DNA of 64,000 bases from IMG/VR virus record IMGVR_UViG_3300042691_027063, positions 1 through 64,000 of that record; one strand, written 5' to 3'. The notes below the pieces were generated by a model that saw only the letters and a list, made by a program, of their open reading frames with translations, was not told the origin of the DNA and did no database searches. How positions within the stretch are numbered: position 1 is the first letter of the stretch; the number at the start of each line of letters is the position of its first letter. This DNA comes from a virus. This document shows positions 1 through 64,000 of this stretch, piece after piece. The position numbers and the translations under genes are program-made.

Positions 1-3000
1 GCTTTCGGTATTTTCTATGATGAGCAAGTTGGTGACGCTATTGACGGTATTGACGCAACTCAAACATTTATATTTAGTGGTGACTTAAATACTACCACTT
101 TCCTAGTTACAAACTTCCTTCCTACTCAAGAAAAATTAAAAGTATACGATATCAAAACCGGACAGGTTTACAGATATCCAGCATTTCAAATTAACGGTAA
201 TACAATAACTTTCGATTCTGGAACATTTCTAGTTCCGGGCGAAACTGTTCAGTTAATTTTCGACCAAAGTGAAGGCGCTGCAATTGCCTCTTCTGTAGTA
301 GTAACTGGTACTGGCGGTGGAGCTGGTGACTTAGATACCCTACTTTCTCAAACATTTGACTCTTCTGCTTTGGGTGATTTTACTCAGACTGGTCTTGAGC
401 TTATTACAACAAATCCGTTGAATGGAACTCAGTCAGCTCGTCTTGTTCACCAAGCAGCTTCTAATCGTTCATTTAAACAAACAGTTGCTATTGCGCCTAA
501 ATTCCGTGGCGTAAACATGACAGCTTCTGTTGCAATTCGTTCATCTGCCTCTCAAGGTAACGTAACGATTGCATTCCGTGATGAAACCAACGGCGTTGAC
601 TATCCAAGTCAGCAGCTCCAGACTAACTCACAAGCCATTGCTTCGCTTGTAACAAACTCAACAATTACAGTGTCGGGCTTCTCTAACTCAAGCATTAACA
701 CGCTAAAAGTGGGCATGACCGTTACTGGTTCTGGTATCCAAACAGGTACAAGAATTGCGACTATCAACACTACAGCATTAACCATTACGCTTTCACAAGC
801 CGCTACAGCTTCTGCTACTGTTTCGCTTCGCTTCTCTGATTTGCCACGTACTTTACAACTTGGCTTCAATATTCCAGCAAACTGCTCAAGCTATTCTTAT
901 ACAATTTCTGCATTGCAAGAATCCGGTTCTCCAGAAACTTACATTGATGATGTTGTACTTAAGAACTACTGGCTTGGAATGAGTAATCAGGGACAAAGCA
1001 CCCTTTCTGTTCCAAGCATTACACAGCAATCTCAATACTTAGAACAATCTGGGAGTGTTGGAGTTGCTACAGTAACTGGAGCAGCTACTTCAACGGTTGG
1101 TACTGATATTTTCAGTTACAACTCTGGAACCGGGCTTTACACCGTACTTAAAGATGCTAACTTTACTTTAAATCTTTTGATGCGTAGTGCTTCTGCTGTT
1201 AAAATTGAACCTATTATTGTTGTAAATGGAGTTGATACAATATATAGCTCAAGTGATACCGCCGCAGGAAACTCATTTGCTAACTGCACATATTCTCAAA
1301 CTCTGCCAGTTGGAGCTACGTTCTCCTTTAGAAACTCAGTTGGAACTACAGATGTTAGACGCATTTCAATTAGTGCTGACGCTGTAACAACTTCACAAAT
1401 TACAACAAACGACCTCGTTCCAGCAAAAGCAGTGCTTGGCAACAGCACAATTGATATTCCTAACATGACAGCTTGGCAGGGATATACGCCAGCATTCCAA
1501 GGCTTTGGTACGCCAAGTGCTGTGGAGTTTGAGTGGAGACAAGTTGGAGAAAACGTAGAAATTCGTGGTAAGTTTACTGCTGGAGTAGTAACTACCGCTG
1601 AAGCTCGTGTTGGACTCCCTGTTGGATTAACTTCTGCTGGAACAAGTATTATTCCAAGTTTAACTTTGGCAGGCGATCACGTAAGAAATAACCAAGGCTC
1701 AACATACTTTAGAGGTTCAATATTAATAGAACCATCGGTGTCCTATATCACATTCGGCGCTCAAAGCTCAACTCAAAACGCTTTGACTAAAGTAATTGGG
1801 ACAAACCTTGTAAACAATAGTGACACAGTTTCATTAACTGCCTCTATCCCATGCGCAGGATTGTCAGCTACTGAGCAAATCGTAGTTTCTGGCACTCAAA
1901 GTGCATTGGTGGAAGAGGGTGATAGTAATTTGGAAATGTCGGATAGTTCATCTATTGCTGCAAATGCCATTTATACATTTTCTACAGTTACTAGGTCTAT
2001 AGGCGATGCCATTAGATATGAAAATGCCACAGGTAGATTCTATGCTACAAAAAATGGTACATTCTCAGCTTCGATGTGGGTTACTCCGGCATCTGTTTCT
2101 GGAGTACTACCGCAATTATATAGAGTTGTAAACGGAGCAACTTCTCTAATGTCAAGACAATTAGGAGTAGCTAGTACAGGTGGGATGACTCACGTATCTA
2201 GTTCCTTCTATTTAAATTCTGGGGATTATTTCTATTTTAGCAATGATAACAGTGGAGGGGCTGGTACAGTTCGTCAAATGGGCGTTACATACCAAGGCTC
2301 CCTAAAAGTCCTTAACACCAGCGCTGACCAAAAAATCACTATCCCAACTTCTGAGCTACGCTTTGAAGGTGCTAGTGCTAGAGGTACTGGAACAGAAACA
2401 GCAATTGTTCAATTCACTTCCATGACTAAGATTCGCGGTGATGCTTTCACAGTTGATAACAGTAATGGTACTGCTATTACTATGACGAAAGCTGGTAAAC
2501 TCGATGTGAGTTCTAGTTTAAGGAATAGTAATGGGAGTTGTAGAATATCTAGAAATCAAGCTATTAGAACAGCACTACCGACCTCTTCTGAAACTTTAGC
2601 CGGTGAATCTGGTGTTGCGCTTGATTCTACGATTGCTTGGTCTGGGTTTGTATCAGCCGGAGATGTAATTAGAATTTGTGCAGATAACACACCAACGTCT
2701 GCTGTAGCAAACAACCTAAACCTAGCTTTCCAAGAGCAAGACATTTCTGTTTCTGTAACCAACACATTGCCACAATTCTCGGAGTCTGACTCCTCGGTGA
2801 GAGTTGATACAGCTAATGGGTATGGATCAACCGCTACTAAGATTCGTAGATTTAGCAATATTAGGGATAATGTTGGTACAGATATTGAATACACAGATAG
2901 TGCGGCAAATGGTGCTAGTTTTACGGCAATGTCTAGCGGTATTTATATGATTAGTTATTCTGAACAAACAACATTAAATACAACACCTAGAATCGGTATC

Positions 3001-4644
3001 AGTAAAAATGCGTCATCACTTATTAATAATATTGATGATATATCAGCAAATGAAAGGTTAGCTATTTCTTCTGACGAAGGTGGTTCATCAGCAAGTAAAT
3101 ACATGTCAGTTTCTTGGCAAGGCTACTTGCAATCTGGTGATATAATTAGACCTCATTCTTCTGGACAAACAAATACTGTACCGGGAGGGGTAACATTTAC
3201 AATCTCCAAAGTCGGTAAGCCTAACGTAACTGGCGTAGATGTGACTCCATTTGTGAATGTGTCGCAGCCTGAACAAGGGGCCACTGTTAGAAATTATACA
3301 AGCTTACTGGCATCTAACGTATTTAATTTTAACACGGTTGTTGAGGATAAAAATATTAACAAATTTCTCAGCTACGATCCTACTACAGGTAAATGGACGG
3401 CTCTTAAAAGAGTGACAATTGATGTTTCTTTTTTTGTAATGACTATCAATGGAGTTAGTATATCTATTGATAAAAATGATAGCTCTCTAGCTATATCTGA
3501 TAGTGGAGGGGCTGCTGTAGGAGGATATCACAGAGCAAATGGATCAGCTAAAACGATACTTGAAGCCGGTGAAACTATTAGATTAAGAGCACTGGCAGCT
3601 CCGAGTACAATTTATTCAACCAATTATTTTTCTATAGAGGCTACAGCACTCTCCGACCAAATACTAACAGCACCTGAAACCTTCAGCACAGACACTGCAG
3701 CTTTGCAATATGCAAGCTCTACACAGTACACACTTAGTACTTTGGCGAATGCTCCTGTTGGTACTTTTATTACTTTTGTACACAGTGCAAATTCTAATAC
3801 TAGAACTCAAACAACAGCGAATCCTCCTTCTCAAAGTACTAGCGATATGAATGCAAATGGTATTATTTTGACTACAAGAGCGTATAATGCTGGTAGTAGC
3901 TCTGCTACTCCTTCTGCGTTTGCAATTCAAATTGGTAAAGGACTTAAGGGATTAAGTTTAAATCTTTACAAAAGTTCAGCTAAAACTGGCTCTGGTTCTT
4001 TAGATGGTATTCAATATGCATCTACTACATTTATAGGTGCTGCAGTTAAAAGTTATAACGAAAATACGGGAATACTATACATTGATACTGGATATCAAAC
4101 ATCAACTACAACTTCTGCCAACTTTGTATTTGATGATTTGACAACAGCAACTTCAGGCTACCTCGTAATCAACGCAAGCAAGAATGTTTCGCTCACGGGA
4201 ATGAATATTGAGCGAGTGGCAGCTAGAGGAATTAACACCGCAGGAACAGTAATGAACGCAACTGGTGTAACAATGCCAGTAACTGTTGTATTTGATACTC
4301 ATGGAGCCTTAAACACTAACGGAACTTTTACTGCTCCAGAAACTGGATATTATCAAATATCTGCTTCTATGTATTACTCAAATGCTACCTATGCCGTTGG
4401 TCAGGCTGTATATATTCAGGGTTTCAAAAATGGCGTTTTATACAGTACAAGTATGGTCTTCAGGGTTGGTGCTGCTACAACTACATTTATGGGAGCAGGA
4501 CCATATTCTGATCTAGTATTTTTAGGAAGAGGTGAAACTTTTCAAGTTAGGGGTGTAAACGAAAGAGGGGCTACGGCTCTTGATACTGGAACTACAGTTA
4601 ACTTTTTTTCAATTGCTAAAGTAAATATCGGTAAACAACAATGA
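1..4644 (+). CDS. Giant tail fibre/adhesin with C1q-like repeats (5' partial)
   Basis: The frame is open from base 1, so the N-terminus lies outside the window; at least 1547 residues are visible. The TTG at 370 is an internal codon, not a credible start. Ser/Thr/Asn-rich beta protein with at least six repeated modules of the form 'F-Y-D-x-x-T-G-x-F-T-A-x-x-x-G-x-Y-x-x-S', the last (from about 4250) reading GTFTAPETGYYQISASMYYS. This is typical of C1q/TNF-like jelly rolls in phage receptor-binding fibres. Likely an extracellular host-recognition protein on the short tail. The stop overlaps the start of the homing endonuclease by 4 nt. Role firm as structural adhesin; receptor unknown. Confidence 0.8.
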   Translation, partial: AFGIFYDEQVGDAIDGIDATQTFIFSGDLNTTTFLVTNFLPTQEKLKVYDIKTGQVYRYPAFQINGNTITFDSGTFLVPGETVQLIFDQSEGAAIASSVVVTGTGGGAGDLDTLLSQTFDSSALGDFTQTGLELITTNPLNGTQSARLVHQAASNRSFKQTVAIAPKFRGVNMTASVAIRSSASQGNVTIAFRDETNGVDYPSQQLQTNSQAIASLVTNSTITVSGFSNSSINTLKVGMTVTGSGIQTGTRIATINTTALTITLSQAATASATVSLRFSDLPRTLQLGFNIPANCSSYSYTISALQESGSPETYIDDVVLKNYWLGMSNQGQSTLSVPSITQQSQYLEQSGSVGVATVTGAATSTVGTDIFSYNSGTGLYTVLKDANFTLNLLMRSASAVKIEPIIVVNGVDTIYSSSDTAAGNSFANCTYSQTLPVGATFSFRNSVGTTDVRRISISADAVTTSQITTNDLVPAKAVLGNSTIDIPNMTAWQGYTPAFQGFGTPSAVEFEWRQVGENVEIRGKFTAGVVTTAEARVGLPVGLTSAGTSIIPSLTLAGDHVRNNQGSTYFRGSILIEPSVSYITFGAQSSTQNALTKVIGTNLVNNSDTVSLTASIPCAGLSATEQIVVSGTQSALVEEGDSNLEMSDSSSIAANAIYTFSTVTRSIGDAIRYENATGRFYATKNGTFSASMWVTPASVSGVLPQLYRVVNGATSLMSRQLGVASTGGMTHVSSSFYLNSGDYFYFSNDNSGGAGTVRQMGVTYQGSLKVLNTSADQKITIPTSELRFEGASARGTGTETAIVQFTSMTKIRGDAFTVDNSNGTAITMTKAGKLDVSSSLRNSNGSCRISRNQAIRTALPTSSETLAGESGVALDSTIAWSGFVSAGDVIRICADNTPTSAVANNLNLAFQEQDISVSVTNTLPQFSESDSSVRVDTANGYGSTATKIRRFSNIRDNVGTDIEYTDSAANGASFTAMSSGIYMISYSEQTTLNTTPRIGISKNASSLINNIDDISANERLAISSDEGGSSASKYMSVSWQGYLQSGDIIRPHSSGQTNTVPGGVTFTISKVGKPNVTGVDVTPFVNVSQPEQGATVRNYTSLLASNVFNFNTVVEDKNINKFLSYDPTTGKWTALKRVTIDVSFFVMTINGVSISIDKNDSSLAISDSGGAAVGGYHRANGSAKTILEAGETIRLRALAAPSTIYSTNYFSIEATALSDQILTAPETFSTDTAALQYASSTQYTLSTLANAPVGTFITFVHSANSNTRTQTTANPPSQSTSDMNANGIILTTRAYNAGSSSATPSAFAIQIGKGLKGLSLNLYKSSAKTGSGSLDGIQYASTTFIGAAVKSYNENTGILYIDTGYQTSTTTSANFVFDDLTTATSGYLVINASKNVSLTGMNIERVAARGINTAGTVMNATGVTMPVTVVFDTHGALNTNGTFTAPETGYYQISASMYYSNATYAVGQAVYIQGFKNGVLYSTSMVFRVGAATTTFMGAGPYSDLVFLGRGETFQVRGVNERGATALDTGTTVNFFSIAKVNIGKQQ

Positions 4645-5366
4645 AATGGCTAGTATATCTACACTATAGATTAGACACTGGAGAATGTTTTTACATTGGT
4701 AAAGGTACTGAAAAACGTGCCCGAGCTAGGGATTGTCGCAATCCTATTTGGAAACGTATAGAAGCAAAAGCTGGTAGAAAAGTAGTAATTGTGCAATTTT
4801 TTGAAAAAGAGCAAGACGCTTTAGATTTTGAAGTTGACTTAATAGCTCGTTATAAACCTATCGCAAATATTTCTGCTGGTGGAGAAGGTGTTTCTGGCTT
4901 AAGGCACACAGAAGAAACAAAAGAAAAGTGTAGACAAGCTACTCTGAAACTAAGACAAGATTCAAAATGGCTTGAAAAAAACCTTAATAATATGAAAGAA
5001 GCTGTTTCTAAACCAGAATCAAAATCTAAAGTTTCAAAAGCTAGAAAAGCCTTCTTTAAAAATGAGCAAAATAGAAAGCACATGTCCATAAAGCAATCTG
5101 AGTTTATCAAAAATAATCCAGAACGTAATGCTAAAAGACAACAACTATCTATAGAAGCTAAACAAACTCCTGAGTATAGATTGCTATCATCAAGAGTTCA
5201 AGGCGGAAGAGATTTTTTAGTATTTAAAAATGGTAAATTAATTACAGAAGCTAGTATTCTTAATCAATTTGCTAGAGAACATAATTTACATGCTGCTGCA
5301 ATTCATCGTTGTTTAACTGGCAAACAAAAAGAACATAAAGGTTATACATTTAAATACAAGGACTAA
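4641..5366 (+). CDS. GIY-YIG homing endonuclease with NUMOD-like tail
   Basis: 241 aa. N-terminus MKWLVYLHYRLDTGECFYIG carries the diverged GIY-YIG core (VYLHY ... FYIGKG), followed by the R-A-R-A-R region and 'E-K-E-Q-D-A-L-D-F-E' with the conserved Glu. Middle: lysine-rich NUMOD3-like segment (SGLRHTEETKEKCRQAT). C-terminus: NUMOD1/IENR1-like DNA-binding segment (TEASILNQFAREHNLHAAAI). Free-standing DNA endonuclease that promotes its own spread. It sits with 4-nt overlap between the fibre gene and its predicted chaperone, a classic insertion position. Confidence 0.88.
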   Translation: MKWLVYLHYRLDTGECFYIGKGTEKRARARDCRNPIWKRIEAKAGRKVVIVQFFEKEQDALDFEVDLIARYKPIANISAGGEGVSGLRHTEETKEKCRQATLKLRQDSKWLEKNLNNMKEAVSKPESKSKVSKARKAFFKNEQNRKHMSIKQSEFIKNNPERNAKRQQLSIEAKQTPEYRLLSSRVQGGRDFLVFKNGKLITEASILNQFAREHNLHAAAIHRCLTGKQKEHKGYTFKYKD

Positions 5367-5369
5367 TAT

Positions 5370-5858
5370 ATGATTAAAATATCTATCAAAAAACAAGAAC
5401 AGATTACTAACCAAGGGCTTTTTCCAACAATGGAAGAAGCTCAAGCTTGGCTTGACAAGCACGAAGGTATGGGTACTTTTGGACAGAAAGCTATCTTTCA
5501 AGAGCAAGATGTTCTTGTAGCAGAAGAAGTTCGTGGTCCAGTTCAGGAACTTGCAACTCCGGCAGTTTATGATAACAATGGAAATGAGCTAGAACCAGCC
5601 ACATACACTCTAAATCCAGATGGAGTTATATCTCCTGCTATTTACGAGCGTAGAATTGTTATGGTTTCTCCTGCTCAGTATGAAGTTGTAATTGAGGATA
5701 TTTCTGCTCAAATTGCACAGGAAGAAGTTAATAAAGAAGCTCTTGAATTTCTTGCTAGTACTGACTGGATGATTGTCCGAGAAATGGAAACGGGTGTTGC
5801 TTGTCCAGCAGAAATTAAACAACAAAGAGCTGCTGCTAGAGCTAGAATTGTAAGATAA
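5370..5858 (+). CDS. Putative tail-fibre assembly chaperone
   Basis: 162 aa. The C-terminus reads LASTDWMIVREMETGVACPA then EIKQQRAAARARI, matching the 'L-A-x-T-D-W-x-x-x-R-x-x-E-T-G-x-x-x-P-x-E-I-x-x-x-R' ending of phage tail-fibre assembly/DUF4376-like chaperones. The N-terminal half ('PTMEEAQAWLDKHEGMGTFG') and the 'PAVYDNNGNELEPATY' segment are less diagnostic. Begins 3 nt after the homing endonuclease and lies next to fibre genes, as expected for a cytoplasmic chaperone not present in the mature virion. Family call by motif only. Confidence 0.6.
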   Translation: MIKISIKKQEQITNQGLFPTMEEAQAWLDKHEGMGTFGQKAIFQEQDVLVAEEVRGPVQELATPAVYDNNGNELEPATYTLNPDGVISPAIYERRIVMVSPAQYEVVIEDISAQIAQEEVNKEALEFLASTDWMIVREMETGVACPAEIKQQRAAARARIVR

Positions 5859-5870
5859 TAAGGAATAAAC

Positions 5871-6557
5871 ATGTCTCATCAAGAGCTTGTATATGGCTTA
5901 AATAAAACAGTCACTGGACCGGGTTCTCTCGGTATTGGTGATGTTAAAGATGAGTTTAAAGTCCGTTTTGTGATTTCTAATGCCACTCTAGCTAATGTTG
6001 TTAGAGTTCGGGCTAGAATTACTGGACAGGATATTTGGACAACAATTGTCGATTTAAATGGAAATGCAAATCAGTTGGTTGATGTATATGGATACGACCA
6101 AATTGAAGTAATTGTTCTTGTTTACTCTCCATCTGGTAACTACGTTAGAGTTGTTGCTCAAAGTTACGATGGTGCAAATGCTGCTATTAATATCGGTGGC
6201 AACCTTGTTGGGATAGCTGGAGAAATTAGCTTTATTTCTAGCGATTCTAGCGTTGAGATTGTTGCTGATCCTCAACAGGGAACAATTGATTTTAAAGCAA
6301 TAGGTGCTGCAGGGTCTTCTCCTTTTAAGCAAGAATTCCTTGTAAGTGACTGGGTTTCAGTTGGAAGTTTTTATGAGCTAACAATTTCTTCTGCAACTCA
6401 TGGAAAAACTGGTCCATCTGTTGAGATATACGAGTTAACTGGTGGAATTTATGAAGAAGTTGATGCGTCTATTACAGTAGATGCTTCAAATAATGTAATT
6501 ATTAATGTACCACAAACCCCAGACTTGCGCTTTGCTGGAAGGGTTATAATTATCTAA
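5871..6557 (+). CDS. Tail-associated beta-rich structural protein
   Basis: 228 aa, AAGGAATAAAC leader then ATG. Starts MSHQELVYGLNKTVTGPGSL; beta-strand rich with a central glycine stretch (INIGGNLVGIAGEISF) and a C-terminal globular-looking part. No catalytic motif. Position between the fibre chaperone and the second fibre gene suggests a fibre-linker or baseplate/collar decoration protein. Function inferred from location only. Confidence 0.6.
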   Translation: MSHQELVYGLNKTVTGPGSLGIGDVKDEFKVRFVISNATLANVVRVRARITGQDIWTTIVDLNGNANQLVDVYGYDQIEVIVLVYSPSGNYVRVVAQSYDGANAAINIGGNLVGIAGEISFISSDSSVEIVADPQQGTIDFKAIGAAGSSPFKQEFLVSDWVSVGSFYELTISSATHGKTGPSVEIYELTGGIYEEVDASITVDASNNVIINVPQTPDLRFAGRVIII

Positions 6558-6567
6558 AGGAGATATT

Positions 6568-8511
6568 ATGTCAGATCAAAAGTTTAAAAGTAAAGTGCGT
6601 TTACAAGGAGGAGCCGTCCTTCCTCAATTGAGCACAGAAAAGGCATTGATTATCGATGCTAACGGGGAGATTGCTGATAGTTTAACGTCAGTTGCCGAAC
6701 TCGAAACCCTCTCAGGTGTTACTGGTCCAGTTCAAGATCAGTTAGATGACAAAGCACAGACCGATTTATCGAATCTTGTCACAGCTACAAGTGATATTAT
6801 AATTGATAGCAATGCAAACTTAAATCTTTCTGGTGATAAAATTTACATCACTTCAGATAATGCTGATCCAGAAGGTCCAGAAGTTTGGGTTCAGGGTCGA
6901 ATTTTAGCATCTAGCGATCTTACATTTACAAAAGCTGGTGCTAGTCCAATCGTAATTAGCGGCTTTGACGTTTTCGATGCTGCTGGACAGAGTGCTTCTC
7001 AAAGCTCTGAGATTTCAATTGCAACTGGTAATATTACAGACGCAACTTTAACTACAGAAGATATCCCGTCTGGTGATGTATCGATCAAAACTGGTGATGT
7101 TTCAGAAGGTGCTGGAATTTCTGGAGATATTAGCCTAGTCACTGGTCAATCAGTAAACGGTCGTGGTAATATCACTCTCGATGCTAACCAAGTTCTTGTA
7201 ACTACTAGCATAAATATGAGTGCTAACCAGATTAAAGACCTTGCTGACGCGACTGATCCAACAGATGCAGTAACAAAGCAACAGCTTGATGCACACATCA
7301 ATGCTGCTTCTGATGCACACGATGCTTCTGCTATCTCTGTATCTCCATCTGGAAACCTAGCTGCCACAGACGTTCAAGCTGCTCTTGTTGAGCTTCAGAG
7401 TGACGTAGACAGTCGAATTCTTAGCTCAGAGAAGGGTGCTGCTAATGGTGTAGCAACTCTTGATGCTGGCGGTAAAGTTCCTGTTTCTCAGCTTCCTAAC
7501 TCTGTAATGGAGTACCAGGGTGCTTGGAATGCTTCTACAAATACTCCATCTCTTTCTGATGGAACTGGTAACGCAGGTGACGTTTATCGTGTATCTGTTG
7601 CTGGTACGCCAACTGGATTCTCTGATCCAAGTATGTCTACAGCTTTTGCTGTTGGTGACTTTGTAATCTACTCTGGTTCTGTATGGCAAAAAGCTCCGGC
7701 TTCAGATGCAGTAATTTCTGTATTTGGTCGCCAAGGTGTTGTAACTGCTCAGTCTGGTGATTACTCTGCTTCTCAAATCACAAATACACCCGCTGGAAAC
7801 ATTTCTGCTACAGATGTTCAAGCTGCAATTAACGAACTCGATTCTGAAAAGTTTGCATCTGCTGACTTCGATTCAAGTTTCGATGCTCGTCTTGCAACAA
7901 AAACAACTGCCGACTTGACAGAAGGAACTTCTCTCTACTTCACAGAAGAAAGAGCTCAAGATGCAGTTGGTACAATTCTTGCAGATACCGATACTATCAA
8001 CCTGACTTATACCGATGGTACTCCAGAAATCAAAGCTGATGTAAAAACTCAACAATCTATTACTTCAGATGCTTCTGGTATTAAGCTTGTTGGTGACGCT
8101 GCTGCTCCTGGTAACTCAAAATACTACGGTACAGATTCTTCTGGAACTAAAGGATTTCACGATCTTCCAACAGGTGGATCAGCTAATGATATCCAAGAAG
8201 ACTCTTTTGCTATTGCCAACAATCAAGTTTCTGCAGCTAACGTAACTGGTCTTGCTTTTGCAGCCAACGTTCGTAGCTTCAAAGCTCTTGTCAGCGTTGA
8301 AATCGACGCAACTCTTGATCTTTTTGAAACTTTCGAACTTGTTGGTATTAAAAAGGGTGCTGGCTTTGAAATGGCTCAAAGTGCAGTTGGTGACGAGTCT
8401 GGTATAGTATTTACTATTACATCTGGCGGTCAAGTTCAATATACTTCTTCTAACTACGCTGGATTTGTTTCTGGAACTATCCGCTTCAGAGCAATAACAA
8501 CTAGCTTCTAA
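6568..8511 (+). CDS. Tail fibre / head-fibre-like protein with repeated DVQAA modules
   Basis: 647 aa, strong SD (AAAGGAG, 6556-6562). Contains two copies of a module of the form 'S-x-x-A-T-D-V-Q-A-A-(I/L)-x-E-L' near residues 253-280 and 405-432, plus 'DLTEGTSLYFTEERAQDAVG', both typical of podo- and siphovirus tail fibres. Glycine-rich linkers and a beta-rich C-terminus (res 550-647) that could be the receptor-binding head. Ends ATGA-style into the next small gene (1-nt overlap at 8511). Extracellular structural role; partner fibre unknown. Confidence 0.75.
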   Translation: MSDQKFKSKVRLQGGAVLPQLSTEKALIIDANGEIADSLTSVAELETLSGVTGPVQDQLDDKAQTDLSNLVTATSDIIIDSNANLNLSGDKIYITSDNADPEGPEVWVQGRILASSDLTFTKAGASPIVISGFDVFDAAGQSASQSSEISIATGNITDATLTTEDIPSGDVSIKTGDVSEGAGISGDISLVTGQSVNGRGNITLDANQVLVTTSINMSANQIKDLADATDPTDAVTKQQLDAHINAASDAHDASAISVSPSGNLAATDVQAALVELQSDVDSRILSSEKGAANGVATLDAGGKVPVSQLPNSVMEYQGAWNASTNTPSLSDGTGNAGDVYRVSVAGTPTGFSDPSMSTAFAVGDFVIYSGSVWQKAPASDAVISVFGRQGVVTAQSGDYSASQITNTPAGNISATDVQAAINELDSEKFASADFDSSFDARLATKTTADLTEGTSLYFTEERAQDAVGTILADTDTINLTYTDGTPEIKADVKTQQSITSDASGIKLVGDAAAPGNSKYYGTDSSGTKGFHDLPTGGSANDIQEDSFAIANNQVSAANVTGLAFAANVRSFKALVSVEIDATLDLFETFELVGIKKGAGFEMAQSAVGDESGIVFTITSGGQVQYTSSNYAGFVSGTIRFRAITTSF

Positions 8512-8693
8512 TGAAGTATTCAAAGCTTAAGAAAACAATTGGGCGTACAGCAGACGGGTCGGTTCCAACCGATCCTGAGCTGTATGCTCGTGTTAAAGCT
8601 GAAGCTAAGAAGAAGTTTGATAGATTTCCTTCGGCATACGCAAGTAGCTGGATTGTAAAGGAATATAAATCTCGTGGAGGGAAATACCGATGA
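8511..8693 (+). CDS. Small basic protein, DUF5872-like
   Basis: 60 aa. 'KFDRFPSAYASSWIVKEYKS' followed by RGGKYR resembles the short 'K-F-x-x-Y-P-S-A-Y-A-x-x-W-x-x-K-x-Y-K-x-R-G-G' proteins (DUF5872-like) found in many phages and large viruses. No known activity. Overlaps the fibre stop by 1 nt and the next gene start by 4 nt, so translationally coupled to both. Confidence 0.65.
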   Translation: MKYSKLKKTIGRTADGSVPTDPELYARVKAEAKKKFDRFPSAYASSWIVKEYKSRGGKYR

Positions 8694-8950
8694 AAAAGGG
8701 TGGCTTAAAACGCTGGCATGCTGAAAAGTGGACCCTGGCTGATGGGTCAGAATGTGGCTCAAATAAAGATAAGAAAAACCCTGGAAAATGTCGTCCTTCT
8801 GTCAGAGTAAATGAAGATACTCCTAAGACCTGGGGAGAATTGTCCGAGTCAGAAAAAGCTAAGGCTAAAAGAGATAAAGCCCAGGCTAACAAGAAAAATC
8901 AACAATTTGGAAAGCTTCGTTTTATGCTTAAGCGAAGAAATAAAGATTAA
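8690..8950 (+). CDS. Small basic protein, partner of the preceding gene
   Basis: 86 aa, very Lys/Arg-rich. Starts MKKGGLKRWHAEKWTLADGS and contains 'C-G-S-N-K-D-K-K-N-P-G-K-C-R-P-S' with two cysteines. The 'G-G-L-K-R-W-x-x-E-K-W' beginning is shared with the same DUF5872-like families as the upstream gene, suggesting the pair arose from one longer protein. The C-terminal half is a charged helix. Start overlaps the upstream stop (4 nt). Role unknown; nucleic-acid binding possible from charge. Confidence 0.6.
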   Translation: MKKGGLKRWHAEKWTLADGSECGSNKDKKNPGKCRPSVRVNEDTPKTWGELSESEKAKAKRDKAQANKKNQQFGKLRFMLKRRNKD

Positions 8951-8967
8951 CAACTTAGGGTAGAAAC
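8947..8967 (+). promoter_or_regulatory. Repeated late motif TTAACAACTTA-GGG-TAGAAAC
   Basis: Same two-block motif as at 18177-18196 and 63778-63797, here with a 3-nt rather than 2-nt gap. It begins on the stop codon of the upstream gene and lies about 33 nt before the next ATG. Could be a phage-specific promoter or an mRNA processing/translation element; the sequence does not decide. Confidence 0.5.
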
Positions 8968-9000
8968 ATTCACTACTCATTGCAATGGGAGATGTAAGTA

Positions 9001-9354
9001 ATGAAAAAGATTAGCGGAAATGCACAGAAGGCAAAACTTACTGCGCTTAGAGAGGCTAACAAGATGGCTCGCGATATGATGAAAGAAGACCTTTCTGGTC
9101 TTAAGAAAGTCACAATCGCTTCTGACTCCAAAGAGGGTCTTAAAGCTGGTCTTGAAAAAGCTGAAGAAATGATGGAAGGTGGGGAAGAAGAGGAAAAAGA
9201 TTGCTCTGAGTGCCCTGGCTGTCCTGAGTGTGAAGGCAAAGAAGAGTCTGAGGATTCTGAAGAAATGGAAGATGAGTCTGAAATGGACGAATCTGACATC
9301 GATGCCCAGATTGCTGAGCTTATGAAAATGAAGGAAAAGCTTAAGAAAGCCTAA
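9001..9354 (+). CDS. Acidic protein with Cys cluster
   Basis: 117 aa. N-terminal half basic/amphipathic helical; residues about 60-100 highly acidic with four cysteines (CSECPGCPECEGK) that could bind a metal, followed by a Glu/Asp/Ser stretch. The C-terminus ends in a coiled-coil-like 'IAELMKMKEKLKKA'. Located between tail fibre and tail-adaptor genes. Possibly scaffold-like or chaperone-like by composition; no family recognised. Confidence 0.6.
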   Translation: MKKISGNAQKAKLTALREANKMARDMMKEDLSGLKKVTIASDSKEGLKAGLEKAEEMMEGGEEEEKDCSECPGCPECEGKEESEDSEEMEDESEMDESDIDAQIAELMKMKEKLKKA

Positions 9355-9376
9355 CTCCTTCTCTGATACAGGAGTT
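9353..9376 (+). promoter_or_regulatory. Hairpin enclosing the ribosome-binding site of the adaptor gene
   Basis: AACTCCT (9353-9359) and AGGAGTT (9370-9376) form a 7-bp stem with a 10-nt loop. The right arm contains the AGGAG of the next gene (ATG 9381). Folding would hide the site; translation of the upstream gene into 9354 would open the stem, giving coupling. Confidence 0.5.
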
Positions 9377-9380
9377 GACA

Positions 9381-10580
9381 ATGGCTATTAAGCCCTACTA
9401 TACTTCAAATACTCTTATTGAAGCCGTCAAAAGAAAGATGGCTTTTCCTATTTCTCAAGTTACTTTTAGTAATGAGGATATTCTTCGTTTTGCTGATGAA
9501 GAGATGATGCTTGCTCAGGTTCCAAGCATTCTTCAATTCCACGAAGAGTATTTTGTACATACTCAAGAGGTTGCTTTGGTTCCAGGTAAGTCTAGGTATC
9601 CCATTCCTAGTCGTGCTATTGGGATGAAATTGCGTGATCTTTTCTTTAAAGATACACAAGGTCAACTTATTGAAATGTCTAAGGTTAATCCAGATGATCG
9701 TGCTTTATTTCAAGCAGAAAATTCGGTTAATCCAAACCCAGTTTATTACTATGTGGAAAATAATTCAATTATCTTGGTTCCAGAGGTTTCTCAAAACCCA
9801 CAAGGGTCTTTAGTTTTTTCTTATTACCTAAGACCGAACTCTCTTGTAACTGACGATAAAGCGGCGATTTGTTCTTCATTTTCCAAGACAATCACATTTG
9901 ATAATTCTAATTTAGTTGCTGGTGATTCTGTTACTGTAGATCAAATTACCGCGATCGCTGGTACTGATTTTGCAATTGGAACAAACAGTTCAATCACTGC
10001 GACAAATTTTACATCTTACTTAAACTCCCTTTCTGATCCAGATTTTACAGCGACAGTTGCTGGTTCAATCTGCACAATTACATACATTTCAAGATCAGTC
10101 AAAGTTTCATCTTCTTCAGCGGGAATGATTGTTCAAAGCTCTCTTACAATTAATTGCCCTTCTGTTCCATCTGAAATAACTGGTGGAAAACTTGTTGATT
10201 TCTTGCAAGCAGAAGCTGGACATTCAACATACTCCTTTGATGTAAAATTACCTCTAAACGCTGTTTCTGGAACAACAATAACTCTTTCTGAGTCCTTGAT
10301 TCCGGCTGACTTTGTTCCTGGTGATTATATTTGTCTTCAGTATGAGTGTATTATTCCACAGGTTCCTACTGATTTACATAACTTGTTAGCAGAAAGAACT
10401 TGTGCTAGAATTCTTGAGGCACTTGGGGATCAGGCTGGTCTTCAAACTGCAAACGCTAAGATTAGAGAGCTAGAAGGTTCTCAAGCTATGGTTCTAGATA
10501 ACCGAGTTGAGGGAAGTCCACAAAAAGTTCTTAATCGCCACAGCCTTTTACGATACGGAAAAATTAGACGAGGTAGATAA
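9381..10580 (+). CDS. Tail adaptor / tail tubular protein A-like
   Basis: 399 aa from ATG 9381, preferred over the TTG at 9375 because GGAG (9371-9374) is correctly spaced only for the ATG. Early part 'SNEDILRFADEEMMLAQVPS' and 'GKSRYPIPSRAIGMKLRDLF' match the general pattern of podovirus head-to-tail adaptors; a central beta insertion (res about 165-310) is extra to the T7 gp11-like fold. The C-terminus returns to a helical adaptor part (VPTDLHNLLAERTCARILEA). Directly followed, with 1-nt overlap, by the nozzle gene, as gp11-gp12 are in T7-like order. Confidence 0.6.
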   Translation: MAIKPYYTSNTLIEAVKRKMAFPISQVTFSNEDILRFADEEMMLAQVPSILQFHEEYFVHTQEVALVPGKSRYPIPSRAIGMKLRDLFFKDTQGQLIEMSKVNPDDRALFQAENSVNPNPVYYYVENNSIILVPEVSQNPQGSLVFSYYLRPNSLVTDDKAAICSSFSKTITFDNSNLVAGDSVTVDQITAIAGTDFAIGTNSSITATNFTSYLNSLSDPDFTATVAGSICTITYISRSVKVSSSSAGMIVQSSLTINCPSVPSEITGGKLVDFLQAEAGHSTYSFDVKLPLNAVSGTTITLSESLIPADFVPGDYICLQYECIIPQVPTDLHNLLAERTCARILEALGDQAGLQTANAKIRELEGSQAMVLDNRVEGSPQKVLNRHSLLRYGKIRRGR

Positions 10581-13500
10581 TGGCTAGTACAGTTATGCTC
10601 AAAGCTTCGGGACTTCAAACGTCTCCAAATGAGCTTGAGCGTCAAGAAGGTGCATTAATCGAAGCCAAGAATGTCATTATTAAAAGAGATGGCATTATTG
10701 AGCAGCGTCGTGGATTCAATTTATACGGAACAGCTCTTCCTCAAATTTCTGACAGAGTTAAGCAACTCACTACTTACAGAAATCGTATCATTCGTCATTA
10801 CAATAATAAACTTCAATATGATTCAGATGGTTCTGGTACATTCTTAGAGTTTTCTGGTAATATCATGGAAACCCAAGAAGGGCTTAGAATGAAGTTTATC
10901 GAATCAAATGGTAACTTCTACTTTACTACTTCAGATGGAATTCAAAAAATTTCAGCAAAAAGTCCAAATGATTTCACAAGTGCGGAAGGCTATATTAAGC
11001 CAGCCGGAGCTGTAAAGGCTCTAGATTTAACTGGAACCCTACTTTATTCAGCAAACTCACAATCACAGTGGTTTCCTCAAGATTCTGCTGTAGCTTATCG
11101 AGTTCTTTGGGGTTATAAGGATGCTAATAATAATCTTGTTTTAGGTGCTCCATCACAAAGAGAAGTTGTAAGCAATCCAATGCTTGATCTTTTGTTACAA
11201 GATTATATGAGACTTCTCAATGTTTTAGATTCATTCGAGAACTCTCCTTTAACTTCCGCTAGAATTAATGATAAGAATTATATCTCAACCTTGGGAGTTA
11301 ATCTAACATCTACTGCAACTCAATTACAATCGAATCTTGTTGCTTTGACAACAAAAATAGATAACGATATTTTATACGCAAACCAGGCTTCCACAGCCCC
11401 ACTTCAAATGAACTCTGGTGCTGCGGTAATTTCTACTGGAACTTGCACAATAACATTTGCATCTGGTGATCCAACTCAGTATTTACAGCCAGGCTCTAAA
11501 ATTTTCCTGACTGGATTTGCTCCAGCAACTGAGACATTAGATGGCGAACAAACTGTAGTTACTGTAACTTCTACTACTATCACATTCAATACAACCGCCA
11601 CTGGTCCAGTTATTCTCTCTTCTGCTACAATTAATTCTGGAGAATATCGAGCTTTAACACAACCGTCTGTTCCTTCTAGTCCAGCAACAAATGGTCAGCT
11701 AGTTGAGATGCAGAATTATATTTCTGAAATTATTTCACTTTTAGCACAAGAGCCAACTACTGTGATTTCTACCACAGATCAAGCTCTTATTACTGAACTG
11801 GACGTAACAACAACAGCGACCACTCAACTATCTATAACAATTCCACAAGGAATAGACTCAAGTTATTTTTTCCAGGTTTATAGATCATCAATTGCTCAGG
11901 CAACTGGTGCTGCTACTTTTGATGACGTTGTTCCATCCGATGAATTACAGCTTGTTTATGAAGCTTATCCGACAAATGACGAGATAACCTCTGGAATTGT
12001 TGTATTTGAAGATATTACTCCAGATGCTTTTAGAGGGGCAAATCTTTATACAAATGCATCAACTGGTGAAGGTATTTTACAAGCAAACGATATCCCTCCA
12101 TTTGCTAAAGATATCAACAGATATCGAAATTCAGTATTTTATGCAAATACTAGAACTAGACATAGATTAGATTTAAATCTTCTTGGGGTAACCGAGATGA
12201 TTAATGATTTTGATAATGGGGATATACCAAAAGTAACAATTGCAAGTTCTAGTGCAAAAAACACCTATGAATTTATTTTGGGATTACAGCAAGTTGTAGA
12301 TGTTACGACTGTTGCCGATGTCGCTAATTCTTTGTCTGGTAAGTATTTTTTAATCAGTTCAACATCTAAAGATTACTATGTTTGGTTTAATACTGGAGCA
12401 TCTGGCGATCCAGCTATCGATGAGAGAACTGGGATCGAAGTAAAGATAAGTACAAACGCATCTGCTGTTCAGGTTGCACAAGCTTTATATAATAAACTAT
12501 CTACTTACTTATTTGATTTTATTGTAGAAATTGCTTCCAATCTTGTTACGATAAGAAACCTAGAATCTGGATATTGCCAAGAGGCTGAACATGGAAATAG
12601 TGGATTCATAGTAGATACAATAGTTTCTGGTACTGGAGAAGCAGTTCAGCCAGAAATCACTGAAATTAAGCCAGTTGCTGGTAATTTGTATGTATCTTCT
12701 GGTGCTGCTGACCACTTTTATATTTATTCAGCATTTGACCAAAAAGCATATTATGTTTGGTTTAAAAGAGCCTCGGCTGTAGACCCTGCTGTACCGGGAT
12801 TCATTCCAATTGAAATTGAAATAACAGGAACAGAAACTAAAGCAGATGTTGCTACTTTAATTGCTGCTGCTATGCCAACTGATGTTTTTTCTTGTTCTGT
12901 TGATGGAGATAATGTATTTATTACCAATGTTCAATCTGGTAAGTGCCAAGCAGCAAATGAGTTTGTTGCAAATCATGGATTTAAGGCTATTAGAATACAA
13001 GAAGGACTTTTGCAGGTTCTTCTTTCTCCAGTAACGTCTCCAGCACAAGCCGTAGACGAAACTGCTAGAAGTTTTGTTCGTGTTATAAATAAAAACATGG
13101 GCGGAGCTGTCTACGCTTATTACCTTTCTGGTAACTTCGATGTACCAGGAAAAATGAATTTAGAAGCAAGAGAATTAGATGCTTCTCAACAATTCTACGT
13201 TGTTGCGAATAATGATAATACTGGTATTTCATTTAATCCAGACATTGGACCTGAAATTGGTATTTTCAATATTACAGCAGGAGCTTCTCCAGAAATTTCA
13301 ACAACTGGTGCTCATTTATTAAAAACTGGTGACTTTGTAGTTATGACTGCAACTGATAGTATTCCTTCTGTTGATGGTCTATATGAGGTTACTGTAACAA
13401 GTCCAAGTACCTTTACTATAGAAGGTGTTTATACTATCGTTGGTGGTAGTTCTGGTGCTTTGATTAAAGCAACAAATGCGGTTTTTTCAGAAAATGAAGA

Positions 13501-15223
13501 AAAGATAAACAGAGTCTATTATTCAAAATTTAGTCAACCAGATGCTGTTCCTCTTTTGAACTTCTTTGATGTTGGTGCTGCGGATAAAGCTATTCTTAGA
13601 ATTGTTGCACTTAGAGATTCCCTCTTTGTATTTAAAGAAGACGGGCTATATCGTATTTCTGGTGAGAATGCTCCTTTTCAGTTAGAGCTATTCGATAACT
13701 CTCTAATTGCTATTGCCCCAGATTCTATTGCAGTTTGTAATAACATTATATACGCTTGGACCACACAAGGAATTCAAAGCCTTTCAGAGGGTGGTTCTAG
13801 AATCATTAGTAGAGCAATTGATAATATTATCTTAAGAATTCAGTCATCTAACTTCATTAATTTCAAGACAGCAACTTGGGGAGTTGGGTACGAATCCGAT
13901 AATGCTTATATCGTGTTTACTGTAAGTGACGAGGCTGATGAGGATGCAACAATTGCATATCGTTATTCAACTCTTACAAATTCATGGACCACCTACGATC
14001 TAACAAAGTTGGCTGGTGTTGTAAATCCAGCAGACGATAAGTTATATCTAGCATCTAGCGATGTTCCTTATATTGAACAGGAAAGAAAGACTTTTAGTAG
14101 GTTGGATTACACAGACCGAGAATTCACAAATGTCATTTCTGCAAATAAGCTTCTCGGAAATACAATAATTCTACCTTCTGTAACAAATATGTCAGTTGGG
14201 GATGTTATTGTTCAAGATCAAACTATTACTATGGAAGAGTTCAACATTCTTCTTAGAAAGCTCGATCTTGATACAGGAGTATCTGACTCGGATTATCTGT
14301 CCTCCTTGCAATTGGTTGCTGGTGGTAATCCTAGAGTTCAGCTAGAAGCACTTGCAAATAAACTAGATTCTGATGCCGGAGTTAATTATACTGGATTTTT
14401 TAGTGATATTTCTAATAAGTCTGGAGTGATAACTTCTATATCTCAGGCAGATTCAACAGTAATAACATCCGTAGGTCACGGTCTTTTGACTGGGCGTAAA
14501 GTTTTGATTGATAGCTCAGACTCAATTCCTTCAATAAATGGTTCACATATTGTTACAGTAATTGATGCGGATACTTTCAGTATTCCAATTCGAGTTACCA
14601 CAGCAGGAACTACTGGGAACTTTCAAACAGTTAATACAGACTTTGAAGACCTAAAAACTTGTTATAATAAAATTGTATCAGTTTTAAATACAGATACTGG
14701 GGTTTCTTTTAATAACTATAAACAAATCAATAATAATACAATTATGGAAGCTATTATTACTGATATTAATAGAATTACAAAGAAAATAACACTGAACTTG
14801 TCTTTGCAATTCCTAGTTGGAGAAATTACAGTTCACCAGGCTTTTGAGTCCGCTTTCACTTATAGTCCATCAACTTTAGGCGATCCTCTTATGCTTAAGC
14901 ACATGAGAGAGGCTACTATGATGTTTGAAAGTCGCGCTTTTACTGGCGGAACTCTTTCTTTCTCAACGGATTTATTACCAGAATTTCAGCCAGTTCCATT
15001 CAAAATGGACGGAAATGGAATCTTTGGACATACTCCTTTTGGTAGTGGGTTCTTTGGTGGAATTGGAAGTGCAGCACCGATGAGAACTTATATTCCGCGT
15101 CAGTGTCAAAGATGTCGATATATGGTCGTCAGATTCAGCCATAAAACAGCCAGGGAAGAATTCCGGGTAACTGGGATGTCTCTAACTGGTGAAATAGGTC
15201 AGTCAACAAGAGCTTATAGGTAA
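10580..15223 (+). CDS. Tail nozzle / tail tubular protein B-like
   Basis: 1547 aa. N-terminus 'LERQEGALIEAKNVIIKRDG' followed by 'IIEQRRGF' is the typical opening of podovirus stabilisation/nozzle proteins. Around residues 1000-1130 the hallmark segment 'RIVALRDSLFVFKEDGLYRI', then 'IAVCNNIIYAWTTQGIQSLS' and 'AYRYSTLTNSWTTYDL' shows beta-propeller-like repeats as in T7 gp12. Several beta insertions make it nearly twice the T7 length. Forms the distal tail tube. The C-terminal region ends with a small Cys-x2-Cys (RQCQRCRYMVV). Confidence 0.75.
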   Translation: MASTVMLKASGLQTSPNELERQEGALIEAKNVIIKRDGIIEQRRGFNLYGTALPQISDRVKQLTTYRNRIIRHYNNKLQYDSDGSGTFLEFSGNIMETQEGLRMKFIESNGNFYFTTSDGIQKISAKSPNDFTSAEGYIKPAGAVKALDLTGTLLYSANSQSQWFPQDSAVAYRVLWGYKDANNNLVLGAPSQREVVSNPMLDLLLQDYMRLLNVLDSFENSPLTSARINDKNYISTLGVNLTSTATQLQSNLVALTTKIDNDILYANQASTAPLQMNSGAAVISTGTCTITFASGDPTQYLQPGSKIFLTGFAPATETLDGEQTVVTVTSTTITFNTTATGPVILSSATINSGEYRALTQPSVPSSPATNGQLVEMQNYISEIISLLAQEPTTVISTTDQALITELDVTTTATTQLSITIPQGIDSSYFFQVYRSSIAQATGAATFDDVVPSDELQLVYEAYPTNDEITSGIVVFEDITPDAFRGANLYTNASTGEGILQANDIPPFAKDINRYRNSVFYANTRTRHRLDLNLLGVTEMINDFDNGDIPKVTIASSSAKNTYEFILGLQQVVDVTTVADVANSLSGKYFLISSTSKDYYVWFNTGASGDPAIDERTGIEVKISTNASAVQVAQALYNKLSTYLFDFIVEIASNLVTIRNLESGYCQEAEHGNSGFIVDTIVSGTGEAVQPEITEIKPVAGNLYVSSGAADHFYIYSAFDQKAYYVWFKRASAVDPAVPGFIPIEIEITGTETKADVATLIAAAMPTDVFSCSVDGDNVFITNVQSGKCQAANEFVANHGFKAIRIQEGLLQVLLSPVTSPAQAVDETARSFVRVINKNMGGAVYAYYLSGNFDVPGKMNLEARELDASQQFYVVANNDNTGISFNPDIGPEIGIFNITAGASPEISTTGAHLLKTGDFVVMTATDSIPSVDGLYEVTVTSPSTFTIEGVYTIVGGSSGALIKATNAVFSENEEKINRVYYSKFSQPDAVPLLNFFDVGAADKAILRIVALRDSLFVFKEDGLYRISGENAPFQLELFDNSLIAIAPDSIAVCNNIIYAWTTQGIQSLSEGGSRIISRAIDNIILRIQSSNFINFKTATWGVGYESDNAYIVFTVSDEADEDATIAYRYSTLTNSWTTYDLTKLAGVVNPADDKLYLASSDVPYIEQERKTFSRLDYTDREFTNVISANKLLGNTIILPSVTNMSVGDVIVQDQTITMEEFNILLRKLDLDTGVSDSDYLSSLQLVAGGNPRVQLEALANKLDSDAGVNYTGFFSDISNKSGVITSISQADSTVITSVGHGLLTGRKVLIDSSDSIPSINGSHIVTVIDADTFSIPIRVTTAGTTGNFQTVNTDFEDLKTCYNKIVSVLNTDTGVSFNNYKQINNNTIMEAIITDINRITKKITLNLSLQFLVGEITVHQAFESAFTYSPSTLGDPLMLKHMREATMMFESRAFTGGTLSFSTDLLPEFQPVPFKMDGNGIFGHTPFGSGFFGGIGSAAPMRTYIPRQCQRCRYMVVRFSHKTAREEFRVTGMSLTGEIGQSTRAYR

Positions 15224-15226
15224 TAT

Positions 15227-15640
15227 ATGCCACGTCTATCTAGCTATAAACGTATTGTTACAAATGACTATAAAGAGGAAGATAGGGAGCTAGTTGACCA
15301 GCTTTCTGGCTCGGTCAATGACTCTTTTAATGCTCTTTATTTCGCAGTAAATGGTCGTTTGAGTCTTTCAGAGAATATATTTTGTACAGTGAAGGATGTG
15401 GAAGTTACTGTAAATTCTTCTGGAGTTCCGACTTTTACAACATCTTTTGGGCTAAACAGTAGCTATTTGGTGATTGGTTGTCAAGTTATAAAGGTTGATA
15501 ATCTAACAAATTCATCTAGTTATCCAACTGGTCAGCCATTTATAACATTTGTTCAGAATGGAAATAGCGTAATTATTAATCATATCAGTAACTTACAACC
15601 TAATAATAGGTATTTAGTGCGAATTGTCGCATATGGCTAA
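15227..15640 (+). CDS. Small tail-associated beta protein
   Basis: 137 aa. Starts MPRLSSYKRIVTNDYKEEDR; 'ELVDQLSGSVNDSFNALYFA' is helical and the rest predicted beta (ITFVQNGNSVIINHISNLQP). Lies 3 nt after the nozzle gene, so a tail or nozzle-cap component is likely. No recognised family. Confidence 0.6.
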   Translation: MPRLSSYKRIVTNDYKEEDRELVDQLSGSVNDSFNALYFAVNGRLSLSENIFCTVKDVEVTVNSSGVPTFTTSFGLNSSYLVIGCQVIKVDNLTNSSSYPTGQPFITFVQNGNSVIINHISNLQPNNRYLVRIVAYG

Positions 15641-15673
15641 TTAACAACTATTAGATGATATTATTATCTTTTT
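15641..15673 (+). terminator. AT-rich hairpin with T run, preceded by a TTAACAACT half motif
   Basis: AGATGATA (15653-15660) pairs with TATTATCT (15662-15669), one G-T pair, followed by TTTT and G. Weak rho-independent terminator or transcript attenuator. Bases 15641-15649 (TTAACAACT) match the left block of the late motif, without the TAGAAAC block. Confidence 0.4.
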
Positions 15674-15681
15674 GAGGATTT

Positions 15682-18180
15682 ATGGCTTTAATACCCCCAC
15701 AAGGACAGCAACAAGAGCAGGAAGAAGATCAGAATCAACCGAAGATTCTCAATACTGCCGTTCCTAAAGGAACAGGCTTCACTAATTTGAATAGAGTCAT
15801 GCAAGCCAACCGTTCAAATAGACTTGGTTCTACCCTTGCCGGTGGTGTAGCAGGAGCTGCCCAGCAGTTTAAGGGTGGATTGCAGGGTTCACAACAAAGA
15901 TTCTTACAAGAGGCAAATAGAGCTAGACTTGATACTCCAGAGGCAGCAGCTAAAAGAGCTGAAGTTTTAGGTCGTTTTGATGATAGTAATGTTCAAGTCG
16001 ATGAGTCTAAATTCCAGGTTAGTAGTGGTTTGCAGCAAAAATATGCTTCTCAGCGATCTACCTTAGAAGAACAAAGACAGAAAGCACAAGATTTCCTTTC
16101 ACAAAATAAGGCTCTAATTGAGCAAAGAATTGCACAAGATCAAGCAGCTATCGATGATTTAAGAAAAAAGTACGAAGCGGCTAAGCAGAATCAGAGAGAA
16201 GTTCGTACGCCCGGTACTAACCAGTTACTTAGTATGGTGACTGGTGCTCAGTTTAAAAGAGATTTAAGTGCAAGAGAAGCGTCTTTGGCTTCCCTCAGAG
16301 GAACATTGGGTGCAATTACTGGAACAACCGCAGCACAAGAAAAAGATATTGTTGATAGACTTGCGGCAGTTGAAAAAGATTATGGAAGAATGACCGAAGC
16401 TGAAAAGCAAGCTTTCATTCAATCAGAAAGAGATAGAATTGTTGCCGAAAATCTTCCATCTGCAGAAGAGATGGAGAAATTTAGAAGATATCAAACTGGT
16501 GCATACACTGGTCCTAAAGAACTCCAAGATTTTCAAGCTTTAATTGGACAAGCTCAAGAAACTGAACAGCTCGGTCAATTGGCTCGTTCTACTGGCGGAA
16601 GAGAGGAACTTCTTAAACGCTTTGTAGGTGGTCGAGAATATACTCAAGGTCAGCGTGGCTTAGATACTGCAATTCTAGGTCAGGATCGTTCAAATCAATT
16701 ATCTCAAGCTTCTAAGCAAACTCTCGGTGCTGAACGTCAAACAAATCTAGCTAATAGACTTGCTTCTGCTCAAGCTCAAGATTTTGTAAATAAAGCTCGT
16801 GCTTTTGGTCAGGAAACAACTTCAATGATCGATAAGGCTAAAGAGCCTTTGATGGGTAGAGTTTCTGAGCAATTGAAATCAATGCAACAAAGTGAAGAAC
16901 AAAGAGCTAAAGATTTAACTCAGATTCAAGGAATCCTTCGCGGAGAAGGACAATATTCAAATCTTGATTCAATGTCAAGAACAGGTCTTGCTTTACAGTT
17001 AGCAGCAGATGCTGGCTACCTTAGTAATGAAGAAGCTCGCGGATTGCTTTCTCAAGGTGGGATTGTTCGCCGTGCTCAAAACCTCGGAGCTGATATAAAT
17101 GCTCTACTTGCTGAAAGATTCCAAAATACTGCCGGTGTTGGATTAAATGAACAAGCTGCTGCGACTTCAGATCAAGAAGCTCGTTTAAGAGCTCTCGACA
17201 GACTTGCAGGAAGAGTTGGAACAGATGTTGCTTTCTCTGGTCCAGAAACTTATCAAGCTGGAAGACTTGGACTCAATTTCGATAGTTTAGCACAAGAAAT
17301 TGCTAGACAAGAACAAGCAAAAATGCAACAGGATGCTGGGTTTGCACAAAGAATGGAGCAACAGAAATTAACTCCGCTTCAGCAGATTCTCGGAGGTGCA
17401 TTGACTACTGGCAGTGCGATTCAAGGTAGTACTGCTGGTGATGTTTTAACTGGTGCTGCTTTGTATGGTGGAGCTAGTAGTGCTTTGGGTGGCTTGGGTC
17501 TGGGTGCTGGTGGTGGAGCTGGCTTAACTGCTAGTGGAGCAATGGCTGGAGCAGCCCCTTATGCGCTTGCTGCTATGCTTGCTTCTGATCTTTTAACTGG
17601 AGGAGATGCAACGGCACAAGCAGTAGAAGGTGCAACTATGGCTGGAACTGGTGTTGCTAGATTAGGAAATGAAGGTCAAATGAAAATCATGGATGAATTG
17701 ATTAAACTTGGTGGAAGTAATGACGCTACTAAGAATTTGAGAAGATTAAACGAGTTCTATGGTCAATCTATTGGTAAAGGGATTGGTGAGGTTTCACAAA
17801 ATGCAATGACCACTGCTCAAGGTTTGCGTGATCTAACGCAATCTGGTAAAATTGACCAAGCTATCGCAAAGCTTTCGGGATATGATAACGCAGTTAGAGC
17901 TGTCCGGAATGTCGGAAAGTCAGTTTCTACTGCTCTTTTTGGTGGTAAGACTGGTAACTGGGCAACTCGAGATTACAATACCACAGATGTTGAAACTGGT
18001 AAGAGAGTAAAGATTGGTTCTTTTGCTAATAGATCATCCGATGAAATTATGCGCCAAATTCTTGGTAGACAGGTTCAAATGTCTGCTGCCAGGGGTAAAG
18101 GTGGAAATGAGGGTGCTAAGATGGTGAACGAGCTTCTAAAGTATTATAATGCCGCGTTAAAACGCGAAGGTAAAGCTTAA
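15682..18180 (+). CDS. Large internal virion (ejection) protein
   Basis: 832 aa, Gln/Ala/Glu-rich. Residues about 100-480 are long coiled-coil helices (EEQRQKAQDFLSQNKALIEQ). Residues about 560-650 are Gly/Ala-rich and hydrophobic (GASSALGGLGLGAGGGAGLT), a plausible membrane-inserting segment. Composition and position match podovirus internal core proteins that are ejected to form the trans-envelope channel. SD-like TTTTTGAGGATTT before ATG 15682. No transglycosylase motif was seen. Confidence 0.6.
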   Translation: MALIPPQGQQQEQEEDQNQPKILNTAVPKGTGFTNLNRVMQANRSNRLGSTLAGGVAGAAQQFKGGLQGSQQRFLQEANRARLDTPEAAAKRAEVLGRFDDSNVQVDESKFQVSSGLQQKYASQRSTLEEQRQKAQDFLSQNKALIEQRIAQDQAAIDDLRKKYEAAKQNQREVRTPGTNQLLSMVTGAQFKRDLSAREASLASLRGTLGAITGTTAAQEKDIVDRLAAVEKDYGRMTEAEKQAFIQSERDRIVAENLPSAEEMEKFRRYQTGAYTGPKELQDFQALIGQAQETEQLGQLARSTGGREELLKRFVGGREYTQGQRGLDTAILGQDRSNQLSQASKQTLGAERQTNLANRLASAQAQDFVNKARAFGQETTSMIDKAKEPLMGRVSEQLKSMQQSEEQRAKDLTQIQGILRGEGQYSNLDSMSRTGLALQLAADAGYLSNEEARGLLSQGGIVRRAQNLGADINALLAERFQNTAGVGLNEQAAATSDQEARLRALDRLAGRVGTDVAFSGPETYQAGRLGLNFDSLAQEIARQEQAKMQQDAGFAQRMEQQKLTPLQQILGGALTTGSAIQGSTAGDVLTGAALYGGASSALGGLGLGAGGGAGLTASGAMAGAAPYALAAMLASDLLTGGDATAQAVEGATMAGTGVARLGNEGQMKIMDELIKLGGSNDATKNLRRLNEFYGQSIGKGIGEVSQNAMTTAQGLRDLTQSGKIDQAIAKLSGYDNAVRAVRNVGKSVSTALFGGKTGNWATRDYNTTDVETGKRVKIGSFANRSSDEIMRQILGRQVQMSAARGKGGNEGAKMVNELLKYYNAALKREGKA

Positions 18181-18196
18181 CAACTTATATAGAAAC
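18177..18196 (+). promoter_or_regulatory. Repeated late motif TTAACAACTTA-TA-TAGAAAC
   Basis: Second copy of the two-block motif, 2-nt gap, 11 nt before ATG 18208. It overlaps the stop codon of the upstream gene. Confidence 0.5.
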
Positions 18197-18207
18197 GGAG
18201 ATATATA

Positions 18208-19200
18208 ATGGCGTGGGGTATGATCGCAGCTTCAGTAGCTGCACCGATTATTGGAGGGTTAGTAGGCAATATAGCTGCCCAGGGAGATCGCGATAAACAG
18301 CGTTCTGCAATGAAGGCTGCTTTAGCCGAGCTTAATCGCCTTGGCACTCCTCCTGATCTATCTAAAGAAATTTTATTGCAAGAACTTCAGCGTCAGGGTG
18401 TTTATACGCCACAGATGGAAGAAGAGATTGCTGTAGCTGAGTCTGAACTTGCTCAGGTAAAAGAAGACCCGGCTCTTAGAGAGGCTGGCATATCTGCTCT
18501 CCGTATGATGCAACAGCGAGCTAAAACTGGCTTGTCTGCAGAAGATCGTGCTGCTTTAAATCAGGTTCGTCAAGAAGTTCAAAGAGACGCAGAAGCTAAG
18601 CGTCAGCAAATTCTACAACAAATGCAGTCTCGTGGTATGGCTGGTTCTGGTCAAGAGCTCGCCATGCAATTACAGGCTGCTCAGGGTACAGCAGATCAGG
18701 CTGCAGCTGGATCGGATCAATTAATGGCTCAGGCTCAACAAAGAGCTTTGGCTGCATTAGGTCAGTCTTCTGATATGGCTGCAAATATGCGCAGACAAGA
18801 TTTTGACGTTGAGTCGGCTCGAGCTAGAGCATTGGATGAAAGAAATCGTTTTCTGGCTGAAAATTCAACGTCAAGACAAACTCGAAATGTTACAGCAATG
18901 AATCAGGCTCAAAGAGCTAATCTAGAAGAACAACAGAGAATTGCTGATTACAATACTCAGTTAAAGAATCAGGAAAAGCTTCGTCAAGCACAGGCTCAAA
19001 GAGATTTCTTCCAAGATAAGCTTGGTTTGGCTAGAGCTAAATCTGGAGCACTTTCAGGTCAAGCTGATTTTTACGGACAACAAGCACAACAAACCACTCA
19101 GCAATATGCTGGTATGGGTTCTGCGATTGGTGGCGGTATCACTGCTTATGGTCAACAACAACAGAGTAATAAACTATTAGACCTTCTCGCTAAGAAGTAA
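18208..19200 (+). CDS. Internal virion protein, Gln/Ala-rich
   Basis: 330 aa. An N-terminal hydrophobic helix (MIAASVAAPIIGGLVGNIAA) is followed by long Gln/Ala/Arg helices (REVQRDAEAKRQQILQQMQS) and a Gly-rich end (YAGMGSAIGGGITAYGQQQQ). This pattern is shared by DNA-ejection proteins of P22- and T7-like phages. Preceded by the late motif and CGGAGATATATA. Probable partner of the 832-aa internal protein. Confidence 0.6.
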   Translation: MAWGMIAASVAAPIIGGLVGNIAAQGDRDKQRSAMKAALAELNRLGTPPDLSKEILLQELQRQGVYTPQMEEEIAVAESELAQVKEDPALREAGISALRMMQQRAKTGLSAEDRAALNQVRQEVQRDAEAKRQQILQQMQSRGMAGSGQELAMQLQAAQGTADQAAAGSDQLMAQAQQRALAALGQSSDMAANMRRQDFDVESARARALDERNRFLAENSTSRQTRNVTAMNQAQRANLEEQQRIADYNTQLKNQEKLRQAQAQRDFFQDKLGLARAKSGALSGQADFYGQQAQQTTQQYAGMGSAIGGGITAYGQQQQSNKLLDLLAKK

Positions 19201-19208
19201 GGATAAGT

Positions 19209-20762
19209 ATGGATTTTGGTAAATTTCTTCGTCTAATTGGAAAGCAATCAGATGAGCTAGTTCCAGCCGCAACAAGACAAGTTGACGAGTTAGCAGAGGA
19301 AGCATTACCTGCTACTAGAAAGTCAACAATTCCAACAGAGGTTGGACCTGAAGTAATTGGTGAAGGTCAAAGCCGTGCCACCAAACAAGCGGCTGATGCA
19401 ATAGATGCTGAGTTTACTGAAATTACACCGACTACTGGGATGGAAGATATGACATTCCTTAATCGTATTGATCCTAGATTGGTAAATGCAGCTAAAGCTT
19501 TTGGTAAAGGCGGGGCTGTAGGAGCCGGTGCTGGTTATTTAGCCAGTGAAATTTTCCCTCCTGGAGAAGAAGAACAAGTTCAAATTCCATTTAGACCAGA
19601 AGAAAAAAAGATGGAACAGCCAACACAAGCTTCTGTTCCTGAACAAAAGGCAGCTGCTCCTCAGCCTATTTCACCGACACAAAGAAAAGTTTCTGTAGAT
19701 GTTGCTGAAAAAGTTCAACAAGCTACTCCTGAACAGGCAGAATCTGATTTTTTAAATGCTTTGATGGCTGGTCAGAGAGCAACAATCGACAATCAATTTT
19801 CCAATGCTCTTCTTAGAGCAGCAACTCAAGCCGGTGCAGCTATCGCTGGTTCTGGTGCTAGAGCTGATTACAACGTGGTCGATGCTCTTGATAAAACAGT
19901 AAGCCAGCCTGAGCAAATTGCTAAAACTGCAGTTGATGCAAAAAAAGCACAACAATCATTTGATAAGACTCGTCTTGAGCTACAAGATGAAGCCAAGCTT
20001 CGTGATCCAAATTCCAGTGCCTCAAAAATGGCTAAGAGAATCCTTAGTAAGTATGGACTAAATGTAAATACAGCAAAAGAAGCTCAGGATGCTGGAATTA
20101 ATATCCAGAATATCCTTTTACAGGAAATGGCTTCTCAAAGAGCAAAAGAGCTTGCTGAGATTCAATCAGGAAAGTCTGTCTCTAAAAAAACAACTGACTT
20201 TGTAAAGGGTGCTCAAAAGGCTCTTCTTAAGCCATACCAGGAGTTTCAGAAAGTAGATAATGCGTATAAATCATTGCAAACATTTGCCGATGATACAAAA
20301 ATGCAAGCCGGTCCAAAAGATGTAGCAATGCTTTATGATTTCATTAAAACCCTTGACCCTGGTTCTGTAGTTAGAGAGGGTGAAATTGCATTAACTAGAC
20401 AAGGTATGTCTCAATTAGAAGCTTTGGGATTAAAAATCAATAGAATCACTAAATCTGATTTGTTGACTCCTGAATTCCGTCAGGGTATTGCTCAAATTGC
20501 AAAAGCTAAGAGAGATCAAGCATTTGAAGCTTATAACCAGATTAGACAGCCTTATATACAAGAGGCGGAATCTGTTGGGCTAAAACCAGAAGATTTCGAT
20601 CGCTTTGATTACGGAGCTGGGGCAAAAACAGAAACTCCAGAGCCAGCTGGAAAAAAGACAGTAAAATTAGGTTCTTCAAAGAAACCTGGAACTATAGTAA
20701 CAACTAAGAGTGGTAAATCGTATCGTGTAAACGAAGATGGAATGACCGCCACGGAGTTATAA
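19209..20762 (+). CDS. Internal virion protein
   Basis: 517 aa. An acidic N-terminus and a short Gly/Ala hydrophobic patch (KGGAVGAGAGYLASEIFPPG, about residue 100), then a Pro/Gln linker and a helical body (res 160-470). The C-terminal 'KKTVKLGSSKKPGTIVTTKS' followed by 'GKSYRVNEDGMTATEL' looks like a small SH3-like beta tail. Stop/start overlap TAATG with the next gene. Probably a third ejection or core protein; not assigned to a family. Confidence 0.55.
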   Translation: MDFGKFLRLIGKQSDELVPAATRQVDELAEEALPATRKSTIPTEVGPEVIGEGQSRATKQAADAIDAEFTEITPTTGMEDMTFLNRIDPRLVNAAKAFGKGGAVGAGAGYLASEIFPPGEEEQVQIPFRPEEKKMEQPTQASVPEQKAAAPQPISPTQRKVSVDVAEKVQQATPEQAESDFLNALMAGQRATIDNQFSNALLRAATQAGAAIAGSGARADYNVVDALDKTVSQPEQIAKTAVDAKKAQQSFDKTRLELQDEAKLRDPNSSASKMAKRILSKYGLNVNTAKEAQDAGINIQNILLQEMASQRAKELAEIQSGKSVSKKTTDFVKGAQKALLKPYQEFQKVDNAYKSLQTFADDTKMQAGPKDVAMLYDFIKTLDPGSVVREGEIALTRQGMSQLEALGLKINRITKSDLLTPEFRQGIAQIAKAKRDQAFEAYNQIRQPYIQEAESVGLKPEDFDRFDYGAGAKTETPEPAGKKTVKLGSSKKPGTIVTTKSGKSYRVNEDGMTATEL

Positions 20763-22810
20763 TGGATGAGCTTAAAGATGAAGACATTGTTAGCGAAAGT
20801 GCAGCTGATGTATTATCAGACGATGATATTATTGCTGAATCTGAGCCGTCTTTTTTAGGAAAAGCTAGAGAAGTTGCACAAGAAGTTGCGGATAGCTCCG
20901 CGATTGAAAGTGCTCTTGACTTTTCTCGTGGAGTAGCTGGTGGCTTAACAATGAATGCTCTCGATGAGATCGGCGGGGCATTGGGTGCTGGTATTGAAAA
21001 GGGTATTGGTGCTCTTGGATTTGGTCCGGCTGCAGTAGATGCTCAGCTCAAAGCTCAAGGATTTACTGGGGATGTCGATAAATCATTTCTAGATACATAT
21101 CGCGAATATCAAAAGGGAATCGAATCTGAGATGAAAAAATCAGAGGAGCGATCTCCTTATCTTTCTATGGCAGGTCAAATTGCTGGTGGTGTAACTTCTG
21201 GTGTTGCTGCTGGTCAATTACTTGGTATTGGTGGTCAAGCTCAAAAATTAAAATCAATTTCAGATATTGCTCGTGATTCTGGTAAAGCTAAAGCCGCTAT
21301 GGAACTCCTTACTAGGGGAGCTACAACATATGCTAAATCCGCACCTCTTATTGCTGCAGAATCTGCTCTAACTTCCGAGGAGGCACTCCTGGGTGAAGGA
21401 GCTAGACCTATGGAACTAGCTAAAGATGTTGCTGGTGGTCTGGCATTTGGTTTACCTGCTATTATTGGCGGTCAGGCTGTTTCTGATGTAATTGCTCCTG
21501 CTGCCGGTCAAAAACTTGAAAAAGTTAGTCAAAGAGTTAATGAATTTGTAGAAGAATCTCCGTTGCTCCGACAAATGGGAATTGCTTATAAAAAGTATGG
21601 TCAGGAGGCTAAGGTCAGTCCTAGATCAGAAAAGGCTATTTTTGAAGGAGTTAAAGAGATTGAACAAGGAACTCCTTTTTCGCAAATTAACTTAAAACGA
21701 GCCACTGGTATCTCTGATAAAATTTTAAAAGCTGATAAAGAACTTGGTAAGCTTGTTGGGGATAGTTTGGACGAAGCATCTGCTGCTGGAATTAGAGTCG
21801 ATGCTGGAGATATTAGGCTTGGTGTTATAGATGACATTAAGACAGTAATGCAAGATTTGCCGGGAATTTTAGAAGATAAAAACTTCAATTCGTCAATTGG
21901 TAAAATACTTAATAGAAATTTAGACAATGCTAGCCCTAGAGAAATTAAGGCAGCAATCGATGATATTTCTAATACAATAGACAGAATTTCATCTTATAAA
22001 TATGCAACCCCAGAAATGGAAGAAGCTCCTAAGATTTTAAGAAAAATGCGAGCAGCTTTAGATCAAAGACTTAAGGACAGTGTTCCTTCTTATAAAGATG
22101 CTGCTGAAAGATTTTCTCAATTCCGTCGTTCTTATATTGAACAAGCAATTGCCGGTCCAAAAGACCCAGGGGTTGAAGATATTCTTTATGGTGATCTTAA
22201 AAAAGGTCAGTCTAAGCTTATCTCAGCATATGAGGACTTAGTAAGCAAAACTACCGCAGATGCTCAGTCAAATGAAGCCACCGAGGCTGCTTTTTCTAAA
22301 TTAAAAGAAGCAACAAAGCAATTTGAACAGTCAGAGCTAGCTAGACTTCAAGCTGGAAAGGCTAAGTCTCCAGTTATGCCTGGAGCAGACCAGTTCATGA
22401 AAGAGATCAGAGATGCCGCAGATGATGCAGCTGTGCGTCGTATGACTCGTAAAACACAGGAATCCCAAGGTGGATTGAATATTGGTGTTAAAGACGTTGT
22501 TGGCGTTGCCCAAACTGGTCGTGGAGCACTTTTAACTGCAGCAAATCTTGCCGGAAGAGCAACCGTAACACCAGCTGCTAAAGGTATTGCTAGGAAAACA
22601 AGAGCGATCTATAATGCTCCAGTAGAGACTTTACAAGGTCTTGCTGCAAAACTAGAGAAAGTTCCTGGTCTTAAAATGTACGGTAGGGCTCTTATGGATG
22701 GACTCGCTTCTGGTGATACGGCAAAAAGAAATGCTGCTTTATTTACAATTATGCAAAATCCTAACGCACGAGCATTGGTCGAGGCAGAGGATGAAGAACC
22801 TACTGAATAA
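20762..22810 (+). CDS. Internal virion protein, helical
   Basis: 682 aa, acidic start (MDELKDEDIVSESAADVLSD, then DDDIIAESEP), Gly/Ala hydrophobic segments (SMAGQIAGGVTSGVAAGQLL; DVAGGLAFGLPAIIGGQAVS) and long amphipathic helices. The acidic 'D-D-D-I-I-A-E-S-E-P-S-F' opening resembles N-terminal tags seen on podovirus internal proteins. Last of four consecutive helical virion proteins (15682-22810). Confidence 0.55.
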   Translation: MDELKDEDIVSESAADVLSDDDIIAESEPSFLGKAREVAQEVADSSAIESALDFSRGVAGGLTMNALDEIGGALGAGIEKGIGALGFGPAAVDAQLKAQGFTGDVDKSFLDTYREYQKGIESEMKKSEERSPYLSMAGQIAGGVTSGVAAGQLLGIGGQAQKLKSISDIARDSGKAKAAMELLTRGATTYAKSAPLIAAESALTSEEALLGEGARPMELAKDVAGGLAFGLPAIIGGQAVSDVIAPAAGQKLEKVSQRVNEFVEESPLLRQMGIAYKKYGQEAKVSPRSEKAIFEGVKEIEQGTPFSQINLKRATGISDKILKADKELGKLVGDSLDEASAAGIRVDAGDIRLGVIDDIKTVMQDLPGILEDKNFNSSIGKILNRNLDNASPREIKAAIDDISNTIDRISSYKYATPEMEEAPKILRKMRAALDQRLKDSVPSYKDAAERFSQFRRSYIEQAIAGPKDPGVEDILYGDLKKGQSKLISAYEDLVSKTTADAQSNEATEAAFSKLKEATKQFEQSELARLQAGKAKSPVMPGADQFMKEIRDAADDAAVRRMTRKTQESQGGLNIGVKDVVGVAQTGRGALLTAANLAGRATVTPAAKGIARKTRAIYNAPVETLQGLAAKLEKVPGLKMYGRALMDGLASGDTAKRNAALFTIMQNPNARALVEAEDEEPTE

Positions 22811-23216
22811 AATTGGGAGCTTAGATGTGAAAGATTTTCTTGTTGGATTTATTGTTTCAACCGCAGCAATATTCGCACCAATCAAAGCTGTACTATTAGT
22901 TACGGGTCTCCTTATATTTGCCGATCTAATTACTGGAATTTTGGCAGCAAGAAAGAAAGGTCAAAAGATAACATCTGCCGGTCTCCGTCGTACTGTTACA
23001 AAAGTATGTGTTTATAATGTCGCAATTATGGTTGGTTTCTTGGCTGAAACATATATGCTAGAAGGCTTCATTCCTATTTCAAAAATTGCATCTGGTTTGA
23101 TAGCGGTTGTTGAACTTGCTAGCCTTTATGAAAATTTAAACGTAATTCACGGTAGTAATATATTCAAAGAGTTAATTGAAAGACTCGGCTCAGTTAATGA
23201 TAAACGAGATGAGTAA
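22791..23216 (+). CDS. Holin, toxin-secretion/phage-lysis type
   Basis: 141 aa from ATG 22791 (GAGG upstream, overlapping the previous gene by 20 nt). A GTG at 22827 with GGGAG 7 nt upstream is an equally good start (129 aa, MKDFLVGFIV...). Three membrane segments: 'FLVGFIVSTAAIFAPIKAVL', 'LLVTGLLIFADLITGILAA' followed by a basic loop, and 'VAIMVGFLAETYMLEGFIPI'. The 'F-A-D-L-I-T-G-I-L-A-A-R-K-K-G' segment is typical of the phage_holin_4 family. Would make inner-membrane lesions at the end of infection. Confidence 0.75.
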   Translation: MKNLLNKIGSLDVKDFLVGFIVSTAAIFAPIKAVLLVTGLLIFADLITGILAARKKGQKITSAGLRRTVTKVCVYNVAIMVGFLAETYMLEGFIPISKIASGLIAVVELASLYENLNVIHGSNIFKELIERLGSVNDKRDE

Positions 23217-24094
23217 TGGAAGATAACAAGAAAAATCTAAAAGATGCTATTTCTAAAATTATCAAGAATGCTCAGTCCGGTGAATTCGGACTAGAGGGCA
23301 TTTCTCCTAGAACTGGTAACTTCATAGATGACGCTTATATTGCAAATAATCTTCAAGAAAGAGCTCTAGGTGAGCTTATGTTGGAACAATACAAAGGTAA
23401 AGTTCCAGGAAAGAAAACAAGTCTAAATGAGCTAAGAGATTTTGCTGAAGGGCTAAGAGAGCAATTCTCTCCAGATGTTAAGTCACTAATCCAAATACAG
23501 CCAGAATACGATACAATGGGGTCTTTTACTCCATCTAAAGATTTAATTGAGCTTAAAGCACGACAATCCCCACAGGATTTTGCCAGTACTTTAGCTCACG
23601 AAGCTTTACATAGTCGTGATTTAAGAAATAAAGATTATGGTGACTTAGTTAGTGTTGAGCCGGGACAAAGAACAAATAAAGCTTTACGTGCTTTGGAAGG
23701 TGCTTCTGACCTAGTAGATGAGACTGGTAAGGTTCTTGATCCAAAAAAGATGAGAGAGTTGGTTAGTTCGGCAGATATCAATGATATTAAAGAAGCTCTA
23801 CTTAAAGGTCACCACGGATTAAAAAGAGGAGCAACAATTGCTCAAGCTAATCTTCCGCGTATTCTCAAGGGGTTGCCTCTGAAAAGTATTGTTGGTGTTT
23901 TGGGTGGGGCGGCTTCTTTGGCTGCCGAAGCTGCGGATTCTGAAGAAGAAGGTAGTGCTTCAGAACAAGCTGCATTACTTCGTGAGATTGACGCTCAAAA
24001 ACAAATGAAGAAAATAGAAGAATCTACTTCTGTACCAAATGAAGTTAAGTTAAAAGCTCTTGAGTTATTCAAAAAGAACAAGCTTCCATTCTAA
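23216..24094 (+). CDS. Putative zincin-like virion protein (HEALH)
   Basis: 292 aa. HExxH motif HEALH near residue 129 in 'DFASTLAHEALHSRDLRNKD', preceded by a segment 'TPSKDLIELKARQSPQ' as in minimal metallopeptidase folds. C-terminal hydrophobic segment (LKSIVGVLGGAASLAAEAAD) then an acidic and lysine-rich tail. Last late gene, TAATG-coupled to the holin. Could be a virion maturation or host-wall/protein-degrading peptidase; a third zinc ligand is not certain. Confidence 0.5.
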   Translation: MEDNKKNLKDAISKIIKNAQSGEFGLEGISPRTGNFIDDAYIANNLQERALGELMLEQYKGKVPGKKTSLNELRDFAEGLREQFSPDVKSLIQIQPEYDTMGSFTPSKDLIELKARQSPQDFASTLAHEALHSRDLRNKDYGDLVSVEPGQRTNKALRALEGASDLVDETGKVLDPKKMRELVSSADINDIKEALLKGHHGLKRGATIAQANLPRILKGLPLKSIVGVLGGAASLAAEAADSEEEGSASEQAALLREIDAQKQMKKIEESTSVPNEVKLKALELFKKNKLPF

Positions 24095-24519
24095 AGTTCT
24101 TCGATAACCTCAGAATCATCTTCATCGTCCTCATTGTATTCTCCTGCTCCGTAAATGTATGCTTCTAATTCAGCATCGCTTCCTGCGTAATTAAGCGCGC
24201 CCTCTGCCTTCTCTCTTGTGTATATACAACGATTCCTTGAATTGTTTCTGTCAGTAATGCTTTTCTTTAACTCTGGGGTGTTATGCATGTTGTTTTTAAG
24301 GTTATTAGCGTCATACTTTGCGTTATTGTATTCATCCATAAACTTAGCAAGCCAGAGCTTTTCTTCGTTTGTTAGCTTGTGTAAATAACTATTAACATCC
24401 TCAATGTCTTCTTGGCGACGAGACATATTCTCAGTAGGTCTGAGTGATGCTAGTGGGTCTCTCCATCCGCGTTTAGCTTTAGCTTTTTTTCTTGTTCCGC
24501 CGCGCTTCAATGATGTCAT
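24091..24519 (-). CDS. Hypothetical charged protein
   Basis: 142 aa, basic N-terminus (RGGTRKKAKAKRGWRDPLAS) and acidic C-terminus (EYNEDDEDDSEVIEEL). Helical middle 'LTNEEKLWLAKFMDEYNNAK'. Last gene of the leftward unit; its stop codon overlaps that of the rightward unit. Overlaps the upstream gene by 41 nt. Possibly DNA-binding by charge; no family recognised. Confidence 0.55.
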   Translation of the reverse strand: MTSLKRGGTRKKAKAKRGWRDPLASLRPTENMSRRQEDIEDVNSYLHKLTNEEKLWLAKFMDEYNNAKYDANNLKNNMHNTPELKKSITDRNNSRNRCIYTREKAEGALNYAGSDAELEAYIYGAGEYNEDDEDDSEVIEEL

Positions 24520-25165
24520 TTACTTGTTCCTCAGTAAAGTAGTTCTTTGATTCTTCATTAACCGAAAACCAAAGAGATCGGTTGCTATTGATTCGTTTAT
24601 GTTTAAAATTCTCCCTTAGCATTTGTATAAATGACTCGTAGGAGAATGCAGGTCTTTTATGTCTTTCACGACAAAAATCCTTATAAATCTCATATATAAC
24701 AAATCCAGGAACCCAAGCTTTACCTTTTCTAACATTCTTGGTTTCACAAAAAGTCATGAATCTGTTTTGATAGGTTTTAGACTTTGTTTTCTGTACTTTA
24801 TGTTCTGTAAATAATTTAAATATGTGATTTGATAGGGCAAATTGATCTTGGTTTATTTTATAAAAATTACCAGAATAGTTTCGGTAATGTCCTAAAAAAT
24901 TCCCAACAATTCTCTGAAAGGTTAATTCGTTCACTGGATCGTCAACGTGTCTTCTATAAAGCTTATATAGTAGTTTTTTTGATACAGTAAAATCACCTGG
25001 GATTATATTATAGTGCGACAAAAAAGGAACGACATTGTTTTCGTATTCCAGAATCTCTTCTGCTACGGTTTTTTCATCTACAAGTTCAATCTCTTCGCTT
25101 TCCATTGCAGCGACAAGTTCCTCGTAGGACATTTGACTTGGGAGTGTTTTTTTATTCTCAGACAT
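24479..25165 (-). CDS. Hypothetical protein with winged-helix-like repeats
   Basis: 228 aa from ATG 25165, which overlaps the upstream TAA by 1 nt; the longer frame to 25231 runs into the neighbour. Acidic N-terminus, then two similar blocks: 'KKLLYKLYRRHVDDPVNELT' with 'FQRIVGNFLGHYRNYSGNFY', and 'GFVIYEIYKDFCRERHKRPA' with 'FIQMLRENFKHKRINSNRSL'. Both have the look of primase-associated winged-helix (D5/P4-type) domains. A DNA-binding replication or regulatory role is possible but unproven. Confidence 0.55.
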   Translation of the reverse strand: MSENKKTLPSQMSYEELVAAMESEEIELVDEKTVAEEILEYENNVVPFLSHYNIIPGDFTVSKKLLYKLYRRHVDDPVNELTFQRIVGNFLGHYRNYSGNFYKINQDQFALSNHIFKLFTEHKVQKTKSKTYQNRFMTFCETKNVRKGKAWVPGFVIYEIYKDFCRERHKRPAFSYESFIQMLRENFKHKRINSNRSLWFSVNEESKNYFTEEQVNDIIEARRNKKKS

Positions 25166-25581
25166 TATCTTGATAAAGCCCCCGCACCATATACTGCAGC
25201 ACCTGTAACTATAACTCCTAGACCGAACCAAATATATTGCATTTTATCTGAGTTATTACGAACTTTAACAAGTCTTTCATTTTGTTGTCTATATAGCTCT
25301 AGTTCTTCATCTTTTAGCTTTATCATCGTTTTATGAAGCTTAAGCTGCTCTTCCTTAGAGTCAAGAATAATCTTTGTTTTATCTAATTCTAGAAGCTCTA
25401 CACGAACTTCCCTTGCCTTCTTTTCAGAAAACAAAAGCCCCGTAAATGGAGCTTCTGTTCCTTTCTTAATTTCAATAACATCTTGAGCTAAGCTATTTTG
25501 GCTTGTTACGACTATCAAAAAAGTCAACAAGGTCAGAATTACTGACTGGCTTAGCTTGTTCTTTTGTGATTTCTGCAACAT
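25165..25581 (-). CDS. Exported coiled-coil membrane protein, possible spanin subunit
   Basis: 138 aa from ATG 25581 (AGGA 8 nt upstream); a longer start at 25632 exists. Signal peptide 'VILTLLTFLIVVTSQNSLAQ', coiled coil (LDKTKIILDSKEEQLKLHKT) and a C-terminal membrane segment (YIWFGLGVIVTGAAVYGAGA). Overlaps the preceding membrane/coiled-coil gene by 89 nt in another frame, an arrangement reminiscent of overlapping Rz/Rz1 genes. It lacks a lipobox, so it is not a standard o-spanin. Confidence 0.5.
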   Translation of the reverse strand: MLQKSQKNKLSQSVILTLLTFLIVVTSQNSLAQDVIEIKKGTEAPFTGLLFSEKKAREVRVELLELDKTKIILDSKEEQLKLHKTMIKLKDEELELYRQQNERLVKVRNNSDKMQYIWFGLGVIVTGAAVYGAGALSR

Positions 25582-25759
25582 CTTCTTTTTCCTGTTTAAT
25601 GACATTATTAATATCTTCTTTAATATTATCAATCTTTGTGTTAATTACAGCACTTTTAATTTCTAGATTCTTTTGTCCATCATCCGCTTTCTTTTTTAGA
25701 AACTTAGAATATATTAAAACACCTAAAACGGCAGATAGACTCGCTATAATAATTTCCAT
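25493..25759 (-). CDS. Small inner-membrane coiled-coil protein (i-spanin-like)
   Basis: 88 aa. Start ATG 25759 (MEIIIASLSAVLGVLIYSKF). One N-terminal membrane segment, then lysine/glutamate coiled coil (NTKIDNIKEDINNVIKQEKE). Topology matches an i-spanin or a general phage membrane scaffold. Its 3' part encodes the start of the next gene in another frame. Function inferred from topology. Confidence 0.5.
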   Translation of the reverse strand: MEIIIASLSAVLGVLIYSKFLKKKADDGQKNLEIKSAVINTKIDNIKEDINNVIKQEKEDVAEITKEQAKPVSNSDLVDFFDSRNKPK

Positions 25760-25763
25760 TATA

Positions 25764-26183
25764 TTACTCCTCAGTAGGTTTGTCAAGTTTTTTCTTGGAC
25801 TTTTTCTCTTTTTTAAAGTCGTGATATTCTTCTTTTTCTGATTTATAGAATTGACGCATTTCGTCTTCTAATCGAGTTTTGGCATCGTGACAAGCTACAC
25901 AAATTGCAGAAAATCCGTCCACATCACAAAATAGACGTTCAATATAATCATCGAAAGTAGTGAATCCTTTTTTGGGATCAACCACTGGAATTTTATGATC
26001 TAGTTGGATTTCTTTAGGTCCAAAGATTTCTTCACAAATTTCACATTTGTATTTACCACGCTCAACCCTGGCTCGAACCATTGCTTCGTTTCTAGGTCTC
26101 CAACGGAAAGAAGCAGAGCGAAGAACCCCCTTAACCCAAGTATTTCTATTAATCTTCTTTGACTTTTTTGGCTTATCACTCAT
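25764..26183 (-). CDS. HNH endonuclease
   Basis: 139 aa from ATG 26183 (MSDKPKKSKKINRNTWVKGV). The longer frame to 26279 is rejected as it runs through the neighbour. HNH core: 'YKCEICEEIFGPKEIQLDHK' (C-x2-C, D-H), 'I-P-V-V-D', then 'CDVDGFSAICVACHDAKT' (second C-x2-C and His). Zinc-stabilised nicking or double-strand nuclease. It may be a homing enzyme or a packaging-type HNH; no terminase lies nearby. Confidence 0.8.
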   Translation of the reverse strand: MSDKPKKSKKINRNTWVKGVLRSASFRWRPRNEAMVRARVERGKYKCEICEEIFGPKEIQLDHKIPVVDPKKGFTTFDDYIERLFCDVDGFSAICVACHDAKTRLEDEMRQFYKSEKEEYHDFKKEKKSKKKLDKPTEE

Positions 26184-26385
26184 TGTTAGCTCCATATATT
26201 GCAAACGAAACTGCAATACTGAATGATAATATAAGAGGCGATAAATAAACAAGGAACCCAAATGGTGCTGGTAAATCATAGGAAAGTGGAATGAGTGCTT
26301 TCATAGAATATGCGGTGAATGTAATTAAAATTGTAACTACACATACAAAGCCAAAAACCTTTAAGAATGTTTTTAAATATGTCAC
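26176..26385 (-). CDS. Two-helix membrane protein
   Basis: 69 aa, hydrophobic segments 'LKVFGFVCVVTILITFTAYS' and 'FGFLVYLSPLILSFSIAVSF'. Overlaps both neighbours by a few nt (start 4 nt into the upstream gene). No function recognised. Confidence 0.55.
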   Translation of the reverse strand: MTYLKTFLKVFGFVCVVTILITFTAYSMKALIPLSYDLPAPFGFLVYLSPLILSFSIAVSFAIYGANNE

Positions 26386-26654
26386 TTTTTACTCCTTACA
26401 TTTCTATATCCACAACCCTTAGAACACAAATCTAAAGTTCCGTGTGGTAGTTCTGTTGATTTAACTTCGGCTCCACAATCAGGACATTCTTTTTTAATTT
26501 CAACTTTTTTAACTTTCTTTTCTTGTTGTGGCTCTTTTAGCTTTTCTAATTCTTTTTTAAGTCTTTTTATTTCAATTTCGTATGTATTGCATTTATCTTT
26601 TAATTCTTGAACCTGTCTTTTTAAAGCATATTCGCGATCGCTTGGTCTAGCCAC
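26382..26654 (-). CDS. Coiled-coil zinc-ribbon protein
   Basis: 90 aa. Residues 10-50 form a charged coiled coil (VQELKDKCNTYEIEIKRLKK); the C-terminal 'KECPDCGAEVKSTELPHGTL' with 'DLCSKGCGYRN' gives a C-x2-C ... C-x3-C zinc ribbon. Likely nucleic-acid or protein binding. Between dUTPase and membrane-protein genes. Confidence 0.6.
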   Translation of the reverse strand: MARPSDREYALKRQVQELKDKCNTYEIEIKRLKKELEKLKEPQQEKKVKKVEIKKECPDCGAEVKSTELPHGTLDLCSKGCGYRNVRSKK

Positions 26655-26663
26655 AATGCTCCT

Positions 26664-27089
26664 TTATTTACCAGTACTACCAAATCCTTTGTCACCTCTT
26701 TCTGTGGTAACTTCAAAATCATTCACTTCTTCAAATGGATATTGCCAAACCTCACAAAATACCCCCTGTGCAATACGGTCGCCCTTTTTGATATGATACG
26801 GGGTATGTCCAATGTTGTCAAGAATAATCTTAACCTCCCCCAAATAATCACAATCAATAGTTCCTGGGGAATTAGCCACTCGAATCTTTGTCTTTGCTGA
26901 CATTCCTGACCTTGGACGAACTTGTAGTTCTAGTCCAGCTGGAATTTGAAAAGCTAGTCCAGTTTCAACAATTTCAGTTTCACCTGGCATAACAATTACA
27001 TCTTTAACTGCATGAAAATCAAAGCCAGCTGCTCCAGATGTTTGATATTTTGGAATAATTGCATTTTCGTGTAATTTTTTAATTTTCAT
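26664..27089 (-). CDS. dut: dUTP diphosphatase (trimeric)
   Basis: 141 aa, full length for the family. Five motifs visible: I 'SGAAGFDFHA', II 'RPRSGMSAK', III 'SPGTIDCDYLGEVKIILDN' (catalytic Asp/Tyr), IV 'KKGDRIAQGVF', V 'TERGDKGFGSTGK'. Hydrolyses dUTP to dUMP and PPi, limiting uracil in phage DNA and feeding dTMP synthesis. ATGA-coupled to a 30-aa Cys-rich ORF upstream; next to the dNMP kinase. Confidence 0.95.
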   Translation of the reverse strand: MKIKKLHENAIIPKYQTSGAAGFDFHAVKDVIVMPGETEIVETGLAFQIPAGLELQVRPRSGMSAKTKIRVANSPGTIDCDYLGEVKIILDNIGHTPYHIKKGDRIAQGVFCEVWQYPFEEVNDFEVTTERGDKGFGSTGK

Positions 27090-27178
27090 TTCTCACCTAG
27101 ATATTCTTTTCTGTATGGGCACTGTGGGTTATTACAACATTTAAATGGACCACAAAATGGACATTTATTAATATTCAT
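27086..27178 (-). CDS. 30-aa Cys-rich mini-protein
   Basis: ATG 27178, ends TGA overlapping the dut ATG (ATGA). Sequence starts MNINKCPFCGPFKCCNNPQC, with five cysteines able to form a single zinc site. Overlaps the kinase stop by 11 nt. Coupling on both sides supports translation; function unknown. Confidence 0.5.
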   Translation of the reverse strand: MNINKCPFCGPFKCCNNPQCPYRKEYLGEK

Positions 27179-27848
27179 ATTTGAATTTACCCTTACCAGT
27201 TAAATCATTTTCTCTTGATTTATACCACAAAGTAACTTCATTTTGGAATACATGTAAAGCTTCTGTATTATGAAAAATTACGTCATATTCGTCGTCCTCT
27301 CCTGTATTCTCAGAAGAATGGTCTTCTTCTTTATCTACACTTGGACGCTTAATAAGACACATAATTGCACCGGCTTTAGAAAACACATCTCTTTCATTTT
27401 GGAATCGAACATCAGTAATAACAACATTACATTTTAGCTCAGCAATTTTATTCATAGCTAACGCAATCCAAATATCTTCTCTTACATTTTCCCTTAAGAG
27501 TTCTGTTCCAACAAGCTTTAGAATATCTCTAGGTGTTTCAAATTCTTCTCCAAAGTATTCTTCCATTCTTTCTCTGGCAGGATAGCTGATTTCAAATCCC
27601 CATTCTTGTTCGACAATTTCTCTAATTTTATCAACATGATGAAAGTCTAGGGTAATATTGTAATCGAGTTCTTTATCTTTTTTTGATTGATCCAGAAAGT
27701 CATTGTATGGAATTTTAAAAACGCGACTACACAAATCTCTTAGAGGATCAGCTAAAGCGATTCGAACGAATCCATGATTTTTAACTAGAACGTTTCCTGC
27801 AGTGTCTTTACCACTACCAGCTTTACCAGAAAAACAGACAACATTCAT
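27168..27848 (-). CDS. Deoxynucleoside monophosphate kinase
   Basis: 226 aa. P-loop 'VCFSGKAGSGKDTAGNVLV' at the N-terminus; 'IALADPLRDLCSRVFKIPYN' (substrate/lid region), 'NVVITDVRFQNERDVF' (Walker B plus D-V-R-F-x-x-E) as in T4 gp1-type dNMP kinases. Phosphorylates dNMPs for phage DNA synthesis in the cytoplasm. Neighbour of dUTPase. Start coupled TAATG to a small membrane ORF. Confidence 0.88.
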   Translation of the reverse strand: MNVVCFSGKAGSGKDTAGNVLVKNHGFVRIALADPLRDLCSRVFKIPYNDFLDQSKKDKELDYNITLDFHHVDKIREIVEQEWGFEISYPARERMEEYFGEEFETPRDILKLVGTELLRENVREDIWIALAMNKIAELKCNVVITDVRFQNERDVFSKAGAIMCLIKRPSVDKEEDHSSENTGEDDEYDVIFHNTEALHVFQNEVTLWYKSRENDLTGKGKFKYEY

Positions 27849-28000
27849 TACTCCCCCTTTGAATCAGCTTTGACAAGATACACGATCATTATACAGAATA
27901 GTAGTGTGGTTGTCAATCCAAATCCAAAAAGAATGTCATGCTTTTCGTATTCTTGTTTTTGTAATTCTGTTGTTTCTTTTATTAAAGTCATTCTAGTCAT
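27848..28000 (-). CDS. 50-aa single-pass membrane protein
   Basis: ATG 28000; stop overlaps the kinase ATG (TAATG) and start overlaps the upstream gene by 8 nt. Amphipathic N-terminus (MTRMTLIKETTELQKQEYEK) then membrane segment (ILFGFGLTTTLLFCIMIVYL). Coupled overlaps support it as a real gene. Function unknown. Confidence 0.5.
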   Translation of the reverse strand: MTRMTLIKETTELQKQEYEKHDILFGFGLTTTLLFCIMIVYLVKADSKGE

Positions 28001-28328
28001 TTGAAAAAAACTTCTCCGCTATTTGGTCTGACCACAAAACAATCTCTGGGGTGTGATATCCGATGATACTACAAAGAGTTTCCTCTACTTGATCTGGAGT
28101 TAAATCACTACTTGCAGTCAATGACATATGGTATAAAACATGTCCTAGTTCGTGTCTAATGTCAATAATTGACCAATCTGACTTACGAAAATGACATTCG
28201 TATGAATAAGGGATTGTGATTGCTGGTCTGTCTGATCCGTCAGAGTTATGCAATCTATTAAATTTTCGATCAGTCATTAGAATAAACTTCCAATTCCTTC
28301 CTTTAATAGGCACTACGATTTCTTTCAT
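27993..28328 (-). CDS. Putative metallopeptidase-like protein (HELGH)
   Basis: 111 aa. HExxH motif HELGH in 'WSIIDIRHELGHVLYHMSLT'; 'DLTPDQVEETLCSIIGY' downstream supplies an acidic residue that could be the third ligand. No signal peptide, so cytoplasmic. One of three HExxH proteins in the window. Proteolytic activity inferred from motif only. Confidence 0.6.
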   Translation of the reverse strand: MKEIVVPIKGRNWKFILMTDRKFNRLHNSDGSDRPAITIPYSYECHFRKSDWSIIDIRHELGHVLYHMSLTASSDLTPDQVEETLCSIIGYHTPEIVLWSDQIAEKFFSND

Positions 28329-28331
28329 ATG

Positions 28332-29288
28332 TTACACCTTCATTGACTTTCTTTTTTCTTTAGTCAACAGATTTTCAGTGTCACGATGTTCTTTTCCGCA
28401 AATTACACACACATGTTTTTTATATTTAGCTCGGTTTGTATAATGGAAGCCAGCTTCTTTAAACTCGCTAGAACCGCAGCTACATCGAGAAATAAAGTCA
28501 TTATTATACACATTAAAGTTAATTGTCTTGTCCCAAGGAGCGAGCTTTGTGTATAATTCTTCGAGACTAAGAACATCGTATTTATTATATTCTTCCATTT
28601 CTTTCCATGCTTCTAAATTTCCAACCATACACTCTTTCCACAGGCTGAATCCTTCAAACTTTTTATGCTTGGACTTTTTGTATTTAACACAAAGTTTATC
28701 AGTCATATACTCTAGCTTATTGCTTGTAAACCCGAATCGAGCTCTAGCAATTCTGGCTGTGTCAATGTGACGAAAGCTACTTGGAGGTGGGAATCCGTGC
28801 TGAATAAAACGAGCATTTAGCTTTGGGATATCAAATTTAATGCCGTTTTGTGTAAGAACGATATCTGCTTCATCTAGTAAGTCCCAGATAACTCTTAAGA
28901 TTTTAGAGTCATCTTCGATATTTTTTTCGTTACGCTGGTCCATATACATAACTTGATCTTCTGGGGAGCCAAGCCATTTTGCTGACCAGCTAAGGATATA
29001 CCAATCGCTGTGTAATTGATTTAAAGCTACGTTATTCTCCCAAAGTGACCAGACATAGCCGAGCATTGGTGCTGTTTCAATGTCTAGTAGTAGAATCTTA
29101 GGACCAGTTACTGCGTTTGTTTCGCCTTCTTCTTTACGAGATTCCCGATAATACGCTTTTCTAAGGGCATTTGCTGTCATTCCCTTGAAATTCTTGGCGA
29201 TTTCATTCCAGGTATGACCTTCTAGCCTAAGTGCGAACAAAAGCTCTAACTGTTCTTTTGTTAGCTTATTTTTCTTAGTTTTTATCAT
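28332..29288 (-). CDS. PolB-like 3'-5' exonuclease with HTH and zinc finger
   Basis: 318 aa. N-terminal helix-turn-helix (LEGHTWNEIAKNFKGMTANA). Middle RNase-H-like exonuclease: 'KILLLDIETAPMLGYVW' (D-x-E), 'IVLTQNGIKFDIPKLNARFI' (second Asp), 'EYNKYDVLSLEELYTKLAPW' (Y-x3-D). C-terminal zinc finger (SRCSCGSSEFKEAG ... CVICG). DEDDy-type fold close to PolB exonuclease domains. Probably a DNA-end processing or proofreading nuclease; HTH fusion suggests site targeting. Confidence 0.75.
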   Translation of the reverse strand: MIKTKKNKLTKEQLELLFALRLEGHTWNEIAKNFKGMTANALRKAYYRESRKEEGETNAVTGPKILLLDIETAPMLGYVWSLWENNVALNQLHSDWYILSWSAKWLGSPEDQVMYMDQRNEKNIEDDSKILRVIWDLLDEADIVLTQNGIKFDIPKLNARFIQHGFPPPSSFRHIDTARIARARFGFTSNKLEYMTDKLCVKYKKSKHKKFEGFSLWKECMVGNLEAWKEMEEYNKYDVLSLEELYTKLAPWDKTINFNVYNNDFISRCSCGSSEFKEAGFHYTNRAKYKKHVCVICGKEHRDTENLLTKEKRKSMKV

Positions 29289-29546
29289 TTAAGAATTCCT
29301 TATATTAAGCGTTACTAAAATTTCTTCTTTCTTTGCAATAACTTGTTGCACATCTTTAAACTCAGTGTAAAGTTCAGAGATGCGTCTTTTAACACTACTA
29401 TACTTTTGGAACTTTGTCAAGTTATTTATTGCAGTTTTTAAACATTTCTCTAATTCTTTTAATGTTTTTATTTCTTTAGAGAGTTCCTCTATTTTCTTTT
29501 TTGCGTTTCTTTCTTCTCTTTTTTGAGCAAGATCGATTACATTCAT
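29289..29546 (-). CDS. Coiled-coil protein
   Basis: 85 aa from ATG 29546 (MNVIDLAQKREERNAKKKIE), directly after the upstream TGA. Entirely helical, Lys/Glu-rich coiled coil. Opening 'M-N-V-I-D-L-A-Q-K-R-E-E-R' is common in phage-encoded coiled-coil proteins. Unknown partner. Confidence 0.55.
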   Translation of the reverse strand: MNVIDLAQKREERNAKKKIEELSKEIKTLKELEKCLKTAINNLTKFQKYSSVKRRISELYTEFKDVQQVIAKKEEILVTLNIRNS

Positions 29547-29767
29547 TCTTTGTCCCACCCATCTTCAATGATAATTGCACTGTCTGCTTGATTAACTACA
29601 AATCCATTCTGAAGAACAAATGTAGGAACAACGCTAATTTTCTTTGATGGTGGCTTAAATCCAGCGGACTCGATTGCATTTAGGATTAACTCTGGAAGTT
29701 GATCTCTTTCAAAGTCGGGATTATCTGTGATATTTTTAATGATTTGAATTGCTTCGCTTTTTTTCAT
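29543..29767 (-). CDS. Small protein related to the MKRS/GMLPP family
   Basis: 74 aa, MKKSEAIQIIKNITDNPDFE ... 'NAIESAGFKPPSKK'. Shares the 'M-K-(K/R)-S-x-A-x-x-x-I' start and '(G)-x-x-P-P' core with the genes at 30799, 35991 and 36193. Coupled to both neighbours by 4-nt overlaps. No known function. Confidence 0.55.
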   Translation of the reverse strand: MKKSEAIQIIKNITDNPDFERDQLPELILNAIESAGFKPPSKKISVVPTFVLQNGFVVNQADSAIIIEDGWDKE

Positions 29768-29979
29768 TCTTTAACCCTTGTAACTTCAATTGCATTATAT
29801 AGAACCTTTTCTTTGTTACCATATAGTACATGCTCACAATCTAAGCCAACGGCTTGATATGGTCCATTTACAAAGTTATCGCAGTAGTAAGTTCCTTGTA
29901 CTGTACGAACCAAATAATCCGATTTAACTTCTGGAGTTGTTGCACAGGAAATTAAAGATAATAAAATTAAATACTTCAT
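29764..29979 (-). CDS. Small lipoprotein
   Basis: 71 aa from ATG 29979. Signal 'MKYLILLSLISCATTPEVKS' with lipobox LISC, giving a mature protein of about 60 residues containing two more cysteines (YYCDNF, GLDCEH). Periplasmic/outer-membrane location in a Gram-negative host. Could take part in superinfection exclusion or lysis; unassigned. Confidence 0.65.
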   Translation of the reverse strand: MKYLILLSLISCATTPEVKSDYLVRTVQGTYYCDNFVNGPYQAVGLDCEHVLYGNKEKVLYNAIEVTRVKE

Positions 29980-29980
29980 A

Positions 29981-30127
29981 TCACCACCCAAAATAAACTT
30001 TGGCTACATGTCCTAGTATTACAATCATAAAAGGAGCACCCATTGTAGCAACGAATCTTAGAAAGTCAACTCTAAGCTTCCATTTTTCATAGGGTGTCAT
30101 TTGTTCGAAATCTTGTTTGATACACAT
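29981..30127 (-). CDS. 48-aa membrane protein
   Basis: ATG 30127, 2 nt before the lipoprotein start. 'MCIKQDFEQMTPYEKWKLRV' then a membrane helix (FLRFVATMGAPFMIVILGHV). First gene after promoter 30205-30233. Too short for a family call. Confidence 0.5.
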   Translation of the reverse strand: MCIKQDFEQMTPYEKWKLRVDFLRFVATMGAPFMIVILGHVAKVYFGW

Positions 30128-30166
30128 AAAACATTTAGCCTCGATATCGGTTCAATAAATATTTAC

Positions 30167-30198
30167 ATATCTCAAAGTCAATTGGTTTTTTGAGATAT
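30167..30198 (-). promoter_or_regulatory. 5'-terminal mRNA hairpin
   Basis: ATATCTCAAA (30167-30176) and TTTGAGATAT (30189-30198) form a perfect 10-bp stem with a 12-nt loop. The 5' arm starts where transcription from promoter 30205-30233 should begin. Confidence 0.55.
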
Positions 30199-30204
30199 AC
30201 ACAT

Positions 30205-30233
30205 TCTTTAACATAATTTCGAAAGGATGTCAA
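30205..30233 (-). promoter_or_regulatory. Sigma70-like promoter
   Basis: TTGACA (30228-30233), 17-nt spacer, TAAAGA (30205-30210). Reads leftward into the 30127 operon. Confidence 0.6.
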
Positions 30234-30240
30234 GTATATA

Positions 30241-30438
30241 TTATTCATAAATCCCAATATTGTTTAAACTTCCATCTTCATTGAAGTAAAATTCAGCAAC
30301 AAATCCGATATATCCACTGACTTTCCCATTATTATCACTTATTGTAATAATTTTTCTATCACCTTCTTCGGTGATTTTAGGTATATATCCTATTGAAACA
30401 AGCATTTCTGTTAAATTATCAAGATGTGTTTTATTCAT
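30241..30438 (-). CDS. Hypothetical small protein
   Basis: 65 aa (MNKTHLDNLTEMLVSIGYIP ...), SD AGGAAG 8 nt upstream. The 'L-x-x-M-L-x-x-x-G-x-I-P' pattern faintly echoes the GMLPP family. Mixed alpha-beta C-terminus (GYIGFVAEFYFNEDGSLNNI). Lies directly behind the large structured leader 30450-30798. Confidence 0.5.
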   Translation of the reverse strand: MNKTHLDNLTEMLVSIGYIPKITEEGDRKIITISDNNGKVSGYIGFVAEFYFNEDGSLNNIGIYE

Positions 30439-30449
30439 ATTTTTTCTTC

Positions 30450-30798
30450 CTAAGTAAAAAGCGAGCCGCTACCTCACAACTTCTACAGCTAACCCCCTAC
30501 GTCGTCATGCAACTTCAAGGTCTATAAGGTATGTGACACACTTTGTAAGTTTAAGGTTATTCGCTGCGGTTACAAACTAACAAACTCCCGCCCCGCTATC
30601 CTACCTTGAGTCGGCGTAGGACACCCAACAGCAATAGCATATAGCTACCACCAAGTAAGAAGTCTCTCCTTCCTGTCACCAACTTGAGCTGATCAGTCTC
30701 TAAGGCTATTGGTCGCCCCATCCCTACTCGATCTTCACTTGCTAAACGTAAAGCCGAAGCCATACTAACTACACAAGGAGTGGACCCTCGGGCTAGTC
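30450..30798 (-). ncRNA. Structured 350-nt leader containing repeat copy A
   Basis: No ORF on either strand. Read on the - strand it holds several clear hairpins: C(UUCG)G-capped stem near 30745, TCCTAC/GTAGGA (30601-30625), TAGC/GCTA near 30640. Then the shared element GTGTCACATACC (30527-30538) ... AGTTGTGAGGT (30471-30481) plus an AGCG-GCT-CGCT hairpin running into TTTTT. Local GC is higher than in nearby genes. It begins at the stop of one gene and ends at the ribosome site of the next. Likely a structured RNA or cis-regulator; class not recognised. Confidence 0.5.
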
Positions 30799-30999
30799 TT
30801 ATTTTGATTTCTTCTCTTTACTCCAGCTAAGGTTATCCTTAGCTTTTCCACATTCCCAACAAAACTCACCTTTCTTTTGCGGAGGCAACATGCCAAGCTT
30901 TTCAAAAACTTCAAGCATTCTCTCAACTTGCTCCACGTTAACGCAAACTGTGTTTAAGTCGTGGTTTAAAGCTTTTTTAATCATAGTGCTACGTTTCAT
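30799..30999 (-). CDS. Small protein, MKRS/GMLPP family, zinc-like tail
   Basis: 66 aa. 'MKRSTMIKKALNHDLNTVCV' then 'MLEVFEKLGMLPPQKKGEFC' and 'WECGK'. The 'E-x-x-G-M-L-P-P' block is shared with 35991 and 36193. The C-x2-C could bind metal. Unknown function. Confidence 0.6.
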   Translation of the reverse strand: MKRSTMIKKALNHDLNTVCVNVEQVERMLEVFEKLGMLPPQKKGEFCWECGKAKDNLSWSKEKKSK

Positions 31000-31000
31000 A

Positions 31001-31186
31001 CTACTCTTCCAATTCTGGTAAATCTTTTGCTAATTCTTGCATATAACCAAACTCAATAAATCCTACCACAAATGTTCCGTTAATTATAAAAGCTGCTACA
31101 TTTTCTGCAGGTACTTTTGATTTAATTTCTCTTCTACCGATATGTCTACCAGTTTCAGCATCTTTTATTATAATATATTCTTTCAT
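31001..31186 (-). CDS. Hypothetical small protein
   Basis: 61 aa (MKEYIIIKDAETGRHIGRRE ...), mixed beta then helix. Coupled by a 4-nt overlap to the upstream gene. No recognised family. Confidence 0.5.
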   Translation of the reverse strand: MKEYIIIKDAETGRHIGRREIKSKVPAENVAAFIINGTFVVGFIEFGYMQELAKDLPELEE

Positions 31187-31470
31187 ACTAATCCTTTTGT
31201 TCTAAGATATTTAAAATGCTCATTTCTAAATGCCTCCTGTTCTTCCGAAGAAAGAAATCCTACACAATAAATTAAAGTAGGATACAGATATGGGGGTATT
31301 TCTTGAGGAGGTCTTTTACATTGAACAATCTCATACTCAGGAGTAAATCCCCCTCTATAATAATATTCCCCCTTAGCCACAACCATAGCGATATTATGAG
31401 TAGCATACGATCCTAAATCGTACCAATCCTTATCGATGATTCTTTTTTTGAAAAGAACCTTATGACTCAT
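31183..31470 (-). CDS. Hypothetical protein
   Basis: 95 aa (MSHKVLFKKRIIDKDWYDLG ...), Tyr/Pro-rich centre (PPQEIPPYLYPTLIYCVGF) and a charged C-terminus. ATGA-coupled to both neighbours. No motif recognised. Confidence 0.5.
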   Translation of the reverse strand: MSHKVLFKKRIIDKDWYDLGSYATHNIAMVVAKGEYYYRGGFTPEYEIVQCKRPPQEIPPYLYPTLIYCVGFLSSEEQEAFRNEHFKYLRTKGLV

Positions 31471-31610
31471 TCTTCTTCACTCCTTGCCATAGCTCCAGAT
31501 ACAAACCAACACACAGCAAGGAGAGGAATTGTATACCAACCAAAACATAAGGTGAGTGCTGCAATTGCTCCAATAAATAATGGAAGTGTCATAATAAACT
31601 CTTCGCTCAT
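31467..31610 (-). CDS. 47-aa two-helix membrane protein
   Basis: ATG 31610, ends TGA overlapping the next ATG. Hydrophobic 'LPLFIGAIAALTLCFGWYTI' and 'PLLAVCWFVSGAMA'. Supported by exact overlap and hydrophobic profile. Function unknown. Confidence 0.5.
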   Translation of the reverse strand: MSEEFIMTLPLFIGAIAALTLCFGWYTIPLLAVCWFVSGAMARSEEE

Positions 31611-31617
31611 AACCCTC

Positions 31618-31743
31618 CTAATTATCCAGAACAATGCCAGTTACTGGTCCAATTATAACTATTCCAATAACCGCTGCGGGAGAAAATATACAGGCAACTC
31701 CCCAAGAAATCCACATTACACTTACCGCCGTGTATTTATTCAT
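31618..31743 (-). CDS. 41-aa membrane protein
   Basis: ATG 31743 overlaps the upstream stop (ATGA). 'MNKYTAVSVMWISWGVACIF' and 'AAVIGIVIIGPVTGIVL' form one or two membrane helices. Likely driven by promoter 31811-31840. Confidence 0.45.
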   Translation of the reverse strand: MNKYTAVSVMWISWGVACIFSPAAVIGIVIIGPVTGIVLDN

Positions 31744-31904
31744 AACCATCCTATGTGTACAAGTTCACTAGCCGCCATAACTCTCATTCGCTTACGCCTA
31801 GTCTGCAAGTATAATATCATGGTTTTTGCCTGCATGTCAAGCTCGTAGCATCCAGTGAATAGAAGTAGCTCGTTGTTCTTTGGGCAGTAGAGTATTTCGG
31901 TCAT
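31740..31904 (-). CDS. 54-aa hypothetical protein
   Basis: ATG 31904 and stop both lie in ATGA overlaps with neighbours, which argues for translation. Starts MTEILYCPKNNELLLFTGCY; basic C-terminal half. A sigma70-like promoter lies inside its 3' half. Confidence 0.45.
   Translation of the reverse strand: MTEILYCPKNNELLLFTGCYELDMQAKTMILYLQTRRKRMRVMAASELVHIGWL
31811..31840 (-). promoter_or_regulatory. Sigma70-like promoter inside a small ORF
   Basis: TTGACA (31835-31840), 18-nt spacer, TATTAT (31811-31816), directed at the membrane-protein genes 31743 and 31610. Confidence 0.45.
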
Positions 31905-32119
31905 TTTTTAAGAACCTTTAAAAACTCTTTAGCTTGCTGTTTAACCGTTCCCTCAACTAATTTAGGAGGATTGTTTTGTGTAAAAAATTCAAGAAACGCA
32001 ATCGTCTCATCAAGGCTAGTGTCACATTCTTGAATTAGAATGGAAACTTCTTTATGATCCATAAGTTCTGGATTAAAAAGACCTCCAGCTTGTAAATAAT
32101 TTTTTATCTTACTCTTCAT
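31901..32119 (-). CDS. Hypothetical helical protein
   Basis: 72 aa (MKSKIKNYLQAGGLFNPELM ...), all-helical, 'KEVSILIQECDTSLDETIAF'. Preceded by AATAGGAGTGAGAA (good SD). First gene after the structured intergenic RNA 32140-32262. Confidence 0.5.
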   Translation of the reverse strand: MKSKIKNYLQAGGLFNPELMDHKEVSILIQECDTSLDETIAFLEFFTQNNPPKLVEGTVKQQAKEFLKVLKK

Positions 32120-32139
32120 TTCTCACTCCTATTAAAAAG

Positions 32140-32262
32140 GATTTAAAGGCTGGTCTATGCTCGCTCTCAACCATTTACCCAAGCCTCTGTTAGCCGCTTG
32201 GCACCTACCGTTTATCTAGAATTAGCTCGCAACCAAAAGGCTGCAAGCCAAACGGCTCCTAG
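32140..32262 (-). ncRNA. Structured intergenic RNA with long-range helix
   Basis: Between the polymerase stop and the 32119 gene, no ORF. On the - strand AGCCGTTTGGC pairs with GCCAAGCGGCT (11 bp, one G-U) enclosing a GCAGCC-TTTT-GGTTGC hairpin; a second domain is closed by GGCT/AGCC with TGGT/ACCA inside. Too much pairing for a simple spacer. Could be a leader, processing site or stable ncRNA; no known class recognised. Confidence 0.45.
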
Positions 32263-32264
32263 AA

Positions 32265-34448
32265 TCATCCTACATTATACTGAGACATATTGTCAAGCGA
32301 ATTTTTAAGAATAGCGTATTTTTTCTTTAGGCTATAGTTAGTGAAAAGATCATCAACTGGTAGGATTGTTTCAAAGGTTTGACTGGTCATATACAGTTTT
32401 TTAAGCAGAGTTGCTTTATCGTGGTCATTATTGTAATTTTCGACTAGGGAAAGCGATCCATCTTCTTTGTAATATAGATAGATTTTATCTCCCTCAACAT
32501 AGTTAGAACCAGCTAGAGCATCTCTGACTTTAGCTTCGTTAGTTCTTTCGTTCTTAAGAATCTTGTCTGTAATTGTCTTCTTATGTGACCATCGAATAAT
32601 GTCCTTGACATTCATAATTTCAAGAATATACTCATTGTAAAGATCGATGCATTTATCATGGATTACAGAGGTTTCTTTGTTATTCAAGATAATGTCAATT
32701 ACACGCTGAATGAACTCCTTAAGAGCTGGTTCTTTTTGGGTAGCTTTAATTGCAGACCCCTTATACTTAAGTTTTTTACCATCCCAAAGGATATAGTTTT
32801 TAGCTTTAACTACGATAAAAGTAGGATAAAATCCATCATCTTCCCAAGAAATTTTGTCAGGAGTTAAGGCATTAATTCCATCAATAATGAAGTTCTTTTC
32901 ATCTTCTGACATATCTTCTTGATCCGCCCGACATACAGAAACAGAGTCAGTATCACAGTTAACTAATGTATAATTATTTTCTGCAGACCACTCAATCGCT
33001 CCAGTTAAAATTTCACGACCTTTCGCAGTAATAAATGCTGCTTTAGATGGAGAGTTAAATAGAAGTCCGGCAGTTCCTAGAAATCCATAGCAAGAGTTAA
33101 TGAAGATTTTTTCAGCTGCTTGCATATCGTCGTAATATTTGTCTGTCTTTGCTAGCTTTTTGTGCTCCAAACGACGGGCAGTAAAAGTCGAAACGAGGGT
33201 TTTAAAGTATTCTCTTGGGTCTTTATCTTTGTCAAAGACTTCATACTGAATCATGATAGAAGGGTAAAGAGATGCAACGTCGAGCTTGAAAACGTTACGG
33301 TAGATTCCCGGATTTCCAATAGAGATAGCACCCTCGTATTCTTCAGCTTCGCTTGCTTTTGGTAGGCTGTGTCTATCCTGTAAATAAGCTCGCATCATGA
33401 TGGTATTGATCTGACCACCAGTGGCAGATTCAAACATCATCTGGAAGGGTTTAGCAACGCTCTGAGTCATATAAAAGAATGGTGCGATCATTAGGTCATA
33501 AAGAGCCAGCGCATCGTCGGCATCGTCTTTACAATATTCTTTAATTACTTCCCAATGATCTGCTTTTTCGTAATTGAAGCGGATTTGACTTGCATCATAG
33601 AAAACTCGTCCTGGCTTTTCTAGTCCCTCTTGTGCGATGATTTTCTTAAGTCCGTATGATTCATACTTACGACCAACATCATATCGGTAAGAAAGAAACA
33701 TTGTGTCAATGATTTCTCTTCCCCAAATATGACATTTATGGTAATGAAGGTCTTTTGTCCCGTCTACTCTAAATTTTGACTCGTATTCTTCAATTTCAAT
33801 TGGGTTGTCGTTTCTCCCCAATGTAAGATTCCTTCCATACAATGTAGCGCAGTGGTTAAGGTAAGGTATGTCAAACCCAAAGATATTGTGACCGATAATA
33901 ATAGAAGGATCGACTTCTTGAACCCACTTACACCATGCTTCAATCATATCTCCATTGTTTTCATATTCGTCGTATGCGAATAGCTTTTTCTGAACCCCAT
34001 CTACTGAACGAAATGTGTTTGAAATTAAAAGAACTTTTGACTCACTGTCATGAGAAAGCCCGACAGTTTCAATATCAAAAGAAAGAACAGAAACTTCATT
34101 GGCTTTTAATCCTTTGAAGTATGTATAGCCATCTTTTACCATCAATGCTTCTTTTGCATTTTTGATTGAAAAGATATCTCTTGCGTAGTTTTTCTTTCTG
34201 TAATCTAGGAATTCATCTCGATTAGTGAATTGCTTGCCCCACTTGTAATAAAGATCGCCATCTAATCTATTAAAAGATTTGTCGAGATTATACGGTGCAA
34301 GAACCCAAAACTTATTTGGGACAATCTTTACATCTTTTAATCCATCTGGGAATTCACGAAATAGATAAGCTTTTTCATTTTCAACCTCAATTGATACAAT
34401 GTATTCAACATCTGATTTTCCATAAATCAATCGAGCCTCTTTATTCAT
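32265..34448 (-). CDS. DNA polymerase, family B
   Basis: 727 aa. Proofreading motifs: ExoI 'LSFDIETVGL' (about res 123), ExoII 'IIIGHNIFGFDIPYLN', ExoIII 'YCKDDADDAL'. Polymerase motifs: A 'KLDVASLYPSIMI' (D-x2-S-L-Y-P-S), B 'KIFINSCYGFLG', C 'LVNCDTDSVSV'. The N-terminal domain resembles T4/RB69-type enzymes but the whole is shorter. Replicates the phage genome with proofreading. Followed by an HNH gene immediately upstream in the same operon. Confidence 0.95.
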   Translation of the reverse strand: MNKEARLIYGKSDVEYIVSIEVENEKAYLFREFPDGLKDVKIVPNKFWVLAPYNLDKSFNRLDGDLYYKWGKQFTNRDEFLDYRKKNYARDIFSIKNAKEALMVKDGYTYFKGLKANEVSVLSFDIETVGLSHDSESKVLLISNTFRSVDGVQKKLFAYDEYENNGDMIEAWCKWVQEVDPSIIIGHNIFGFDIPYLNHCATLYGRNLTLGRNDNPIEIEEYESKFRVDGTKDLHYHKCHIWGREIIDTMFLSYRYDVGRKYESYGLKKIIAQEGLEKPGRVFYDASQIRFNYEKADHWEVIKEYCKDDADDALALYDLMIAPFFYMTQSVAKPFQMMFESATGGQINTIMMRAYLQDRHSLPKASEAEEYEGAISIGNPGIYRNVFKLDVASLYPSIMIQYEVFDKDKDPREYFKTLVSTFTARRLEHKKLAKTDKYYDDMQAAEKIFINSCYGFLGTAGLLFNSPSKAAFITAKGREILTGAIEWSAENNYTLVNCDTDSVSVCRADQEDMSEDEKNFIIDGINALTPDKISWEDDGFYPTFIVVKAKNYILWDGKKLKYKGSAIKATQKEPALKEFIQRVIDIILNNKETSVIHDKCIDLYNEYILEIMNVKDIIRWSHKKTITDKILKNERTNEAKVRDALAGSNYVEGDKIYLYYKEDGSLSLVENYNNDHDKATLLKKLYMTSQTFETILPVDDLFTNYSLKKKYAILKNSLDNMSQYNVG

Positions 34449-35029
34449 ACTATCTCCAAAATTAAATTATTACTTTTTTTTAAATTTTCATTTTCTGTAA
34501 TAATTCTAAGGTTCCAGGGAACATGCAATCCACATACATTTTTTCCTTGTAGTGGTATTATATGATCAACATTATGTCTTGTTCCGGTGGATATTGTCAA
34601 GTGTTTACTTTCTTTATATAAAAGTTCAATTTCTTTAAGTTGTTCTAATGAAAGCCATTTAGGAGTTGCGTTTAATTTTATTCCTCTTCTCTTATTGACT
34701 TTTGCTGTCAATTTCCACGGATATTTTTTAGCATAATTTTTGTTATTATTTTTAACCTTTTCTGGATATTTTTTAGCCCATTTTTCAAAAACATACTTAG
34801 ATTTTTCTGGATTTCTTTTTCTCCATTTCCTAGAATATTCAGCATACTTTTCTTTATTTTTAATCTTGTATTCTTTTTGTTTGTTTTTTATTTTATCCTT
34901 ATTTTCATCCCTGTACTTTTTTTTGCATTTTTTACAATCACAAGCATAACCGGATTTTTGGTTTTTATCTTTATGAAAAAAAGTAATGTCTAATAATAAC
35001 TTACACTTACTACAATATTTTTGGTTCAT
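34445..35029 (-). CDS. HNH homing endonuclease
   Basis: 194 aa. N-terminal double zinc-knuckle (CSKCKLLLDITFF ... CDCKKCKKKY), lysine/tyrosine-rich linker, C-terminal HNH: 'RHNVDHIIPLQGKNVCGLHV' then 'PWNLRIITENENLKKSN', typical of phage HNH homing enzymes. Overlaps the polymerase start by 4 nt, so inserted directly against the polymerase gene. Confidence 0.88.
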   Translation of the reverse strand: MNQKYCSKCKLLLDITFFHKDKNQKSGYACDCKKCKKKYRDENKDKIKNKQKEYKIKNKEKYAEYSRKWRKRNPEKSKYVFEKWAKKYPEKVKNNNKNYAKKYPWKLTAKVNKRRGIKLNATPKWLSLEQLKEIELLYKESKHLTISTGTRHNVDHIIPLQGKNVCGLHVPWNLRIITENENLKKSNNLILEIV

Positions 35030-35050
35030 AAATTAGCTTATCATACTTCA

Positions 35051-35239
35051 TTAATGTTTCCCCTCAATTTCAGCTTGTAGAGCTTGCATTGCTAGACCAA
35101 ACCAATTGTCATCACCATCATTGATAGTAATTTCAAAGTCGCCATTGATCTGAAACTTTTCCTGCATTTCTTGTGGTGTGTAGAATTCGCCTTTATACTC
35201 AATAAGGCGATTCATGTCTTTAAATTTAATAACTTTCAT
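35051..35239 (-). CDS. Hypothetical small acidic protein
   Basis: 62 aa (MKVIKFKDMNRLIEYKGEFY ...), 'INDGDDNWFGLAMQALQAEI'. SD AAAGGAT. First gene behind a strong promoter (35287-35315) and 5' hairpin; it could start a transcript into the polymerase operon. Confidence 0.55.
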   Translation of the reverse strand: MKVIKFKDMNRLIEYKGEFYTPQEMQEKFQINGDFEITINDGDDNWFGLAMQALQAEIEGKH

Positions 35240-35249
35240 AATATCCTTT

Positions 35250-35282
35250 TATTGGACTGGATTAAACGTTCAGCGTCCAATA
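35250..35282 (-). promoter_or_regulatory. 5'-terminal mRNA hairpin / operator
   Basis: TATTGGAC (35250-35257) and GTCCAATA (35275-35282), 8-bp perfect inverted repeat with 17-nt loop, at the predicted transcription start of promoter 35287-35315. Confidence 0.5.
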
Positions 35283-35286
35283 AGAA

Positions 35287-35315
35287 ATAGTAGCATGTAT
35301 TTTGGAGTTTGTCAA
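35287..35315 (-). promoter_or_regulatory. Sigma70-like promoter
   Basis: TTGACA (35310-35315), 17-nt spacer, TACTAT (35287-35292). Drives the 35239 gene and possibly the HNH-polymerase pair. Confidence 0.65.
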
Positions 35316-35363
35316 GATTAAATAATATATCAAAAGTGATATTCTACTTTTGTATAGAGTATA

Positions 35364-35510
35364 TTATTTATCTTTATATTTAGGTTTTTTGCTGCCGTGC
35401 TTTTTATATTTCTTATTACATCCCTTATGTGGAGGACATATTGCGCAATGAATTCCGCTTTTTAGCTTATGTTTGATTTTTAGGACTCGGCTATTTGTTT
35501 CTTCTTTCAT
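35364..35510 (-). CDS. 48-aa basic Cys/His protein
   Basis: ATG 35510 (MKEETNSRVLKIKHKLKSGI), then 'HCAICPPHKGCNKKYKKHGS'. The C-x2-C-x2-H-x2-C arrangement suggests a small zinc site. No clear SD; instead repeat element B directly abuts the start codon. Confidence 0.5.
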   Translation of the reverse strand: MKEETNSRVLKIKHKLKSGIHCAICPPHKGCNKKYKKHGSKKPKYKDK

Positions 35511-35552
35511 AGAAAATGACTAGCAGCCACCTCACAACTGGGTATGTGACAC
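35511..35552 (-). repeat. Repeat RNA element, copy B (minimal)
   Basis: - strand GTGTCACATACC (35540-35551), one base, AGTTGTGAGGT (35528-35538), then TGGCT-GCT-AGTCA hairpin and TTTTC, directly before ATG 35510. TCACA can pair with TGTGA. Shortest of three copies. Confidence 0.6.
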
Positions 35553-35562
35553 CTCGGGGGGA

Positions 35563-35754
35563 TTAGAAAACGCGGAGACTGACTCCGTAGCGAGAAGCTA
35601 CATTCTTAACTGTTTTGACAGGACGATGAATAATTGCAGCAATACTTTTTGCTGTTAGCGTTCCAGCATTAAATAGAATAAAATTTACAGTTCCTGGTGT
35701 TAGTTTTTTACCAAGTTTGGTTGCTTTACCATTTACATTAGAAAAACGACGCAT
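35563..35754 (-). CDS. Small HTH DNA-binding protein
   Basis: 63 aa from ATG 35754 (AAAGGAG 5 nt upstream). 'LTAKSIAAIIHRPVKTVKNV' followed by 'ASRYGVSLRVF' is a helix-turn-helix as in homeodomain-like/SANT phage regulators. Basic N-terminus. Possible transcription factor for the surrounding leftward genes. Confidence 0.65.
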   Translation of the reverse strand: MRRFSNVNGKATKLGKKLTPGTVNFILFNAGTLTAKSIAAIIHRPVKTVKNVASRYGVSLRVF

Positions 35755-35787
35755 AGATACTCCTTTGTTTGGTTTACTAATCATATA

Positions 35788-35994
35788 TTACTTCTTCTTA
35801 GTTGTCAACTTCTTTTTTGGTTTTTTGAATTCAAGCAAGTTCTTAGCTGGATTTTCAGATGCAAGAACCCAATCTTCAGCCATTACATCAGCTTGGCTAT
35901 ATCCAATTCCTCCCACCATGGGTACAATATATACGAAATTGTCATGTTTTCGCTTATGTGGCTTTCCTGTTTTAATCGCCTCTATTAATGTCAT
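35788..35994 (-). CDS. DUF2829/Tad2-like small protein
   Basis: 68 aa from ATG 35994. N-terminal 'MTLIEAIKTGKPHKRKHDNF' and C-terminal 'YSQADVMAEDWVLA' match the two ends of DUF2829-type proteins ('F-x-E-A-L-x-x-G-x-x-V-x-R' ... 'Q-x-D-x-L-A-E-D-W'). This family includes Tad2, which sequesters Thoeris signalling molecules. The loop between them is shortened and the C-terminus is a lysine tail. Family call moderate; anti-defence role is inference. Confidence 0.5.
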   Translation of the reverse strand: MTLIEAIKTGKPHKRKHDNFVYIVPMVGGIGYSQADVMAEDWVLASENPAKNLLEFKKPKKKLTTKKK

Positions 35995-36206
35995 TCGTCC
36001 TCCCAATAGTGATCTTCGCCTGTAAGTATGTTCATGGGTGCTTTTGGTGGCAACATACCAAATTCTTCTATAAACTCTAAAATTTGCGAAGCGTCGCTAT
36101 ATTGTGCTGTTTCAAATTCAGAAATAGCAGTAGCTCCATTATCTTTACCTAAATCTAAGTGTATTAATTTTGATAGAATTAATTCAACAGCTTCACTTCT
36201 CTTCAT
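35991..36206 (-). CDS. Small protein, MKRS/GMLPP family
   Basis: 71 aa from ATG 36206 (MKRSEAVELILSKLIHLDLG), which overlaps the previous gene by 14 nt and has GGAG upstream; the ATG at 36230 is less likely. 'LEFIEEFGMLPPKAP' and a C-terminal acidic/aromatic end (EDHYWEDE). Paralogue of 36193 and 30799. Confidence 0.6.
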   Translation of the reverse strand: MKRSEAVELILSKLIHLDLGKDNGATAISEFETAQYSDASQILEFIEEFGMLPPKAPMNILTGEDHYWEDE

Positions 36207-36390
36207 CTTCAGGCTCCCATTTATGTGCATATCTAACGTGCTCTAAATCAAAAATGAAATTTGGATCATGCTCTGGAGGAAGCATTCCTATATTTTCTAA
36301 TGTTCTTAAAACATCTTCACAAGTTTCGTAAGAAACTCCAATCGGTCCTAATCTTTTAAATATAAACTCCACAGCTAAACTACGTTTCAT
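36193..36390 (-). CDS. Small protein, MKRS/GMLPP family
   Basis: 65 aa, MKRSLAVEFIFKRLGPIGVS ... 'LENIGMLPPEHDP' ... 'HKWEPEDEEK'. Tandem to a paralogue (35991). Start overlaps upstream stop by 11 nt. Confidence 0.6.
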   Translation of the reverse strand: MKRSLAVEFIFKRLGPIGVSYETCEDVLRTLENIGMLPPEHDPNFIFDLEHVRYAHKWEPEDEEK

Positions 36391-36592
36391 TTTTTCTCTT
36401 TAATTTTCTTTTTCTGTGTTTTTGTGATTTTCTTTTTTTCTTATTTTTAAATAACTTAGAAACCTCTTCGCAGTCATCTAAAAATTGAGTCCCACTATTA
36501 ATCTTTCCACTTTTTCTATCTTTTTCAAATTCATCCAAAATCCTCTTACTGTGTAAAGCTAAAATTTTGTGCATATCTTCAATATCGGACAT
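36380..36592 (-). CDS. Helical basic protein
   Basis: 70 aa from ATG 36592 (MSDIEDMHKILALHSKRILD), coupled to the helicase stop. C-terminus extremely basic (FKNKKKRKSQKHRKRKLKRK). Nucleic-acid binding likely from charge. Confidence 0.55.
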   Translation of the reverse strand: MSDIEDMHKILALHSKRILDEFEKDRKSGKINSGTQFLDDCEEVSKLFKNKKKRKSQKHRKRKLKRKNET

Positions 36593-38520
36593 TATTCCCA
36601 CCCGTCCTTCGATCCTTCTTTTGTTGCATCTTTTAATTTCATAAGCTGTTTAAGCTCATCTTTCTCATGATCTTCCAAAGTGAAGATTTCGCCAGTCTTA
36701 CCATGCCATCCCATTTCGAAGCGATCTAGTTCACCCAAGTCATTTTTAAGAATATTAATTACCATGTATTTATCAAGCTCTTTCGTAGCTGGTGTGTAAA
36801 ATGGACGACTGAGACTAATAATTCCTCGGAATGATTGATACAAGAAAGAACTTCCTTTAATAGAAGTATATGATTTGATCTCTGTATCTGGTCCCCCACC
36901 TAGAGCAAACTTGTTCGGCTGACATAGAGTGATTGCTGCAACGTCTAGGTCATTAACCATATCCTGAATTTGGCTTGCAACTTTCTTACTTGCTGCAGTA
37001 TCTTCTGATACATCACACTGAATACGCTCGAAATAGTCGAACATAACCATCTTTACTTTCTGACCAGTCTTAGCTTCTACCGAAAGAACGTAGTTTTTAA
37101 TATCTTCAACTGTGGCAGAGCTACGATCATAGAACCAAACATTACCATAATGCTTTCTAACAAGGTCAGTGATCTTCTTTCCTCGTCCTTCTTTAAATTC
37201 CTTATATACATCTTCTCTTGAAAGACCTGTGACGTTATATACAACCTTCTCAAAAAGACGATTACGGTGCATATCCAAGCTTGCAAACACTGTTGGAATA
37301 CCTTGCTCTGAGTTATAACGTAAGATTTTAAGAGCCAATGCCGTTTTACCTGCACCGGCAGCAGCAACCACCCCAATATTACTACCTACAGTAATTGGAA
37401 TTGTCTTGTCTAGCTCAGGAATACCTGTTTTAATTGTATTCTTTTCAATATGCTTCAAGTAGTGGGTGAAGCCAGCTTCAATTCCATCTAAAGTTGCTGG
37501 ACCTTCTTCTTCGTGAGTAGTAATACCCATCTTTTTAGCGTACTGAGCTAGCCAGTTATTTGGATCGCGAGTTGTAAATTGACCGCCCTTCCAGTTAGGA
37601 CCATATACTTGATTGATAATTAGATCAATTTCGCGCTCAGGAAATACATCTTCTCCAGTTCTTTGTGATTGAAGCTCTGCTGCGCCAGAAAGCATACCCT
37701 TTGTCACTTCGTATGGGTAATTTAGATTGTGTAGGGTTGATGCTAGGCATAGCATCGAGTGATTTCTCTCCCCACTACGGAAAAATCCATTCATCAAAAG
37801 CCAGCGAACTTCATCAATTCCTTTAGGACGAGCCTTCATATCGATTGTTGAAATATCGAATGTTAGTTCCTGCGCAATTGTCTCAATTGTCTTTTCTGCC
37901 ATTGGCTTTAGGTCTTTCAAATCATTTGGAAGCTGGGCAATCTTAATCATTCGTTCAACTTTCCTTGGTGTTTTAGCCATTAGCTTAATATCATCTAGTG
38001 TTGTGTTAGCAAGTTCCTCTGGAGTCAAAGGAATTTTGTAAAGCCCCGACTTTTGGTGTTTTGTGTTTGCAATTCTTACAATACGGTTAGGGTCATTCAC
38101 CACAGTATCGAATGTTTTTAGGTCTCCCGCAATCTCAAACACAATTGACTTGAACTTGTCTGGTGTGATATTCTCATCTAGCTCAAGTTCCAAGCTAAAT
38201 CCCTTATTGCCAGTGAAATAGCAGGAAATTTGATCCTCCTCAAAGCCTCTTGTAAGGAGTCGGTTGGCTGTTTCCAGAGCATCTTGACGAGCTAGCTCAA
38301 TATCATCCTTGCTGTCAAAATCAAAGTAAAGTGTGTTTGTTAGAGTGTCGCGGATACCGCTGACAGTTCCAGTTTCTTCAATTTGTTTCTTTTGATTCTC
38401 ATTGTACTTATACAAACTACGATACCAGTCTGAGCTTTTTGTAATTAGCTTAGAAAGGTCTGAGTTTTCTGGTACAAGTTTTGGTTTTGATCCGAGTCCG
38501 TTGCGAATGTTTAAATACAT
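36592..38520 (-). CDS. Primase-helicase (AEP primase + DnaB-like ATPase)
   Basis: 642 aa from ATG 38520 (GAGGGG best spaced; ATG 38523 also possible). N-terminal archaeo-eukaryotic-primase features: 'TLYFDFDSKDDIELA' (D-x-D), 'ISCYFTGNKGFSLELELD' (S/T-G-x-K-G-x-S), 'DPNRIVRIANTKHQKSGLYK'. C-terminal RecA-type helicase: Walker A 'GVVAAAGAGKTALALKIL', Walker B 'KMVMFDYFERI', 'ITLCQPNKFALGG' (motif 3), and 'SIKGSSFLYQSFRGIISLSR'. Unwinds and primes at the replication fork; partner of the PolB enzyme. Unlike T7 gp4, no zinc or Toprim primase domain is visible. Confidence 0.85.
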   Translation of the reverse strand: MYLNIRNGLGSKPKLVPENSDLSKLITKSSDWYRSLYKYNENQKKQIEETGTVSGIRDTLTNTLYFDFDSKDDIELARQDALETANRLLTRGFEEDQISCYFTGNKGFSLELELDENITPDKFKSIVFEIAGDLKTFDTVVNDPNRIVRIANTKHQKSGLYKIPLTPEELANTTLDDIKLMAKTPRKVERMIKIAQLPNDLKDLKPMAEKTIETIAQELTFDISTIDMKARPKGIDEVRWLLMNGFFRSGERNHSMLCLASTLHNLNYPYEVTKGMLSGAAELQSQRTGEDVFPEREIDLIINQVYGPNWKGGQFTTRDPNNWLAQYAKKMGITTHEEEGPATLDGIEAGFTHYLKHIEKNTIKTGIPELDKTIPITVGSNIGVVAAAGAGKTALALKILRYNSEQGIPTVFASLDMHRNRLFEKVVYNVTGLSREDVYKEFKEGRGKKITDLVRKHYGNVWFYDRSSATVEDIKNYVLSVEAKTGQKVKMVMFDYFERIQCDVSEDTAASKKVASQIQDMVNDLDVAAITLCQPNKFALGGGPDTEIKSYTSIKGSSFLYQSFRGIISLSRPFYTPATKELDKYMVINILKNDLGELDRFEMGWHGKTGEIFTLEDHEKDELKQLMKLKDATKEGSKDGWE

Positions 38521-38556
38521 CATATCCCCTCTTATGAAAGCTAAGGTCACTTTGGA

Positions 38557-38585
38557 ATATTATAATATAATCTTATTTTTGTCAA
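38557..38585 (-). promoter_or_regulatory. Sigma70-like promoter
   Basis: TTGACA (38580-38585), 17-nt spacer to TAATAT (38557-38562), with TATAAT also present at 15-nt spacing. Drives the primase-helicase. Confidence 0.6.
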
Positions 38586-39187
38586 GCGTTAAATTTATTC
38601 ATTATGAAATTAAAAATAATCGCAGTATTTAGTGCATCGCTTTCTGCCCAATGTGATCCATACTGCTTTCCATTGTATTTAGTTGGCTGAAACTCAAGTC
38701 CAAGTTTTCTAAGGCTTTTCCCAAGTCCTCCCTGTGCTTTCAATCCAGCCTTGACTGCGTACAATTGGAATAGAACTTTAGCGTTGATCGTTGATCTAGC
38801 AAGTCCCGTTGCAATTCTAAACTCATCTTCAGACAAGCTAAGTTCATTTCTAAGACAATTGATATCACCAGAACCCCACTCCACAATCTGTCTGCTAGTA
38901 TTGTAGAATTCTCTCAGCCATTTAATGCTAGATACAACATCTACTAGAGTATTACTTGAATCATTAACTTGAAAGTCTTGAATTCCAGTTAGTGTTTTAA
39001 TGAAGTTACTTAGTGGATATTCATATGAAACAAAGATCGTTCTCGATTCTAGAACTGTAATTTCAGTTCCAAGCTCAAATACAACAAGTCCAACTTGAAT
39101 AATTCTTTCTTGTTCTACAGCGGAATCTGGAGTTTGTGGGTTTGTTTTTGGTTGTTCTAGTTCTAGATCGATTGCGATAAATCTCAT
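38582..39187 (-). CDS. DEDDh 3'-5' exonuclease (DnaQ-like)
   Basis: 201 aa. ExoI 'MRFIAIDLELEQPK' (D-x-E at the very N-terminus), ExoII 'QIVEWGSGDINCLRNEL', ExoIII 'GSHWAESDALNTAI' (H-x4-D). RNase-H fold exonuclease, compatible with RNA or DNA trimming (similar to KapD/ERI-like proteins). Its promoter -10 box lies only 6 nt before the ATG, so the mRNA should be leaderless. The ATG cannot be moved downstream without losing the catalytic Asp. Confidence 0.85.
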   Translation of the reverse strand: MRFIAIDLELEQPKTNPQTPDSAVEQERIIQVGLVVFELGTEITVLESRTIFVSYEYPLSNFIKTLTGIQDFQVNDSSNTLVDVVSSIKWLREFYNTSRQIVEWGSGDINCLRNELSLSEDEFRIATGLARSTINAKVLFQLYAVKAGLKAQGGLGKSLRKLGLEFQPTKYNGKQYGSHWAESDALNTAIIFNFIMNKFNA

Positions 39188-39193
39188 GCTGAC

Positions 39194-39222
39194 ATAATAG
39201 CGTATAAATTGGATGTTGTCAA
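39194..39222 (-). promoter_or_regulatory. Consensus promoter giving a leaderless mRNA
   Basis: TTGACA (39217-39222), exactly 17 nt, TATTAT (39194-39199). Predicted start about 39187, i.e. the A of the exonuclease ATG. Confidence 0.65.
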
Positions 39223-39253
39223 GAAAATAAAAAAGCCGGTTTTACCCGGCTCT
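39223..39253 (-). terminator. Rho-independent terminator
   Basis: - strand AGCCGG-GTAAAA-CCGGCT (39234-39251) followed by TTTTTATTTT. Ends the ERF-exonuclease operon; the next promoter's -35 starts immediately after the T run. Confidence 0.85.
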
Positions 39254-39256
39254 TCT

Positions 39257-39541
39257 TTAGTTGTCTGTTACTTTGATTGCCTCGAAGGCTACAAACCCAG
39301 GCATGTTCTCGATACGCTCGATCGCTCGTTTGTATGTCTCTTCTGACATCTTCTCTCTATTAGCTTCCAAGCTAGCTTTTTTTAGCTGTTTGTTTTCAAG
39401 CCAGAGACGATCTCCTTTTTTAAAAGTAACATCTTCGCTGAACTTAATATAGAACTCGCGAATCAAATTACCCTTCTCATCTCGGTACTTAAGTTTGTCT
39501 TCGTCTTTTTTAATCACAGTCGCAACTTGTCGTCTAGCCAT
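39257..39541 (-). CDS. Hypothetical protein of the recombination operon
   Basis: 94 aa (MARRQVATVIKKDEDKLKYR ...), 'SEDVTFKKGDRLWLENKQLK' and helical 'SEETYKRAIERIENMPGFVA'. Last gene before the terminator; overlaps the upstream gene by 8 nt. Small beta-helix protein, function unknown; context suggests DNA metabolism. Confidence 0.55.
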   Translation of the reverse strand: MARRQVATVIKKDEDKLKYRDEKGNLIREFYIKFSEDVTFKKGDRLWLENKQLKKASLEANREKMSEETYKRAIERIENMPGFVAFEAIKVTDN

Positions 39542-39986
39542 TGTTTTCCTCCGTTGTTTTCAATAGTTCCTGCTCTTGTTCTTCTGTAAGCTTGGCTTCA
39601 GCCGCAGCTACAATCTGTTCAAGATTATCCTTATAAACACTCATTTGCATAATGAACTTAGCTTCAATTAGAAAGTTAGCCAGTTGCATTACTGAATGCT
39701 CTGCTTCATTTGCAGCCTTAACGCTATCCTTTTCAAGCGGATAGAAAATAAGGTAATCTAGGATACGACGAAGACTGCGCTTTGATAGCTTTGGTACAGC
39801 CATTTTGTAGTATGGTCCGTACATCGCATAAGCGGTAGCCGCCATCTCTGCTGGATCGTCTGCTCGCTCTTGAGCAGCCTTCACCATGAAGTCTTCTACT
39901 TCTTTACCTGTTAAGCCTAAATCGGCTAGATCGACCGGCTTTTCTTCTACTTCTTCAACACTTTCCACATTTGTTTCTTCTGACAT
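39534..39986 (-). CDS. Hypothetical helical protein of the recombination operon
   Basis: 150 aa from ATG 39986. Acidic N-terminus (SEETNVESVEEVEEKPVDLA), 'MYGPYYKMAVPKLSKRSLRR' and long helices. Next to the ERF annealing protein; could be an accessory replication or recombination factor. No family named. Confidence 0.55.
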   Translation of the reverse strand: MSEETNVESVEEVEEKPVDLADLGLTGKEVEDFMVKAAQERADDPAEMAATAYAMYGPYYKMAVPKLSKRSLRRILDYLIFYPLEKDSVKAANEAEHSVMQLANFLIEAKFIMQMSVYKDNLEQIVAAAEAKLTEEQEQELLKTTEENNG

Positions 39987-39988
39987 TT

Positions 39989-40537
39989 TTAGCTCCAAGA
40001 GTCTTCTGACCCAGTTGTTTCGACCTTATTTACATTAACTACTTCTTTTTTATTTGCTGCAACTCCGAAACCCTTTTTAGGTGCTTCGACTTTAGGTTGC
40101 TCAACTACCACAGGCTTGTTATTATTGACATTGTTGTTTTTAAATCCGTCGCTGGATGCGTCATTGTCTTCAGTTGGAAGACCAGTCAATGCCTGTAGCT
40201 GATATCTCTTCAAGTATGATTGGGCTGCTCCTGCTCGTTGTGCTTCATTACAACCTCGCATCTCAGGAATTCCTGTAGAGCCAGTTGAACCAATATACTG
40301 ACCAGATGAATGAATAAGTAGAGTTGTAACCTTTACTGTATTAGCATCCGAATCTTCAATCAGTTGAGTGAAGCTAATTCCATGCTTGTTAAGTGCTGGC
40401 TTTACAGCTTCAATAACTGCACCTAGATCAGCGTACTTGTAAGCGTGTGCTTTGCTATCTTTAATAGCAGAAGTCATTTCTGTTTGTGCCTTAACCAAGG
40501 CTGTTGCTAGTTCATTAATGTTTTCTGATTTAATCAT
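39989..40537 (-). CDS. ERF-family single-strand annealing protein
   Basis: 182 aa. 'ALVKAQTEMTSAIKDSKAHA' followed by 'YKYADLGAVIEAVKPALNKH' and 'GISFTQLIEDSDANTVKVTT' is the ERF signature; 'AAQSYLKRYQLQALTGLPTE' is the conserved central block. A Asn/Lys-rich linker leads to an acidic end (VETTGSEDSW) like SSB-type tails. Anneals complementary ssDNA in recombination; works with the PD-(D/E)XK exonuclease two genes upstream. Confidence 0.9.
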   Translation of the reverse strand: MIKSENINELATALVKAQTEMTSAIKDSKAHAYKYADLGAVIEAVKPALNKHGISFTQLIEDSDANTVKVTTLLIHSSGQYIGSTGSTGIPEMRGCNEAQRAGAAQSYLKRYQLQALTGLPTEDNDASSDGFKNNNVNNNKPVVVEQPKVEAPKKGFGVAANKKEVVNVNKVETTGSEDSWS

Positions 40538-40554
40538 ATATTTCCCTCCCTATA

Positions 40555-40746
40555 TTAATAAATAGCTCGCTTTACTAGACGACCATCGGCTTGTGGTGCT
40601 GGTTCAGTTTCTCTAATTGGTCGAAGACGTAGCATCAAATAAGTCGAATTATTAGCTGTGAACTGATAATCGAATACATAACCATTGCTCAACAATTCGT
40701 TAACCTCTGTCAATGTTTCATCGGACAGCTTTACGATTTTTGTCAT
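40555..40746 (-). CDS. Hypothetical small protein
   Basis: 63 aa (MTKIVKLSDETLTEVNELLS ...), 'YQFTANNSTYLMLRLRPIRE'. Small alpha-beta protein, first gene after promoter/operator 40814-40854. Unknown role, perhaps regulatory. Confidence 0.5.
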   Translation of the reverse strand: MTKIVKLSDETLTEVNELLSNGYVFDYQFTANNSTYLMLRLRPIRETEPAPQADGRLVKRAIY

Positions 40747-40777
40747 TTAACATCCTTTGTGATAAAATATAAATTCG

Positions 40778-40793
40778 GATTCTCATGCGAGAA
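40778..40793 (-). promoter_or_regulatory. Leader hairpin
   Basis: ATTCTC-4 nt-GAGAAT, 6-bp stem in the leader of the 40746 gene. It is one of two small stems downstream of the operator. Confidence 0.35.
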
Positions 40794-40813
40794 TTGAAAT
40801 CTTTGAAAATCAA

Positions 40814-40854
40814 ATCTCCTGTGCATAATACATCAGGAGATGGTATGTTGTCAA
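40814..40854 (-). promoter_or_regulatory. Promoter with inverted-repeat operator
   Basis: TTGACA (40849-40854), 18-nt spacer, TATTAT (40825-40830). A perfect 8-bp inverted repeat, ATCTCCTG (40814-40821) / CAGGAGAT (40834-40841), flanks the -10 box symmetrically, as expected for a repressor site. Confidence 0.6.
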
Positions 40855-40865
40855 CAATTTTATTT

Positions 40866-41123
40866 TCATTCTGTTGCATATACGCCTTTTTTCACTAGGT
40901 TAAGTTCTAATTCGTATTTGGCATCCCATAGGTTTTCACCTTCGTAAATAACTTTTGGTGCTCCAGTTGCTAAGGTTTTGCTATTAACTGGGATTTCTAC
41001 AACCTTTCGACGCTTTCCTTCTCCCTTTACAATAGTTAAAGCGATTGTATCGAAGCTTTGTTCGTTTTCAACTGCCCCACCAAAATCATCCACTTCCTCT
41101 TTTTTATTCTTTGCTTTACTCAT
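40866..41123 (-). CDS. Hypothetical protein coupled to the exonuclease
   Basis: 85 aa from ATG 41123 (MSKAKNKKEEVDDFGGAVEN), which overlaps the exonuclease TGA (ATGA) with GGAG upstream. 'FDTIALTIVKGEGKRRKVVE' and 'LWDAKYELELNLVKKGVYAT'. No family recognised. Confidence 0.55.
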   Translation of the reverse strand: MSKAKNKKEEVDDFGGAVENEQSFDTIALTIVKGEGKRRKVVEIPVNSKTLATGAPKVIYEGENLWDAKYELELNLVKKGVYATE

Positions 41124-42208
41124 TTTTGCTCCTTTTTTGTACAAACAAGCCCAGTCATATCTTTATTATTATGACAGTAGTTATAATATGGACATTTTAC
41201 TTTTCCGTTATATCTAATACAAGATTCCCTGTTTTCCTCGAACTCTCCTGCCGTAATTCTAGCATTTACTATATTAAACTTTTCTAAAACTTCCTGCATC
41301 TTTTCTTCTGGTATTTCATCTACAATATACTGAATAACTGCTTCTGGATAAATTTTGTAATTAAATGCACCATTACATCTTTTGTTATTGATTTTATTTG
41401 TGCAGGTTTTTACATTTGTACCAGAGTCGTCGTGACCACAAACTGAACATATCTTTTCTCTATTCTTTTTAATTCCCTTATGGAGCACAACATAGCCAGC
41501 TTTTTTCATGTCTGGATACTTGCTTCTAAGAAAAAACTTATATAAAGCTAATTGATCTGACTCTACGACGGAATTCTTATCGTAGTATTTTGTTGTGGTT
41601 TTTAGGTCAATTACAACCGCCCCGTTGATTCCTTTAAGGCGCAAGACGAAATCGGCTTTACCATTTACCTTATTACCGTCACCATCTTCTAGCTCAATGA
41701 CTTCTTGACAAGATAGAACCTCCTCGACATTAGAATCAACCCACTCAATGAATTTATTAACAAGGAATGTCCCTTTGCGATAAAGAGAAATCCAGTTACA
41801 ATAAGCTAGTCTTGTTGCGTCTTCTTCTGATTTTTCTTCTTTTTTGGAAAGAGATTCAAAGAGAGACCGTACACTTTCAAATGGTGTATCTTTAAGAATA
41901 AATTCGTTATCGGATTGAACGAGAAGCTCATAATCAAAGTCAGTAGGTAGATACTTAACCTCTGTACTAAGTTGAAGGTCGATGGTTTGTCCATTATGTT
42001 CTACCTCTTTCCACTTTTGCTTAAAGATTTCTTTTGCTCTAAGTGGATTTCTTTCTTTAATATAATCTTCACAAGCGGCATCTATTGCCGATCCATAGAT
42101 AAGTTGACTTGATAATTCAACTGGTCGAATCTTTTCGATGTAGTATAATTGATACTCTTTTCCGCAGGTTAGATATCTATTTACTGACGAGTGTGATAGT
42201 GAATTCAT
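41120..42208 (-). CDS. PD-(D/E)XK exonuclease (Cas4/RecB-like)
   Basis: 362 aa from ATG 42208 (ATGA overlap). N-terminal 'LSHSSVNRYLTCGKEYQLYY' is the RecB-family opening; 'KVNGKADFVLRL' and 'GAVVIDLKTTTKYYDKNSVV' give D ... D-x-K, and 'ESDQLALYKFFLRSKYP' motif IV. Cysteines in 'ICSVCGHDDSGTNVKTCTNK' and the C-terminal 'VKCPYYNYCHNNKDMTGLVC' may form zinc or Fe-S sites. Likely the 5'-3' exonuclease partner of the ERF protein. Confidence 0.85.
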   Translation of the reverse strand: MNSLSHSSVNRYLTCGKEYQLYYIEKIRPVELSSQLIYGSAIDAACEDYIKERNPLRAKEIFKQKWKEVEHNGQTIDLQLSTEVKYLPTDFDYELLVQSDNEFILKDTPFESVRSLFESLSKKEEKSEEDATRLAYCNWISLYRKGTFLVNKFIEWVDSNVEEVLSCQEVIELEDGDGNKVNGKADFVLRLKGINGAVVIDLKTTTKYYDKNSVVESDQLALYKFFLRSKYPDMKKAGYVVLHKGIKKNREKICSVCGHDDSGTNVKTCTNKINNKRCNGAFNYKIYPEAVIQYIVDEIPEEKMQEVLEKFNIVNARITAGEFEENRESCIRYNGKVKCPYYNYCHNNKDMTGLVCTKKEQK

Positions 42209-42687
42209 TTGTATCTCTCTTCGTCCCAATGTAGTTTTATACAGTCACCAGTCTTGCAACCAAAATACTCATTAACATATTTTTGGTAATTAATGACATA
42301 GCTTATACCTAAAAACTTAGCAGCTTGCATTATGCTTGGAGGTGCGTCGTGTTCATAGTTTAGTACACAATGACCAAGTTCGTGCATAATTAATTCGTCT
42401 TTATGATAGAGCTTTGCTTTTTCCCAGAATCTTCTATCTATCTCTACTCTGTTAATTAAGTAGTAACAAACTCCAGCTGTTCCTTCATCTAAGTCCGCGA
42501 ATTGAATTTCTGTTTCTCTGACCTTACCAATATACCTATCTAATCCAAACCTGTGTAAATTTTGAATATATTCTTCGACAAAAGGAGAAAAGCTAGATTG
42601 CTTCAGCCCGTTCGTCGAGGGTTTTGTTTCCATTAATAAGCTTAATACTGCGGAAAATATTAAAATGTGCAGAACCCTTGATATCAT
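42205..42687 (-). CDS. Exported metallopeptidase-like protein (HELGH)
   Basis: 160 aa from ATG 42687, chosen for AAGGG 5 nt upstream and a possible signal peptide (MISRVLHILIFSAVLSLLME); ATG 42633 is an alternative that removes it. Core 'FADLDEGTAGVCYYLINRVE' and 'DELIMHELGHCVLNYEHDAP' with 'SIMQAAKF' match a phage family of small secreted zincins. The N-terminal part overlaps the HNH gene by 95 nt in another frame. Possible envelope or periplasmic protease. Confidence 0.6.
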   Translation of the reverse strand: MISRVLHILIFSAVLSLLMETKPSTNGLKQSSFSPFVEEYIQNLHRFGLDRYIGKVRETEIQFADLDEGTAGVCYYLINRVEIDRRFWEKAKLYHKDELIMHELGHCVLNYEHDAPPSIMQAAKFLGISYVINYQKYVNEYFGCKTGDCIKLHWDEERYK

Positions 42688-42913
42688 TGCAGCCCTTACA
42701 TACAAGTCTCAGATTAGCTTGAGCATGAGTTCCACCCTTTGAGATTGGGATAAAGTGGTCAATCGTTGCTAGGTCTGGACAGTTTTTATTTTCAGTGTGA
42801 AGATTTCTTTTTCCACAATACTCACAAACATAAACTCCATTATTTTTTTCAAGATTGCGGAGTCTAATTACTTTTTTATTCTTATGAAAATTACCGCTAT
42901 ATCCCTTAGCCAT
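42593..42913 (-). CDS. HNH endonuclease
   Basis: 106 aa. 'VYVCEYCGKRNLHTENKNCP' (C-x2-C), 'DLATIDHFIPISKGGTHAQA' (D-H), 'NLRLVCKGCNDIKGS' (N, C-x2-C). McrA-type HNH. Its C-terminal 32 codons are also read in another frame by the metallopeptidase gene. Confidence 0.85.
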   Translation of the reverse strand: MAKGYSGNFHKNKKVIRLRNLEKNNGVYVCEYCGKRNLHTENKNCPDLATIDHFIPISKGGTHAQANLRLVCKGCNDIKGSAHFNIFRSIKLINGNKTLDERAEAI

Positions 42914-43040
42914 AGTCTTTCCCTTTGTGTTTAGATTTTCTAGTGTAATCCTTCTTAGATTTCATTACACTATTAGGTTTTTTTGCAACCGGCTTCCTAG
43001 TCTTTGGAATCGGTATAGTCAGTTTAAATGATTTCTTCAT
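42906..43040 (-). CDS. 44-aa basic protein
   Basis: ATG 43040 (MKKSFKLTIPIPKTRKPVAK), then 'NSVMKSKKDYTRKSKHKGKD'. This Pro/Lys pattern ending in 'K-K-D-Y-x-R-K-x-K-H-K' recurs in unrelated phages. Overlaps the HNH start by 8 nt. The start lies in 'CTTGACAACCATGAA', a phrase repeated at 43339. Confidence 0.55.
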   Translation of the reverse strand: MKKSFKLTIPIPKTRKPVAKKPNSVMKSKKDYTRKSKHKGKDYG

Positions 43041-43045
43041 GGTTG

Positions 43046-43339
43046 TCAAGTCCTAAAAGCATTTATAAATGCTTTTTTATTTACAGCAACTGAACAAAAA
43101 GCCGAATTAGTACATCCTGTTATTCTTTTTACAATGAAAGTATCATCATAGAATTCGATAAATAGACCGTTACTAAATTTCCTAATTCTATCTTGACTAT
43201 TATAGTATGAAATAAAGCCCTCATTACCTCCATATTCTTTCCATACTCTAACCCTAGATAGATCCCATTTATCTGGATAATACAGTCTCCAGTCGCAACC
43301 TGAGAAAAAGCAAAGTAATTTAATTAGAAATAATTTCAT
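43046..43339 (-). CDS. Putative exported/lipo-protein
   Basis: 97 aa from ATG 43339 (MKLFLIKLLCFFSGCDWRLY), with a signal-like N-terminus and possible lipobox FSGC. The rest is aromatic and basic, mixed beta. Overlaps the upstream gene by 20 nt. Location in the envelope inferred from the signal only. Confidence 0.5.
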   Translation of the reverse strand: MKLFLIKLLCFFSGCDWRLYYPDKWDLSRVRVWKEYGGNEGFISYYNSQDRIRKFSNGLFIEFYDDTFIVKRITGCTNSAFCSVAVNKKAFINAFRT

Positions 43340-43742
43340 GGTTGTCAAGCTTTATGTTTTTTAAAATAACTTCATATATAGGTTTGTTTAGTTTTAACAT
43401 TTCTTTTTTCATATTTGCCGATCCCTTTGAATCTCCATCCCATATTAAAAGTAAAGCATCTGCATATTCTGCCATTTCTTTGTTCCTTATAGGACCAGCT
43501 GCTTTACCGTGTTTGTCCCATTCTGCAGGAAATTCTTTATATCTTCCAAAAAAATGTTTATCGTATACAGTTGGTCCTGTGCTTTCACATAGTCTCTTTG
43601 CTGCAAAATCTATTCCAGATGCCCCACCAGAAACAACTTCTGAAATTTCACAAACTCGTCCAGCTAAATAAAAATTTAAAACGTTATGTAGGAATGTATG
43701 ATGAATCTTAAAATTCCTACTTCCAGCAATAATTAATTTCAT
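43320..43742 (-). CDS. SLOG-family protein (YspA/DUF2493-like)
   Basis: 140 aa. 'KLIIAGSRNF' (first strand-loop), 'SEVVSGGASGIDFAAKRLCE' (G-G-x-x-G-x-D nucleotide-binding loop), 'FPAEWDKHGKAAGPIRNKEM' and 'ADALLLIWDGDSKGSANMKK'. Cytoplasmic Rossmann-like fold that binds nucleotides or nucleotide-derived ligands; the family is linked to NAD/ADP-ribose sensing or signalling. Phage role unknown, possibly handling of a host signal nucleotide. Confidence 0.8.
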   Translation of the reverse strand: MKLIIAGSRNFKIHHTFLHNVLNFYLAGRVCEISEVVSGGASGIDFAAKRLCESTGPTVYDKHFFGRYKEFPAEWDKHGKAAGPIRNKEMAEYADALLLIWDGDSKGSANMKKEMLKLNKPIYEVILKNIKLDNHEIISN

Positions 43743-43752
43743 AAATTATTTC

Positions 43753-43836
43753 CTATATAATATAGAAAATTACTAATATAATTATACAAATAACGAGTTC
43801 ACCAAGGAACCATTTATCTGAAAAGGATAATTTCAT
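43753..43836 (-). CDS. 27-aa membrane mini-protein
   Basis: ATG 43836 overlaps the upstream TGA (ATGA). 'KWFLGELVICIIILVIFYII' is a single membrane helix. Very short; support rests on overlap and hydrophobicity. Confidence 0.35.
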   Translation of the reverse strand: MKLSFSDKWFLGELVICIIILVIFYII

Positions 43837-44027
43837 TTCTTCTCCAAGATACATCTCTCAAGAGCTTTGTGTTTTACTAAATTAGTTTTATTATTTACAC
43901 AATGGATATATGATTGTTGGCATGATAACTGTTTTCTAGCTACATCATTAATATAAGAATATCTTGCGTTCTCATCGTTTGTTGCTGTTACTTGGCATAA
44001 CATAGCAATTGCAATAAAAAAATCCAT
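43833..44027 (-). CDS. Small exported Cys protein
   Basis: 64 aa (MDFFIAIAMLCQVTATNDEN ...), signal-like start and cysteines in 'ARKQLSCQQSYIHCVNNKTN' and 'ERCILEKK' that could form disulphides in the periplasm. TAATG-type coupling with the upstream gene. Unknown function. Confidence 0.5.
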   Translation of the reverse strand: MDFFIAIAMLCQVTATNDENARYSYINDVARKQLSCQQSYIHCVNNKTNLVKHKALERCILEKK

Positions 44028-44740
44028 TATAGTTTCTCCTTAATCGGATGATCATCTGGAAAATAAAGATTACATTGATTGTCAAAATCTCCAAATTTAT
44101 TCATTAGAAAATTGACAATTCTATCTGCTAACTTTGGACTTCTCATGAGTTTCTTAAGTTTGAATCCCAACATTACTGTTGTTTTCTCTTTTCGAAATAT
44201 AGTAAATAAGCTAGCGATGATAAAATACAAAGTCCTAATAAGCCCAGGTGACCGATTAGCACATCTGTAATAGAAGTATTGTTGTTCAGGGCGATGCCAA
44301 AAAGCAAGGCTCCAGATAGCTGGATACTTAACGACAGCGGTTCTAGGATTTTCTTCATTTGCTAAACCCTCATATGCTTCGATTACATCGTTGATTACAA
44401 GCTTGCGAAATGGAGCAGGCGTGAATCCTTCTATATCACAATACTGGAAGTAATTCTTTTCACCGAACTCAACAATATCAGCAGCGTATGTTACATCTAG
44501 TCCAGCAAGTCCAACATACTCATCGTGGCTGATTGGAATATGATATCCACCAGGATGACGAGAAATAGCTTTTTCATCTAAGCTATTGACTTCATTACTA
44601 ATAACTGAGTCAAATTCAACTGGCAGTCCAACCATTGATGCATAGAAGCTATAGATGTATGCATTGTTTGTTGGATATGGATTAGTTTCTGTTACTGGTT
44701 TGATATGCCATCTTCCATGTTTGTCAATGTAATTACTCAT
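44027..44740 (-). CDS. Hypothetical protein with aromatic core
   Basis: 237 aa (MSNYIDKHGRWHIKPVTETN ...). Notable segments 'DEYVGLAGLDVTYAADIVEF', 'YPAIWSLAFWHRPEQQYFYY', a hydrophobic helix 'LYFIIASLFTIF', and 'CNLYFPDDHPIKEKL'. It looks like a conserved membrane-associated phage protein, but no family is named. A second, hydrophobic ORF is nested inside in another frame. Driven by promoter 44758-44786. Confidence 0.55.
   Translation of the reverse strand: MSNYIDKHGRWHIKPVTETNPYPTNNAYIYSFYASMVGLPVEFDSVISNEVNSLDEKAISRHPGGYHIPISHDEYVGLAGLDVTYAADIVEFGEKNYFQYCDIEGFTPAPFRKLVINDVIEAYEGLANEENPRTAVVKYPAIWSLAFWHRPEQQYFYYRCANRSPGLIRTLYFIIASLFTIFRKEKTTVMLGFKLKKLMRSPKLADRIVNFLMNKFGDFDNQCNLYFPDDHPIKEKL
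44173..44358 (-). CDS. Nested 61-aa membrane-protein ORF
   Basis: Lies wholly inside 44027-44740 in another frame. ATG 44358 with GAGGG 8-9 nt upstream; 'LSLSIQLSGALLFGIALNNN' and 'DVLIGHLGLLGLCILSSLAY' form two membrane helices, then 'FEKRKQQ' (positive-inside tail). Composition is protein-like in both frames, so dual coding is possible, but chance cannot be excluded. Confidence 0.3.
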   Translation of the reverse strand: MKKILEPLSLSIQLSGALLFGIALNNNTSITDVLIGHLGLLGLCILSSLAYLLYFEKRKQQ

Positions 44741-44757
44741 ATTTTTCTCCTAATTGA

Positions 44758-44786
44758 AAGATAACACAAAGAAAAAGATTTGTCAA
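44758..44786 (-). promoter_or_regulatory. Sigma70-like promoter
   Basis: TTGACA (44781-44786), 17-nt spacer, TATCTT (44758-44763), just before the 44740 gene (AGGAG SD). Confidence 0.65.
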
Positions 44787-45100
44787 TTAGAATTTTTCTT
44801 TATTAAAATCAGATTATTATGGAAAGCACCGGCTTTTTCATTTTTATCTTTTCTTGCTTTTTGAATATCTTTTTTTGTGAAGTCCATAACTTCTATGTAC
44901 TTATCTAGAATTTCGTAAAGGTCAGCGAGCTCTTCTAATAATTCTTCTCTTGTCTTTGAGTTAATAACTTCGTTAAGTTCTTCTTGTACTTTCTCTATGG
45001 CATACATAGGGACACTGTATTTATCCGCAATTTCAATTTCCAAGGTTCTACCCTGTTCTTTTGCAATATCTGGAATTTTATCTCTAATTAGTTTTTTCAT
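44783..45100 (-). CDS. MazG-like nucleotide pyrophosphohydrolase
   Basis: 105 aa. 'MKKLIRDKIPDIAKEQG' and 'EKVQEELNEVINSKTREELL' followed by 'EELADLYEILDKYIEVM' is the all-alpha NTP-PPase core (E-E-x-x-E ... E-x-x-D). The C-terminal 'KARKDKNEKAGAFHNNLILI' matches the 'K-x-x-x-x-G-x-F-x-x-x-x-L' ending of the phosphoribosyl-ATP-pyrophosphohydrolase-like subfamily. Likely house-cleaning of abnormal NTPs or alarmone-related nucleotides. Confidence 0.78.
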   Translation of the reverse strand: MKKLIRDKIPDIAKEQGRTLEIEIADKYSVPMYAIEKVQEELNEVINSKTREELLEELADLYEILDKYIEVMDFTKKDIQKARKDKNEKAGAFHNNLILIKKNSN

Positions 45101-45183
45101 ATTACTTTTTTACCTAAAAGCATTTTCCACAAAAGCCTACCAATTACAAATCCAATAGCATACACGAATATTTCGTAGTTCAC
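45097..45183 (-). CDS. 28-aa membrane mini-protein (GTG start)
   Basis: GTG 45183 overlapping the upstream TGA, AAGGA 8 nt upstream; ends TGA overlapping the next ATG. 'NYEIFVYAIGFVIGRLLWKM' is a membrane helix. Double coupling supports it. Confidence 0.4.
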   Translation of the reverse strand: MNYEIFVYAIGFVIGRLLWKMLLGKKVI

Positions 45184-45368
45184 TTTAATTCCTTTACCTT
45201 AGATGCATCAATCATAAGCTTCAATGAATTATTAATTACTTCACCATTAGCTAAAGCTAGAACATCTTCAATTGCTTGACAATATCCTTCGTTATAAATT
45301 TCTTCTACGTCTTTCTTTGTGTATGGGAGAGAATACTGATATTGTTTGAGAACTTGATCTAAAGTCAT
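45180..45368 (-). CDS. Hypothetical small helical protein
   Basis: 62 aa (MTLDQVLKQYQYSLPYTKKD ...), helical, 'IYNEGYCQAIEDVLALANGE'. First gene after promoter 45405-45433; its SD lies in a leader hairpin. Confidence 0.55.
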   Translation of the reverse strand: MTLDQVLKQYQYSLPYTKKDVEEIYNEGYCQAIEDVLALANGEVINNSLKLMIDASKVKELK

Positions 45369-45373
45369 ATATG

Positions 45374-45403
45374 CTCCTTAGCCTCTTCATTGAAGCTAAG
45401 GAG
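45374..45403 (-). promoter_or_regulatory. 5'-terminal hairpin enclosing the SD
   Basis: CTCCTTAGC and GCTAAGGAG form a 9-bp stem with a 12-nt loop. The 3' arm on the - strand carries AAGGAG, the SD of the 45368 gene; the 5' arm coincides with the predicted mRNA start. Confidence 0.6.
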
Positions 45404-45404
45404 A

Positions 45405-45433
45405 AAGATACATTATAATTATTCGTTTGTCAA
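45405..45433 (-). promoter_or_regulatory. Sigma70-like promoter
   Basis: TTGACA (45428-45433), 17-nt spacer, TATCTT (45405-45410), located over the 3' end of the thioredoxin gene. Confidence 0.65.
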
Positions 45434-45754
45434 GGAGAATGTTTCATTGATGTGTTTAATTAGCTCTTCTTCTGTCTTTACTCCAACAATTCGACTTACC
45501 TCGTGTCCGTCTTTCTGAAATACAAGAGTTGGAATACCTCTGATATTATGTCTACTTGGAGCGTCTTTATCTTTATCAATGTCAATATCCTGTAACTCGA
45601 CTCCAGTCTTTTCTGCTGCAGCTTTTACAATCGGAGCCATTTGCTGACAAGGTGGACACCATCTAGCTGAAAACTTTAGAATGACATTCTTTGCATTTGC
45701 TGACATAGGTAAAACTCCTAGAAATAAAATTAATGCTAACTTCCTACTGTCCAT
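45419..45754 (-). CDS. Thioredoxin-like protein, probably exported
   Basis: 111 aa from ATG 45754 (GAGG 4 nt upstream). Active site 'LKFSARWCPPCQQMAP' (CPPC rather than CGPC), cis-proline 'IRGIPTLVFQKDGHEVSRIV'. The N-terminus 'MDSRKLALILFLGVLPMSAN' then A-K looks like a signal peptide with A-N-A cleavage. An internal ATG at 45706 with AGGAG 8 nt upstream would give a cytoplasmic form able to serve the nearby ribonucleotide reductase. Both products are possible. Confidence 0.8.
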   Translation of the reverse strand: MDSRKLALILFLGVLPMSANAKNVILKFSARWCPPCQQMAPIVKAAAEKTGVELQDIDIDKDKDAPSRHNIRGIPTLVFQKDGHEVSRIVGVKTEEELIKHINETFSLTNE

Positions 45755-46290
45755 ATAACCTCGTTGTAATCGTATGGCGGTAGCTTTTCTTTCCCATCCA
45801 CACACATTGCTTTATCAAGAAATCTAAGCCTGTACTGAGGTGCTATATGGAAATTGCCTTCTTCGCTTTTAATACAGTGATACATCTTCCAGTGAATAGG
45901 GTGTCTAGATAGATCGTACTTACCAACACAATCTATAGTAAATAGATACTCTCCTTTGATTATCTCTCCACTGAATAGCTTAAGAGACACTGGCATATAT
46001 AGTAACAAGTCGTATTGTATTACATCGATTTCGCTAGATATTGAATCCCACATCTGACAATCGTTTAAATCTCTTTTAACAGCGTTGTCTTTAAATGATA
46101 TAGCATGGGCAGGGAGTCCAGTAAAAAGCGCACCATCACCCAATAGAACCTGAAATTGAAAGGCTTGGTTCTGTATGCTTCTCACACCTACTAAATGTCC
46201 GACAGTAAACTCCCCATGTCCTGTCTTCTGACCAAACAAGAATTCATTCCTTACATATACTTGAATAGGAGGTAGATTTTTATTTGTCAT
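45736..46290 (-). CDS. Conserved-looking hypothetical protein
   Basis: 184 aa (MTNKNLPPIQVYVRNEFLFG ...), beta-rich, 'VGHLVGVRSIQNQAFQFQVL', 'LLLYMPVSLKLFSGEIIKGE'. No signal peptide or catalytic motif. Overlaps the thioredoxin start by 19 nt. Unknown function. Confidence 0.6.
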   Translation of the reverse strand: MTNKNLPPIQVYVRNEFLFGQKTGHGEFTVGHLVGVRSIQNQAFQFQVLLGDGALFTGLPAHAISFKDNAVKRDLNDCQMWDSISSEIDVIQYDLLLYMPVSLKLFSGEIIKGEYLFTIDCVGKYDLSRHPIHWKMYHCIKSEEGNFHIAPQYRLRFLDKAMCVDGKEKLPPYDYNEVIWTVGS

Positions 46291-46444
46291 TTTTAATTAA
46301 TAAAGCTCTTATGAACATATAAGCAGAAGCAAATCCAAGACCCAATCCAAAAAGATTAAATCTAGTATCTAGAAGTAGAATATTCCCAATGCAAAGAATA
46401 TATCCGCAGGTTGTGTAATACATTTTCTCTTGTAGTTTTGTCAT
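46280..46444 (-). CDS. 54-aa membrane protein
   Basis: ATG 46444 overlaps the upstream TGA; 11-nt overlap with the next start. 'YILCIGNILLLDTRFNLFGL' and 'GFASAYMFIRALLI' give two membrane helices. Function unknown. Confidence 0.5.
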   Translation of the reverse strand: MTKLQEKMYYTTCGYILCIGNILLLDTRFNLFGLGLGFASAYMFIRALLIKNDK

Positions 46445-46806
46445 TGGTAATCCATAAAGTAAACTCGTTTTGCTCCAGCTAAAAGCTTAAGCACATACTG
46501 ACAACCATCTTTAAGCAAGACAACTTCTTTTTCTTCTCCTTGCTCATAAATTGCAGCAACATCAAAAATCTCATCTTTCATCCTCCCAACTGCAATCTTT
46601 CTTCCGATTGATTTGTTGTAGTTATCCTTAACAGAACAAGCAGCTTTTCCGATCTTAGCTTCTAGCTGGTCCCCAAGCTGGAGTTCTTTAAACATATCTA
46701 CTGGAATTTCTTCCATGGCAATAGTTTCTCCACCTCTAGCGGAGAGTTCAATTTCTCCATCTTTTCTAAATCGAGCAAACCTAGCATGAAAAAATTGTAT
46801 ATTCAT
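46441..46806 (-). CDS. Hypothetical OB-like protein
   Basis: 121 aa from ATG 46806 (AAGGAAAG upstream). 'MNIQFFHARFARFRKDGEIE', 'ELQLGDQLEAKIGKAACSVK', beta-rich. Behind promoter 46824-46852. No family recognised. Confidence 0.55.
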   Translation of the reverse strand: MNIQFFHARFARFRKDGEIELSARGGETIAMEEIPVDMFKELQLGDQLEAKIGKAACSVKDNYNKSIGRKIAVGRMKDEIFDVAAIYEQGEEKEVVLLKDGCQYVLKLLAGAKRVYFMDYQ

Positions 46807-46823
46807 TTCTTTCCTTTTTAGCA

Positions 46824-46852
46824 ATCATATTATAGATTTAATTATTTGTCAA
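46824..46852 (-). promoter_or_regulatory. Sigma70-like promoter
   Basis: TTGACA (46847-46852), 17-nt spacer, TATGAT (46824-46829). Confidence 0.6.
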
Positions 46853-47029
46853 GTATTTTTTCCAATATTTAATTGTTTCATCTTTTATCTTGACATTTTT
46901 TTCTACAGCAATTAGTGTGTCAGATGCTTTTGAAAAATAACTGACTGTGTATTTGCCGTAGTCTTTGCCCTTATATCGAAGGTTTAATCTTACATAAAAA
47001 CTATTAATGTCAATGTGATACGTATTCAT
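46838..47029 (-). CDS. Hypothetical small beta protein
   Basis: 63 aa (MNTYHIDINSFYVRLNLRYK ...), 'KYTVSYFSKASDTLIAVEKN'. TAATG-coupled to the upstream 49-aa gene. Unknown. Confidence 0.5.
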   Translation of the reverse strand: MNTYHIDINSFYVRLNLRYKGKDYGKYTVSYFSKASDTLIAVEKNVKIKDETIKYWKKYLTNN

Positions 47030-47178
47030 TAAAAATCCTGCATATCTTGAATCCGTTTATCAATAAAAAAGATTTGGTTTTTAAAACTGATTCTTTGATC
47101 TTCGGTTAGATTATCGAATGTATAATAAAACAAAGTATCTAGTTCTTGTCTAAGGGTTCTCAGTTCGCTCAGTGTCAT
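47029..47178 (-). CDS. 49-aa helical protein
   Basis: ATG 47178; ends TAATG into the next gene. 'MTLSELRTLRQELDTLFYYT' and 'QRISFKNQIFFIDKRIQDMQ', helix-turn-helix hairpin. Overlaps the upstream gene by 29 nt. Confidence 0.45.
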   Translation of the reverse strand: MTLSELRTLRQELDTLFYYTFDNLTEDQRISFKNQIFFIDKRIQDMQDF

Positions 47179-47416
47179 CTTCAATCCTTTTGATCGATGG
47201 TTCCTTGTGCCAAGCTGATGCTCGACCGTCTATATTAAATACCACAAGACTGTCGAAGTTGTCAAACTTTACTGATAAAAATAATCCATTTGCTGAAATA
47301 GAATGAACCTTTCCTTCATTACCAAATAAGGCAATTACTCTGTCTCCCGGCTGAAAGGGCTGCTCTTTCTCTTGGTGTTTGTCTGATATTAAATCCACTA
47401 AGGTAGATTGTTCCAT
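47150..47416 (-). CDS. Hypothetical SH3/KOW-like protein
   Basis: 88 aa from ATG 47416 (AAGGA 7 nt upstream). 'FQPGDRVIALFGNEGKVHSI' followed by 'SVKFDNFDSLVVFNIDGRAS' is the small beta-barrel 'P-G-D-x-V ... G-x-V' pattern frequent in phages. Overlaps the upstream gene by 98 nt in another frame. Confidence 0.55.
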   Translation of the reverse strand: MEQSTLVDLISDKHQEKEQPFQPGDRVIALFGNEGKVHSISANGLFLSVKFDNFDSLVVFNIDGRASAWHKEPSIKRIEDDTERTENP

Positions 47417-47672
47417 ACATTGATCCTTCTGTGATAATCCGTGTGCTGTACATGGAGGAATCGTCAAAGTGATGACTTCTTTCATAGGGAATTGTATATG
47501 ATATCGATGTAAGTGATTCTGATCCTAATGGTTCGATGCGAAGTTGTCGATTAGAAGCTCGTCGAATCATTTCTTCTCGGTCTCTTCTTGACTGTTCTAA
47601 CCTTCTTTCTTCTGCTTCTCTTTCTTGTCTTCGATTGCGGAACATATTTCGAATTGCATTTACAAAAGGCAT
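47319..47672 (-). CDS. Hypothetical Arg/Glu-rich protein
   Basis: 117 aa from ATG 47672 (MPFVNAIRNMFRNRRQEREA), charged helix 'EERRLEQSRRDREEMIRRAS', then Ser/Tyr-rich C-terminus ending CLIW. Its last third is dual-coding with the next gene. Unknown function. Confidence 0.5.
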   Translation of the reverse strand: MPFVNAIRNMFRNRRQEREAEERRLEQSRRDREEMIRRASNRQLRIEPLGSESLTSISYTIPYERSHHFDDSSMYSTRIITEGSMYGTIYLSGFNIRQTPRERAALSAGRQSNCLIW

Positions 47673-47673
47673 T

Positions 47674-47736
47674 TTAAGCTCCAATATATCTTAATACCAT
47701 AATAAAGAAAACCAATACGATGATGTTTTTAATCAT
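47674..47736 (-). CDS. 20-aa membrane mini-protein
   Basis: ATG 47736 overlaps the lipoprotein TGA. 'MIKNIIVLVFFIMVLRYIGA' is a single hydrophobic helix. Very short; low certainty. Confidence 0.3.
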   Translation of the reverse strand: MIKNIIVLVFFIMVLRYIGA

Positions 47737-47855
47737 CGAGTTTGGTCAGAACGAACTGCTTCAATCCATTCTTTTTCTTCTTTGGTTAACTGCTCTGTTG
47801 TACTACAAGATGTAGTGATAAGAAATGTTACTGCTAAAAAAATTGGAATAATCAT
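47733..47855 (-). CDS. 40-aa lipoprotein
   Basis: ATG 47855, 9 nt before the RNR stop. 'MIIPIFLAVTFLITTSCSTT' with lipobox TTSC, then 'EQLTKEEKEWIEAVRSDQTR'. A mini-lipoprotein of this size resembles Rz1-type o-spanins or exclusion factors; no partner identified. Confidence 0.5.
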   Translation of the reverse strand: MIIPIFLAVTFLITTSCSTTEQLTKEEKEWIEAVRSDQTR

Positions 47856-47863
47856 AAAACTCC

Positions 47864-49717
47864 TTAAACGATTTCGCAAATTCCGCCAGCCGAACAAGCC
47901 AATTGTTCTGCGCGATTAGTATTATCTTCGAACTCCATTACCTTTGTCAAGTCAATTTCGTTAACCATCTTATTATATTTTTCAAAAGTAGCTTTGTCAG
48001 TGTCCTCGAAAGGTGCCTGTTGATAAACAGCATCAGAGAAAGGTAGGAGACTAACAGCAGCATACTGGAAACGATCTTCCCATAGTCGAGCTAGAAGAGT
48101 ATCAATTTCTTCTGGCTTGTAATTAATAGTGCAGCTTACGTTATGTGTATTCTCTCCTGATCTGTGACCAGGAAGTACCCAATTATTGTAGTAATGTTTC
48201 ACTCGATCGAAGAGACTAAGAGCTGACTCTTGATGACGAGTAATTGCACCTGCTGGAGATTCCTGTGGGATAGTAACTACAACGCCACTTGGACTAAAAA
48301 TGTCAGCCTCTACTAGCTCTGGGATAACTTTACTCAAATATCGAGCAAGTTCATCATCTTTATTCATTCGTACACGACGCAAGTAATACTCACTGTGGCG
48401 AGCGTGGATTCCCGAGCTAGACCCAAGAACGCAAGAAGCCGTTCCTTCAGGCTTAATAGCAGTAGTTCTTGCGGCGATATTGATACCAATTTTGCGGGCA
48501 TATTTTTCGTTGACTTCAAGTACCGTTCTAGCCGCAGCTTGGAGCTGATCGGCAGATAACCCGGGGGAATCCGCGATACCAGTGAAGGAGCAACCAATAA
48601 GTGCTTCTTGTTCAGTAACTGTTCTCCATCTTTCTGAAAGATAAGGGAAATCAGTGAAGCCAGCCTGGAGAGTTCCCAGAAGTGCGGCTGCATATACACG
48701 ATTGTGAAAGTCTTTGTCATTCTTGATGCCAGTTAGATTTGTAGTGGTAAGATTGCAGAACTGATTCGATCGAAGACCGATCTCTGCACATGGGTTTGTT
48801 CCCCAATCCATATCATTAGTGAATACAAAACCGGGTTCGCCAGCGTTAGAAGCAATACACATATCAAAAACGTGCTTAAACTCTTCATAAGTAACCTCGT
48901 GTCTTGGTAATACTGCACTATTGTTAGCTCTGGCTCTGTGAGGATGACGCTCCCACCAGTTACCATGCTTACATGTTAGCATATCATTGTCGTCTCTGTC
49001 GAATAAAGCGATAAGTGCTGCTCTACGAATACCTCCAGATAGTACACAGTCTGCAATCAGACAAATCATATCGTGAGTTTCTAGAGTTGTTAGCTTTCTT
49101 CCTACCGCTTTCTTTAGAATAGCTTCTACTTTTTCAAGCATTGCTTTAAGAGGCTCAGGTCCAGGAGCTTTTGCTCCAGTAGTTACAAGATAAGAACCCT
49201 TCTGACGGACTCTGCTGAAGTCAAATACAGGTCTAATAGCACCGAATAGATATGCGGAGATAAGTTGGTTAAGCGATTCAGCCCAGCCTTCAATGGAGTC
49301 ATGAACAACATAGATTCCTTCCTCTTTTGGTTGACGTACAGTAGGTAGTTGTCCTACGTGACGTTTTTGTACTGAATATCCAAAGCCAGTTCCTGATAGT
49401 AGTAGGAACAAAGCTTCCGCAAAGATACGCGGATATGTAATGTTTGCAAATGAACAGTTAAATAGTCGGACATTATTTCTAAAGATAGCTTCCCCTCCAA
49501 ACTGTAGGGAACGCATAGATGGCATTACGTTAAAGTCATGTAGTTGTTTACCAGCTTTAAGAATATCTCGACTTAGCTTTGGGTATTTATCAAGAAACAT
49601 ATGAAGGTTTCTATTCAATGTTTCTTCTAAAGTCTCTCGTCGATTCAAATGATTTAAATGTTTAGCGTATGTACGATATGCAACAATTTCTGACAATAGA
49701 CGATTAGACTTATTCAC
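47864..49717 (-). CDS. Class II (B12-dependent) ribonucleotide reductase
   Basis: 617 aa. 'LFLLLSGTGFGYSVQKRHVG', 'SGGIRRAALIALFDRDDNDM', catalytic loop 'WGTNPCAEIGLRSNQFCNLT' (Cys and Glu radical-site residues), 'TAIKPEGTASCVLGSSSGIH' and a C-terminal cysteine pair (ACSAGGICEIV) for re-reduction. Monomeric RTPR-like, somewhat shorter than the 700+ residue bacterial enzymes. Makes dNTPs without oxygen dependence but needs adenosylcobalamin from the host. A thioredoxin-like gene is 2 kb downstream. Confidence 0.9.
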   Translation of the reverse strand: MNKSNRLLSEIVAYRTYAKHLNHLNRRETLEETLNRNLHMFLDKYPKLSRDILKAGKQLHDFNVMPSMRSLQFGGEAIFRNNVRLFNCSFANITYPRIFAEALFLLLSGTGFGYSVQKRHVGQLPTVRQPKEEGIYVVHDSIEGWAESLNQLISAYLFGAIRPVFDFSRVRQKGSYLVTTGAKAPGPEPLKAMLEKVEAILKKAVGRKLTTLETHDMICLIADCVLSGGIRRAALIALFDRDDNDMLTCKHGNWWERHPHRARANNSAVLPRHEVTYEEFKHVFDMCIASNAGEPGFVFTNDMDWGTNPCAEIGLRSNQFCNLTTTNLTGIKNDKDFHNRVYAAALLGTLQAGFTDFPYLSERWRTVTEQEALIGCSFTGIADSPGLSADQLQAAARTVLEVNEKYARKIGINIAARTTAIKPEGTASCVLGSSSGIHARHSEYYLRRVRMNKDDELARYLSKVIPELVEADIFSPSGVVVTIPQESPAGAITRHQESALSLFDRVKHYYNNWVLPGHRSGENTHNVSCTINYKPEEIDTLLARLWEDRFQYAAVSLLPFSDAVYQQAPFEDTDKATFEKYNKMVNEIDLTKVMEFEDNTNRAEQLACSAGGICEIV

Positions 49718-49725
49718 AGTTCTCC

Positions 49726-49953
49726 TTATAGATATGGTTTAATTAGATAAGCAATTAGAAGAGCCGAGTTAATCCACATTCCAACAAATCCAAGCAAAAT
49801 AAGAACAGCTAATAGATTTGGAATAACGCCAGTTACCACAAATCCAGGCTTACTTAAATCAATCTTCAGTGCCGAGACATATAGAGTTAGTGCAACTCTT
49901 CCTCCATAATATAACACAACACTAGCTAAAGTTGCAAGTAAAAAGATATTCAT
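49726..49953 (-). CDS. Small membrane protein
   Basis: 75 aa; hydrophobic segments 'MNIFLLATLASVVLYYGGRV' and 'NLLAVLILLGFVGMWINSAL'. Immediately before the RNR gene. Unknown. Confidence 0.5.
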   Translation of the reverse strand: MNIFLLATLASVVLYYGGRVALTLYVSALKIDLSKPGFVVTGVIPNLLAVLILLGFVGMWINSALLIAYLIKPYL

Positions 49954-49977
49954 AATTCATTTTCCAATGTTACTTAT

Positions 49978-50379
49978 TTAGCCATCACCATTACTTAAAA
50001 GTTCTTCCATTTTTTTCTTCAAAGCAAGCTCTGATTCTGTTGGACCTCTAGTGAAATCTTCATCCATGATGATAGTACCCTCTTCTTCTTTCGAAGCTGA
50101 TTTCTTAACTGGCTTTGGTTTTTCAATATTAACAACGGTTACATTTTTTCTACTAGCCTCAACCTTAGCTTTCTGTTCCTTCATTTTCTTTTCGTTGTCA
50201 AAAGCAGCAGAATAATATTCAATGCTAGAAATTGCTTCTAGTAGCTCTGCTTTATTGACAACCATACGACCTTGACCTAATCGCAAAAGAAGGAAGTCGG
50301 GGTCTTCTGTTACTCGTTGAACAATTACTTCTTCGCCTTCTTCATTTGTATTAACATAGACAGTTAATTCTTTTCTCAT
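49978..50379 (-). CDS. Hypothetical acidic/helical protein
   Basis: 133 aa (MRKELTVYVNTNEEGEEVIV ...), N-terminal beta, 'LLEAISSIEYYSAAFDNEKK' helix, Lys/Pro linker and acidic tail. First of the chain that leads to the RNR gene. No family recognised. Confidence 0.5.
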   Translation of the reverse strand: MRKELTVYVNTNEEGEEVIVQRVTEDPDFLLLRLGQGRMVVNKAELLEAISSIEYYSAAFDNEKKMKEQKAKVEASRKNVTVVNIEKPKPVKKSASKEEEGTIIMDEDFTRGPTESELALKKKMEELLSNGDG

Positions 50380-50571
50380 TTAGTTCTCCTCTATATTTGA
50401 TTCACATTGAAATTGAACAGAATCCATTTGGTAATCCTCGAACAAATGTGGTCCCATAACTACACTTTCTTTTTGTCTTGAAATAGACCAGTCTTTATGA
50501 ATATTTGTTAAAGAGTTATAGGAAATAAAACAATAATCATATTTAGATGTTAGCTGTTGAAATTTAATCAT
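50380..50571 (-). CDS. Mini-protein, IxQ family
   Basis: 63 aa beginning MIKFQQLTSKYDYCFISYNS. 'Y-C-F-I-S-Y-N' echoes 'L-C-F-I-S-Y-N' in the gene at 52766, so the two look related beyond the start. Overlaps the upstream gene by 4 nt. Confidence 0.55.
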   Translation of the reverse strand: MIKFQQLTSKYDYCFISYNSLTNIHKDWSISRQKESVVMGPHLFEDYQMDSVQFQCESNIEEN

Positions 50572-50750
50572 TTTGTAACCGCCCTGAAATTAACAAACTC
50601 AGAACCTGAATCTGTTTTTTCAATTATATGTCTACCTTCCCAGGAGTATCCCTTTTCTGATGTTTTATTTTCCTCTGAAATGTAAATAGCAAAGTTGTAG
50701 TGATATTCCGATTTATCGAGTGGCAACATATATTGTGTAATTTCAATCAT
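50568..50750 (-). CDS. Mini-protein, IxQY family
   Basis: 60 aa beginning MIEITQYMLPLDKSEYHYNF; 'FAIYISEENKTSEKGYSWEG' and 'EFVNFRAVTK' end. Same start pattern (I-x-Q-Y) as many neighbours. Coupled on both sides. Confidence 0.55.
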   Translation of the reverse strand: MIEITQYMLPLDKSEYHYNFAIYISEENKTSEKGYSWEGRHIIEKTDSGSEFVNFRAVTK

Positions 50751-51031
50751 ACTGGATGTCCCATAATATCATCTTCCTCTGTTTCATTATACTCATCTCG
50801 ATTGACGTTGTAAAGTAAATTCTCATACATCTTATGAATTACTTTATTACCATCAATATTCAATACTCTAGAGTTATTTGAATGTGGTTCTAGAATTTCT
50901 AAAGGTCTTAAATCATTGAAGTCTTTTACCTTACACTCAGGAAATAGTTCATTGAATGTTCCAACTGTCTGGACTTCTAAGTTGTCGAACTTATTAATTC
51001 TTTCACCAATTGTATAAAATTTAGATTTCAT
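50747..51031 (-). CDS. Hypothetical acidic protein
   Basis: 94 aa (MKSKFYTIGERINKFDNLEV ...), 'VGTFNELFPECKVKDFNDLR', acidic C-terminus (EYNETEEDDIMGHPV). Coupled on both sides. Unknown. Confidence 0.5.
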   Translation of the reverse strand: MKSKFYTIGERINKFDNLEVQTVGTFNELFPECKVKDFNDLRPLEILEPHSNNSRVLNIDGNKVIHKMYENLLYNVNRDEYNETEEDDIMGHPV

Positions 51032-51164
51032 ATTTAAATGCTCCTTTGTCTAAAAGCCACTCTTGATTTTCAAACTTTTCTTTTTCTATTACTGAAAATT
51101 TAAGGTCTATACCTTGCTTTAATAAATTACTTAACCAACTATATCGATTTTGAAATAAGATCAT
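51021..51164 (-). CDS. 47-aa mini-protein, FQ type
   Basis: ATG 51164, ends in overlap with the next ATG. MILFQNRYSWLSNLLKQGID, then 'EKFENQEWLLDKGAFKYEI'. Start matches the M-x-x-F-Q pattern of the local mini-protein family. Confidence 0.5.
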   Translation of the reverse strand: MILFQNRYSWLSNLLKQGIDLKFSVIEKEKFENQEWLLDKGAFKYEI

Positions 51165-51391
51165 TTATCAACCTCTTCCTTTTTAGCCTGACATTTGCGA
51201 CAGGTTATATATTTATTATTACTGAAATAAGAATCTTCGTACCATTCGTGCTTACATTTAGGAGTTTCTTCTAGTTCAAAATATCCCCAATCATCTGGGT
51301 TGATATAGTAAGGATCGTATTCTCTGTCCCACTTAGTACCAGAAAAAAGCTTTTCAATTTCTTCATCTGTTAGCGTAATTGGTTTATGCAT
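51161..51391 (-). CDS. Small zinc-binding-like protein
   Basis: 76 aa. Opening 'MHKPITLTDEEIEKLFSGTK'; C-terminal 'PKCKHEWYEDSYFSNNKYIT' then 'CRKCQAKKEE' gives C-x-H ... C-x2-C, a one-site zinc finger common in phages. Unknown role. Confidence 0.55.
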   Translation of the reverse strand: MHKPITLTDEEIEKLFSGTKWDREYDPYYINPDDWGYFELEETPKCKHEWYEDSYFSNNKYITCRKCQAKKEEVDK

Positions 51392-51394
51392 ATA

Positions 51395-51955
51395 CTACCT
51401 CAATTCATATACATATCGTAATTTTCTTTCTTGTTTTAAAACAGATGCTTCGCCTTTTTTAATTGCATCTTGAATTCTCTTAGCGTCTTTAGAGTACTCA
51501 CCATCTTTCTTTTGATATAGCTGTCTAATATGGTAGTATCTATCTCCCCACTTTACAACCCTAGCATTATTCTTTTCTAAGCCATCGAACTTGAAGTTAG
51601 TTGCTTTATATATTGTTCCTTGGTGACCTTTATTTGGATCAGCAAATGTTATAACTCTAGTATATCTCTTTTTCTTTAAGTGTCTAAGAGTAGCACCTAG
51701 AAAGAAACTCTCTGTGTTCTTCGGGGTATCGTCAATTAAACAGAATCTACGAAGCTCTAAATCGTTCATGTCACAGTTTGCCCCACAAGGCTGACCATAG
51801 ATAGCTACCCCACAAAGTTCTCCAAATTCGCTCAACAAAAGAAAAACTTCCTTTTGTTTCATTGATCTACAACTCTTAGAGTAATGCCACTTTTCTACAA
51901 AGTCAATAGTATTCTTTGAAAGGATCGATCCTACTGGCACGATTTTATATCTCAT
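51395..51955 (-). CDS. Mom-like GNAT-fold protein (putative DNA modification)
   Basis: 186 aa from ATG 51955 (GGGGAG upstream; ATG 51958 also possible). 'DFVEKWHYSKSCRSMKQKEV' (W-H-Y-S opening), 'LCGVAIYGQPCG', 'LELRRFCLIDDTPKNTESFF', 'VITFADPNKGHQGTIYKATN' correspond in order to the Mom/acetyltransferase-like family ('E-L-x-R ... S-F-A-D-x-x-x-G-H-x-G-x-x-Y-x-A-x-N-F'). Mu Mom adds a carbamoylmethyl group to adenine and blocks restriction. Family fairly sure; the modification here is inferred. Confidence 0.75.
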   Translation of the reverse strand: MRYKIVPVGSILSKNTIDFVEKWHYSKSCRSMKQKEVFLLLSEFGELCGVAIYGQPCGANCDMNDLELRRFCLIDDTPKNTESFFLGATLRHLKKKRYTRVITFADPNKGHQGTIYKATNFKFDGLEKNNARVVKWGDRYYHIRQLYQKKDGEYSKDAKRIQDAIKKGEASVLKQERKLRYVYELR

Positions 51956-52131
51956 CAATCTCCCCAGATTTTTGTATAGCTATCTTTAAATTGATTACTA
52001 AAATCTATTGATGCATATCCAGTTGTTCCATTATATCTAGGAAATGATGTTATTTCTCCATTCCATGTAATAAAGAAAAGGTCTTGACCACACATATCAT
52101 TAGTGTTTTTATATTGAGAAATTCTAAGCAT
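51955..52131 (-). CDS. Mini-protein, IxQY family
   Basis: 58 aa from ATG 52131 (MLRISQYKNTNDMCGQDLFF), then 'RYNGTTGYASIDFSNQFKDS'. Start pattern I-x-Q-Y. Overlaps neighbours by a few nt. Confidence 0.55.
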   Translation of the reverse strand: MLRISQYKNTNDMCGQDLFFITWNGEITSFPRYNGTTGYASIDFSNQFKDSYTKIWGD

Positions 52132-52294
52132 TGAAGTCTCCAATTTCAACATGATCTAAAAACTTCGAAGACACTGTACTGTGACTTCTAGGAACTCCGT
52201 TTTGTAAGTAGTGGAGGATTCCATCTTTTACAAAGTCAAAACAAAGCTGATCTCTTTGGTTAGGCGTTTTAATATATTGAAGTATTTTAATCAT
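52124..52294 (-). CDS. Mini-protein, IxQY family
   Basis: 56 aa, ATG 52294 (MIKILQYIKTPNQRDQLCFD), 'FVKDGILHYLQNGVPRSHST'. Below the usual ORF size cut-off; coupled by 8-nt overlaps on both sides. Confidence 0.5.
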   Translation of the reverse strand: MIKILQYIKTPNQRDQLCFDFVKDGILHYLQNGVPRSHSTVSSKFLDHVEIGDFNA

Positions 52295-52445
52295 TGAAGA
52301 CTCCTATTAGATTATATCCAATTAGCTCATCATATTTATAGTGCATCGAATAGATAATACCTCTATTTTGATAATAAAGAGTATCACCTATAAGCTTATC
52401 AAGCATAAGCTCAAACTGTCCAAAATTGACTTGGATGATCTTCAT
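52287..52445 (-). CDS. Mini-protein, IxQ family
   Basis: 52 aa, ATG 52445 (MKIIQVNFGQFELMLDKLIG), 'YSMHYKYDELIGYNLIGVFN'. Start pattern I-I-Q. Coupled to the next gene. The 52446-52571 stretch upstream contains no gene. Confidence 0.5.
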   Translation of the reverse strand: MKIIQVNFGQFELMLDKLIGDTLYYQNRGIIYSMHYKYDELIGYNLIGVFND

Positions 52446-52505
52446 TGTAAGTTCCTGTAATTAATATGATTTTAAATTTTTATTGAAGCGATGTTCATTT
52501 TTTAC

Positions 52506-52534
52506 TTGACAGCATTTTCTTGACGTGATATATA
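52506..52534 (+). promoter_or_regulatory. Sigma70-like promoter on the + strand
   Basis: TTGACA (52506-52511), exactly 17 nt, TATATA (52529-52534), pointing against all surrounding genes. A second CTTGAC lies at 52519-52524. Could start an antisense RNA over 52572-52766; a chance match in AT-rich spacer is possible. Confidence 0.4.
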
Positions 52535-52571
52535 ACAACTATGCACAGTATATAATTGAAAGATGGTTGAT

Positions 52572-52766
52572 TTAAGGACAGGTATATTCAAATTTTACTC
52601 TTGACTTTGTGAAATATTCTTTATAGTCTGGTCTAGTTATATTTCCTTCCTCAAAACCATGTATAGTATTTCTACTATACTTAAACCAAATATCCTTTCT
52701 CCTTACTATAGTAAAGGAAAGTGAGTTATATCCTACATCGCTACCATACTGAAAAATGTATATCAT
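52572..52766 (-). CDS. Mini-protein, IxQY family
   Basis: 64 aa (MIYIFQYGSDVGYNSLSFTI ...), 'WFKYSRNTIHGFEEGNITRP'. Start I-F-Q-Y. 1-nt overlap with the upstream gene. Confidence 0.55.
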   Translation of the reverse strand: MIYIFQYGSDVGYNSLSFTIVRRKDIWFKYSRNTIHGFEEGNITRPDYKEYFTKSRVKFEYTCP

Positions 52767-52951
52767 TATTTACTCCATATTAAATTATAGAATTTACTTT
52801 CTACTATAAAACCAATGGATACATAACATCCGCCTAAGTCCTCTGTTTTTTTATTAGGATATTTATAAAAACTTCTATCTAATTCCTTATTGTATGAAAT
52901 AAAACAGAGGTGAAACTCCGAACTTTTACGAACGCACTGATCGAATCTCAT
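52766..52951 (-). CDS. Mini-protein, FxQ family
   Basis: 61 aa from ATG 52951 (MRFDQCVRKSSEFHLCFISY), 'GGCYVSIGFIVESKFYNLIW'. Shares 'C-F-I-S-Y-N' with 50380-50571. Overlaps the upstream gene by 26 nt. Confidence 0.55.
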   Translation of the reverse strand: MRFDQCVRKSSEFHLCFISYNKELDRSFYKYPNKKTEDLGGCYVSIGFIVESKFYNLIWSK

Positions 52952-53183
52952 CATAAACTTTAACTCCTAATTCCTTGAGTCTAGCTCTACAATTAATCTT
53001 AGCTTGCTTTATACTGGAAGCTTGACCTATAATAATTACTGACAAATTGTGATCTATAATTCTGTAAGTGAAATCGTTTTGATTTATTAGAGCTTGTAGG
53101 ATTGTATTTTTAGAGACAATGAATTGCTGAGATGCAAGTATGTTTGGGGCTTTATCTAAGGGCTTATATTGAATCCTCGTCAT
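52926..53183 (-). CDS. Hypothetical protein with IQY start
   Basis: 85 aa from ATG 53183 (MTRIQYKPLDKAPNILASQQ), 'RIIDHNLSVIIIGQASSIKQ'. Longer than the mini-protein family but with a similar opening. Overlaps the upstream gene by 20 nt. Confidence 0.5.
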   Translation of the reverse strand: MTRIQYKPLDKAPNILASQQFIVSKNTILQALINQNDFTYRIIDHNLSVIIIGQASSIKQAKINCRARLKELGVKVYDEIRSVRS

Positions 53184-53427
53184 TGTCAAAACCTCCTTCA
53201 TAGAGTTCAACAAATCTATCTTCACCAACACAGAACAAAACCTTATCTCTGTTAACAGTTGCGAGATATGCTTGACTTTGTTTTTCAGGTGAATTAACTA
53301 GAACTTGCTCAAAAGCAAAGGCTAAACATTCTTCAGCAGATAAAGATTTATAAGAGCTATTTAGCTGAATTTCCTCAACTTGATCCTCAATCGCTCTTAA
53401 TAGTTCCTTTACTTTTTTATTTCTCAT
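53164..53427 (-). CDS. Hypothetical protein
   Basis: 87 aa (MRNKKVKELLRAIEDQVEEI ...), 'FAFEQVLVNSPEKQSQAYLA', 'LFCVGEDRFVELYEGGFDND'. Behind promoter 53484-53512. No family recognised. Confidence 0.5.
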   Translation of the reverse strand: MRNKKVKELLRAIEDQVEEIQLNSSYKSLSAEECLAFAFEQVLVNSPEKQSQAYLATVNRDKVLFCVGEDRFVELYEGGFDNDEDSI

Positions 53428-53428
53428 T

Positions 53429-53587
53429 TTACCTTGTGGTCATAAATAACCAAATCCAGAATATTGGAAATGAAAGATAAAAAATAATACCATAGAAAGC
53501 CAAACTTGTCAAGGCATTAGCTACTCTAAATCCAATAATCTTACAAAAGAAGAGCAAGATAATTGCTCCAGCAATAACGTATCTCAT
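53429..53587 (-). CDS. 52-aa membrane protein
   Basis: ATG 53587 overlaps the upstream TGA (ATGA). 'MRYVIAGAIILLFFCKIIGF' and 'AFYGIIFYLSFPIFWIWLFM' form two membrane helices. A consensus promoter lies inside the coding region. Confidence 0.5.
   Translation of the reverse strand: MRYVIAGAIILLFFCKIIGFRVANALTSLAFYGIIFYLSFPIFWIWLFMTTR
53484..53512 (-). promoter_or_regulatory. Sigma70-like promoter
   Basis: TTGACA (53507-53512), 17-nt spacer, TATTAT (53484-53489), inside the membrane-protein ORF and directed at the 53427 gene. Confidence 0.55.
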
Positions 53588-53748
53588 TTGATCCTTGTAT
53601 AAAATATATTATATTCTTTATCATAGCTATAGGAAGCTAGTATTTGTCCTGTTTTTAATGTACTAACTTTTTCTTGTAAACAAGCAAACTGCAAGCACCA
53701 TACTGTCTTCTCTTTAGCCATAGCTTTATATTGTTTTATAATAAACAT
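53584..53748 (-). CDS. Mini-protein, IxQY family
   Basis: 54 aa, ATG 53748 (MFIIKQYKAMAKEKTVWCLQ). Ends 'NIFYTRIK', nearly the same as the end of the 54065 gene ('YFFTRIKQ'). TAATG/ATGA coupling on both sides. Confidence 0.55.
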   Translation of the reverse strand: MFIIKQYKAMAKEKTVWCLQFACLQEKVSTLKTGQILASYSYDKEYNIFYTRIK

Positions 53749-54068
53749 TAATGCAATCCTTCTTTCTTAGCTGGTTTACTTGGCATATCCAACTCAATTC
53801 CAAGTTCACTAGAAAGCTCGTCAAATATATCTTCCGTAAGTTCGATAAGCTTAATAGGTTCATTCTGCTCACTAATTATATTAGCAAACTCACTTTCAAA
53901 AACAGAAAAAGCTTTCTTCATCAAGTCCATAGTTTTATTGTATGGGTCTTTTTCAAATTCAAGCTCGTCCTCTTTTTCCATAAGCTCGGCGGCTGCATCT
54001 GAAAATAATCCAAATGCTTGAGTCATCATTGTGAGAAGAAGTAACTGTGCTTTTTCTTTATCATTCAT
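53748..54068 (-). CDS. Acidic helical protein
   Basis: 106 aa (MNDKEKAQLLLLTMMTQAFG ...), 'AAAELMEKEDELEFEKDPYN', strongly acidic and helical. No motif; perhaps a small protein inhibitor or scaffold by composition. Confidence 0.5.
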   Translation of the reverse strand: MNDKEKAQLLLLTMMTQAFGLFSDAAAELMEKEDELEFEKDPYNKTMDLMKKAFSVFESEFANIISEQNEPIKLIELTEDIFDELSSELGIELDMPSKPAKKEGLH

Positions 54069-54232
54069 TGTTTAATCCTAGTGAAGAAGTATGTTTCTTT
54101 TTTTCTAAGTCTGCGATGACTTGACCGACCGCTAGTACTCCAGCTATAAAGATATTCGTTAAAGTTTTTTCCTTTGTAAAATGTTAAATCTCTGAAATTA
54201 AAATCGAAGCTTTTTCTTTGTGCAATTAACAT
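54065..54232 (-). CDS. Mini-protein, IxQ family
   Basis: 55 aa, ATG 54232 (MLIAQRKSFDFNFRDLTFYK), AAGGA 7 nt upstream. C-terminal 'ETYFFTRIKQ' matches the gene at 53584. ATGA-coupled. Confidence 0.55.
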   Translation of the reverse strand: MLIAQRKSFDFNFRDLTFYKGKNFNEYLYSWSTSGRSSHRRLRKKETYFFTRIKQ

Positions 54233-54233
54233 A

Positions 54234-54422
54234 TCAATCCTTTATGTATTTAAATTCTCTACAAACTGGTGGTTTCATTATCCAACTATTAATATACCAC
54301 CAGTTATAAATACTTCTATCATTTTCTACCGATGTTCCGCAATTCCCAATTAGTAATAAAAACTTAAATCTAATTCTTTCATTTACTCCAATTTCTTTAT
54401 GGTCGAACTGGTAAATTCTCAT
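54234..54422 (-). CDS. Mini-protein, IxQF family
   Basis: 62 aa (MRIYQFDHKEIGVNERIRFK ...), Trp-rich 'NWWYINSWIMKPPVCREFKY'. Overlaps the ATP-grasp gene by 26 nt. Confidence 0.55.
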   Translation of the reverse strand: MRIYQFDHKEIGVNERIRFKFLLLIGNCGTSVENDRSIYNWWYINSWIMKPPVCREFKYIKD

Positions 54423-55152
54423 TGATGTACTCCTTCATTGCAACTACCCAACGCTGGGCATTATTAGAGTTCAATCCTGGTGCTGAGTTTACTTCACAAA
54501 CAAAGAAGTTACCATCCTTATCTCGAATCAAATCTACTCCACCAAATAATAAACCAAGAGCATTTACTGCATCAATTGCAATTTTTTGACCGACTTCATT
54601 ACATCGACTTCTTGTAGGATTGACGAGACTAAAGTGGCAGTTATGTGACTTGAATAAAGCGGGTCGTTCGTAGTTTTCTTCATTGATATTATTAGGAATC
54701 TTTTCGTAAATGGCTACGATCTTGGAATTGAAGACATGAACTCGATACTCTCTCCTCTTATTTGGAATTGGCTTAGAGGCATACTGATCTGTTACTGGAT
54801 TGAAGTCATTACCATAACGAACTTCACCTTGTCTCGATCTGATATAGTAGTTATTAGTTGTATCTTTTACTGAATCAATGCTAGTTAATTCTGTAGTAAA
54901 TACAGGCATTGGAATATTTGCAGCAGAAAGTAATTGCATCATTCTTAGTTTATTGCTAGCGTTTAATACCGCCTCTGCTGTATTAAGTTCTAGTCTAGCT
55001 GTAGTCCTATTGAATACCTCAGAGCTACCCCAACGAATAAGAACATCTAATTTAGCACGACGCTGTGTTTTCTTTCTAGGACAGGAAAGAATCTGACGAA
55101 GAAGCTTTCCAGTGTTGGATGATTTAGAATGGTAGGCAATCATTGTTTTCAT
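54397..55152 (-). CDS. ATP-grasp ligase
   Basis: 251 aa. 'VLIRWGSSEVFNRTTARLEL', 'AVLNASNKLRMMQLLSAANI' followed by 'PMPVF' (N-x-x-K-x-x-x...P), 'REYRVHVFNSKIVAIYEKIP', and the metal/ATP site 'FGGVDLIRDKDGNFFVCEVN' with 'SAPGLN'. RimK/D-Ala-D-Ala-ligase-like enzyme forming amide bonds through an acyl phosphate. Third member of the amidoligase/GATase cluster, a combination proposed to make or transfer peptides on proteins or cell wall. Substrate unknown. Confidence 0.85.
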   Translation of the reverse strand: MKTMIAYHSKSSNTGKLLRQILSCPRKKTQRRAKLDVLIRWGSSEVFNRTTARLELNTAEAVLNASNKLRMMQLLSAANIPMPVFTTELTSIDSVKDTTNNYYIRSRQGEVRYGNDFNPVTDQYASKPIPNKRREYRVHVFNSKIVAIYEKIPNNINEENYERPALFKSHNCHFSLVNPTRSRCNEVGQKIAIDAVNALGLLFGGVDLIRDKDGNFFVCEVNSAPGLNSNNAQRWVVAMKEYINENLPVRP

Positions 55153-55333
55153 TTTTAACCTTCGCTTCTAACTTAGCTGTGAAACTATATCGATGTTTCT
55201 CTATCGATTCATTATAGAAATCTTTTTTATTAATCTGTTTGATTAAACAAATATGATTAAGAATTCTACCAAAAGACAATTCGTACACAATGAGACGAGA
55301 ATGGTCTCTCATTTTATACTGAACGATTTCCAT
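55124..55333 (-). CDS. Mini-protein, IVQY type
   Basis: 69 aa (MEIVQYKMRDHSRLIVYELS ...), 'YNESIEKHRYSFTAKLEAKV'. Start E-I-V-Q-Y. Overlaps the ATP-grasp start by 29 nt. Confidence 0.55.
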   Translation of the reverse strand: MEIVQYKMRDHSRLIVYELSFGRILNHICLIKQINKKDFYNESIEKHRYSFTAKLEAKVKNENNDCLPF

Positions 55334-55334
55334 A

Positions 55335-55499
55335 TTAGTTCACCTTATAAAGTTCAATAAGTTGATCGTCAAAAACCCAACCACTAATACTGTCACATCC
55401 AAGACTCCCCCACCTATCATCGTATTTATTTTTAATCCAAAATAATAATTGTCTTGGTCTACTATAGAAAGAGTTATTTTTTAATTGACATATCTTCAT
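55335..55499 (-). CDS. Mini-protein, IxQ family
   Basis: 54 aa, ATG 55499 (MKICQLKNNSFYSRPRQLLF), 'WGSLGCDSISGWVFDDQLIE'. 1 nt from the next gene. Found by reading below the ORF size limit. Confidence 0.5.
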   Translation of the reverse strand: MKICQLKNNSFYSRPRQLLFWIKNKYDDRWGSLGCDSISGWVFDDQLIELYKVN

Positions 55500-55501
55500 A
55501 T

Positions 55502-56710
55502 TTATCCTTTAGCTTCTCCATAAGCAGAATTAAATACAAATTCAATCTCATCTACAACATCTTGGAAATCATCGAACTGCCAAGTATCTTGACGAAGATG
55601 AGTTGGAAGACATTCATACATATAAGAAAAATTACATCCGAACTCAGCGTCATACTCATATAGTCGATCGATCAATGGTTCGTCAACGTCATAAAGGAAA
55701 TCGAAAAGATCGGCGATGTTATAGAACTGTTCTCTTTCTGAGACCTGCGATAATACCTGAGTCTCTTCTCTCTCTGATTCTTTCTTCGAGGGTTTTGAAG
55801 GATTCATTGGTAGAAGGTAAGCTTGACTTTTTTTTTCTGGCTGACTTGCTTTTCCAGACATACGCTCCCAATCGAATCCGCCGTAGTAATTGCCTCGGCT
55901 ATTGAGAACCGAATCATTTAGCTGCGTTTGAGAAATAAGCTGACCAGTTACAGCATTGAATCGGAATAACTTATTTTCTTTAATCATTGATGGTTTTGTA
56001 AATTCAAGTCCGAGCTTTGTTGCTGTTGATGTGATGATGTCGGTAGTCGTTGCCATTACTATTCCGAATCCTTCGATTTGTGAATAATATAACCCCGCAT
56101 CATTACGAATAACGTCAAGAATGCGAGTGCCGTCAGAGTCCCGAGTAAGAATACCAAACGCCCAATAACCAGAAAGAGTGTTAAGCCAAGCTTGCGCATT
56201 GGAAATATCCTTACCTACGTTATGATTGATATATGATTGCAACGCTGCCTCTGAATCGCAAGTAGAAATTTTATTAAGTCCAAGTGTAAAAGAGTTACTG
56301 ATAACTCCGTTATGTACTAGAGAATGATCTGCGTCAACGAATGGGTGTGTATTGGCGAACTCTTTTCCACAGGTAGCATAACGTGTGTGCATTGTTACTG
56401 TCGTAACATTTTCAAATGTCGGAACATCTACACCAAACAAAGAATAGTTTTGATCGATGTTAGTATATTTAGACAAATGCTTTTTATATGCAAGAAGTTC
56501 TTTAGCAATCTTCTCATCTCTAATTGCGTCTCGATCAAAGAACAAATCGTTATCATGCCATCGCTCAGTAAAGAAGTTACCATCATTCTTTACTGCACTA
56601 TAACCAATTCCCATGTTGTTACCAACAGACATTGGAACCTTAGCTTCTAGCATAAATTTTTCAGTTAGCGATGGATTCTTAAGACCTGTCATAAGTAATA
56701 ATCGACACAT
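55502..56710 (-). CDS. Class II glutamine amidotransferase
   Basis: 402 aa from ATG 56710, so that Cys2 (MCRLLLMTG) becomes the N-terminal nucleophile; the TTG at 56713 would hide it. 'VTMHTRYATCGKEFANTHPF' (the R-x-A-T/S-x-G oxyanion region), 'HSLVHNGVISN', 'CDSEAALQSYI' and 'LSGYWAFGILTRDSDGTRIL' are GATase II landmarks. Hydrolyses glutamine to supply ammonia, presumably to the amidoligase next to it. The C-terminal third is acidic and not conserved. Confidence 0.88.
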   Translation of the reverse strand: MCRLLLMTGLKNPSLTEKFMLEAKVPMSVGNNMGIGYSAVKNDGNFFTERWHDNDLFFDRDAIRDEKIAKELLAYKKHLSKYTNIDQNYSLFGVDVPTFENVTTVTMHTRYATCGKEFANTHPFVDADHSLVHNGVISNSFTLGLNKISTCDSEAALQSYINHNVGKDISNAQAWLNTLSGYWAFGILTRDSDGTRILDVIRNDAGLYYSQIEGFGIVMATTTDIITSTATKLGLEFTKPSMIKENKLFRFNAVTGQLISQTQLNDSVLNSRGNYYGGFDWERMSGKASQPEKKSQAYLLPMNPSKPSKKESEREETQVLSQVSEREQFYNIADLFDFLYDVDEPLIDRLYEYDAEFGCNFSYMYECLPTHLRQDTWQFDDFQDVVDEIEFVFNSAYGEAKG

Positions 56711-56991
56711 CAATAATTTCCTTTGTTTAATTTGATAATAGATATAATTCCATTTCTTAGAGTTATCTTTTGTTTTAAACCATTTGGTTGAAGCATATCA
56801 TAATCTTTTGATATGACCATACCATTTAAGTATAAAGTAGAAGATGTAATTTCACTACAAGCGTCAGAATATAGCGGGTCTGGTAGACTGAGAGTCAATA
56901 GCAGAGTGTTCTGGAATATCTCTACTCCAGAACCTCTGTAATAAAAGAACTTGATTTTAGGCTGCTTCGAACTCTTCGTTGCCGTTCTCAT
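56710..56991 (-). CDS. Hypothetical protein between amidoligase and amidotransferase
   Basis: 93 aa from ATG 56991 (MRTATKSSKQPKIKFFYYRG), overlapping the amidoligase end by 35 nt; a start nearer 'IKFFYYRG' is possible. Central 'SDACSEITSSTLYLNGMVIS'. Translationally coupled to the GATase (TGATG). Unknown function. Confidence 0.45.
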   Translation of the reverse strand: MRTATKSSKQPKIKFFYYRGSGVEIFQNTLLLTLSLPDPLYSDACSEITSSTLYLNGMVISKDYDMLQPNGLKQKITLRNGIISIIKLNKGNY

Positions 56992-58369
56992 CGATTCGAG
57001 ATGAAACGTAGTCCATAGCAACTTTAGGGATAGATGGAGCCACCGAAGAAAGTTCCGTAATTGTCTCCATTTTCTTTGTAATAAGTTGAGCATTGTTCAC
57101 TACTCCGATAAGAAACTTACACCAGTTAATAATCTGAACACAGTTTACTGTACCCTCGTGAACTCGAATCTCAAGAGTTTGGAACTTCTTAAATGCGTGA
57201 GTGTTAATAACGCTATATCTTTCAGAATCGTTACGCTCCTGTGTTACTTTGAAAGAAGAGTTTTTATTTGGTTTACAGTATGTATTTAGCTGTCTATACT
57301 CAGGTTGAGCTTTACGCATTAGACTCATTGTGTTAAACAATGCAGCGTATGAAGTCTCTGCGTTTCGAGTTCTGTGATCGAGATGAACGTGCAATCCACA
57401 AGATCGGTTTACAAGTGCATTGATTTCCTTGTCCCGTAGAACTTTTTGGATTCGCATTAGGACATTTTCTAGCTCATCTTCCGAGACTAAAACTCGAATT
57501 TCGCAAGAGAAATAATTCGGTGCATCTACATTGATCGAACCATCATCTGTAACATTGACATACTTATGAAGGCGAGCTTCGATGAATTTCTTCTTAAGCT
57601 TGTCACGACCACCCTTAACGATACACTCAATCTCGATACCAACATATTTTTTATTTGGATCGGAAGGAACTTTGTTTTGCTCAATAAAAGTAACAAGTCC
57701 TTGCTCAAAGATTTTACCATAAACATTGGATTCAACATTGATGCCACCCAACTTACGAACCTTAACACCTTGAACTTCTTTGACTGTCTCTTTTAGAACA
57801 TTAGCTCTACGCTGTTCTGTGATAAGAGAGGCAAGGTGCATCTCTAACTCTTCTTTTTTGTCAGCTAGAGAAGTCTCAACTTCTACAACTCGCTTGAGCT
57901 TATCAACATAAAACTTTGTAGTTGCTGGATTTAGAGCAGATGAGATGGCGAGTTCAATTTTCTCAATCTCAGCAGCGTTCGCCTTCATTGTCCGACCATT
58001 TGGCTTATACTTTAGAGCCAAACGCTCACGCTTTTGACGAAGAAGTGAAAGCTCTGTTTGCAATTGACTCACATCAATCTTATCTTCAATCTTTCGATAA
58101 GCAATGGTTCGTTTACATACAGCAGGTTGACAATCTGCAACTCTGAGAATTGGATTTCCTTGAACCTCTGGAACATTGAGAACTTCTACCTCAATGATTT
58201 CACCATGATAGCTATGCTTATCAGTTCTAAGAACTTTGAAAAGCCAATCACGCATAATACCAACATAACCTAGCTGACCGAAATGACCATCTAGTTTGAA
58301 ATTTTCAGCGAACATAGATGGATTAAGACGGATAACAGAACCAACTTTAATTTGATTTGACATAGACAA
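56957..58369 (-). CDS. Amidoligase (COOH-NH2 ligase, glutamine-synthetase-like fold)
   Basis: 470 aa. N-terminal beta domain and a central coiled coil (LSLLRQKRERLALKYKPNGR), then the amidoligase core: 'KKYVGIEIECIVKGGRD' (G-I-E-I-E metal-binding strand), 'VTDDGSINVDAPNYFSCEIR', 'NRSCGLHVHLDHRTR' (H-x-H), 'TLEIRVHEGTVN' (E-x-R ... G-T). Joins a carboxylate to an amine using ATP. In phages these occur with GATase II and ATP-grasp genes, as here. CGGAGG SD before ATG 58369. Confidence 0.85.
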   Translation of the reverse strand: MSMSNQIKVGSVIRLNPSMFAENFKLDGHFGQLGYVGIMRDWLFKVLRTDKHSYHGEIIEVEVLNVPEVQGNPILRVADCQPAVCKRTIAYRKIEDKIDVSQLQTELSLLRQKRERLALKYKPNGRTMKANAAEIEKIELAISSALNPATTKFYVDKLKRVVEVETSLADKKEELEMHLASLITEQRRANVLKETVKEVQGVKVRKLGGINVESNVYGKIFEQGLVTFIEQNKVPSDPNKKYVGIEIECIVKGGRDKLKKKFIEARLHKYVNVTDDGSINVDAPNYFSCEIRVLVSEDELENVLMRIQKVLRDKEINALVNRSCGLHVHLDHRTRNAETSYAALFNTMSLMRKAQPEYRQLNTYCKPNKNSSFKVTQERNDSERYSVINTHAFKKFQTLEIRVHEGTVNCVQIINWCKFLIGVVNNAQLITKKMETITELSSVAPSIPKVAMDYVSSRIDENGNEEFEAA

Positions 58370-58384
58370 TACCTCCGAGTTATG

Positions 58385-58561
58385 TCAATTATTATTTACA
58401 TTTTCATTGGAGTCAATACCCCAAATTTTACCTTCATGTTCAAGTACGTTTTGCTCGAACCATTCTTTTAGTTCTTGCTCTGATTTTCTTTCGAGTTCGA
58501 GTTGAAGAAATAGATTTAATTTCCATACCTTTTTTGACTGGAACACTTTTGATTCTTCCAT
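58385..58561 (-). CDS. 58-aa ORF overlapping the 137-aa gene
   Basis: ATG 58561 (GAGG 4 nt upstream), MEESKVFQSKKVWKLNLFLQ, then 'EQELKEWFEQNVLEHEGKIW' and 'GIDSNENVNNN'. Composition is strongly protein-like. It overlaps the 3' end of 58440-58853 by 122 nt in another frame. Either a separate gene or the original C-terminus of a frameshifted gene (A6 run at 58530-58535). Confidence 0.45.
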   Translation of the reverse strand: MEESKVFQSKKVWKLNLFLQLELERKSEQELKEWFEQNVLEHEGKIWGIDSNENVNNN

Positions 58562-58853
58562 TTTTCCTCATCTCTACTGGGATTGTTATTTGATTAATAA
58601 ATTCAATACAATTGGTCGGTATGCTATGAATAGCATTTATGTTATATTTATTTGAGAAAAAAGAAGGAGTCAATCTACCTAGAGTCATAATCTCAATAGG
58701 AATATCTTCACCTTCCTCGTCATCCCAAATTTCATCTGTATAAGTATCGTTTCTTTTAATATAAAACTCAAGTTCTTTATTAGGAGAAACTCCACCATAT
58801 AACTCATCACAAGTAGACTCATCAAGTATCTGAGCTAGAGTTATTTTTTCCAT
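58440..58853 (-). CDS. Hypothetical protein with basic C-terminus
   Basis: 137 aa (MEKITLAQILDESTCDELYG ...), 'VSPNKELEFYIKRNDTYTDE', 'LTPSFFSNKYNINAIHSIPT', then a basic tail (SSTRTRKKIRARTKRMVRAK). The last 40 codons are shared in another frame with the 58-aa ORF. Overlaps the upstream gene by 32 nt. Unknown function. Confidence 0.5.
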   Translation of the reverse strand: MEKITLAQILDESTCDELYGGVSPNKELEFYIKRNDTYTDEIWDDEEGEDIPIEIMTLGRLTPSFFSNKYNINAIHSIPTNCIEFINQITIPVEMRKNGRIKSVPVKKGMEIKSISSTRTRKKIRARTKRMVRAKRT

Positions 58854-59043
58854 TTAAATCTCCAGTATAAAAAGTGAATCTATTTGGCTCATCTTCTGTT
58901 GCATTTTTTAGTTTACGTTCTTGTTTAATTGGTGTTTTTCTTCCTTCATCTTTCCAAGTATAATAGTCACTTAGTACACATCTAAATTTAAGATGTGCTC
59001 CTTTTACCCAACTTTTATCATCCTTGTATTGAGCTATCTTCAT
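58822..59043 (-). CDS. Mini-protein, IxQY family
   Basis: 73 aa (MKIAQYKDDKSWVKGAHLKF ...), 'SDYYTWKDEGRKTPIKQERK', 'NRFTFYTGDLNG'. Start I-A-Q-Y. Overlaps both neighbours by about 26-32 nt. Confidence 0.55.
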   Translation of the reverse strand: MKIAQYKDDKSWVKGAHLKFRCVLSDYYTWKDEGRKTPIKQERKLKNATEDEPNRFTFYTGDLNGKNNSSSDT

Positions 59044-59245
59044 TTTTTAACCCTTTAAGATTATACCTAAAGTCAGATTTTTCCGTATAAATGTACATAC
59101 CAGACGAGACTAACATCGTCTTTTTGCTTTCACAATTATACCAAGTTCCTTTTTTGTGATCTTTATTTATAACAATCACATTAAATCCTAAATGCGATTG
59201 CCAAATATATTTTCCGTCGATCGGAGTTTGATCGAAGTAAATCAT
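59018..59245 (-). CDS. Mini-protein, FDQ type
   Basis: 75 aa (MIYFDQTPIDGKYIWQSHLG ...), 'NVIVINKDHKKGTWYNCESK', 'MYIYTEKSDFRYNLKGLKNE'. AGGAGG SD at the end of repeat element C. Confidence 0.55.
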   Translation of the reverse strand: MIYFDQTPIDGKYIWQSHLGFNVIVINKDHKKGTWYNCESKKTMLVSSGMYIYTEKSDFRYNLKGLKNEDSSIQG

Positions 59246-59254
59246 AATCCTCCT

Positions 59255-59343
59255 AAATAGTGACGAGCCGTCACCTCACAACTACTTTCCTGTCATCCAA
59301 CAACAGAGGTCAGTAACCTTACGAGTTAGGTATGTGACACCTA
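59255..59343 (-). repeat. Repeat RNA element, copy C
   Basis: - strand GTGTCACATACC (59327-59338), 45-nt insert with a CTGT/ACAG hairpin, AGTTGTGAGGT (59270-59280), then a perfect GTGACG-GCT-CGTCAC hairpin just before the AGGAGG of the 59245 gene. Fills the 108-nt gap between two genes. Confidence 0.6.
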
Positions 59344-59353
59344 GCATTTTATA

Positions 59354-59617
59354 TTAGGCTTTCAGCTTCTCAGTAGAAAGCTTGTCCGCATTTTCATTAA
59401 TAAAATCGGCTAACTCAGGAGCCGAAAAAAGATCAGCTAACTTTTGAGCTTGATTAACATACAAGCTAACTGGAAATCTTGAGTTCAATCCGTAGATAAG
59501 AAGGTTCCCTTTATCACCTACCTTAACAGTCAATCCTCCGATTCTCTTAGTTGGAATCAAAGCCTTCATTTCCTTGAGCTTTGCTTCTAGTGCCTTGATT
59601 TCTTCTTTAGTTGTCAT
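59354..59617 (-). CDS. Hypothetical protein with KEE coiled coil
   Basis: 87 aa from ATG 59617 (AGGAG SD). 'MTTKEEIKALEAKLKEMKAL' coiled coil; 'IGGLTVKVGDKGNLLIYGLN' followed by 'SRFPVSLYVNQAQKLADLF' is a compact domain common in phages. Unknown. Confidence 0.6.
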   Translation of the reverse strand: MTTKEEIKALEAKLKEMKALIPTKRIGGLTVKVGDKGNLLIYGLNSRFPVSLYVNQAQKLADLFSAPELADFINENADKLSTEKLKA

Positions 59618-59822
59618 TTTCTTTCTCCTTTTTTTCAAAGCGAAATCTGCTTTGATTGTATTGATTAACAAATAAATAGTTATCTATTCCATTCGGACAA
59701 TTAACTTTCTCAAATAGGTTAGTTCTATATTTAGAATTAACGTCTATACAAACAAATAGCAACGAAGATTTTTCATCTGCCCATCCATCTGGTATCCTCT
59801 GTTTTAAAATCATGTGATTCAT
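59607..59822 (-). CDS. Mini-protein, ILKQ type
   Basis: 71 aa from ATG 59822 (GAGG SD), MNHMILKQRIPDGWADEKSS, 'CIDVNSKYRTNLFEKVNCPN'. A second ATG at 59813 would start MILKQ, like the family. Overlaps the upstream gene by 50 nt. Confidence 0.5.
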   Translation of the reverse strand: MNHMILKQRIPDGWADEKSSLLFVCIDVNSKYRTNLFEKVNCPNGIDNYLFVNQYNQSRFRFEKKEKENDN

Positions 59823-60003
59823 TTTTACCTCTAGTTGAAGCAATAAAATCTGTTAAGTAGCTTCTTGAGTCTCTATAACCATTTTTATTAAATATCCCCC
59901 AAGGTCTTGAACAAAAAGATTTATCCTTTTCATCAAAATCAAAGCCAAAGTTATAATTAGCATTAGCGTCGTTTCTAGTTCCGAATTGGTATATTTTAAA
60001 CAT
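59773..60003 (-). CDS. Mini-protein, IxQF family
   Basis: 76 aa from ATG 60003 (MFKIYQFGTRNDANANYNFG), 'SYLTDFIASTRGKNESHDFK'. K-I-Y-Q-F start. 1 nt after a 21-aa membrane ORF. Confidence 0.55.
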   Translation of the reverse strand: MFKIYQFGTRNDANANYNFGFDFDEKDKSFCSRPWGIFNKNGYRDSRSYLTDFIASTRGKNESHDFKTEDTRWMGR

Positions 60004-60004
60004 A

Positions 60005-60070
60005 TTATATCTCACTTAATATCACTAACCCTATGTAAAATAAAACACAGTAACCCAATAACTCGATCAT
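60005..60070 (-). CDS. 21-aa membrane mini-protein
   Basis: ATG 60070 overlaps the upstream TGA; 'MIELLGYCVLFYIGLVILSE' is one hydrophobic helix. Low certainty. Confidence 0.3.
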   Translation of the reverse strand: MIELLGYCVLFYIGLVILSEI

Positions 60071-60309
60071 TGAATCTTCCAATTGAGACAGTCTGTCAAG
60101 CTATAATCATAACCTCGCCAGTTACCACCTCTTTGAATCATGTTTAGTTCGCTCATAGTTTTAAGTAATTGTCTTACTTTAGTTTCAGACAATCCGCTTC
60201 TAACTACAAGTCCAGACAATGTTAGAGTCCGATACTTTTTGAGCGTATGATAGAGAAGAAACATGGAAGCACCATAGTTTCTAGCCATCTCTAACTCTAA
60301 ATCATTCAT
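60067..60309 (-). CDS. Winged-helix DNA-binding protein
   Basis: 80 aa from ATG 60309. 'ASMFLLYHTLKKYRTLTLSG', 'LVVRSGLSETKVRQLLKTMS' and 'ELNMIQRGGNWRGYDYSL' make a complete winged helix (recognition helix SETKVRQLLKTM, wing GGNWRGYDY). Likely a transcription regulator; overlaps the upstream gene by 8 nt. Confidence 0.7.
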   Translation of the reverse strand: MNDLELEMARNYGASMFLLYHTLKKYRTLTLSGLVVRSGLSETKVRQLLKTMSELNMIQRGGNWRGYDYSLTDCLNWKIQ

Positions 60310-60538
60310 ACCATGCACCTTGGTAAGTAAAGCCTAAATTTTTCTGCAAGTTACGCAACATTTTTTGCTGCTGTGGAGAAAGTTCAGGCTTTGTATAAAC
60401 TTTCTCAGGTTGATTGTAAATAGCCTTTAAGCTAGCATCATAGCCCGCTTTGTTGCTATTTTTACCCAAGTCCTTTGCATTTTTTGAATTCAATTTTTCA
60501 GGTGGCTTAGGGAAGATTTTCTTTCTTGATTTTGCCAT
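60302..60538 (-). CDS. Hypothetical basic protein
   Basis: 78 aa (MAKSRKKIFPKPPEKLNSKN ...), Lys/Pro/Asn-rich, 'LSPQQQKMLRNLQKNLGFTY'. No family recognised. Confidence 0.5.
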   Translation of the reverse strand: MAKSRKKIFPKPPEKLNSKNAKDLGKNSNKAGYDASLKAIYNQPEKVYTKPELSPQQQKMLRNLQKNLGFTYQGAWYE

Positions 60539-60541
60539 AAC

Positions 60542-60715
60542 CTACTCCTTAATTATAGCATCTTCCTTGATGCAAAATTGACCATTCGTGGTCTTGATTA
60601 ATACACCACCAGCTTGGAAACATTTAGAATCCACCTTAAGCGTTTTGTATACAAAAAAGCCGAGAATAAAAACGAAAAGCATAGACAAAACTACTATGCC
60701 GATTCTATTAATCAT
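60542..60715 (-). CDS. 57-aa membrane-anchored protein
   Basis: ATG 60715 (overlap with the upstream stop). 'IGIVVLSMLFVFILGFFVYK' membrane anchor, then a small extracytoplasmic domain with two cysteines (SKCFQAGGVLIKTTNGQFCI). Unknown. Confidence 0.5.
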   Translation of the reverse strand: MINRIGIVVLSMLFVFILGFFVYKTLKVDSKCFQAGGVLIKTTNGQFCIKEDAIIKE

Positions 60716-60885
60716 TGTTTTTCCTCAACCATATAGTTAAGTAATAGCTCGTCACACTTCTTAAGTTCAGAAATATATGCCTGAGTAAGAAGCCAATCAC
60801 GCTCAGAATATATCTGAATCTTTGTCTCAAGTAAAGAGATATGTTCTACTAGTTTTTCTTTTGGCATTGTTTCTATATATAACAT
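60712..60885 (-). CDS. 57-aa helical protein
   Basis: ATG 60885 (GGAGG SD), MLYIETMPKEKLVEHISLLE, 'SERDWLLTQAYISELKKCDE'. ATGA-coupled to the next gene. Unknown. Confidence 0.5.
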   Translation of the reverse strand: MLYIETMPKEKLVEHISLLETKIQIYSERDWLLTQAYISELKKCDELLLNYMVEEKQ

Positions 60886-60903
60886 AGATACCTCCAGTAT
60901 TAT

Positions 60904-61443
60904 TTACCAAGACACCATTCCTGAACTTGAAACAGCAAAGTTGCATTTAGTTCCGTCTGTAGTTCTATAATTTCCAGCAGATAATAAACCTAAGAATCTA
61001 TTAGAACCTGATTCAAAATAAGCAAGAACCTTACCATCTCCAGTCTTTAAAAGAACTTCATCAAAACCTGCGGAATTGCCACAAGGATCGATAATCTCTG
61101 TAATAGTTTTACCTTCTAATGCAGAAAGTTGCAACAATAAATTTGCTGTCTGTGTTTCTAACTCTAAAATTTCAAGCCTTATATCTTTAATAGCAGTTTC
61201 AAAAGCGGTATGTCCTTGAAAAACCATGTCTTCTAATTCAATAAGTTCTGATGATAAAGTAATCATCTCTTCTTTATTTTTGGAAATAGAATCTTTGATT
61301 GACGCAACTTGCTCCTCTAGTTTTTTAATCCTAACATCTTGCTTTTTTATTTTTTCATCATAGTCAGCACCGATCATTTTTCTTACGTTATTTCCACAGG
61401 ATACAAGAGATAACATAAAGAAAACAATAAATATATTTTTCAT
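60904..61443 (-). CDS. Coiled-coil lipoprotein
   Basis: 179 aa. Lipobox LVSC in 'MKNIFIVFFMLSLVSCGNNV', coiled coil (res 30-110), then a globular C-terminus 'CGNSAGFDEVLLKTGDGKVL' with 'AYFESGSNRFLGLLSAGNYR' and 'TTDGTKCNFAVSSSG'. Outer-membrane or periplasm-anchored phage protein, possibly for exclusion of other phages. No function proven. Confidence 0.65.
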   Translation of the reverse strand: MKNIFIVFFMLSLVSCGNNVRKMIGADYDEKIKKQDVRIKKLEEQVASIKDSISKNKEEMITLSSELIELEDMVFQGHTAFETAIKDIRLEILELETQTANLLLQLSALEGKTITEIIDPCGNSAGFDEVLLKTGDGKVLAYFESGSNRFLGLLSAGNYRTTDGTKCNFAVSSSGMVSW

Positions 61444-61568
61444 TTAATACCTTTTGCTAAAATAGTACCAACTTCTGATCTACCTTTATTATAATTTGTA
61501 ACATTAAACATTGTAGCTAATAGAAAAAACATAGACACTGGAACAAGCCAGAAAAATAGAGCTTTCAT
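61440..61568 (-). CDS. 42-aa membrane protein
   Basis: ATG 61568, ATGA-coupled to the lipoprotein. 'MKALFFWLVPVSMFFLLATM' then 'NYNKGRSEVGTILAKGIK'. Its AAGGAG SD lies in a TTGTCT/AGACAA hairpin, and a 10-bp CTCCTGAGCT/AGCTTGGGAG hairpin precedes it. Confidence 0.5.
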   Translation of the reverse strand: MKALFFWLVPVSMFFLLATMFNVTNYNKGRSEVGTILAKGIK

Positions 61569-61725
61569 TTTGTCTCCTTAAAAGACAAGCTCCCAAGCTA
61601 TTAAGCTCAGGAGCCTAGAGGTAGGGTATAAACAATTGATTTCATTTAGGTCGGCTTGACATAGCCATGACATCAATCGTTTGACAATATAAATTTTGAA
61701 GGTTTGCCTTTATTTACCTACAATT

Positions 61726-61893
61726 TCACGCTATGCGAGCGGCTAATTCTTTCTTAGCTAAGTATCTAGTCTTTGCTTCTAATCCAATATAATCATAAAA
61801 TCTAGGCTTATTATTTCCTGTATAAAAAGTCCAAGCATTATAAAATTTCCACTTACCATTAACATATACAGCATAAAAGTTATATGGTCTCAT
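61726..61893 (-). CDS. Small aromatic protein controlled by a hammerhead leader
   Basis: 55 aa from ATG 61893 (MRPYNFYAVYVNGKWKFYNA), then 'YDYIGLEAKTRYLAKKELAA'. The upstream in-frame extension to 61983 is the ribozyme itself and is rejected. Its SD AGGA (61900-61903) is part of ribozyme stem III. Unknown function. Confidence 0.6.
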   Translation of the reverse strand: MRPYNFYAVYVNGKWKFYNAWTFYTGNNKPRFYDYIGLEAKTRYLAKKELAARIA

Positions 61894-61898
61894 TTTAT

Positions 61899-61951
61899 TT
61901 CCTTTTCGTTCTTTTGAACTCATCAGGTAAGACATACATCTTACGAAGGAA
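61899..61951 (-). ncRNA. Hammerhead ribozyme, type III (downstream copy)
   Basis: Read on the - strand: UUCCU-U-C (61951-61945), stem I GUAAGA / UCUUAC with a 6-nt loop, core CUGAUGA, stem II GUUC-AAAA-GAAC, core GAAA (61907-61904), stem III AGGAA (61903-61899) pairing with UUCCU. All conserved hammerhead core positions are present. Predicted cleavage lies between C 61945 and G 61944. Open stem III, hence type III. The stem III strand includes the SD of the 61893 gene. Confidence 0.88.
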
Positions 61952-62254
61952 GGGGAGATTTTTGCCTCCCCGCTTCTAACCAATACCCTTCATTCCCATG
62001 TCAGGTATCAGTCCTAGTGATATTAGCCGTTTATTTGTGGTTCACACCTTATTAGCTAAATCACGCCCAAGAAAAAGAATAGTTTAGCCTGATCTTTTTC
62101 CGGTGAACATAGGTAGCCTCTCAGCTCGTCTTGTTGCGCAAGGACGCTCTTCTACCTACTGCCAACTATTTGTTGGACTTTCTTTTGATTATTTTTGCTG
62201 CATCCGTACAGCCTAATTAGTTTTTTAGACTCATCAGGTAAGGCTCCACCTTAC
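61945..62254 (-). ncRNA. 310-nt RNA bracketed by two hammerhead cleavage sites
   Basis: The interval between the two predicted cuts has no ORF above 10 codons on the - strand. It is rich in pairing: GGTAG/CTACC closing a GTCCTTG-CGCAA-CAAGAC hairpin (near 62120-62150), a GTTCAC/GTGTGAAC pairing, and GGGGAG/CTCCCC (61952-61971). The excised piece would carry 5'-OH and 2',3'-cyclic-phosphate ends. Function unknown. Confidence 0.55.
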
Positions 62255-62278
62255 GACGGCTGTTTAGCCGTTTCGTCT
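62227..62278 (-). ncRNA. Hammerhead ribozyme, type II (upstream copy)
   Basis: On the - strand: AGAC (62278-62275), GAAA (62274-62271), stem III CGGCU-AAAC-AGCCG, then UC with cleavage after C 62255, stem I GUAAGG / CCUUAC with 5-nt loop, CUGAUGA, and GUCU (62230-62227) pairing back to AGAC. Complete core, stem II open, hence type II. It begins 20 nt after the 62298 gene stop. Stem I and flanks closely resemble the downstream copy. Confidence 0.88.
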
Positions 62279-62297
62279 TGTTTCTATTTTACACCCA

Positions 62298-62570
62298 CTA
62301 CACTTTTTTTACAAGCACAATTTTAGCAGATTCTTTTTCTTTTTTTGCTTTTCTTACTTGCTCCCGCAAATAATCAAGCCGTGCTCGCTCATTAGACTTC
62401 ATGTAATGTCCATTGTCAATGAGTCTTTTTTCATTTGTCACTACTCTACCCCATTGAGAGTGTAAGTTAGCGCCAGCTTTAATACAGCTCTTTGTTTTTT
62501 CTGCATTTTTAGCTGCCTTAAGCTGCGCTTCAATCTTTTTTTGAAGCAGCATCTCTTCTCTAGTCATCAT
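62298..62570 (-). CDS. Basic helical protein, first leftward gene
   Basis: 90 aa from ATG 62570 (GAGG 6 nt upstream). 'MMTREEMLLQKKIEAQLKAA', 'NLHSQWGRVVTNEKRLIDNG', 'ARLDYLREQVRKAKKEKESA'. Highly charged helices. Position next to the divergence region suggests very early expression; a host-takeover or DNA-binding role is possible. Confidence 0.55.
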   Translation of the reverse strand: MMTREEMLLQKKIEAQLKAAKNAEKTKSCIKAGANLHSQWGRVVTNEKRLIDNGHYMKSNERARLDYLREQVRKAKKEKESAKIVLVKKV

Positions 62571-62588
62571 ACTGCACCTCGTTTTATT

Positions 62589-62651
62589 TTACAAGCGAAA
62601 TAATTCAGCACCTACAATAAACACCAAACAAACAACACAAAAAGCAACCAT
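62589..62651 (-). CDS. 20-aa membrane mini-ORF
   Basis: ATG 62651 with GGGAG 8 nt upstream; 'MVAFCVVCLVFIVGAELFRL' is one hydrophobic helix. May be a leader peptide of the first leftward gene. Confidence 0.3.
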   Translation of the reverse strand: MVAFCVVCLVFIVGAELFRL

Positions 62652-62724
62652 CTTAAAACTCCCGATTGAAGCTTGTCGTTATTGACTCGCTTCGTTCGCT
62701 TCGTTAAAACCATCTTACCAAAAC

Positions 62725-63063
62725 CCGAATTCAATTGCACCAAAAAAATAAAGCTCACTCAAAAAAACTGCAAAATTTCCACTTGTTTCAATAACTTACG
62801 AGGCATCTCTAAAGATAAAAAATACTGCGTATATTCTATGGGTCTATGTGAATTCAATAACTTAAGAAAGCCCACTATATCTAACCATATATATAAGGAT
62901 AGACCTATGTAAATTCAATAGCTTAAGCATGGATCTATATAATATCAACTAGATAGCATCTGGATGTATGTAAATTCAATAGGTTAGGTTAAGTGTCTAG
63001 GATGATGTATGTGAATTCAATAGGTTAGTGTGAGAGAGGTATAGGATGTATGTAAAATCAACT
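62725..63063. repeat. Iteron array 1 (TATGTrAATTCAATA family)
   Basis: Seven imperfect copies, best seen at 62845-62859, 62906-62920, 62967-62981 and 63008-63022, with weaker ones around 62788, 62945 and 63058; an extra half site lies at 62725. TCAA-to-TCAA spacings are 66, 62, 29, 31, 41, 41 bp. On the - strand each reads as TTGAAT..., and two copies have a TATA-like box 17-18 nt on, so they could be tandem early promoters rather than, or as well as, protein-binding iterons. Confidence 0.6.
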
Positions 63064-63099
63064 ACTTAGCTCTGTTTCCTAACTCTCCTATCCGTTGCT

Positions 63100-63729
63100 A
63101 TACCATGCCATAATGCCATAATAATCTCAGTATGTTGGAATTATATTATATTGCTGAGTGTATGGAGAATTAATCACTCCTCATCTCCTAAGGTTCTTCT
63201 CCTCTCTTCAGTTGCCCTTTAAAAGCATTTTACCCCATCATGGCGACATAGGTATAGCCCGCACCTTAAAAACGCCGTATAAGCCCGAGTAGGGGCATTT
63301 AACGCTTGTTTGGTGTATCGAACAGTCGGTCGGTCAACCAACTATAGGATAGCCCGTCAAAATGTTGTATATATATAAGGACAACAGTAGGTTGAGTCAA
63401 ACAACAGTTGTATGATATGCCAAACAGTAGGTAAGTATGTGAAACTAGATGGGAAAAGACGAATGATGATGCCACCCCTATGGGTCCGCGATGGTCACGG
63501 GTGCTTGTATATCACACACATATACCTCAACATTTCAAATATAGAAACATGCTATAACCCCCTGTAATCACGGCTAGAAACACATTGAGCACGCACTACC
63601 TAAGTTATTGTATATACTAGAGGGGGAATTACAAATCCCGACACTTTTTTGAAGATAATCCGCATTATAGAAACATGGCTAGAAACGAAATCGAAGGGAG
63701 GAGATAGAAATTCTTGCGCGCCTCGAAAT
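63100..63729. other. Non-coding divergence region with short repeats
   Basis: No credible gene in about 630 bp. Contains CTCAG/CTGAG inverted repeat near 63127-63158; four AACAGT repeats starting at 63321, 63383, 63403 and 63423; a CACCC/GGGTG hairpin (63473-63503); and TAGAAAC at 63542, 63575, 63668 and 63680. Candidate origin, early/late promoter or packaging region. Confidence 0.5.
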
Positions 63730-63767
63730 CTCCGACCGGTAGATTTCTACTAGAGTTAAGGTCGGAG
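63730..63767 (+). promoter_or_regulatory. Leader stem-loop
   Basis: CTCCGACC (63730-63737) pairs with GGTCGGAG (63760-63767), 8 bp perfect, enclosing a small GTAGA-TT-TCTAC hairpin (63739-63750). Lies 43 nt before the + strand gene. No T run follows, so not a typical terminator. Confidence 0.55.
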
Positions 63768-63777
63768 TATAGAAACT

Positions 63778-63797
63778 TTAACAACTTAAATAGAAAC
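63778..63797 (+). promoter_or_regulatory. Repeated late motif TTAACAACTTA-AA-TAGAAAC
   Basis: Third full copy, 12 nt before ATG 63810. A further TAGAAAC lies just upstream at 63770-63776. Confidence 0.5.
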
Positions 63798-63809
63798 GAG
63801 GTGATATAT

Positions 63810-64000
63810 ATGGATGAAGATTTAGACAAGAAGATTGAGTCCGATCTATCGACCTGTCGTCTTTGTGAAAAGATTAAGGTTCGAAGATATGTTGGTAAGT
63901 ATCCTAATGGAAGGGATAAGAAGTATGTTGATGAGAAGGGACAGCAGTGGTGCGGTAGGAAGTGTCCTGACTGTCAGGCTGATAGAGCTAGAAACAACAT
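63810..64000 (+). CDS. Zinc-finger protein, 3' partial
   Basis: 63 codons visible from ATG 63810 (GAGGTG SD). 'MDEDLDKKIESDLSTCRLCE', 'KIKVRRYVGKYPNGRDKKYV', 'WCGRKCPDCQADRARNN'. Two C-x2-C pairs form a zinc ribbon; the pattern is common in phage small proteins next to packaging/structural genes. First gene of the rightward unit that continues outside the window. Confidence 0.75.
   Translation, partial: MDEDLDKKIESDLSTCRLCEKIKVRRYVGKYPNGRDKKYVDEKGQQWCGRKCPDCQADRARNN

What the first reader, a model, noticed from the sequence alone, without database searches (positions are those of the whole stretch)
30450..30798. 350-nt structured intergenic RNA
In a genome where most genes overlap, this is a 350-nt gap with many hairpins (UUCG-capped stem, TCCTAC/GTAGGA, and others), higher GC than its surroundings, and repeat element A at its 3' end. 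It looks selected as RNA.
Basis: partly seen in the sequence, partly recalled or inferred. Interest (0 to 1): 0.6.

Follow-up and report, generated by a model that had tools for sequence, protein, structure and literature searches.

The report
Modular structured phage RNA, new family
The 350-base gap in this virus of bacteria encodes a real folded RNA that makes no protein, is built from swappable pieces also found in uncultured related viruses, and matches no catalogued RNA family; its job is not known.

Summary
The observation largely holds and the RNA reading is essentially right, but the RNA is on the minus strand and the proposed folding test is not the informative one. The gap (30439-30798) is among the most GC-rich stretches of its gene block (48% against 35%), yet it folds no better than shuffles (z -0.55 minus, +1.31 plus). 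Comparative evidence decides instead. The gap is conserved end to end in IMG/VR contig L010 and module by module in nine others, with compensatory base changes: in module M1 all nine pairs are kept in six sequences, five changed on both sides; the 3' hairpin has about 15 different stems around a near-constant GCU loop in 23 copies. The 3' module (M3) also occurs alone at 35511-35555 and 59255-59343 and in about 20 other contigs. One relative carries a tRNA inside the RNA. There is no Rfam match and none in cultured phages. Best reading: an autonomous phage noncoding RNA, like GOLLD/ROOL in habit but not a member, whose M3 module probably forms or stabilises RNA 3' ends. Existence is strongly supported; function is inferred.

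The parts
30449..30798 (-). whole structured noncoding RNA (350 nt), 5' end near 30794 by comparison with relatives
   Evidence: conserved end to end in L010 (two blocks, 79% and 83% identity) and in parts in L039, L043, G011, L012; 55-aa ORF inside is broken in relatives
30718..30794 (-). module M0, 5' domain (AGCCCGAGGGUCC...GAGUAGGGAUGG)
   Evidence: 89% identical over 82 columns in L010; a different but alignable 5' domain in L039, L043 and G011
30647..30717 (-). module M1: helix ACCRA/UYGGU enclosing an inner hairpin, followed by hairpin GAAG-gagaga-CUUC
   Evidence: 9 of 9 pairs kept in 6 sequences, 5 with changes on both sides, 0 of 500 shuffles as good on pairing; model R2 found a further copy in G011, E=1.7e-8
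30622..30646 (-). variable linker; an insert of about 110 nt sits here in L010 and a complete tRNA in L043
   Evidence: sequence; UCCUAUG/CAUAGGA at the same place in L039
30543..30598 (-). module M2 (UAGCGGGGCGGGAGUUUGUUAGUUUGUAACCGCAGCGAAUAACCUUAAACUUACAAAG), proposed pseudoknot: GCGG/CCGC plus AGUUU/AAACU
   Evidence: model R3 match 30530-30613, E=3.8e-21; found in 8 other records. First helix 100% paired, one two-sided change; second helix not supported statistically
30453..30542 (-). module M3, long-RNA copy: hairpin A, spacer, box AGUUGUGAG, hairpin B, U-rich tract
   Evidence: model R1 match E=1.9e-12
30526..30539 (-). M3 hairpin A (GUGUCACAUACC), loop CAC; UCACA could also pair with UGUGA of the box
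   Evidence: exact match 30528-30537; two-sided changes at its fifth pair in L012, L026, L039
30472..30481 (-). M3 box AGUUGUGAGG
   Evidence: AGUUGUGAG invariant across aligned copies
30455..30470 (-). M3 hairpin B (AGCG-GCU-CGCU) and U tract, terminator-like, directly before the ribosome-binding site of gene 30241-30438
   Evidence: terminator scan hit 30461-30477 minus; about 15 different stems around GCU in 23 copies; U-rich tract after the stem in 14 of 23 copies
35511..35555 (-). second, solo copy of M3 (1-nt spacer), between the D5-like regulator gene 35563-35784 and gene 35364-35510
   Evidence: E=2.9e-6; same position after the same gene in L011, L013, L014, L016, L027, L037
59255..59343 (-). 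third, solo copy of M3, before a small gene starting near 59246
   Evidence: E=1.5e-11

Best explanation
The gap encodes, on the minus strand, a structured phage noncoding RNA of about 350 nt built from modules (M0, M1, a linker that tolerates large insertions including a tRNA, M2, M3). SHOWN: it is conserved as RNA, with compensatory changes in M1 and in the M3 hairpin; it is not a conserved coding sequence; its modules are reshuffled between related phages; and M3 also stands alone, 1-3 copies per phage. INFERRED: in relatives it is transcribed from its own promoter, because a TATAAT-type -10 box lies just upstream of the RNA. INFERRED: M3 is a 3'-end module. Hairpin A and the AGUUGUGAG box form a pseudoknot stacked on a short GC hairpin followed by a U-rich tract, so RNA polymerase stops, or RNA is processed and protected there, with some read-through into the next gene, whose ribosome-binding site starts immediately after. 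The body (M0-M1-M2) then acts in trans as a stable folded RNA, in the manner proposed for GOLLD and ROOL. What the body binds is not known.
For: Conservation of the whole gap. Covariation: M1; M3 hairpin B. Independent finds: R2 and R3 found M1 and M2 next to each other, on the same strand, in G011, which was not used in either model. Solo M3 copies. -10 boxes TGATATAAT (L010, L043) and TATAAT (L039, G011) upstream of the RNA 5' end; TATAAT shortly upstream of solo M3 in L027 and L031. U-rich tract after hairpin B: at least 5 T in 7 in 14 of 23 copies, T fraction 0.74 over the first six bases; all five long-RNA members that end in M3 have such a tract. tRNA inside the RNA in L043.
Against: No expression data. 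Folding energy is not unusual. In the window itself the -10 box is degenerate (TCAAAAT where L010 has TGATATAAT), so here the RNA may depend on read-through from upstream. Hairpin B has only 3-6 pairs and 9 of 23 copies lack a strong U tract, so it is not a standard terminator everywhere. The M2 pseudoknot is not supported by the pair counts (236 of 500 shuffles as good). The hairpin A-box pairing is invariant in M3 copies, so covariation cannot test it.
Confidence: 0.6

Rival explanations
1. M3 is a cis-acting 5'-leader element that controls translation of the gene after it (pseudoknot plus hairpin next to the ribosome-binding site), and the 350-nt version is an elaborate leader of gene 30241-30438.
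For: M3 ends 6-25 nt before a start codon in most copies. In about five copies (window 35.5 kb, L011, L027a, L031, L033) there is no other ribosome-binding site, and GAGG of the box, with hairpin B looped out, lies at normal spacing from the AUG (read from sequences).
Against: The downstream genes are unrelated between phages, and in L037 and L043 a tRNA-like gene follows instead. The solo copy keeps its upstream neighbour (D5-like gene) better than its downstream one. GAGG is not kept in all copies (GAGT, GAGA).
Confidence: 0.25
2. A DNA-level signal (phage promoter with extruded hairpins, as for N4 virion RNA polymerase, or a recombination or replication site), not an RNA.
For: Hairpins with three-base loops and variable stems, several copies per genome, upstream of genes.
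Against: The window copies all have the orientation of transcription; the spacer between the boxes varies from 1 to 58 nt; no giant virion RNA polymerase gene is seen in the 95.6-kb record; M1 has compensatory changes in a region that is not next to a gene start.
Confidence: 0.06
3. A decayed gene or a chance GC-rich spacer without function.
For: Folding energy no better than shuffles.
Against: Conservation across contigs with compensatory changes.
Confidence: 0.02

Closest known systems
GOLLD RNA
   Same: Large structured RNA of phages and prophages; part conserved, part variable; tRNAs can lie in its linker (PMC12286853), as in L043 here.
   Different: Many members exceed 800 nt (PMC12286853); here about 350-460 nt. 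No match to the Rfam model. Modules are reshuffled and one (M3) occurs alone.
ROOL RNA
   Same: Large structured phage RNA of unknown function, often near tRNA islands (PMC12286853).
   Different: No Rfam match; no shared sequence or architecture seen.
tmRNA (pseudoknot domain)
   Same: A chain of proposed pseudoknots; short word resemblance of M2 to a pseudoknot of E. coli tmRNA (recalled from memory, not tested by alignment).
   Different: No tRNA-like end in the window RNA; no Rfam tmRNA match and no tmRNA called by ARAGORN.
Intrinsic terminator / attenuator
   Same: GC hairpin then U tract at the 3' end of the RNA.
   Different: Very short stem with a fixed GCU loop, preceded by an invariant box and a second hairpin; not all copies have the U tract.

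Membership tests
GOLLD (Rfam) | match to the covariance model | tested here: not met
   Searches (window, gathering score; E up to 1-10): no match
GOLLD (Rfam) | length commonly above 800 nt | tested here: not met
   gap is 350 nt; L010 version about 460 nt
GOLLD (Rfam) | phage-encoded, tRNAs possible in the linker | tested here: met
   tRNA-Val between M1 and M2 in L043; a habit, not a family-specific feature
GOLLD (Rfam) | assembles into a 14-mer cage | not testable with these tools
   needs cryo-EM
ROOL (Rfam) | match to the covariance model | tested here: not met
tmRNA | tRNA-like domain and tag frame; Rfam or ARAGORN match | tested here: not met
intrinsic terminator (for M3) | GC-rich hairpin followed by a U tract | tested here: inconclusive
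   one search hit at 30461-30477; 14 of 23 copies with at least 5 T in 7, stems only 3-6 pairs
intrinsic terminator (for M3) | RNA polymerase releases the RNA there | not testable with these tools
   needs in vitro transcription or 3'-end sequencing
protein-coding gene | open frame kept in relatives | tested here: not met

The most novel reading that the evidence does not exclude
A new family of modular, tRNA-accepting phage RNAs in which reusable pseudoknot modules are swapped between phages; the 3' module works as a portable RNA-end element, while the body is a trans-acting RNA machine or particle comparable in rank to GOLLD and ROOL.
Probability: 0.35. Interest if true: 0.8.

Novelty: new variant of a known kind. 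Interest (0 to 1): 0.62.

Why it matters
Few large structured phage RNAs are known, and the functions of the best studied, GOLLD and ROOL, are still open. A further family that is small (350 nt), modular and present as natural deletion and shuffling variants (M3 alone, M2 plus M3, M1 without M2, tRNA inside) offers natural dissection experiments. The solo M3 element is short enough for direct bench tests and may be a portable RNA-end or expression-control part.

Tried and rejected
Rfam families: no match at gathering score or at E up to 10. Folding z-score: uninformative. Cultured phages by blastn with window, M3 and L010 queries: only chance-level hits. Genome collection scan for M3: one hit, inside apparent coding sequence of Lysinibacillus and without hairpin B, taken as chance. 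A wider M1 pattern brought only one new locus, L077, taken as chance. N4-type promoter hairpin: considered because of the three-base loops; rejected (variable spacer, no giant RNA polymerase). Type III toxin-antitoxin RNA: considered because of the pseudoknot-hairpin-gene order; rejected because the downstream genes are short and unrelated. tRNA-like scan of the window: none. M2 pseudoknot: proposed but not supported by counts; kept only as a suggestion. MAFFT misaligns the inner M1 hairpin between groups, so it was left out of the counts.

Full report
What is there. The window is 64 kb of a 95,647-base virus record from IMG/VR, a tailed phage by its terminase and portal, with a family B DNA polymerase only remotely related to cultured phages (best 28% identity, Salinibacter phages). 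From about 24.4 to 62 kb the genes are on the minus strand. Between the minus-strand genes 30799-30999 and 30241-30438 lies the gap of the finding. Its GC content, 0.481, is reached by only 0.05% of 349-nt windows in the block. No Rfam family and no tRNA is found in the window.

Folding energy does not decide. The minus strand folds at -107.7 kcal/mol, z = -0.55, and the plus strand at z = +1.31 against dinucleotide shuffles.

A repeated element led to the relatives. A direct repeat at 30449-30481 recurs at 35507-35539 and 59251-59283. In all three places, on the minus strand, it is preceded by GTGTCACATACC at a variable distance (the long-RNA copy reads GTGTGTCACATACC). Scans of viral contigs with these two boxes brought in some 20 further phage contigs. 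The resulting element, M3, reads: hairpin A (GGUGU-CAC-AUACC), a spacer of 1 to 58 nt, the box AGUUGUGAG, hairpin B (stem of 3-6 pairs, loop GCU or GCUA), then usually a U-rich tract and soon after a ribosome-binding site and start codon.

M3 is an RNA structure. In the 23 copies where it can be read, hairpin B has about 15 different stem sequences (for example GGCG/CGCU, UGGUC/GACCA, AGUGC/GCACU, GUGACG/CGUCAC, AGUU/AACU) around a nearly constant loop. In the 13 copies of alignment A2, four of its five pairs change on both sides, and no shuffle in 500 reached the observed pairing, number of two-sided cells or covariation score. Hairpin A is nearly invariant but has two-sided changes at its fifth pair. 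The loop of hairpin A can pair with the box (UCACA/UGUGA); this is invariant and therefore untested. Covariance model R1 finds M3 in 21 of 30 viral records at E up to 0.03, one to three times each; the window record has three copies (30453-30542, 59255-59343, 35511-35555).

The whole gap is conserved. In L010 both halves of the gap are present (79% and 83% identity) with an insertion of about 110 nt between them. L039, L043 and G011 carry M1 and M2 with a different 5' domain; L012 carries M2 and M3; L044 and L045 carry M1 with another 3' part; L040-L042 carry M2 with another 3' part; L039 has M2-M3 twice in a row, the second M2 in the place of the first hairpin B; in G011 an M3-like core lies between M1 and M2. 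So the RNA is modular and the modules recombine. The long RNA of G011 was found by models R2 and R3 independently and side by side, a real test of both models.

M1 covaries strongly: nine pairs, all kept in six sequences, five with changes on both sides. M2 is too uniform for a test: its first helix is 100% paired with one two-sided change, and the proposed pseudoknot helix is not supported. The 55-aa frame across the gap is broken by stops and indels in L010 and L043, which excludes a conserved protein.

Promoter and end. In L010 and L043 a TGATATAAT box, and in L039 and G011 a TATAAT box, lies just upstream of the RNA's 5' end; in L027 and L031 one lies shortly upstream of a solo M3. In the window the corresponding sequence is TCAAAAT, so a promoter of its own is doubtful there. 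After hairpin B, T makes up 74% of the first six bases, and 14 of 23 copies have at least five T in seven; the window's copy was flagged as terminator-like. This is the basis for reading M3 as an RNA-end element. The solo copy after the D5-like regulator gene keeps that upstream gene in L011, L013, L014, L016, L027 and L037 while the downstream gene differs or is a tRNA-like gene, which also fits an element belonging to the 3' side of the upstream transcript.

tRNA connection. In L043 a tRNA-Val (43.8 bits) lies between M1 and M2, that is, inside the RNA. GOLLD RNAs are described as sometimes carrying tRNAs in their linker, and GOLLD and ROOL as lying near tRNA islands (PMC12286853). This is a likeness in habit. 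Membership in GOLLD or ROOL was tested with the Rfam models and not met.

Verdict. The finding is real and the interpretation as a selected RNA is right, on the minus strand. It is a new family of modular structured phage RNA. The existence of the RNA structure is close to certain; the role of M3 as a 3'-end module is the best current reading; what the body of the RNA does is open.

Noticed in passing
window 32119-32264, minus strand: A second GC-rich gap (0.46), directly downstream of the DNA polymerase gene, is conserved in L012, L039 and L043 (invariant GATAAACGGTAGGTGC and near-invariant CAGCCTTTAAATCCTTTTTAATAGGA) and has no Rfam match above chance: probably another structured RNA of the same phages.
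   Followed up: partly
L043:11876-12026 (+): A 151-nt tRNA-like gene with perfect acceptor and T arms but a very long insert in place of the anticodon region follows M3; ARAGORN does not call it, and Rfam's tRNA model gives only 15.8 bits there.
   Followed up: partly
L037 (downstream of M3) and L041 (downstream of M2): Further tRNA-like sequences with acceptor, D and T arms and about 70-100 nt in place of the anticodon arm, ending in CCA.
   Followed up: no
window 35563-35784, minus strand: A small gene matching PHROG 323 (D5-like transcriptional regulator, E=2.6e-6) is the usual upstream neighbour of the solo M3 element.
   Followed up: partly
window 61444-61725: Largest stretch of the block without a minus-strand ORF, not GC-rich; among the fetched loci found only in L017, identical.
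   Followed up: no
window 62845-63044: Short repeats TATGTGAATTCAATAACTTA at spacings of 61, 61 and 41.
   Followed up: no
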